From a virus: DNA of 20,599 bases. This document shows positions 1-20,599 of this stretch, piece by piece (position 1 is the first letter of the stretch; each line of letters starts with the position of its first letter). The notes below the pieces were generated by a model. It saw only the letters and a list, made by a program, of their open reading frames with translations, was not told where the DNA came from and ran no database searches. Where the stretch lies: the IMG/VR virus record IMGVR_UViG_3300006805_000207, positions 1-20,599 of that record; one strand, 5' to 3'. A program made the position numbers and the translations under genes.

Positions 1-1158
1 ATCCAGCAAGAAGCCCGTAAGTCAGCATACGAGCAAGCTAAGGCTTTGCTTGACAATGCAGCATCTGAGAAGCGTGACCTTTCAGGTGAAGAAACACAGA
101 CTTACGAGCGTATTATGGCTGACATTGACGAGAGAGCAAAACTCATTGAGTCAATCAAGGCTACAGCAGAGCGTGAAGAAAGAGCAGCAGAAGCTGCAGC
201 TTCTTTCAAGCCTTCTGAAAGCACTCGTTCAACCGACTCTGACATCCTTCGTGCAATTGCTCGTGGCGAACAGCGTGGTTTTGAGTTCGCACCAAACGCA
301 GAACAGAGAACACTTGTTGGTTCATCTAACACAGTTCCTGCTTCGTTCTACAACCAGGTATTTCAGGTTGCTCGTCTAGTTGGCCCAATGCTAACTACAA
401 GCCAGATTTTCAACACTACTTCTGGTGAGAACCTAACTATCCCTACCCTTACTGCTCGTTCAACTGCTGCTGTGGCTACTGCTACTCAGTCAATTGGTGC
501 AAGCGACCCAACATTCAGCTCAATCACTCTTGGTGCTTACAAGTATTCATTCCTTGTCGGCGTGGCCAACGAACTGATTGCTGATGCTGGATTTGACCTT
601 ACATCTCTAATCGCTGAACAAGCTGGTAACGAAATCGGTTTCCGTGTAAACAACGACCTAACTTTAGGAACTGGAACTGTCCAGCCTAACGGTTTGGCTA
701 CTGTTGCAGGTTCTGCTGTTACTGGTGGAACTGCTGTATCAGGTGCGTTTACTTACGACAACCTAGTTGACCTTGTTTACAACATTGATGGTTCTGCTCG
801 TCAGTTGCCTGGTGTTGGTTTCCAGATGTCAACTTCTTCACTTGGTGTTCTTCGCAAGTTGAAGGATGGTGCAGGTAACTACATCTTCGTTCCAGGAACT
901 ACTGGTGCGCCTGACACAGTTCTAGGTTTCCCAGTTTATGAGAACCCTGCCGTAGCTGCTGTTGGTCTTGGTGCTAAGTCTGTTCTATTCGGCCACCTAC
1001 CTTCATACAAGGTTCGTATTGCTGGTGGAATTGATATTGCACAGTCACCTGACTATGCATTCAACCAGGATGTCACAACATTCCGTGTAAAGATGCGTGT
1101 TGATGGTAACTTGACTCACGCAAGCCACATCAAATACTTCAAGGGTGGCGCAAGCTAA
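1..1158 (+). CDS. Major capsid protein, HK97 fold (5' end outside window)
   Basis: Forms the icosahedral shell. The reading frame is open to the left edge, so the true start lies upstream; the internal TTG at 46 is not the start. The first ~75 visible residues are charged and helical, with the pattern typical of the HK97 delta (scaffolding) domain: alanine/glutamate rich, then a 'LSGEETQTYERIMADID' stretch. The remainder reads like a mature HK97 capsid: a turn into 'LVGSSNTVPASFYNQV', a beta-rich core, and a C-terminal 'VRIAGGIDIAQSPDYAF' followed by an 'FRVKMRVDGNL' strand. Proteolytic removal of the delta domain is expected from the family but the protease gene is not in view. Codons end in C (AAC, TTC, TAC, ATC) far more often than in the neighbouring glycosyltransferase genes, consistent with very high expression. 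A strong terminator follows directly. Confidence 0.93.
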   Translation: MQQEARKSAYEQAKALLDNAASEKRDLSGEETQTYERIMADIDERAKLIESIKATAEREERAAEAAASFKPSESTRSTDSDILRAIARGEQRGFEFAPNAEQRTLVGSSNTVPASFYNQVFQVARLVGPMLTTSQIFNTTSGENLTIPTLTARSTAAVATATQSIGASDPTFSSITLGAYKYSFLVGVANELIADAGFDLTSLIAEQAGNEIGFRVNNDLTLGTGTVQPNGLATVAGSAVTGGTAVSGAFTYDNLVDLVYNIDGSARQLPGVGFQMSTSSLGVLRKLKDGAGNYIFVPGTTGAPDTVLGFPVYENPAVAAVGLGAKSVLFGHLPSYKVRIAGGIDIAQSPDYAFNQDVTTFRVKMRVDGNLTHASHIKYFKGGAS

Positions 1159-1174
1159 CCCCTGAGTTAAACTG

Positions 1175-1215
1175 AAAGCCCCCCTAGTGTGCGTAGGCAT
1201 TAGGGGGGTTTTCTT
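1175..1215 (+). terminator. Rho-independent terminator after capsid gene
   Basis: The 8-bp stem CCCCCCTA (1179-1186) / TAGGGGGG (1201-1208) is perfect. It extends outward through a G-U pair and three A-T pairs and is followed by a T-rich run ending around 1215. The loop is 14 nt. It lies 17 nt after the capsid stop codon and should end or reduce transcription before the glycosylation genes, keeping capsid mRNA in excess. Confidence 0.85.
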
Positions 1216-1252
1216 ATGCTATTCTAGTCTTACTTACTACGAAAGGCAATAA

Positions 1253-2452
1253 ATGGGAAAAATAAAGGGTGCTGTATCTGTTGTTTCTAATAGTCCGTAT
1301 CTTCCTACTGGTTATGGTATTCAGTCTGGTTATCTTGTAGAGCGTTTGAAGCGTGATGGCGTTGATGTTGCAGCTTTGAGTAACTATGGTTTGGATGGTA
1401 TCAATAGCACTTTGAAGACACCTTATTGTGAGATTCCACATTATGCTAGGGGTTTTGAAAATTACTCTAATGATGTGATTGCTATGAATCATGCTCACCA
1501 TGTTGGTAATGCTAGACAGGCTTCTAAGACACAGTTGAATGATGTGCTATTTACTTTGTATGACGTGTGGGTATTCAAGGGTAAAGCGTTTGACAATGTT
1601 CGTCAGATAGCTTCTTGGACACCACTAGACCACATCACTATTCCGCCTAATGTTTTGAAATGGCTGAAACGTTCTAATGTGCTTCCTATTGCTATGTCTC
1701 CGCATGGTAAGAGACAGATGGAAGAGAATGGTTTGGAGTGTGAGTATATTCCACACGCTGTTGACACTAAGACTATGAAACCTACCCGAACTATCAATGG
1801 TGTTGATGGTCGCAAGTTTATGAATGTTGATGATGATGATTTCCTTGTTGGTATGAACGCAGCTAATAAGGCTTCTGGTCTTGTTCACCGTAAGGCTTTT
1901 GCAGAGAACCTTATGGCTTTTAGCATTTTTGCTAAGAACCGCCCTAACGCTAAAATCTATTTACACACAGACCCTTTTGGTGGTGCTGGTGGCTGGAATC
2001 TATTTATCCTTTGTGAATCTTTAGGTATCAAACCTGAGCAAGTGTTGTTTCCTGATATTGCTGACTACCGTTATGGTATTAGTCAAGAAGTTTTAGCTGG
2101 ATACTATACCGCTATGGATGTTCTGTTGACACCTTCTTTTGGAGAAGGTTTCGGTGTGCCTACTATTGAAGCACAAGCCTGTGGGACAAGAGTTATTGGC
2201 TCTAACTGGGCTGCTACACCTGACCTTGTATCTGAAGATTCTTGGCTTGTTGATGGGCAACCTGCTTGGGATGCAGGTCAGAACGCTTGGTGGCAGACAC
2301 CTTCTATTCCTTCTATTGTGAACGCTCTTGAAGCTGCTTACGCTAAGAAGGGTGAAAAGTCTGCAAAGAGCATTGAGTTCGCTAAACAGTTTGATGTTGA
2401 TACTGTTTGGTCTAATGAGTGGCTACCGTTATGGAAGAAACTATTAGCGTGA
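1253..2452 (+). CDS. Glycosyltransferase, GT4-like (GT-B fold)
   Basis: Predicted to transfer a sugar from an activated donor to a protein or glycan acceptor in the cytoplasm. The N-terminus has the GT-B glycine-rich loop 'LPTGYGIQSGYLVERL' near residues 17-32. The C-terminal half has the EX7E donor-binding motif EGFGVPTIE (E298 and E306), then 'AQACGTRVIGSNWAATPDLV', typical of GT4 enzymes. The length of 399 residues suits a complete two-domain enzyme. ATG at 1253 follows AAAGG at 1242-1246. The gene is the first after the capsid terminator and overlaps the next glycosyltransferase. Placement beside the capsid gene suggests capsid or tail protein glycosylation, as described for some actinobacteriophages, but the acceptor cannot be read from sequence. 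Confidence 0.85.
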   Translation: MGKIKGAVSVVSNSPYLPTGYGIQSGYLVERLKRDGVDVAALSNYGLDGINSTLKTPYCEIPHYARGFENYSNDVIAMNHAHHVGNARQASKTQLNDVLFTLYDVWVFKGKAFDNVRQIASWTPLDHITIPPNVLKWLKRSNVLPIAMSPHGKRQMEENGLECEYIPHAVDTKTMKPTRTINGVDGRKFMNVDDDDFLVGMNAANKASGLVHRKAFAENLMAFSIFAKNRPNAKIYLHTDPFGGAGGWNLFILCESLGIKPEQVLFPDIADYRYGISQEVLAGYYTAMDVLLTPSFGEGFGVPTIEAQACGTRVIGSNWAATPDLVSEDSWLVDGQPAWDAGQNAWWQTPSIPSIVNALEAAYAKKGEKSAKSIEFAKQFDVDTVWSNEWLPLWKKLLA

Positions 2453-3096
2453 TACCAGTTTTAGGGTTTCTAACTTTAAAACGCTTTGACCTTGCTGACA
2501 GGCTTCTAGCGAGCATTGACTATCCAGTAGAAGACTTAGTTATTGTAGATAACTCTGGGAAGCAAGAGTATAAACCTGTGAAACCTGAATTGGTTAAGCG
2601 AATGTGGCTTATTCAAGTTCCGCATGGTCTTGGCTATGGTGGTGGGCTAAACCTGATTGTGAAGACTACTCCTTTTGCACCGTATTGGGTTTTGTTGAAT
2701 GATGATAGTGTCCTTGCACCTGGTTCGTTAGAGAAGATTGCTACTGAAGCAGACCCTAATACCATCAACTTTTTGAGCATTATGCCTAAATGGTCTGGCT
2801 TTGTTTTGGGTGAAAAGGTTGTGAAGGATGTTGGCTTGTTTGATGAGCGTTTTCATCCAATCTATTTTGAAGATAACGACTATGAGCGCAGGATAATTCA
2901 CGCTGGTTTTGAAGCTAAGTTTATTCACGCTAGTTTGGCTCACGATAATAGTTCTACTTTGGCTAGTGGTTTTCACAGCCAGAATGACACTACTTTTGGG
3001 CGTAACCATATGCTTTACATTAGAAAAGAAAATGAAGAAGATTTTAGTGAAGGTAATTGGTCTTTGCAGATTAGGCGGGATAATTCGTGGGAGTAG
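2431..3096 (+). CDS. Glycosyltransferase, GT2-like (GT-A fold)
   Basis: A compact nucleotide-sugar-dependent transferase. The N-terminal strand 'ISVIPVLGFLTLKR' is followed by a Rossmann-like 'LVIVDNSG' and the GT-A metal/nucleotide motif NDDS (about residues 90-93), then 'GLFDERFHPIYFEDNDYERR', the acceptor-side ED(x)D(Y)xxR signature common in rhamnosyltransferase-like GT2 enzymes. Three starts are possible: GTG 2419, ATG 2431, and GTG 2449, which overlaps the upstream stop as GTGA. ATG 2431 is chosen because the N-terminal strand is retained, but GTG 2449, with GGAAG 11 nt upstream, is a real alternative. The gene overlaps the genes on both sides, so the three are probably translationally coupled. 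The C-terminal ~30 residues are not recognisable. Confidence 0.82.
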   Translation: MEETISVIPVLGFLTLKRFDLADRLLASIDYPVEDLVIVDNSGKQEYKPVKPELVKRMWLIQVPHGLGYGGGLNLIVKTTPFAPYWVLLNDDSVLAPGSLEKIATEADPNTINFLSIMPKWSGFVLGEKVVKDVGLFDERFHPIYFEDNDYERRIIHAGFEAKFIHASLAHDNSSTLASGFHSQNDTTFGRNHMLYIRKENEEDFSEGNWSLQIRRDNSWE

Positions 3097-3530
3097 TTTA
3101 TACAGGTGGCACTTTTGACTTGTTTCATGCAGGTCATGTAGCGTTTCTTAGGTCTTGTAAGCGTATTGCTGGCAAGGATGGGCGTGTGGTGGTGAGTTTG
3201 AATACTGATGAGTTTATTGCAGCTTATAAGGGTAAGCCACCTATCATGTCTTATTCTGAGCGTAAAGCGGTGTTGATGGCTTGCAGGTATGTGGATGCTG
3301 TTGTAGATAACATTGGTGGTGTTGATTCTAAGCCAGCGATTTTGAATGTTATCCCTGATTTTGTGGTTATTGGTGATGATTGGGCTAAGAAGGATTATTA
3401 TGCTCAAATGCAGTTCACTCAGGAGTGGTTGGATGGGAATAAAATACAGCTTTGTTATGTTCCTTATACTGTGGGTGTGAGTTCTACCGATATCAAGGCT
3501 CGTATAGTAAATAACGCTAAAATTGGTTAG
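3087..3530 (+). CDS. Cytidylyltransferase, TagD/glycerol-3-phosphate type
   Basis: Predicted to activate an alditol or sugar phosphate with CTP (glycerol-3-phosphate giving CDP-glycerol in the TagD family). The core is clear: 'YTGGTFDLFHAGH' with HAGH at 14-17, 'STDEF'-like NTDEF at 39-43, 'RYVD' at 67-70, GDDW at 96-99, and 'GVSSTDIKARI' near the end. Length 147 is close to bacterial TagD. In place of the TagD signature RTEGISTT the protein has YTVGVSST at 127-134, so the substrate may differ. Start GTG 3087 overlaps the preceding gene by 10 nt and gives the expected N-terminal strand. It probably supplies an activated donor to the two upstream transferases; which product is made is inference. 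Confidence 0.83.
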   Translation: MGVVYTGGTFDLFHAGHVAFLRSCKRIAGKDGRVVVSLNTDEFIAAYKGKPPIMSYSERKAVLMACRYVDAVVDNIGGVDSKPAILNVIPDFVVIGDDWAKKDYYAQMQFTQEWLDGNKIQLCYVPYTVGVSSTDIKARIVNNAKIG

Positions 3531-3547
3531 AAAGACTAGGAGTTATT

Positions 3548-4159
3548 GTGCCTGTTGTAAATGGTTACGCTGCTTTAAATGACCTTAAAACCGCACTTCG
3601 TATTCAAGATGGCGTAGATGATAGTTTGCTGGAGATTGCTCTGGAATCTGCTTCTCGCTTGATTGATGAATACACTATGCGTAATTTCTATAACGCTGGA
3701 ACGGCTACTAGGGTTTTTGTGCCTAGTGATGATGATTGTGTCGCTATTGATGATGCTATTTCTATTTCATCTATCGCTGTTTCTACTTTGTTGAATAAGA
3801 CTTTTGACCAGACTTGGACTACTGCTGAATACCAGTTAGAGCCTTTGAATAATGTTGTTGATGGTCTGTCTGGCTGGCCTTACACTCGTATTCGTGCTGT
3901 CGGTGTTTGGGAGTTCCCTTATGACGAAGATGATGAGATTGCTACAGTCCAGGTTACTGGTGTTTGGGGTTGGAGTGCTGTCCCTACGGCTGTAAAGCAA
4001 GCAACTATCATTCAGGCTATGCGTATCTTTAAACGTCTTGATTCGCCTTTGGGTGTCATTTCTAGCCCAGATACAGGCTATTTCAGGGTATCTACCCGCA
4101 TTGACCCTGATGTAGCTATGTTGTTGAACTCTTATCGTAAGACAAGGCATTTAGGCTAA
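3548..4159 (+). CDS. Head-tail adaptor / connector, gp6-like
   Basis: A protein of the HK97 gp6 / YqbG connector type that docks on the portal ring. It begins with 'ALNDLKTALRIQDGVDDSLLEIALESASRLID', the usual N-terminal helices of this family, has a central beta region, and ends with 'VTGVWGWSAVPTAVKQATII', the common pattern of a G-x-WGW loop leading into a helix. Length 203 is normal. GTG 3548 is preceded by AGGAG with good spacing. It is followed by overlapping tail-terminator-like gene 4159, as expected for a neck module. The family call is by pattern recognition. Confidence 0.78.
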   Translation: MPVVNGYAALNDLKTALRIQDGVDDSLLEIALESASRLIDEYTMRNFYNAGTATRVFVPSDDDCVAIDDAISISSIAVSTLLNKTFDQTWTTAEYQLEPLNNVVDGLSGWPYTRIRAVGVWEFPYDEDDEIATVQVTGVWGWSAVPTAVKQATIIQAMRIFKRLDSPLGVISSPDTGYFRVSTRIDPDVAMLLNSYRKTRHLG

Positions 4160-4566
4160 TGGCTAGTCTTAGCGAGCTGCGTGAAGGTATTGCAGAGAAC
4201 CTATCAACTATTGTTGGTTTGAGAGTGTCTAGTTTTGTGCCTGACAACCCTAATGCACCTATGGCTGTGGTTAGCCCACAAAACATTGAATACCACAAGT
4301 CTTTTGCTAATGGTTTCAATACCTATAACTTTGTTGTAGCAGTTTTTGTGGCGAGAGTTTCTGAGCGCACAGCTCAAAATAGTCTTGATGCTTATTGTGC
4401 TTCTACTGGTTCATCTAGTATAAAAAGTGCGATAGAATCAGATAGGACACTAGCAGGTCGTTGTTTTGATTTGGTAGTATCTGATATGAGTAACTACGGC
4501 TCAGTCATAATCGGTGATAACACATATCTAACAGCAGAGTTTACCTGTGCTGTTCAAGCAAATTAG
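4159..4566 (+). CDS. Putative tail terminator / head-tail joining protein
   Basis: 135 residues. It starts with a helix 'LSELREGIAENLSTIVGLRVSSFVPD' and then alternating strands, with 'PNAPMAVVSPQNIEYH' and a final 'DNTYLTAEFTCAVQ' strand, the alpha/beta layout common to tail terminators (lambda gpU-like) and tail completion proteins. The start overlaps the adaptor stop by one base (TAATG). Its position between the connector and the tail tube gene supports a role at the head-tail joint or the end of the tail tube. No catalytic motif is present. Confidence 0.6.
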   Translation: MASLSELREGIAENLSTIVGLRVSSFVPDNPNAPMAVVSPQNIEYHKSFANGFNTYNFVVAVFVARVSERTAQNSLDAYCASTGSSSIKSAIESDRTLAGRCFDLVVSDMSNYGSVIIGDNTYLTAEFTCAVQAN

Positions 4567-4577
4567 GAGAACATACT

Positions 4578-5000
4578 GTGGCAGTTTATGCAGCAACAGA
4601 CCACAAGATTACGGTAAACGGAACGAACTTATCATCAGTTCTCCAGAGCGTAAGCCTTGACCTTTCAGCAGATGAAATTGAAACAACCGCTTTTGGTAGT
4701 GGTTGGAGAACTCGTATCCCTGGTTTGAAGTCTGGGTCTGTAACCCTAAACTTCTACCAAGACTTCGGTGCTACTTCAACAGATGTAACACTTGCAGGTC
4801 TATTCAACGCTTCTGGAACAGCTGCTTATGCAACTGTTGTAGTGCTTCCAACATCTTCAGCCGTTTCAGCAACTAACCCTTCTTGGACTGCTGTATGTTT
4901 GGTTTCTCAGTATCAGCCATTCTCGGCTTCTGTCGGGGATATCGCCACACTTTCTGTAACTTGGCCTACAACTGGCACAGTTACTCGTGCAACTGCATAA
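4578..5000 (+). CDS. Major tail tube protein
   Basis: 140-residue, serine/threonine-rich, beta-strand protein that polymerises into the tail tube. Recognisable features are 'KITVNGTNLSSVLQSVSLDL' at the N-terminus, 'ETTAFGSGWRTRIPGLKSGS' (the hairpin and 'G-L-k-s-G-s-v-t-l' strand typical of siphovirus tail tubes), and an alternating hydrophobic C-terminus. It sits directly upstream of the chaperone pair and tape measure. GTG 4578 has AGGAGA upstream. Codons are enriched for C-ending forms as in the capsid gene, in line with a highly abundant structural protein. Confidence 0.85.
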   Translation: MAVYAATDHKITVNGTNLSSVLQSVSLDLSADEIETTAFGSGWRTRIPGLKSGSVTLNFYQDFGATSTDVTLAGLFNASGTAAYATVVVLPTSSAVSATNPSWTAVCLVSQYQPFSASVGDIATLSVTWPTTGTVTRATA

Positions 5001-5016
5001 TAACTAAGGAAAACAA

Positions 5017-5268
5017 TTGAAAATAAACCTACGCATTGAATTTGTTTCTGGCGAAGAAAAAGAAATTACTTGCTCGGCGGCTGACATAGTTAAGTTTGAA
5101 TCTAAATTTGACTTGTCAGTTGCTGTGCTTGAATCTAATGTCAAACTAACTCATCTACTATTTTTAGCTTGGTCTTCTGAAGCTCGCAGTAAGTCAACTT
5201 CTAAAGAGTTTGATGTGTGGGTTGAAGATGTTGCTTCTATTAAGGCGAGTGAAACAGACCCAAAATAG
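5017..5268 (+). CDS. Tail assembly chaperone, N-terminal (zero-frame) product
   Basis: The 83-residue zero-frame product, equivalent to lambda gpG. It is a small alpha/beta protein: beta strands 'INLRIEFVSGEEKEITC', then helices 'AADIVKFESKFDLSVAVL' and 'KLTHLLFLAWSSEAR'. It keeps the tape measure in assembly-competent form while tail tube protein polymerises. TTG 5017 is preceded by AAGGA with a 6-nt spacer. The last codons before the stop form the slippery heptamer CCCAAAA, so a fraction of ribosomes shift to the overlapping frame. The position between tail tube and tape measure is diagnostic for this pair. Confidence 0.82.
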   Translation: MKINLRIEFVSGEEKEITCSAADIVKFESKFDLSVAVLESNVKLTHLLFLAWSSEARSKSTSKEFDVWVEDVASIKASETDPK

Positions 5269-5420
5269 TTGGGTTGGGCGATAGTTCTGCTCATTGGTAT
5301 ATCGCTTCTCTTGCAGTTGAAACAGGGATTAGTCCTAATGCTTTGCTGGAGTGTAGTGACCGTATGTTGTGGACTATGGGCAGGTATTTGATTTGGAAAA
5401 GCCAGCAACAATCTCGTTGA
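5017..5420 (+). CDS. Tail assembly chaperone, frameshifted fusion (G-T type)
   Basis: Product of a -1 shift at 5259-5265: 83 zero-frame residues joined to 51 residues encoded from 5265, stopping at TGA 5418-5420, giving 134 residues. The second part begins 'IVGLGDSSAHWYIASLAVE', followed by 'GISPNALLECSDRMLWTM', a helical segment with the 'P-x-x-L-L-x-x...ML' pattern seen in lambda gpT-like extensions. It has no start codon and ribosome-binding site of its own that would explain independent expression. The fused form binds tail tube subunits and the tape measure in known systems. The coordinates given span both frames. Confidence 0.78.
5259..5265 (+). promoter_or_regulatory. -1 programmed ribosomal frameshift site
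   Basis: CCCAAAA fits X XXY YYZ exactly in register: zero-frame codons GAC-CCA-AAA can slip to CCC-AAA, after which reading continues from 5265. The stop TAG comes immediately after. A possible stimulatory stem, GCGATA (5278-5283) with TATCGC (5300-5305) plus a G-U pair (5277-5306), starts about 12 nt downstream. Confidence 0.8.
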
Positions 5421-5447
5421 TAGAATGTAAGAGATTGGTGGTGTTTT

Positions 5448-6116
5448 ATGGCTGTTATGGTTCAAAAGGGTAATCGTGCTGGCTTGTATCTCACCGATTA
5501 TCGTGACCTTATTGCTGAGTTGAATCGTGTTCAACCTACTCTTATAAAGCAGATGCAAAAAGATTTCAGAGTTATTGCTAAACCTGTGCAGACTGCTGTT
5601 AAGACTGCTATTCCTTCTACTCCGCCTACTTCTGGTATTCATAAGAAGCGACCACAAAGAACTGTGTCTGGTTTTTATCCTAGAGTTGTGCCTGGTCGTT
5701 TGACTTGGGGTGCTAACTCTCAGAACCGTAATAAACCTGTGAAGTCTGTGTTGATTGAGACCCCTAGCGCAGCTAAGGCTGCTAGGGCTATGCGTAGGGC
5801 TAAGGTTGGGGTTGCTTCTATTGCTCGTTTGCGTGTGGATAATGCTGCTGTTGTCATGGCTGATATGGCTGGTAAATCTGGGAAATATATTAATAAGCGA
5901 AGACAGACTAATGAGTATAAGTATTCTCGTAGTGCTTCTGGAACTAGAACACATAGAATCAATAATCAAGGTCGGGCTATGATTAGGGCTTTGGGTGGCA
6001 GGTCTTCCCGTTATGTTTGGCCAGCAGCTGAGAGAGCCGTTCCACAGACTTTTGCTAAATCTAATCAGAGTTTACAGAAGGCTTATACCGTTATTAACCG
6101 AAGGATGGCTGCCTGA
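5448..6116 (+). CDS. Putative basic minor structural protein before tape measure
   Basis: 222 residues with many Arg/Lys and Ala, no signal peptide and no TM segment. An N-terminal helix 'YRDLIAELNRVQPTLIKQMQKDF' is followed by 'TSGIHKKRPQRTVSGFYPRV', a central Ala/Arg-rich stretch, and 'RYVWPAAERAVP', which recalls the end of HK97 gp10-like tail-completion proteins. Family assignment is uncertain. ATG 5448 has GGTGG upstream; ATG 5457 is an alternative. It ends with TGATG, sharing a base with the tape measure start, so the two are coupled. Its unusual position between chaperone and tape measure suggests a tail-assembly role. Confidence 0.5.
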   Translation: MAVMVQKGNRAGLYLTDYRDLIAELNRVQPTLIKQMQKDFRVIAKPVQTAVKTAIPSTPPTSGIHKKRPQRTVSGFYPRVVPGRLTWGANSQNRNKPVKSVLIETPSAAKAARAMRRAKVGVASIARLRVDNAAVVMADMAGKSGKYINKRRQTNEYKYSRSASGTRTHRINNQGRAMIRALGGRSSRYVWPAAERAVPQTFAKSNQSLQKAYTVINRRMAA

Positions 6117-8299
6117 TGGCTGGTTCTATTTTTATTCCCCTAATTTCCGTTTTTGATGGTAAGGGTATTAGGGATGCTAAAACTGGTTTAGGTGCTATTA
6201 CAGGTATTGTCAAGAATATGAAGGGTGCGGCTGTTGCTGCTGCTGCTTCTATGGCAACTATTGGTGCTATTGGTTTTGTTAAGGATGCGGTTACTTCTGC
6301 TCGTGACCTTGAAAGCGCATCAATTGGTTTATCAGGTGTATTTAAAGAGTTGACACCAGAATTTACACAATATACAAAAGATGTTGAAGCGATTGGTATG
6401 AGCCAACTTGATGCTTCAAGAGCCGTTACATTTCTTGGTTCTGCTTTAAAAGGTAATGGTTTAGAGCTAAAAGATGCTGCAGCAAAGACTAAAGATTTAG
6501 TTGGTTTAGGTGCTGACTTAGCGGCTACTTATGGTTATGATGTTTCAACAACTATTTTGGATTTGGCTAAAGTTTTTCGTGGTGAGTATGACCCTATTGA
6601 AAAATATGGTGTTGCTATTAAACAGGCTCAGGTTAATGCTTTATTAGCAGCTCGTGGTCAAAAGAATTTGACTGGTCAAGTATTAGCGGCAGCTCAGGCT
6701 CAGGCTCGTTATGATTTGATTTTAAATACTACAATCGATAGCCAAGGCAATTATGCCAAGATGCAAGACACTTTATATGTTAAACAACAAAATCTTGCAG
6801 CTAGTTTTGATAACCTAAAAGCACAGTTGGGTGCTTCTTTAACTGCGCCTTTAGCCGCTTTGTTAGGTGCTTTTCAACCACTTGTTGATTTAGTTTCTAA
6901 AAGTTTGACTCCTGCTTTTGAAATGTTGAGTAGGTTTGTCACTAAACTTTCACCTATATTTGCCCCCTTGCTTGAAATTATTACTCTTCTTTATGATGCC
7001 TTTACTCCTATTATGGATGTTTTGTTGGCTATCATTGAACCTTTACTTGTCCCTTTGATTGAAATTTTTAAAGTTTTAGTAATGATTATCAAGCCACTTA
7101 TTCCTATTATTACTTTGCTTGCAAGGGTTATTGGGGCAATTCTTGTTCCAGTTGTAGTTGTTTTGTCTCTGGCTTTGACTTTGGTTATAAAGATTTTGCA
7201 AAAGATTTTTGAAGCATTTGCAGCTATCCCTGGTGTTGGTGAAGCTTTTAAGGGCATGAATGAAAATCTAAAAGGTTTTATGAATGGCTTTGGTGGTGTC
7301 ATGGACAAAATTAGTGGAGTTAATAAATCTACTGATGAAATGACAGGAAAACTTTCTAAGAAACTTCCTGTGCCTGATGTTAATGGAACTAATAAGGCTT
7401 TGGGTAAAGTTGGTGAAGGCGCTAAAAAGGCTTCAGAGAAAATGACTGACCTTTTGAAGAACGCTTTGGAAATCCAAAAGAACATTATGGATTCAACAAA
7501 TATTACTGGTGTCTTAGACCAAACTTCTAGCGACATTGTAGAGTCTATCGTTTATTTGGATGGCAAGTTTAAAACAGTTATTTCTGGTATCAAAAATAAT
7601 TCAACTGATTTAGTTGGTGCTTTCCAAGGTAGTTTGACTAAGATTAAAACTTTTTACACAAATCTTAATGAGTTGTTGAAGGCTAACCTTGACCCTGCTT
7701 TGATTGAACAGATTACTTCTGCTGGCCCTGATGCTGGTAATGCTACTGCTGAAGCTATTTTGGCTTCAGGTAAAACTGGTATTAAGAGTTTGAATAAGAC
7801 TTTTAGGGACATCAAAAAGGTTTCTGGCGATATTGGGGCTAAGGTTGCTAAATCTATGCAACAGACTGGTGCAGATATCGGTAATGGTCTTATTGATGGC
7901 ATTAAGGCTCAGACTGACCGTTTGAATAGTTTGGCTACTTCTATGGGTAAGGGCTTTGGAAATGCTTTTTCTGATGCTATCCCTGCTGGTATGGGTAATG
8001 CAGGAAATGGTGATGCAGCTAGTCCTTCTTCAACACCTACAGGATTGACTCCTTATGCTTTTCCTAAAGGTATTAAGACTAGCGATTATGGTATTTATTT
8101 GAAGGCTATGGAAATTAAAAACCCTTACGATAAATCTAGTTCACCTGCTCAATATAAGAGATTTAATGACGTTTTATCTACTGCTAATCAATACAACATA
8201 GCAATAAATGTTGCACCTGGTGCTACTAATGCCGACATTGGTAGGCATTTAGTTTCTGCTATTCAAACTTATGAACGCAAAAATGGAAAACAGTTCTAA
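6116..8299 (+). CDS. Tape measure protein
   Basis: 727 residues, the longest gene here. It determines tail length and is ejected with DNA. The N-terminal ~250 residues contain 'TLYVKQQNLAASFDNLKAQLG', a segment shared by many actinophage tape measures. Residues ~255-360 form a long run of hydrophobic helices ('PLLEIITLLYDAFTPIMDVL', 'LVPLIEIFKVLVMIIKPLIP'), followed by amphipathic helices and a C-terminal 'GLTPYAFPKGIKTSDYG' domain. By the usual ~1.5 angstrom per residue rule the tail would be near 110 nm. The start overlaps the preceding stop by one base and the stop overlaps the next ATG (TAATG). Confidence 0.9.
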   Translation: MAGSIFIPLISVFDGKGIRDAKTGLGAITGIVKNMKGAAVAAAASMATIGAIGFVKDAVTSARDLESASIGLSGVFKELTPEFTQYTKDVEAIGMSQLDASRAVTFLGSALKGNGLELKDAAAKTKDLVGLGADLAATYGYDVSTTILDLAKVFRGEYDPIEKYGVAIKQAQVNALLAARGQKNLTGQVLAAAQAQARYDLILNTTIDSQGNYAKMQDTLYVKQQNLAASFDNLKAQLGASLTAPLAALLGAFQPLVDLVSKSLTPAFEMLSRFVTKLSPIFAPLLEIITLLYDAFTPIMDVLLAIIEPLLVPLIEIFKVLVMIIKPLIPIITLLARVIGAILVPVVVVLSLALTLVIKILQKIFEAFAAIPGVGEAFKGMNENLKGFMNGFGGVMDKISGVNKSTDEMTGKLSKKLPVPDVNGTNKALGKVGEGAKKASEKMTDLLKNALEIQKNIMDSTNITGVLDQTSSDIVESIVYLDGKFKTVISGIKNNSTDLVGAFQGSLTKIKTFYTNLNELLKANLDPALIEQITSAGPDAGNATAEAILASGKTGIKSLNKTFRDIKKVSGDIGAKVAKSMQQTGADIGNGLIDGIKAQTDRLNSLATSMGKGFGNAFSDAIPAGMGNAGNGDAASPSSTPTGLTPYAFPKGIKTSDYGIYLKAMEIKNPYDKSSSPAQYKRFNDVLSTANQYNIAINVAPGATNADIGRHLVSAIQTYERKNGKQF

Positions 8300-9459
8300 T
8301 GGCTAATAACGTCAAAGTTTGGCTTTATTCTTCTGACCCTAGCGTTTACAATGATGCTACTGCTTACGCTGTTAGTGTTTCAATTACTACAGGTAAATCT
8401 AGGACTCTTGACCATTATGAACCTGGTTCTGTATCTATTACTTTCAATAATTACAATCGTGTTTTTGACCCAACTAATGTTTCTTCACCTTTTTATGGAT
8501 ATATAAAACCTAAGCAAAGAGTGTATGTAAGTGTTAGTGGTTATGCTTTGTTTTCGGGTTTAGTTGATGATTGGTCTTTTAACTATGATGTCAATGGTGA
8601 AGCTTTTGCTTATTTGACTGCAACTGATAAAACAAGTTTGTTTGCTAATCAGTATCTTCCAGCTCAAACTTTTCCTGCGGAATTGTCTGGTGCAAGAGTT
8701 AGCCGTATTTTGAATGATGATGCTGTTGCGTGGCCGACTTCTTATGGTTCACAGGTTATTTCTACTGGAACACAAATGTTAGATGCAGATACTATCTCTG
8801 CTAATACGAATGTTTTAGATTATTTACGTCAAATTGAGACTTCTGAGCAGGGTCAACTTTACATTAGTGGAACTGACTCTCTGAAATTTAAAGATAATAA
8901 TTATAGCGTTTCTGACCTTGCAAGTTTACCTGTTTTTGCTGATGATGGAACTGGTTGGGGCTATGATTCTATTGACGTTTCTTATAGTTCTCAACTTCTT
9001 TACAATAGGATTGAAGTAAATACTTGGGATGCTTTAACTAGCATTACCGCTAACTCTAGTGATTCTCAAACTTCATATGGCATTTATAAACTGACTATTG
9101 ATGGTGTGCTTTACACCGATACAGATAAACTTAAAAATCTTTGTTCTTTGATATCGTCTAAATACAGTCAACCTGAGTATCGGTTTAATTCTGTAAGACT
9201 AAATTATTATGCTTTGAGTAATTCTGACCAAGACCTTGTTAGTTCTACTTTGATTTTAAATTCTTTTGCAAGTGTCAAATATACGCCTAATGGAACTGGG
9301 TCTGTTATTCAAAAGTATGTTCGTATCATTGGTGTCAACCATGACATTTCACCTGGTAGCCATTTTGTGACTTATCAGTTGGAAAGTATTAAGAATCCTT
9401 CTTTGGTGCTTGATGATAGTGAATTTGGTAAGTTAGACTATTATTCGTTGGGGCTTTAA
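8299..9459 (+). CDS. Tail hub / distal minor tail protein
   Basis: 386 residues directly downstream of the tape measure, the standard place for the tail-tip hub of siphoviruses. It is a beta-rich protein with an N-terminal 'VSITTGKSRTLDHYEPGS' followed by 'ITFNNYNRVFDP', 'IKPKQRVYVSV', 'LFSGLVDDWSF' and 'YLTATDKTSLFANQYLP', the pattern of gp27-like / Dit-hub proteins in actinophages ('modified coordinate system, then domain II'). A central alpha/beta part and a C-terminal strand-rich part follow. Receptor specificity cannot be judged. Confidence 0.72.
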   Translation: MANNVKVWLYSSDPSVYNDATAYAVSVSITTGKSRTLDHYEPGSVSITFNNYNRVFDPTNVSSPFYGYIKPKQRVYVSVSGYALFSGLVDDWSFNYDVNGEAFAYLTATDKTSLFANQYLPAQTFPAELSGARVSRILNDDAVAWPTSYGSQVISTGTQMLDADTISANTNVLDYLRQIETSEQGQLYISGTDSLKFKDNNYSVSDLASLPVFADDGTGWGYDSIDVSYSSQLLYNRIEVNTWDALTSITANSSDSQTSYGIYKLTIDGVLYTDTDKLKNLCSLISSKYSQPEYRFNSVRLNYYALSNSDQDLVSSTLILNSFASVKYTPNGTGSVIQKYVRIIGVNHDISPGSHFVTYQLESIKNPSLVLDDSEFGKLDYYSLGL

Positions 9460-9469
9460 GGAGATATAA

Positions 9470-9955
9470 ATGGCTGGTTCGGGTCGTAAAACTTTTGCAG
9501 CTGGGTCTGTATTGAGTGCTGCTGATGTTCAAAACTATTTGCAAGACCAGAGTGTAATGGTTTTTGCTGGCACAGCTTCTCGTGGTAGTGCTATCGCTTC
9601 GCCTTCTACTGGCATGGTTTCTTTTCTAACTGATTCTGAGCAAATCCAGGTTTATAACGGTTCTACTTGGCTTCCTTTGCCTTATGCTCAGGCTGTTGGA
9701 ACTGCTAGTGCGACTACAGGTGTTTTGGCTGCTGATGGTGCTATTTCTGTGGGTGTAACTTTTCCTACTAACCGTTTTGCTGTTGCCCCTATTGTTTATG
9801 CGTGGGCTACTAATAACAGGTATATGGCTTTTGCTAACGCTATTTCTGCTGGCACAGCGAACATTACTGTTAGAAATGTGTCGGCGGCTTCTGGTGGAGA
9901 TGAAACTATTTACTATCATGCAATTCAGATGAGTCTTGGAACGGCTGTCGGCTAA
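9470..9955 (+). CDS. Small tail-tip protein with lectin-like C-terminus
   Basis: 161 residues. An N-terminal motif 'GSVLSAADVQNYLQDQSVMVF' and 'SEQIQVYNGSTWLPL' is characteristic of phage minor tail proteins and serves as the virion-binding part. Residues ~100-155 ('VGVTFPTNRFAVAPIVYAWA' onward, ending 'YYHAIQM') resemble the H-type lectin fold seen in phage receptor-binding proteins. ATG 9470 follows the very strong site AAGGAGATATAA, so expression is probably high. As the last tail gene, it is the best candidate in the window for a receptor-binding adhesin. The lectin assignment is by pattern only. Confidence 0.62.
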   Translation: MAGSGRKTFAAGSVLSAADVQNYLQDQSVMVFAGTASRGSAIASPSTGMVSFLTDSEQIQVYNGSTWLPLPYAQAVGTASATTGVLAADGAISVGVTFPTNRFAVAPIVYAWATNNRYMAFANAISAGTANITVRNVSAASGGDETIYYHAIQMSLGTAVG

Positions 9956-10203
9956 TGACTGAGATTAAGCGCCCTAATAATAGTGAACTTTTATTAAAGA
10001 TTGTTAATGATATGGCTGAGATAAAAACAGATATTGCTGTTATCAAAAAGGATGTCACTATTCAGTCTGATTTGGTTATTGACCATGAGATGCGCATTAG
10101 GGAGTTGGAGAAGGCTCGCTGGCAGTCAGCTTGGGTTACTGCTGTGCTTTCTGCTGTTATTACTTCTACAATTGTTGGAGTGTTAGTGAAACTTATTCAA
10201 TAG
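9955..10203 (+). CDS. XhlA-like coiled-coil membrane protein, lysis-associated
   Basis: 82 residues. Residues 12-55 form a heptad coiled coil ('LLKIVNDMAEIKTDIAVIKK', 'HEMRIRELEKAR') and residues 59-78 a single TM segment ('AWVTAVLSAVITSTIVGVLV') followed by KLIQ. This layout matches XhlA-type hemolysin/holin accessory proteins found beside phage lysis genes. The start overlaps the previous stop (TAATG). It may assist a holin or anchor to the inner membrane; holin function is inferred from layout and location. Confidence 0.62.
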   Translation: MTEIKRPNNSELLLKIVNDMAEIKTDIAVIKKDVTIQSDLVIDHEMRIRELEKARWQSAWVTAVLSAVITSTIVGVLVKLIQ

Positions 10204-10212
10204 GAAGGTATT

Positions 10213-11364
10213 ATGCCAAAGTTGACAAGACTTTTGTTTGTTTTGTTTTTGGCATTTGCACCGATTCTGACCTTTACACCTACGGCACAGGCAGAACCCT
10301 TACAGGGTTTAGGTGTAGATGTTTATACGTTTGACCCGTCAGCGTTACCTGAAAGACAGCCTTATACGTTGTGTGATGGTGCTTGGACTTCTGTGCCTAA
10401 TGTTAACCATGATTGGGGTGGCGATATTGTTGCTGGCTGTCAGTCAGATTTTGTGGTTATTCATTATTACGGCTACATTACTTTAGATTATTCGGGTGAT
10501 GTGTGGTTTCAGTCTTTGGCTGATGATGGTTTTGTTATGTCTATTGGTGATGAGACTGTTATTGATGATTGGACTTTGAAGGGTTGTTCTGGTTCTTCTG
10601 GGGTTCATTCTTTTGAAGCTGGTGTGTCTCAAAAGTTTGATGCTTGGTGGTATGAGTATGGTGGTGGGGCTTGTAACATTTTGTATGCCAATGTTGATTT
10701 TAATTGGGGTGTTGTGTCTGAGTCAGCGTTTTCTAGGGATGCTGTTGAACCGCCTGTGGTTGTTCCGCCTATCGTTGAACCGCCTATCGTTGAGCCACCT
10801 GTTGTTGAACCGCCTGTGGTTGAGCCACCAGTTGTAGAACCTGTTGACCCTGAGCCACCAATTAAACCTGAGCCACCTGTTGAACCACCTGTCGTTGTTC
10901 CGCCAGTTGTTGAACCTGAGATTCCTATAGTTCCTGTTCTACCGCCTGTTATAGAACCTGAGCCTAAGCCTTCTATTGTAGATGTTGATTTGACTGAAAT
11001 TGACCCACAAAGCCTTTCAAAAGAAGATGTGGCTCTACTTACGGCTGATGCTTTACAGACCTTTGAGACGGCTGTTGAAGGCTCGGATGAGTATATCCAG
11101 GCTTTAGAGCAGTTGATGATTGTTGCTCAGGCTGACGATATTGTGGTTTCTGAAGAGTTGGCTAGTGTGCCTGTATTGGGTGCAACGATTGTTGGTTTGA
11201 CTAATGCTTTTAATGCTTTAGGTAACTTTGGTGCAGATATGTCTCCGAAGGCTAGACATAAAGCTAAACAGGAAGTTGTGGCAGCTGTTATTGTCACACA
11301 AATAGCAACTACGGCAGTTGGGCTGACTGCTTCAGCACCATCATCTATTAGGAGAATAAAGTGA
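10213..11364 (+). CDS. Secreted PA14-domain protein with Pro-rich linker
   Basis: 383 residues. Residues 1-27 are a Sec signal peptide: positive N-region, hydrophobic core 'LLFVLFLAFAPILTF', cleavage site AQA at 25-27. Residues ~50-165 match the PA14 carbohydrate-binding fold: 'YYGYITLDYSGDVWFQSLAD', DDG at 104-106, then 'IGDETVIDDW'. Four cysteines could form disulfides. Residues 177-254 are a low-complexity linker built of VEPP/VVPP/IVEPP units. The C-terminal ~125 residues are helical, with a hydrophobic segment 'VVAAVIVTQIATTAVGL' before a basic end, which could anchor it in the membrane. It sits between tail and endolysin genes. Likely acts at the host cell envelope (adhesion, receptor blocking or lysis aid); a virion role is possible but less expected with a signal peptide. 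Confidence 0.72.
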   Translation: MPKLTRLLFVLFLAFAPILTFTPTAQAEPLQGLGVDVYTFDPSALPERQPYTLCDGAWTSVPNVNHDWGGDIVAGCQSDFVVIHYYGYITLDYSGDVWFQSLADDGFVMSIGDETVIDDWTLKGCSGSSGVHSFEAGVSQKFDAWWYEYGGGACNILYANVDFNWGVVSESAFSRDAVEPPVVVPPIVEPPIVEPPVVEPPVVEPPVVEPVDPEPPIKPEPPVEPPVVVPPVVEPEIPIVPVLPPVIEPEPKPSIVDVDLTEIDPQSLSKEDVALLTADALQTFETAVEGSDEYIQALEQLMIVAQADDIVVSEELASVPVLGATIVGLTNAFNALGNFGADMSPKARHKAKQEVVAAVIVTQIATTAVGLTASAPSSIRRIK

Positions 11365-11528
11365 AAAACTTTTTGAATGACATTATTGGGCAACTTTGGA
11401 CTTTGTTAGGTATGTTTGTTGCTTGGATTGTGTTGGAAGGTTCTGCAAAGAATGTTGTTGGCTGGTGTATTCTAGTATCAATAGCGGTCTGGATTTTGAC
11501 CTTCCGCTTACGCAACCCAAAGGAATAA
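11361..11528 (+). CDS. Small two-TM protein, holin candidate (55 aa)
   Basis: GTG 11361 overlaps the previous stop (GTGA) and has AGGAG ten bases upstream. The product has two hydrophobic segments, 'LLGMFVAWIVLEG' and 'VVGWCILVSIAVWILTF', separated by a short 'SAKN' turn, with a basic C-terminus 'RLRNPKE'. The stop is 1 nt before the endolysin start. Size, topology and location match small phage holins or lysis-associated membrane proteins in actinophages. Confidence 0.66.
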   Translation: MKNFLNDIIGQLWTLLGMFVAWIVLEGSAKNVVGWCILVSIAVWILTFRLRNPKE

Positions 11529-11529
11529 G

Positions 11530-11994
11530 ATGTCTGCTATCTATAAAGAGCCATTTCCAGCCAAGACTCGTAATGATGAGTTTGGCAATCTAGCCCCTTA
11601 CCGTAATGGTAGGCCACACAGAGGTCAGGACTGGTCTCCAGCCGAGAAGTCTCCTATTCCTGCTATTACTGCTGGAACTGTTGCTTTGGCTGAATGGTCT
11701 GACGTTTTAGGTTGGTTTGTTGTCCATTCCGCTAAGGATGGTTATTGGGTTCTTTACGCTCACCTGGCTGAGAAGCCTACCTTGAAGAAGGGTGACAAGG
11801 TTGATTTAGGTGACATTATCGGCAAGGTTGGTGGCGGTAAAAAAACTCCATCTGGCTCTGCTTCAACTGGCGCACACTTGCACTTGTCTATCGGTAAGGC
11901 TAACAAGTCTTGGTCTAACCCTGGTATTCATCTTGCTGCTTATGACGATTTAGTTGACCCGTTGAAGCACATTCTTGCGAACACAGGTAAATAA
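11530..11994 (+). CDS. Endolysin, M23 (LytM-type) zinc peptidase
   Basis: 154 residues forming nearly one catalytic domain. The zinc ligands and catalytic histidines of LytM-type endopeptidases are all present: HRGQD (H30 and D34), 'YAHL' H78, and the terminal HLH (H116 and H118), within 'STGAHLHLSIG'. It should cleave peptidoglycan cross-bridges. There is no signal peptide or TM segment, so release needs a holin, of which candidates flank it on both sides. No separate cell-wall-binding domain is visible. The stop overlaps the next start (TAATG). Confidence 0.9.
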   Translation: MSAIYKEPFPAKTRNDEFGNLAPYRNGRPHRGQDWSPAEKSPIPAITAGTVALAEWSDVLGWFVVHSAKDGYWVLYAHLAEKPTLKKGDKVDLGDIIGKVGGGKKTPSGSASTGAHLHLSIGKANKSWSNPGIHLAAYDDLVDPLKHILANTGK

Positions 11995-12284
11995 TGAACT
12001 GGAAGTCTAGGGCTAAAGATGTTGTGGCGGTTATGGCTACGCTTGCTTGGCGTGGTTTTGGTATTTTTCTTTACATCTTGGGTGGCTCTATGGGTGTTGG
12101 TGCAGCTCTAACAGGCAACTGGGTTACAGGTGTGTTGGTTGCTTGGGGAACGCTGATGCTTGGCGTTATTGGTGTTATCGGTTATGCGATTGCTACTACT
12201 GGTAAGGCTACTAAGGAAGATGTTGCTAAGGGTTCTCAGGATGCTATCCAGAAGGCTAAAGATTCCGCCGAGAAACAGAAATAG
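11994..12284 (+). CDS. Putative holin, two TM segments
   Basis: 96 residues. There are two hydrophobic segments, ~residues 18-38 ('WRGFGIFLYILGGSMGVGAA') and ~44-67 ('VTGVLVAWGTLMLGVIGVIG'), then a charged, lysine-rich helical C-terminus 'KATKEDVAKGSQDAIQKAKD'. This is the usual class II holin layout, and it is coupled to the endolysin. Its last 29 nt overlap the 3' end of the convergent whiB gene. Confidence 0.65.
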   Translation: MNWKSRAKDVVAVMATLAWRGFGIFLYILGGSMGVGAALTGNWVTGVLVAWGTLMLGVIGVIGYAIATTGKATKEDVAKGSQDAIQKAKDSAEKQK

Positions 12285-12561
12285 ACTTACGAAAGTTTCT
12301 TCTTTCATCTGGGTCTAATCCGCCCCAAATACCGAATTCTTCTCGTGCTTCAAGAGCATACATTCTGCACTCTTCTATTATTGGGCAGCTTTGGCAGAGT
12401 GATTTTGCTATTTGTGTGTCTTCTCTGCGTTTGATTTCTCCACCTTCAGGGTAGAAGGTGTCGGGAAAGTTTCGGCATGGAACTTCGCCTACTTCGTCTA
12501 TTTTCTCTAATAGTGAAAATAATTTTCGTGAAATGGGTATCATTTGTCGGTGGTCTGTCAT
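12256..12561 (-). CDS. whiB: WhiB-family [4Fe-4S] transcription factor
   Basis: 101 residues. The four cluster-binding cysteines are C29, C56, C59 and C65 (C-x26-C-x2-C-x5-C), followed by the WhiB turn 'EFGIWGGLDPDERR' at 75-88 and a basic C-terminal tail 'RNFRKSISVSRRNL' suited to DNA contact. WhiB proteins act with the host primary sigma factor; known phage versions, such as that of mycobacteriophage TM4, interfere with host whiB2 and cell division. It is the only leftward gene here, separated from the rightward exonuclease by a short divergent region. Its role could be phage gene control or takeover of a host Wbl regulon. Confidence 0.92.
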   Translation of the reverse strand: MTDHRQMIPISRKLFSLLEKIDEVGEVPCRNFPDTFYPEGGEIKRREDTQIAKSLCQSCPIIEECRMYALEAREEFGIWGGLDPDERRNFRKSISVSRRNL

Positions 12562-12610
12562 ACACTTACCTTACTGATAAACCTGTCAGTTGTAAATAGG
12601 AAAAGGGCGT
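12562..12610. promoter_or_regulatory. Divergent regulatory region, whiB / exonuclease
   Basis: 49 bp between divergent starts. It contains an inverted repeat ACTGA-N8-TCAGT (12573-12590) that could be an operator. On the minus strand, TTTACA and TAAGGT are 17 bp apart with the latter just upstream of the whiB ATG, allowing a near-leaderless transcript. The -10 match is weak, and the rightward promoter is not clear. The exonuclease start has AGGAAAAGGG upstream. Confidence 0.35.
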
Positions 12611-13477
12611 ATGTCTAATAAATTAAATCATGGGTTATTTGGCTCGGCTAAGTTGATTGGCGAGTTTGAGAATCAGAGTCCTGAGTGGCATGAACTTAGG
12701 GCTAATGGTATTGGTGGTTCACAGGTTGGCACTATTTTGGGGTTGAACCCTTGGGAGTCGGCTTTTACTTTGTGGGCTAAGTTGTCTAAGCGTATTGACG
12801 ATAGTTTTGAGCAGAATGAGAAGATGCGTTGGGGAACTATTGTTGAACCACTTATTTTTAGTGAGTGGGGTTTGCGTAACCCTGAATACAAGATGTTTAC
12901 TACTGGCACTTGGGCTGATGGCTGGAAACACGCTAATCCTGATGGCATTTTGTTTGATGGTGAAACTTATGGTCTGCTAGAGATTAAGACTGCTGGCTAC
13001 CGTTGGGATACTCTGCCAGAGCATTATGCAACTCAATGTATGTGGTATATGCATTTGCTTGGTTTGAAATGGTGCAAGGTTGTTGTGCTGTTCCAGGGTA
13101 ACCAGTTGGAGACTTTCCATCTTGATTATGACCCTGATTTCGCTGACCGTATGGTTGCTAGGGTTGAAGAGTTTTGGACTAAATTGCAGAAGGATGTTGC
13201 ACCTGACTGGGATGGTTCTGAAAGCACTTTCCAAACTGTTAGGGTTATGAATCCTGACATTGTGGAAGATGAAGTTGAATTAGGTGAGTTAGGGACAAGT
13301 TTGTTGTTCCTGCAAGCTGACCTTGATTTGACTACTGAAAGAGTAACAAAGTTAAAGAGCCAAATCCTTGACCTTATGGGTAAAGCAAAGTATGGTTCTT
13401 TAAATGGCAAAGTGGTTGCCACACGTTCTTCCAGAAATGGTGGAACACCGTATCTATCAATTAAGACAAAGAGTTAA
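12611..13477 (+). CDS. YqaJ/lambda-exonuclease-type 5'-3' nuclease
   Basis: 288 residues. PD-(D/E)XK exonuclease with the YqaJ core: 'RANGIGGSQVGTILGL' at 30-45, 'RWGTIVEPL' with E79, 'ANPDGI' with D111, 'LLEIKT' with E124 and K126, and 'YATQCMWYMH' with Q142. These are the metal-binding and catalytic positions of lambda Exo-type enzymes. A helical C-terminal domain follows, with coiled-coil 'TTERVTKLKSQILDLMG'. It would resect DNA ends to make 3' single strands for recombination; the gene downstream at 13686 could be the annealing partner. Confidence 0.9.
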   Translation: MSNKLNHGLFGSAKLIGEFENQSPEWHELRANGIGGSQVGTILGLNPWESAFTLWAKLSKRIDDSFEQNEKMRWGTIVEPLIFSEWGLRNPEYKMFTTGTWADGWKHANPDGILFDGETYGLLEIKTAGYRWDTLPEHYATQCMWYMHLLGLKWCKVVVLFQGNQLETFHLDYDPDFADRMVARVEEFWTKLQKDVAPDWDGSESTFQTVRVMNPDIVEDEVELGELGTSLLFLQADLDLTTERVTKLKSQILDLMGKAKYGSLNGKVVATRSSRNGGTPYLSIKTKS

Positions 13478-13479
13478 AA

Positions 13480-13686
13480 ATGAAAATAACTGACATAGCT
13501 GGCATCAAAATTGGCGATAAGGTCGCTATCGTAATTCACAATGATAAGCAAAAGTCCACAAGTGTTACTGGTGTTTTATCTGGTATCCAGGTGCTTCCTA
13601 CTGATTCTGTGGGCTTATGTATTCATGGTCTTGGCCAATGGATTTGGCTTGAAAAGAATATGAGCGTCACTTGGAGTGATAACTAA
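13480..13686 (+). CDS. Conserved-looking small protein, unknown function
   Basis: 68 residues, beta-strand rich: 'ITDIAGIKIGDKVAIVIHND', 'VTGVLSGIQVLP', 'GQWIWLEKNMSVTW'. It looks like a small SH3-like or OB-like barrel, but no family is recognised. It is packed 3 nt after the exonuclease and overlaps the next start by one base. Probably a co-expressed recombination accessory; that is inference from position only. Confidence 0.6.
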   Translation: MKITDIAGIKIGDKVAIVIHNDKQKSTSVTGVLSGIQVLPTDSVGLCIHGLGQWIWLEKNMSVTWSDN

Positions 13687-14174
13687 TGGCTTTTGACCTT
13701 TCACAGTATCAAACGGTTCAAGAGAGAATTGACCTGTTCTGGAACGCTTTTCCAAATGGTAGGTTGAACCTTGAAATCGTGTTGCTCAATGAAGCGCAGG
13801 TTGTTATGAAGGCTGAAGTCTTTTTAGATAAGGCTGACGAGAAACCAGCTGCGGTTGATTTCGCTGAAGAACGTTTAGGCACTAGCCACATCAACAAGGT
13901 ATCTTTTGTGGAGAACTGTGCTACTTCGGCTTATGGTCGTGCTATTTCGGCTCTTGGCGGGGTGTTTAGCCCTAAAGGTAAACGCCCTTCAGCACAAGAG
14001 ATGGAAAAAGTAAATCGTGCCAATGAAGACATTTACACTCAGGCTAGTGAAGCGTATTTCAACAAGGATTTGGCTAAGTTGAAGACTTTGTATGTTGAAG
14101 CGCAACAAGCCAAGTTGCCTAAAGACCAGTTGGAGAAGATTGTGATGTGGGGTAAAGAACTTGGAAATAGTTAG
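13686..14174 (+). CDS. Possible single-strand annealing-type protein
   Basis: 162 residues. Residues 76-92 contain 'ENCATSAYGRAISALGG', an ENxxTSAxGRALxxxG-type helix seen in a group of actinophage proteins often placed beside exonucleases. The N-terminal part is alpha/beta ('NLEIVLLNEAQVVMKAEVFL'), and the C-terminal part is helical ('NEDIYTQASEAYFNKDLAKL'). Location after a YqaJ exonuclease fits a recombinase/annealing partner (Rad52, ERF or Red-beta superfamily), but no definitive motif is visible. The start shares one base with the previous stop. Confidence 0.45.
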   Translation: MAFDLSQYQTVQERIDLFWNAFPNGRLNLEIVLLNEAQVVMKAEVFLDKADEKPAAVDFAEERLGTSHINKVSFVENCATSAYGRAISALGGVFSPKGKRPSAQEMEKVNRANEDIYTQASEAYFNKDLAKLKTLYVEAQQAKLPKDQLEKIVMWGKELGNS

Positions 14175-14499
14175 TCCTGACCAGGTTATCTCCAAACTGA
14201 ATGAACTTATCCAGTCTGGCGAAAAGGGTGTCAATGCTTTGTATGATGCTGAGATGAAAGTTGCTGATAGGGATTTGGTTTATGAGAAGGCTTACCAGTC
14301 GGCTTTTCTTGAAGCGCAGGGAACTGTTGCGGATAGAACTGCTGTGGCTCGTTTGAAGACTGCTGAGTTAAAGTTTGAGCATGACATGGCTAAGGTTGAG
14401 TTGAGTCGTGTGAAGGCTAAAATAAAGCAGATTTCGGATGCTGGAACTTTGACTGCTGTTATTGCTAAACAGGTGGAACTGACTTTTAGACATGGTTAG
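14161..14499 (+). CDS. Helical protein, unknown function
   Basis: 112 residues, almost entirely helical and charged: 'SKLNELIQSGEKGVNALYDA', 'KTAELKFEHDMAKVELSRVK', likely coiled coil. A comparable helical protein is common in actinophage recombination modules, but the function is unknown. TTG 14161 is chosen because it overlaps the preceding gene by 14 nt and has TGGGG at about 8 nt upstream. It overlaps the HNH gene at its 3' end. Confidence 0.55.
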   Translation: MEIVSPDQVISKLNELIQSGEKGVNALYDAEMKVADRDLVYEKAYQSAFLEAQGTVADRTAVARLKTAELKFEHDMAKVELSRVKAKIKQISDAGTLTAVIAKQVELTFRHG

Positions 14500-14833
14500 T
14501 AAGGCTGTTTGGTCTAAGGTTTTACAGCGTGATGTGTGTTGTTGGCATTGTGGGCGGATAGATGATACTCTCGTGCCACAGCACCGCATCAATCGTGGTA
14601 TGGGTGGCTCTAAGCTGCTGGATGTGCCATCTAATTTGATTGCTTTGTGTAGTGATTCAAATGTGTTGATGGAATCTAACGCAGTTTTCAGGGAAAAGGC
14701 TTTGGTCAATGGCTGGAAGTTGGAGAGATTCAAGTTCCCTGAGCAAGTGCCTGTCTATGATTTTATGAAGGGTGACTGGTTTTTGATTGACAATGACTGG
14801 AATAAGACTCTTTATCGTTTGAATTTAAGTTAG
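14492..14833 (+). CDS. HNH-type nuclease
   Basis: 113 residues. A treble-clef HNH core is visible: C17-x2-C20, then 'VPQHRINRGMGG' (QHR at 30-32), then 'PSNLIALC' (N48, C53) and a following helix with 'NAVFREKALVNGW'. This resembles phage HNH endonucleases and recombination-endonuclease-like proteins. The first His of the HNH signature is replaced by the QHR arrangement, so activity is likely but not certain. ATG 14492 overlaps the upstream gene by 8 nt. It may be a homing-type nuclease or a DNA repair/recombination enzyme; position within the recombination cluster favours the latter. Confidence 0.72.
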   Translation: MVSKAVWSKVLQRDVCCWHCGRIDDTLVPQHRINRGMGGSKLLDVPSNLIALCSDSNVLMESNAVFREKALVNGWKLERFKFPEQVPVYDFMKGDWFLIDNDWNKTLYRLNLS

Positions 14834-14840
14834 GGAAATA

Positions 14841-15158
14841 ATGGATGAAATAGTTTTACAAAAGGTTAGAGATGATGCTGAATGGTTGGCTTATCTTTTG
14901 ACTTTGGAGAAAGAGCGAAATGATTTAGGGCATATAACTAATGCTCAGATTATTGCTGAAGCGAAAGAGAATCTGACTAGAACCCAGGTTCGCCATGTCA
15001 AAGCGTTGGTTGATGCTGAGATTGAACAGTTACGGTCTATGCGTGAGCAGAGAGACAAACTGTTTTTCAATGCTGGGCGTTATGCAGCTGGTGCTACAGA
15101 TGAGATTGCTCAGGCTTCTCACAGCATTATGGATGCTTTATTAGATAGCGAAGGATAA
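14841..15158 (+). CDS. Helical protein, unknown function
   Basis: 105 residues. Charged helices 'KVRDDAEWLAYLLTLEKERN', 'VDAEIEQLRSMREQRDKLFF', and an Ala-rich C-terminal helix. No motif is recognised. ATG 14841 follows AGGGAAATA with short spacing. It is just upstream of the replication initiator, so a regulatory or accessory replication role is possible but not shown. Confidence 0.6.
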   Translation: MDEIVLQKVRDDAEWLAYLLTLEKERNDLGHITNAQIIAEAKENLTRTQVRHVKALVDAEIEQLRSMREQRDKLFFNAGRYAAGATDEIAQASHSIMDALLDSEG

Positions 15159-15160
15159 AT

Positions 15161-15220
15161 ATGATGAACCTACGCAAAAACGCCTTCAAACGGCTTGTAG
15201 GGGGCTTTTCATGTCTGTAG
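15161..15220 (+). other. Possible 19-codon leader ORF before initiator
   Basis: ATG ATG at 15161/15164 with AAGGA 7 nt upstream opens a short frame that reads MMNLRKNAFKRLVGGFSCL and stops at TAG 15218-15220, 10 nt inside the initiator gene. The initiator itself has AGGGGGC upstream, so the leader may be chance, or a translational-coupling leader. Confidence 0.25.
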
Positions 15221-16002
15221 AGATGATTAGCCTTGTTTTGAACAATAGTCGTGCTGAAGGGCGAGCCAAACTTGTTTTGATTGGTATAGCTAATCATCAT
15301 GGCGATAACGGTGCTTGGCCATCTATCGCTACTTTGGCTAGATACGCTAATTCATCTGAAAGGTCTATCAAACGGGACTTGCAGTATCTTCAGGAACTTG
15401 GCGAGATAACTGTAGAGATTAATGGCTCAGATTTTGGTGGTCAATACAAGACAAATAAGTATTGGATTATTTTGTCAGGGGTGACAGGTCAGGTAAGCAG
15501 GGGTGACAGACTGGGTAACTCAGGGGTGACAGATATGGCACACAAACCTTTAAAAGAAACATATATAAACCTATATGCTCATTTTGACGAATTTTGGAAT
15601 GTGTATCCACGCAAGGTTTCTAAGCGAGCTGCGTTGAAAGCATTTGAGTCTGCTTTGGCTAGGACTACGCATGACGAGATTTTGGCTGGTGCTATTCGGT
15701 TCGCTAATGACCCTAATCTTCCGCCAGCAGAGTTTATTCCGTATCCGACTACTTGGTTGAATGGAGACCGTTGGGGTGATGCTTTGCTTCCTGAGAGAAC
15801 TAAGTCCAAAGAAGAACTTGTAGCACAGGCAAGAGCAGCTGAAGAAGCAAGACGTGAAAAAGATAAAACGATTGCCCGTCAGAGAGCATTGGAAGAGAAG
15901 GCTCGTGAAGAAGAAGTAAAACGCAACGCGCCTAAACTTTGTGAGCATGAACGTATTGTCTATAACTGCTATGACTGCAAGTTGCAAAAGAAAAATAAGT
16001 AA
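15211..16002 (+). CDS. Replication initiator, winged-helix (O-like)
   Basis: 263 residues. Residues ~12-72 form a winged helix-turn-helix ('AKLVLIGIANHHGDNGAWPS', 'TLARYANSSERSIKRDLQYL', 'ELGEITVEI'), the DNA-binding domain of phage replication initiators. Residues ~125-195, with 'FDEFWNVYPRKVSKRAALKA' and 'YPTTWLNGDRWGD', form the second conserved block common in phage replication proteins, often used to recruit the helicase or its loader. A charged coiled coil follows, and the C-terminus has C244, H246, C253 and C256, a possible zinc knuckle. The linker between the two domains is encoded by three iterons and an AT-rich tract, exactly where lambda places its origin in gene O. Confidence 0.82.
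   Translation: MSVEMISLVLNNSRAEGRAKLVLIGIANHHGDNGAWPSIATLARYANSSERSIKRDLQYLQELGEITVEINGSDFGGQYKTNKYWIILSGVTGQVSRGDRLGNSGVTDMAHKPLKETYINLYAHFDEFWNVYPRKVSKRAALKAFESALARTTHDEILAGAIRFANDPNLPPAEFIPYPTTWLNGDRWGDALLPERTKSKEELVAQARAAEEARREKDKTIARQRALEEKAREEEVKRNAPKLCEHERIVYNCYDCKLQKKNK
15476..15532 (+). repeat. Three iterons, candidate replication origin
   Basis: Three identical 12-mers CAGGGGTGACAG start at 15476, 15498 and 15521 (22- and 23-bp spacing, about two helical turns, same face of DNA). Part of the flank is also shared (GGTAA before copies 2 and 3). The spacing is not a multiple of 3, so the copies encode different peptides; this repetition is therefore a DNA feature. TGAC-AG-GTCA in copy 1 is a small dyad. 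Confidence 0.75.
15533..15602 (+). other. AT-rich tract, probable DNA unwinding element
   Basis: The ~70 bp right of the third iteron are about 70% A+T, including 'CTTTAAAAGAAACATATATA' and 'CCTATATGCTCATTTTG'. The order iterons then AT-rich DNA inside an initiator gene matches the lambda origin. Melting ability is inferred from composition only. Confidence 0.55.
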
Positions 16003-16015
16003 ATAAACTGATGTT

Positions 16016-16282
16016 GTGGATGATAACAAAATTATCTGTAATCGGTGCGGTTACTCTTGGGTCGTTGCCCCTGATAAACGTGGTCAAACAGATTTGTTTT
16101 GTGCTTCCTGTCGTGCCAAACCTGCAAAAGTTGTGCAGTATGGTAATCTCAAATGTATTCCACACAAAGGCGATTTCGCTGAAGATGGAATCACACCCCT
16201 ATCTGGTGGGGTTGAAGTGCTACCAGGTGCAAGAATATGTAATCACTCCGATTGCGTAAATCCAAAACACATAGAAAAATAG
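16016..16282 (+). CDS. Small zinc-finger protein
   Basis: 88 residues with two Cys pairs, C-x2-C at the start ('ICNRCGYSW') and C-x2-C ('LFCASCRAK'), forming a zinc ribbon, and a second metal site ending 'ICNHSDCVNPKHI', the C-x4-C-x-NP-x-H pattern of treble-clef/HNH-like zinc sites. The HNH catalytic histidine region is not obvious, so it may bind DNA rather than cut it. GTG 16016 is 13 nt after the initiator stop; the ATG at 16011 opens a different, implausible frame. It probably serves in replication or transcription control; that is inference. Confidence 0.66.
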   Translation: MDDNKIICNRCGYSWVVAPDKRGQTDLFCASCRAKPAKVVQYGNLKCIPHKGDFAEDGITPLSGGVEVLPGARICNHSDCVNPKHIEK

Positions 16283-16293
16283 AAAAGGCCAAA

Positions 16294-16596
16294 ATGCCAA
16301 ACACAATTAAAGCAACAAACCTGACTGTAACTAAGAGCTTCCCTAAGTTCTTTATCGCTCAGGATACTTTTAAAAAAGCGGATGGAACTGAAGGGAAACA
16401 AAACTATAAAGTTTGGTCAACTATCCCTGTGCAGACAGGTCAGGTTGTAAACATTATCGGTTCGGCTTCAGCAAATGTTAACGAGTTTGTTGAACAGTCA
16501 ACAGGTAAACCTATTGTTTACGCTCAACTATCTATCAATGCTAAGGAAGTTGAAATCGTTTCTCAGGCTGCAGCTACTAACTGGGATACATTTTGA
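16294..16596 (+). CDS. Small SSB-like protein (tentative)
   Basis: 100 residues. ATG 16294 is chosen over upstream TTG 16252 because AAAAGG precedes it; the longer start would overlap the zinc-finger gene and adds a basic tail. The protein is strand-rich: 'IKATNLTVTKSFPKFFIAQD', 'NYKVWSTIPVQTGQVVNIIG', 'KPIVYAQLSINAKEVEIV', consistent with an OB fold. It ends 'TNWDTF', an aromatic/acidic tip that loosely recalls SSB tails. The location beside initiator and resolvase fits a single-strand DNA-binding role, but the match is not conclusive. Confidence 0.45.
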   Translation: MPNTIKATNLTVTKSFPKFFIAQDTFKKADGTEGKQNYKVWSTIPVQTGQVVNIIGSASANVNEFVEQSTGKPIVYAQLSINAKEVEIVSQAAATNWDTF

Positions 16597-16751
16597 AACT
16601 TGCCTATCTGATTCTGTTTGCAACTGTTGTTGAATTCATTTGGATAGGCATGAACAGCAAGAATGTTGAAGAAGCATTTGTGCCTTACACTTTTGCTTCA
16701 ATTTGGTTTATTGTTCTTTGCGTGAACTACTATAAAAGGCATGATAACTAA
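16593..16751 (+). CDS. Small two-TM membrane protein (52 aa)
   Basis: TTG 16593 overlaps the previous stop as TTGA and leads a 52-codon frame to TAA 16749-16751, overlapping the resolvase start by 11 nt. It encodes two hydrophobic segments, 'LAYLILFATVVEFIWIGM' and 'FASIWFIVLCVNYY', separated by 'NSKNVEEAFVPYT', with a basic end. Coupling on both sides supports a real gene. Function unknown; possibly membrane attachment or superinfection-related. Confidence 0.58.
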   Translation: MKLAYLILFATVVEFIWIGMNSKNVEEAFVPYTFASIWFIVLCVNYYKRHDN

Positions 16752-17130
16752 GTTTGCTGTTTTCGGTGTGCCAGCACCACAAGGCTCTAAACGTCATGTT
16801 GGTAATGGTCGCATGATTGAAGCATCCAAGTATTTACCTGCTTGGCGTAAAGCTGTTGAAACAGAATGTCAGTCGTTGTTTGATGAACCGATTGACGGGG
16901 CTTTGGAAGTGGAACTTTGGTTTTATCTTCCAAGGCCTTCTTCTGTTTCTAGGGATTATCCAACTGTGATGCCTGATACGGATAAATTGTGTAGGGGCGT
17001 TTTGGATGGTTTGACTAAGGGTGGGGCTATCATGGATGATGCCAGGGTTGTTGATTTACACGCTTATAAGCGTTATTCGGTTGATGGTTGGACTGGCGTT
17101 CAGGTTCAAATCACTCAAATAAAAGATTAA
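16741..17130 (+). CDS. rusA: RusA-family Holliday junction resolvase
   Basis: 129 residues. It cleaves four-way DNA junctions. The RusA acidic core is complete: 'GVPAPQGSKRH' at 9-19, 'PDTDKLCRGVLDGLT' with D79 and D81, and 'AIMDDARVVDL' with D99 and D100, the metal-binding cluster. ATG 16741 follows AAAAGG closely. It ends the first early operon block; a ~77-nt gap follows. Acts with the exonuclease and annealing candidates in recombination-based replication or processing of branched DNA before packaging. Confidence 0.9.
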   Translation: MITKFAVFGVPAPQGSKRHVGNGRMIEASKYLPAWRKAVETECQSLFDEPIDGALEVELWFYLPRPSSVSRDYPTVMPDTDKLCRGVLDGLTKGGAIMDDARVVDLHAYKRYSVDGWTGVQVQITQIKD

Positions 17131-17149
17131 TTTATTTAGTGTGTTGCCA

Positions 17150-17179
17150 TTGACTTTGGGATGCCTATTGGACTAGATT
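17150..17179 (+). promoter_or_regulatory. Candidate sigma-A-like promoter
   Basis: TTGACT (17150-17155, 5/6 to the -35 consensus) and TAGATT (17174-17179, 4/6 to the -10) are separated by 18 bp. It lies in the only clear intergenic gap on the right side (17131-17207) and points toward the methyltransferase group. A start would fall around 17186, shortly before the ribosome-binding site of the 17208 gene. Confidence 0.45.
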
Positions 17180-17207
17180 TAGGTCTATGAGAACAAGAAA
17201 GGGAAAC

Positions 17208-17342
17208 ATGGCTAAACACAGGGGCAACTACCAGTTTGGTAGCCGAGCATTTCAAACATATCTACGCCTACAAAATCGGTGGCGTTTCTTCATCAAACCA
17301 GATTTAAAGAAAAGGATTAAAAATGTCTTGGGCGGAAAATGA
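17208..17342 (+). CDS. Basic 44-residue protein, unknown
   Basis: ATG 17208 has AGAAAGGGAAAC upstream, the best ribosome-binding site nearby. The frame is 44 codons, strongly basic ('MAKHRGNYQFGSRAFQTYL', then 'RWRFFIKPDLKKRIKNVLG'), and overlaps the start of the next gene by 20 nt, both typical of coupled small phage genes. Probably nucleic-acid binding; that is only inferred from charge. Confidence 0.5.
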   Translation: MAKHRGNYQFGSRAFQTYLRLQNRWRFFIKPDLKKRIKNVLGGK

Positions 17343-17601
17343 AAAACTCAACGAGTGGATTGAACGTGCTTTTGAGAATGGTAAGCGTGAAGAACAAGAA
17401 CGCATCATAAACATAATCAAAGAAAATAACCATGACACTATTTGCACAGAAACTGGATGTCATTGTTTTGGTCTTGATGAATTGATTTCTTTGATTACAG
17501 GTCAACCTACTCAATGTGAGTGTGACCCTTGCGATAACCCTGACTGTAAATGTCGTGGCAAGCGGTGCAGCTTTTGTTTAGGACAAGATGAAAATAGGTA
17601 G
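17323..17601 (+). CDS. Cys-rich protein, possible metal binding
   Basis: 92 residues. An N-terminal amphipathic helix 'NEKLNEWIERAFENGKREEQ' is followed by 'TICTETGCHCFGLDELISLI' and a Cys-rich end 'CECDPCDNPDCKCRGKRC' plus 'FCLG'. With 11 cysteines in the C-terminal half it may bind one or more zinc ions or be a metallothionein-like fold. No family is recognised. It overlaps the methyltransferase alpha start by 14 nt, so it is coupled to it. Confidence 0.55.
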   Translation: MSWAENEKLNEWIERAFENGKREEQERIINIIKENNHDTICTETGCHCFGLDELISLITGQPTQCECDPCDNPDCKCRGKRCSFCLGQDENR

Positions 17602-18154
17602 CCTATTCTCAGGTTACGGTGGGCTAGACCTTGCAGTTACAGCCGTTACTGGTGGCGAAGTTATCTGGCATTGTGAATGGGATGATGCACCAAGCAAAAT
17701 CCTTGAACGAAACTTTCCAGGTATCCCTAACTACAGGGATGTAACGAAAGTAGATTTTACACAAGTAGAAAAAGTAGATATTTTGACTGGCGGTTTTCCT
17801 TGCCAAGATTTATCTATTGCAGGTAAAAGGGCAGGTCTGAAGGATGGCACTAGAAGTGGTCTTTGGTCAGAGTTTGCTAGAGCAATTGAAGCGATACAAC
17901 CTAAATTGGTTGTTATAGAAAATGTTAGGGGAATACTAAGTGCTGAAGCAAATAGCGGTTTGGAATACGGAGAAGAAGATTTGGCTATCCCCAATGGACA
18001 GCCTTTTCTCCGAGCAATTGGATGTGTTTTGGGAGACTTGGCCGATTTGGGGTATGACGGCAAATGGTGTGGCATACGAGCAGCTGATGCAGGAGCTGCC
18101 CATAACCGATTCAGAGTCTTCATTATCGCCTATCCCAGACGAATCGCTGATTAG
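17588..18154 (+). CDS. DNA cytosine-C5 methyltransferase, alpha part (motifs I-VIII)
   Basis: 188 residues covering the catalytic half of a C5 methyltransferase: AdoMet motif I 'IGSLFSGYGGLD' at 3-14, motif IV 'GGFPCQD' with catalytic C72, motif VI 'ENV' at 111-113, and motif VIII 'AGAAHNRFRVFI' (R174, R176). It stops at 18154 right after motif VIII, so it lacks the target recognition domain and motifs IX-X. These are found in a second frame that begins inside this gene. Such a split matches the two-gene M.AquI type of methyltransferase. ATG 17588 overlaps the Cys-rich gene. Expected to modify phage DNA against restriction; no partner nuclease is visible. Confidence 0.88.
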   Translation: MKIGSLFSGYGGLDLAVTAVTGGEVIWHCEWDDAPSKILERNFPGIPNYRDVTKVDFTQVEKVDILTGGFPCQDLSIAGKRAGLKDGTRSGLWSEFARAIEAIQPKLVVIENVRGILSAEANSGLEYGEEDLAIPNGQPFLRAIGCVLGDLADLGYDGKWCGIRAADAGAAHNRFRVFIIAYPRRIAD

Positions 18155-18944
18155 AACTCCGTCAGTTACTGACTCTACTGGTGGGGCTATTAGTGAAGTT
18201 CAAGCTCGTGGGCGTGGTCGTATGGTGAAGACTGCTGACCAGATGGCTCAGTTAGCTGCAGAGAATGGTTTGAAGGTTTCTGACAGTATTGCTATGTCTT
18301 TATTGCCTACACCTAGAGCGCAAGAACCAGGTTCAACAAGTGCTGGTTATGGTGATTGCTTGAATGATGTTGCTAATCGTCTTACTAAGGGCTTTGCACC
18401 TAAAGATTTGTTACCTACTCCTGCTGTTGGTCATATCCGTAACCATGATGAACCTATTGAAAACTATTTAGAGCGTAGGCAAGATTATCTTGATGGCAAA
18501 ACTAAGGGTATGCCTGGGGCTAGTCTTGGTGTTGCTGTGCGTATGGAATTACTTATGACACCAGTTGCATCTGAAGGCATCAAAGCACCTGCACAACAAA
18601 CAAGCGAAACTAAATCAAAGACAGGTCAAGTTTGGTTGAGTAATCAAGCTAAGGACATGGAAATTGGTTGGGGTAAGTTTGAGCCAGCCATCAGAAGATG
18701 GGAACAAACAATAGATAGACCAGCACCAGCACCCACTAAACCAGATGGAAAAGATGGTAATCACCGTCTTTCTGCTGAGTTTACTGAATGGATGATGGGG
18801 CTTCCTGCTGGTTGGATTACAGACCCTGAAATTGGGTTGACAAGAAATGAGCAATTAAAAGCGTGTGGTAATGGTGTTGTTCCACAACAAGCGGAACTAG
18901 CATTGAGAATATTGCTACAAGATATTGAATTGAAAGGGAACTAA
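17940..18944 (+). CDS. DNA cytosine-C5 methyltransferase, beta part (TRD, IX-X)
   Basis: 334 residues. The C-terminal ~60 residues carry motif IX/X material: 'LSAEFTEWMMGLPAGW' and 'NEQLKACGNGVVPQQAELAL' (GNGVVP at 310-315). The N-terminal part, which overlaps the alpha gene by 215 nt in another frame, holds 'QLDVFWETWPIWGMTANGVA', the WPxxGMTxxGxAY pattern found in other phage methyltransferase second subunits. The middle has repeated 'LLPTP' and 'RTPS' elements, common there. GTG 17940 has its own AGGGG at 17927-17931 with an 8-nt spacer, supporting separate translation rather than frameshifting. Probably the sequence-recognition subunit; the target is unknown. Confidence 0.78.
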   Translation: MLKQIAVWNTEKKIWLSPMDSLFSEQLDVFWETWPIWGMTANGVAYEQLMQELPITDSESSLSPIPDESLIRTPSVTDSTGGAISEVQARGRGRMVKTADQMAQLAAENGLKVSDSIAMSLLPTPRAQEPGSTSAGYGDCLNDVANRLTKGFAPKDLLPTPAVGHIRNHDEPIENYLERRQDYLDGKTKGMPGASLGVAVRMELLMTPVASEGIKAPAQQTSETKSKTGQVWLSNQAKDMEIGWGKFEPAIRRWEQTIDRPAPAPTKPDGKDGNHRLSAEFTEWMMGLPAGWITDPEIGLTRNEQLKACGNGVVPQQAELALRILLQDIELKGN

Positions 18945-19267
18945 TGAAAACTGCTACACAACTTAGAGATGAAAGTCTGCAACAAGTTGAAGATAACGCT
19001 AACGCTGAATGGACTAATTTGGTCATTCAGATTATCAAAGATAAAGCTGCAGAATCTTTTACTTTGACTTCTGACGATATTTGGTTAGAACTACAAAACT
19101 ATCCTGAAGTGAAAACACATCAACCATCTGCTATGGGTGCTATGTTCAAAGCAGCTTCGCATCTGAAACTTATTGTTGCTACGGATAGATTTGTTGCTTC
19201 TACAAGACCTTCTTCTCACGCTAGACCTATCCGAGTTTGGCAGTCAAACATTTTGGAAGGAAACTAG
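18944..19267 (+). CDS. Possible winged-helix DNA-associated protein
   Basis: 107 residues. An N-terminal helix 'ATQLRDESLQQVEDNANAEW' is followed by 'FTLTSDDIWLELQNYPEVKT', a helix 'PSAMGAMFKAASHLKLI' and a basic wing-like end 'RPSSHARPIRVW'. This resembles a family of small phage winged-helix proteins, but function is not known. The start shares a base with the methyltransferase beta stop (TAATG). It is adjacent to the small TM gene. Confidence 0.55.
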   Translation: MKTATQLRDESLQQVEDNANAEWTNLVIQIIKDKAAESFTLTSDDIWLELQNYPEVKTHQPSAMGAMFKAASHLKLIVATDRFVASTRPSSHARPIRVWQSNILEGN

Positions 19268-19402
19268 ATGCTGGAACTATTTGGTTCAATAGGTGTGCTT
19301 GGGATAGCCATGCTTATTGTTGGTTTTGGTTTGATGTGGTGGCTCGCACAAATCATTGAAGATAAAAACATATTTGATGATGAAGGAGATTCAGATGAAT
19401 AA
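19268..19402 (+). CDS. Single-TM 44-residue protein
   Basis: ATG 19268 directly follows the stop of the preceding gene and runs 44 codons to TAA 19400-19402, with a hydrophobic segment 'SIGVLGIAMLIVGFGLMWWL' and an acidic end 'FDDEGDSDE'. It overlaps the next start by 8 nt. Coupling and content support a real gene. Function unknown. Confidence 0.55.
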   Translation: MLELFGSIGVLGIAMLIVGFGLMWWLAQIIEDKNIFDDEGDSDE

Positions 19403-19595
19403 TGCACAACAAGCAGTAAATTTTTTGCGTGACGATAACCTGGTTTGGTCTAACGATTTTGACTTGATTCGCCACAAGATAGCAGACGTTATTGAAGAAG
19501 CTAACACGATAACTCATCCAGTCATTATGGCTACTATCAGAGATTTATGCCATCATTTGACTAGCCCTATCGTATTGGAGAAACCTAATGCTTGA
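19395..19595 (+). CDS. Small helical protein, unknown
   Basis: 66 residues. ATG 19395 is preferred to the in-frame start at 19356, because AAGGAG lies just upstream and because it minimises overlap with the TM gene. Helical: 'AQQAVNFLRDDNLVWSNDFD', 'IADVIEEANTI', 'IMATIRDLCHHL'. No motif is recognised. The 3' end overlaps the HTH gene by 8 nt. Confidence 0.58.
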   Translation: MNNAQQAVNFLRDDNLVWSNDFDLIRHKIADVIEEANTITHPVIMATIRDLCHHLTSPIVLEKPNA

Positions 19596-19812
19596 AGGCT
19601 TAGCACCATCTGGCCGCCAGTATCCTTGCAAAATCAACACTATTTTGGCTTCACTTACTGAAGCCGATAGGAAAATCTTGGTTGAAGCGTTAGACTCGCC
19701 TGTGTGGAATAATTCTGCTCTTACAACTGCTCTCAATGAGCGTGGTTTGAAAGTTAGTCGCTATTCAGTTGATAGCCATACAGGAAAGCGTTGCTCATGT
19801 TGGAGAACCTAA
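19588..19812 (+). CDS. Small HTH-like protein
   Basis: 74 residues. Residues ~19-58 read as a helix-turn-helix: 'LASLTEADRKILVEALDSP', then 'NSALTTALNERGLKVSRYSV' with the recognition helix, ending 'HTGKRCSC', with Cys residues that could bind metal. Related small HTH proteins occur in actinophages beside terminase or replication genes. It overlaps the next gene by 16 nt. Confidence 0.55.
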   Translation: MLEGLAPSGRQYPCKINTILASLTEADRKILVEALDSPVWNNSALTTALNERGLKVSRYSVDSHTGKRCSCWRT

Positions 19813-20599
19813 CACCTGCTACTAAGGTTGCACCGCCACAAGGCTGGAATCCAGCCGTAGAGTTTGATGGAACAGAAGGCACAGCAACACTTCCACCTTT
19901 AGCTGATGATGAGAAACCTGATTTTGACAAGTTTTTGGTTGATGCTGGTTTTGACCCTGACCTGATTGAAATTGTTGGTGAACCTAGAACTAGCCGTTGG
20001 CAAGTTGCTAGACCTTTTCCACTTGAACCACAATGGCTGACCGCTTATAGATTTCGGTTTAGGAAACGTAATTCGGTTGTAGATTTGCCGTTGCTTTATT
20101 CACAGGTAAAGAAAACTAAAAAAGTTGAACCAAAGGTTTCTGATTCTGGTAAGGCTTTTATTATTCTTTGGTCTGACCTTCAGGTTGGTAAAACTGACCA
20201 TAGGGGCGGAACTGCCGAGTTTCTTGAACGTATAGAAGAAAAGAAGAAGGCTCTTATCTCTAAGGTCAAGGAAGTTAAGCCTGAGAAGATTATTTTTGCT
20301 GATGTCGGAGATGTTATAGAAGGTTTCTCTAATGCAGCTAACCTTATGCAGTTAAATACAAATAGCCTGAGTTTGATGCAACAGGTTGATTTGGCTACAA
20401 CTTTGGCATGGGATATTTTGAAGGAACTTTGTAAGTTTGCCCCTGTTTCTTATCTTTCGGTTGGCAGTAATCATTGTCAATGGCGTGTTAGCAAGCAACG
20501 TGTAGGCACAACTCTTGATGATTGGGGTATTCACATTGGTAGAACTTTGGCTCGTCTAGCGGGTGAAGTTGGTTTGCCTATCAAGTTCTTTGAACCACA
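19797..20599 (+). CDS. Metallophosphoesterase, calcineurin-like (3' end outside window)
   Basis: 267 codons visible and open to the right edge. Residues 126-134 'SDLQVGKTD' (D127 and Q129, in place of the common DxH), 169-175 'DVGDVIE' (D169, D172) and 225-226 'NH' inside 'VGSNHCQWR' are the metallophosphoesterase motifs in order and spacing; the usual 'GNHD' appears here as SNHC. The first ~115 residues are a Pro-rich, less conserved extension, with 'VDAGFDPDLIEIVGEPR'. Phosphatases of this kind are common in actinophage genomes and often linked to DNA metabolism. ATG 19797 overlaps the HTH gene by 16 nt. Substrate unknown. Confidence 0.75.
   Translation, partial: MLENLTPATKVAPPQGWNPAVEFDGTEGTATLPPLADDEKPDFDKFLVDAGFDPDLIEIVGEPRTSRWQVARPFPLEPQWLTAYRFRFRKRNSVVDLPLLYSQVKKTKKVEPKVSDSGKAFIILWSDLQVGKTDHRGGTAEFLERIEEKKKALISKVKEVKPEKIIFADVGDVIEGFSNAANLMQLNTNSLSLMQQVDLATTLAWDILKELCKFAPVSYLSVGSNHCQWRVSKQRVGTTLDDWGIHIGRTLARLAGEVGLPIKFFEP

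Follow-up and report, generated by a model that had tools for sequence, protein, structure and literature searches.

The locus investigated here raises the question of whether a single stretch of DNA can encode parts of two proteins at once and, if so, what kind of enzyme would result. The window, by which we denote the entire stretch of 20,599 nucleotides that was analysed (positions 1 to 20,599 of the IMG/VR virus record IMGVR_UViG_3300006805_000207), contains two open reading frames, termed alpha and beta, which share exactly 215 nucleotides (17940-18154), with beta being read in frame +1 relative to alpha. The claim of a first-pass annotation that both frames are protein-like over these 215 nucleotides is borne out by our analysis, which recovered both again in more than 100 related loci. 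We consider it very likely that region 17588-18944 encodes a two-subunit C5-methyltransferase from overlapping genes, in which beta has its own GTG start and whose chains would assemble as in M.AquI and M.EcoHK31I into a protective and probably multispecific enzyme. The relevant features are located as follows:

17588 to 18154, plus strand: alpha, the large half of a C5-cytosine methyltransferase with motifs I-VIII (ATG start, 188 amino acids)
17603 (FSGYGG), 17789 (GGFPCQ), 17918 (ENV) and 18089 to 18124 (RFRVF), plus strand: alpha motifs, located in the sequence
17918 to 17942, plus strand: start signals of beta within the alpha codons ENVRGILS, with a Shine-Dalgarno-like AGGGGA at 17927-17932, TAA at 17937-17939 and GTG at 17940
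17940 to 18944, plus strand: beta, the second subunit in frame +1 (GTG start, 334 amino acids), with the overlap peptide, four LPTP-type modules and motifs IX and X
17940 to 18154, plus strand: dual-coding overlap of alpha VI-VIII and the N-terminal part of beta (beta-N), identified by stop depletion, codon randomisation and synonymous conservation
17961 to 18083, plus strand: conserved beta-N peptide WNxxxxxW ... ETWPxxGMTxNGxAYE, from alignments and profile tests
18147 to 18668, plus strand: four tandem modules, predicted target-recognition units (LIRTP 18147, LLPTP 18300, LLPTP 18408, LLMTP 18549), from a module scan
18669 (WGKFEPAIRRWE), 18762 to 18815 (motif IX, HRLSAEFTEWMMGLPAGW) and 18861 to 18890 (motif X, CGNGVVPQQ), plus strand: 3' part of beta, assigned by homology to motifs IX-X of fused relatives

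The assignment of alpha is evident from the presence of motifs I-VIII including PCQ, ENV and RxR, with motif VIII (AGAAHNRFRVFI) located at 18089-18124, and from its match to positions 1-161 of 324 of the Pfam family DNA_methylase (PF00145, E 5.6e-40); it also matches phrog_363/116, and its nearest solved structure is M.HhaI (E 5e-18). In beta, whose frame encodes ETWPIWGMTANGVAYEQ at 18033-18083, residues 4 to 327, including the part encoded by the overlap, match phrog_1008, annotated as 'DNA methyltransferase' (E 3.8e-54). Searches of beta against Pfam and of its profile against PDB sequences gave no match. Instead, its role is illustrated by the alignment of residues 56/74-333 with the C-terminal half of single-chain methyltransferases; a further single-chain relative, L235, covers positions 5 to 312 of the 324 in Pfam DNA_methylase. 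Together with the motif positions, these comparisons place the recognition region and motifs IX and X in beta and the end of alpha after motif VIII, in line with the division proposed initially. An AlphaFold model of beta alone, based on 34 homologues, is of low confidence (mean pLDDT 63.5, pTM 0.32); within residues 1-50 of beta-N it contains short strands, in blocks with a pLDDT of 64-81, and a Foldseek search of this model against the PDB found nothing significant.

The described organisation is not confined to the window. A scan of IMG/VR with beta, and with alpha outside the overlap, recovered the same split in more than 40 independent contigs, and it is also found in cultured actinophages. 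In split relatives, alpha stops at about 183-197 residues with beta open in +1. Pairs annotated as 'DNA methylase' in actinophages, which belong to the same family as the window pair, include gp80/gp79 of Mycobacterium phage Anthony with an annotated overlap of exactly 215 nucleotides and 067a/b of ArV1 with 266 nucleotides. Whereas such pairs are known from annotation, a search of the open-access literature found no description of the alpha/beta overlap. The out-of-frame HNH insertion described in a related actinophage methylase in the ShiLan paper (PMC11855218) is a different phenomenon. The overlap in the window is also not unusually long for its family, as had been supposed, since the overlaps in related loci mostly measure 206-404 nucleotides, those of split forms 200-400 nucleotides, and other relatives contain a nested +1 reading frame of roughly 100-400 codons.

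The existence of single-chain homologues, such as those of MidnightRain (484 residues) and prophiT49-1 (456 residues), could be taken as a sign that the window contains one methyltransferase gene interrupted by a frameshift that arose in sequencing or assembly, or else a gene that has recently decayed into a pseudogene. The first-pass annotation had named continuous homologues that reveal an assembly frameshift as an outcome that would overturn its proposal, and it had suggested a search for homologues that keep both frames, which exist in the related loci and cultured phages described above. Continuous genes do exist, but they retain the +1 reading frame together with its start signals and thus constitute variants of one two-frame system rather than assembly errors. 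Since dozens of independent contigs (44 of the 147 loci collected without bias) and cultured phages share the split, and since both frames are under selection, we regard a broken gene as refuted for all practical purposes. A natural frame disruption of the methyltransferase gene is apparently found in Mycobacterium phage Kingsley (L392:837-2154), where alpha as annotated stops short of motif VIII and the gene that follows crosses from the beta-N frame into motif VIII. In other public records, gene models either shorten beta by placing its start after the overlap (L052, L390 and L391, from Arthrobacter phage Abidatro and from ByChance and Orcanus) or leave alpha unannotated (L055, from Jinkies), and the conserved N-terminus of beta is consequently absent from databases.

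Selection on the +1 frame is reflected in several of its properties. In a codon randomisation, the alpha protein was kept fixed while synonymous codons were redrawn from local usage and the resulting +1 peptide was scored by profile. At the window locus (L056), beta scores 79.4 bits compared to a mean of 14.5 and a maximum of 35.3 bits in 200 randomisations, and about 1% of the redrawn versions of its overlap stay free of stops in +1. Across 119 loci, where the profile applied to split genes had been trained on fused ones and vice versa, mean scores of 83-91 bits compare to 19-28 bits after randomisation (mean z about 7, all p<0.01). The first set of fused genes was biased by its retrieval via the beta-N motif and was supplemented by loci fetched solely with alpha residues 1-117, outside the overlap, and dereplicated to 147. 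Most loci of this unbiased set keep the motif with z values of 3-9, and in distant C5-methyltransferases from Bacteroidales, Bifidobacterium and Clostridia the corresponding value is about 0-2. In the unbiased loci, stops in +1 were observed once in split genes, where 81.4 would be expected, and twice in fused genes (29.4 expected), whereas +2 stops are not depleted to the same degree (121 compared to 169.8 expected in split and 71 compared to 48.0 in fused genes). Synonymous sites show an equivalent pattern. In pairs sharing less than 75% alpha identity, which comprise related and hence non-independent sequences, the observed over expected ratio of identical codons increases from 1.05 upstream to 1.56 in the overlap of split genes and from 0.98 to 1.18 in fused genes, compared to 1.03 and 1.10 in controls, with upstream synonymous sites at background; for pairs below 60% identity, the ratios are 1.54 in split and 1.13 in fused genes. 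An unconstrained evolution of one frame, which the first-pass annotation had regarded as fatal to its proposal, is contradicted by the conservation of synonymous codons, the depletion of +1 stops and the profile scores.

A strongly conserved sequence of alpha in motifs VII/VIII automatically generates some resemblance in +1, as manifested in the 19-28 bits that persist upon randomisation, and the records of Abidatro, ByChance and Orcanus annotate beta from beyond the overlap. Both would be expected if beta truly started near the stop of alpha and the overlapping +1 peptide were a shadow of alpha conservation. However, the real scores exceed this shadow by about 60 bits, +1 stops are nearly absent, synonymous sites are constrained and beta is preceded by a Shine-Dalgarno sequence and a GTG built from rare codons, which makes such a scenario very unlikely. 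It is even less probable that the overlap is constrained as DNA or RNA, be it as a structure or a binding site, rather than as protein. While this would account for the conservation of synonymous alpha positions, the constraint is frame specific, since stops disappear from +1 while they remain in +2, and the +1 peptide motif is retained where alpha has different residues (CPWCMG versus EEDLA variants). The +1 frame is thus under selection as a protein, and selection maintains the overlap in hundreds of related phages.

The signals for the initiation of beta are embedded in motif VI of alpha. In the window, this region reads AGGGGA-ATACTAA-GTG, where the in-frame TAA directly preceding the GTG at 17940 makes an earlier start in that frame impossible. 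In many loci, the motif-VI codons E-N-V-R-G-L-L-S encode a Shine-Dalgarno sequence (AGA GGA or AGG GGN) and either a GTG (formed by Ser AGT and the following G) or an ATG provided by N-V (AAT G). The AGR..AGTG arrangement is enriched among relatives. Among the GC-rich fused relatives, 18 of 33 sites use Ser AGT, against a background of 1.8% (p 3e-23), and AGR and AGT jointly occur in 12 of 22, compared to 0.03 expected. The Shine-Dalgarno sequence and GTG of beta are therefore made up of codons seldom used in GC-rich relatives, and these embedded signals make an independent initiation of beta the most likely case, even where alpha is 'fused'. Neither type of start is present in 16 of 42 GC-rich fused loci, where either other starts are used or beta is not made.

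The origin of beta-N (consensus IAxWN..W..ETWPxSGMTxNGxAYE) is illuminated by its location. The peptide ETWPIWGMTANGVAYEQ is the +1 reading of GDLADLGYDGKWCGIRAA in alpha, within the motif VII/VIII territory present in all C5-methyltransferases. No beta-N was found without an overlapping alpha, which is present in 178 of 178 loci, and plasmid searches returned few matches. In a tree of alpha, most lineages without beta-N fall outside (SH-aLRT 89). Since beta-N occurs exclusively inside alpha and is lacking in distant C5-methyltransferases, a novel frame that is itself under selection appears confined to one lineage within an older gene, and beta-N is best explained as having arisen by overprinting of motif VII/VIII, which is its simplest origin and agrees with the initial suggestion. 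The 'ETWP...' pattern, which the first-pass annotation had associated with second subunits of other phage methyltransferases, is not an independent domain that occurs elsewhere but itself results from reading motif VII/VIII of these genes in +1.

Relatives of the window form a series with respect to the frames that encode their C-terminal motifs. In split genes, motifs IX and X are both located in +1; 22 loci show the division of M.EcoHK31I, with IX in +1 but X encoded by the alpha frame; and in fused genes both mostly reside in the alpha frame. At least nine changes between these states are required on the tree, and the +1 reading frame is retained in all three, encoding beta-N and one or more LPTP modules in most fused genes. 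Where fused genes carry modules in both frames, those in +1 all precede those in frame 0 (15 of 15), which indicates a single switch point. Modules thus occur in both frames, as 57 of 99 frame-0 modules match a +1 module elsewhere with at least 60% identity (up to 97%). The spacing of modules in split betas has a median of 43 residues (interquartile range 37-50), and from their position between motifs VIII and IX, their size and their exchange, these tandem units of about 43 residues are probably target-recognition units. A divergent nested +1 family in C5-methyltransferase genes (L307, L312, L319, L327, L330, L332, L338 and L342), with an overlap peptide TWKxKxT...RLLFQLxPSxxxTEE, shows strong synonymous constraint (1.53 in the overlap compared to 1.06 upstream) and an EcoHK31I-like motif division. 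With moderate confidence, we propose a widespread phage and prophage family that encodes one enzyme in two frames, with an overprinted beta-N and modules serving as exchangeable cassettes in either frame, where repeated sliding of one frame-switch point would have given rise to split, EcoHK31I-like and 'fused' forms.

The +1 relationship of both frames and the natural occurrence of joined forms would also be compatible with a programmed ribosomal frameshift, which joins alpha and beta into a transframe single chain, with or without separate subunits. Yet, a single shift site leaves the selection on both frames over more than 60 codons and the embedded Shine-Dalgarno sequence and GTG unexplained, and in the 22 EcoHK31I-like loci, where +1 encodes motif IX and frame 0 motif X, two shifts would be required. 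Although less improbable than the other alternatives, we thus consider this mechanism unlikely.

With beta initiated separately, a mechanism for the enzyme can be proposed. Alpha would supply the cofactor-binding and catalytic motifs I-VIII, whereas beta, for which the motif-VI codons of alpha supply a Shine-Dalgarno sequence and a separate GTG start, would contribute the overprinted N-terminal segment, four predicted DNA-target modules and motifs IX-X. By analogy to M.AquI and M.EcoHK31I, both chains would assemble into one active enzyme, although in fused relatives all catalytic motifs can reside on one chain. The presence of several modules suggests that several target sites are probably methylated, and such methylation would shield the phage from host restriction; a protective role is suggested by the neighbourhood, where none of the examined genes was recognised as encoding a restriction enzyme and the adjacent genes serve phage recombination and replication (YqaJ, RusA). 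Elsewhere in the window, a WhiB-family regulator (12256-12561, minus strand) points to an actinobacterial host, a PA14-domain protein that includes a region of tandem VVEPPVVEPP repeats adjoins an M23 peptidase (10213-11364), and two glycosyltransferase-like genes and a cytidylyltransferase-like gene are located between the major capsid and later structural genes (1253-3530), which is an unusual site for sugar-modification genes.

Demonstrations of long same-strand dual coding with clear selection on both frames are rare for DNA phages, and such regions are erased by annotation practice, which in several phage records shortens beta or omits alpha. The described family offers many natural replicates for comparing the overprinted segment, embedded starts and modules in two frames, and it makes the origin of overprinted proteins and the retargeting of methyltransferases by phages amenable to testing.

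The organisation of the window finds its counterparts in described two-chain and multispecific enzymes. In M.EcoHK31I, the gene of the large subunit also encodes the small subunit in an alternative frame. The second subunit of the window is equally read from an overlapping different frame (+1, 215 nucleotides). In M.EcoHK31I, which recognises YGGCCR, the C5-methyltransferase motifs are shared between two polypeptides, and in M.AquI (CYCGRG) the large subunit contains motifs I-VIII and the small subunit the distal variable region and motifs IX-X (PMC3404938). The resemblance to M.AquI noted in the first-pass annotation holds for this division, which is the same in the window, whereas alpha of M.AquI carries part of the variable region and that of the window practically none, and the window genes overlap by 215 nucleotides with both frames selected, M.AquI being compared by its description only. 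Unlike in M.EcoHK31I, where the large subunit contains motif X and the small one only IX, beta of the window contains both, along with several tandem modules and a conserved overprinted N-terminal segment of 65 or more residues; the M.EcoHK31I division is found in the 22 relatives mentioned above, again compared by description only. Multispecific phage C5-methyltransferases of the SPbeta/phi3T type contain tandem recognition modules of about 40 residues between motifs VIII and IX, all in one chain. The window shares such modules between VIII and IX but carries them in beta, and in relatives each of the two reading frames may hold a share of them. M.EcoHK31I is thus the closest described relative at least as much as M.AquI, and our results suggest that its two-chain design, of which very few examples have been characterised, is widespread among phages.
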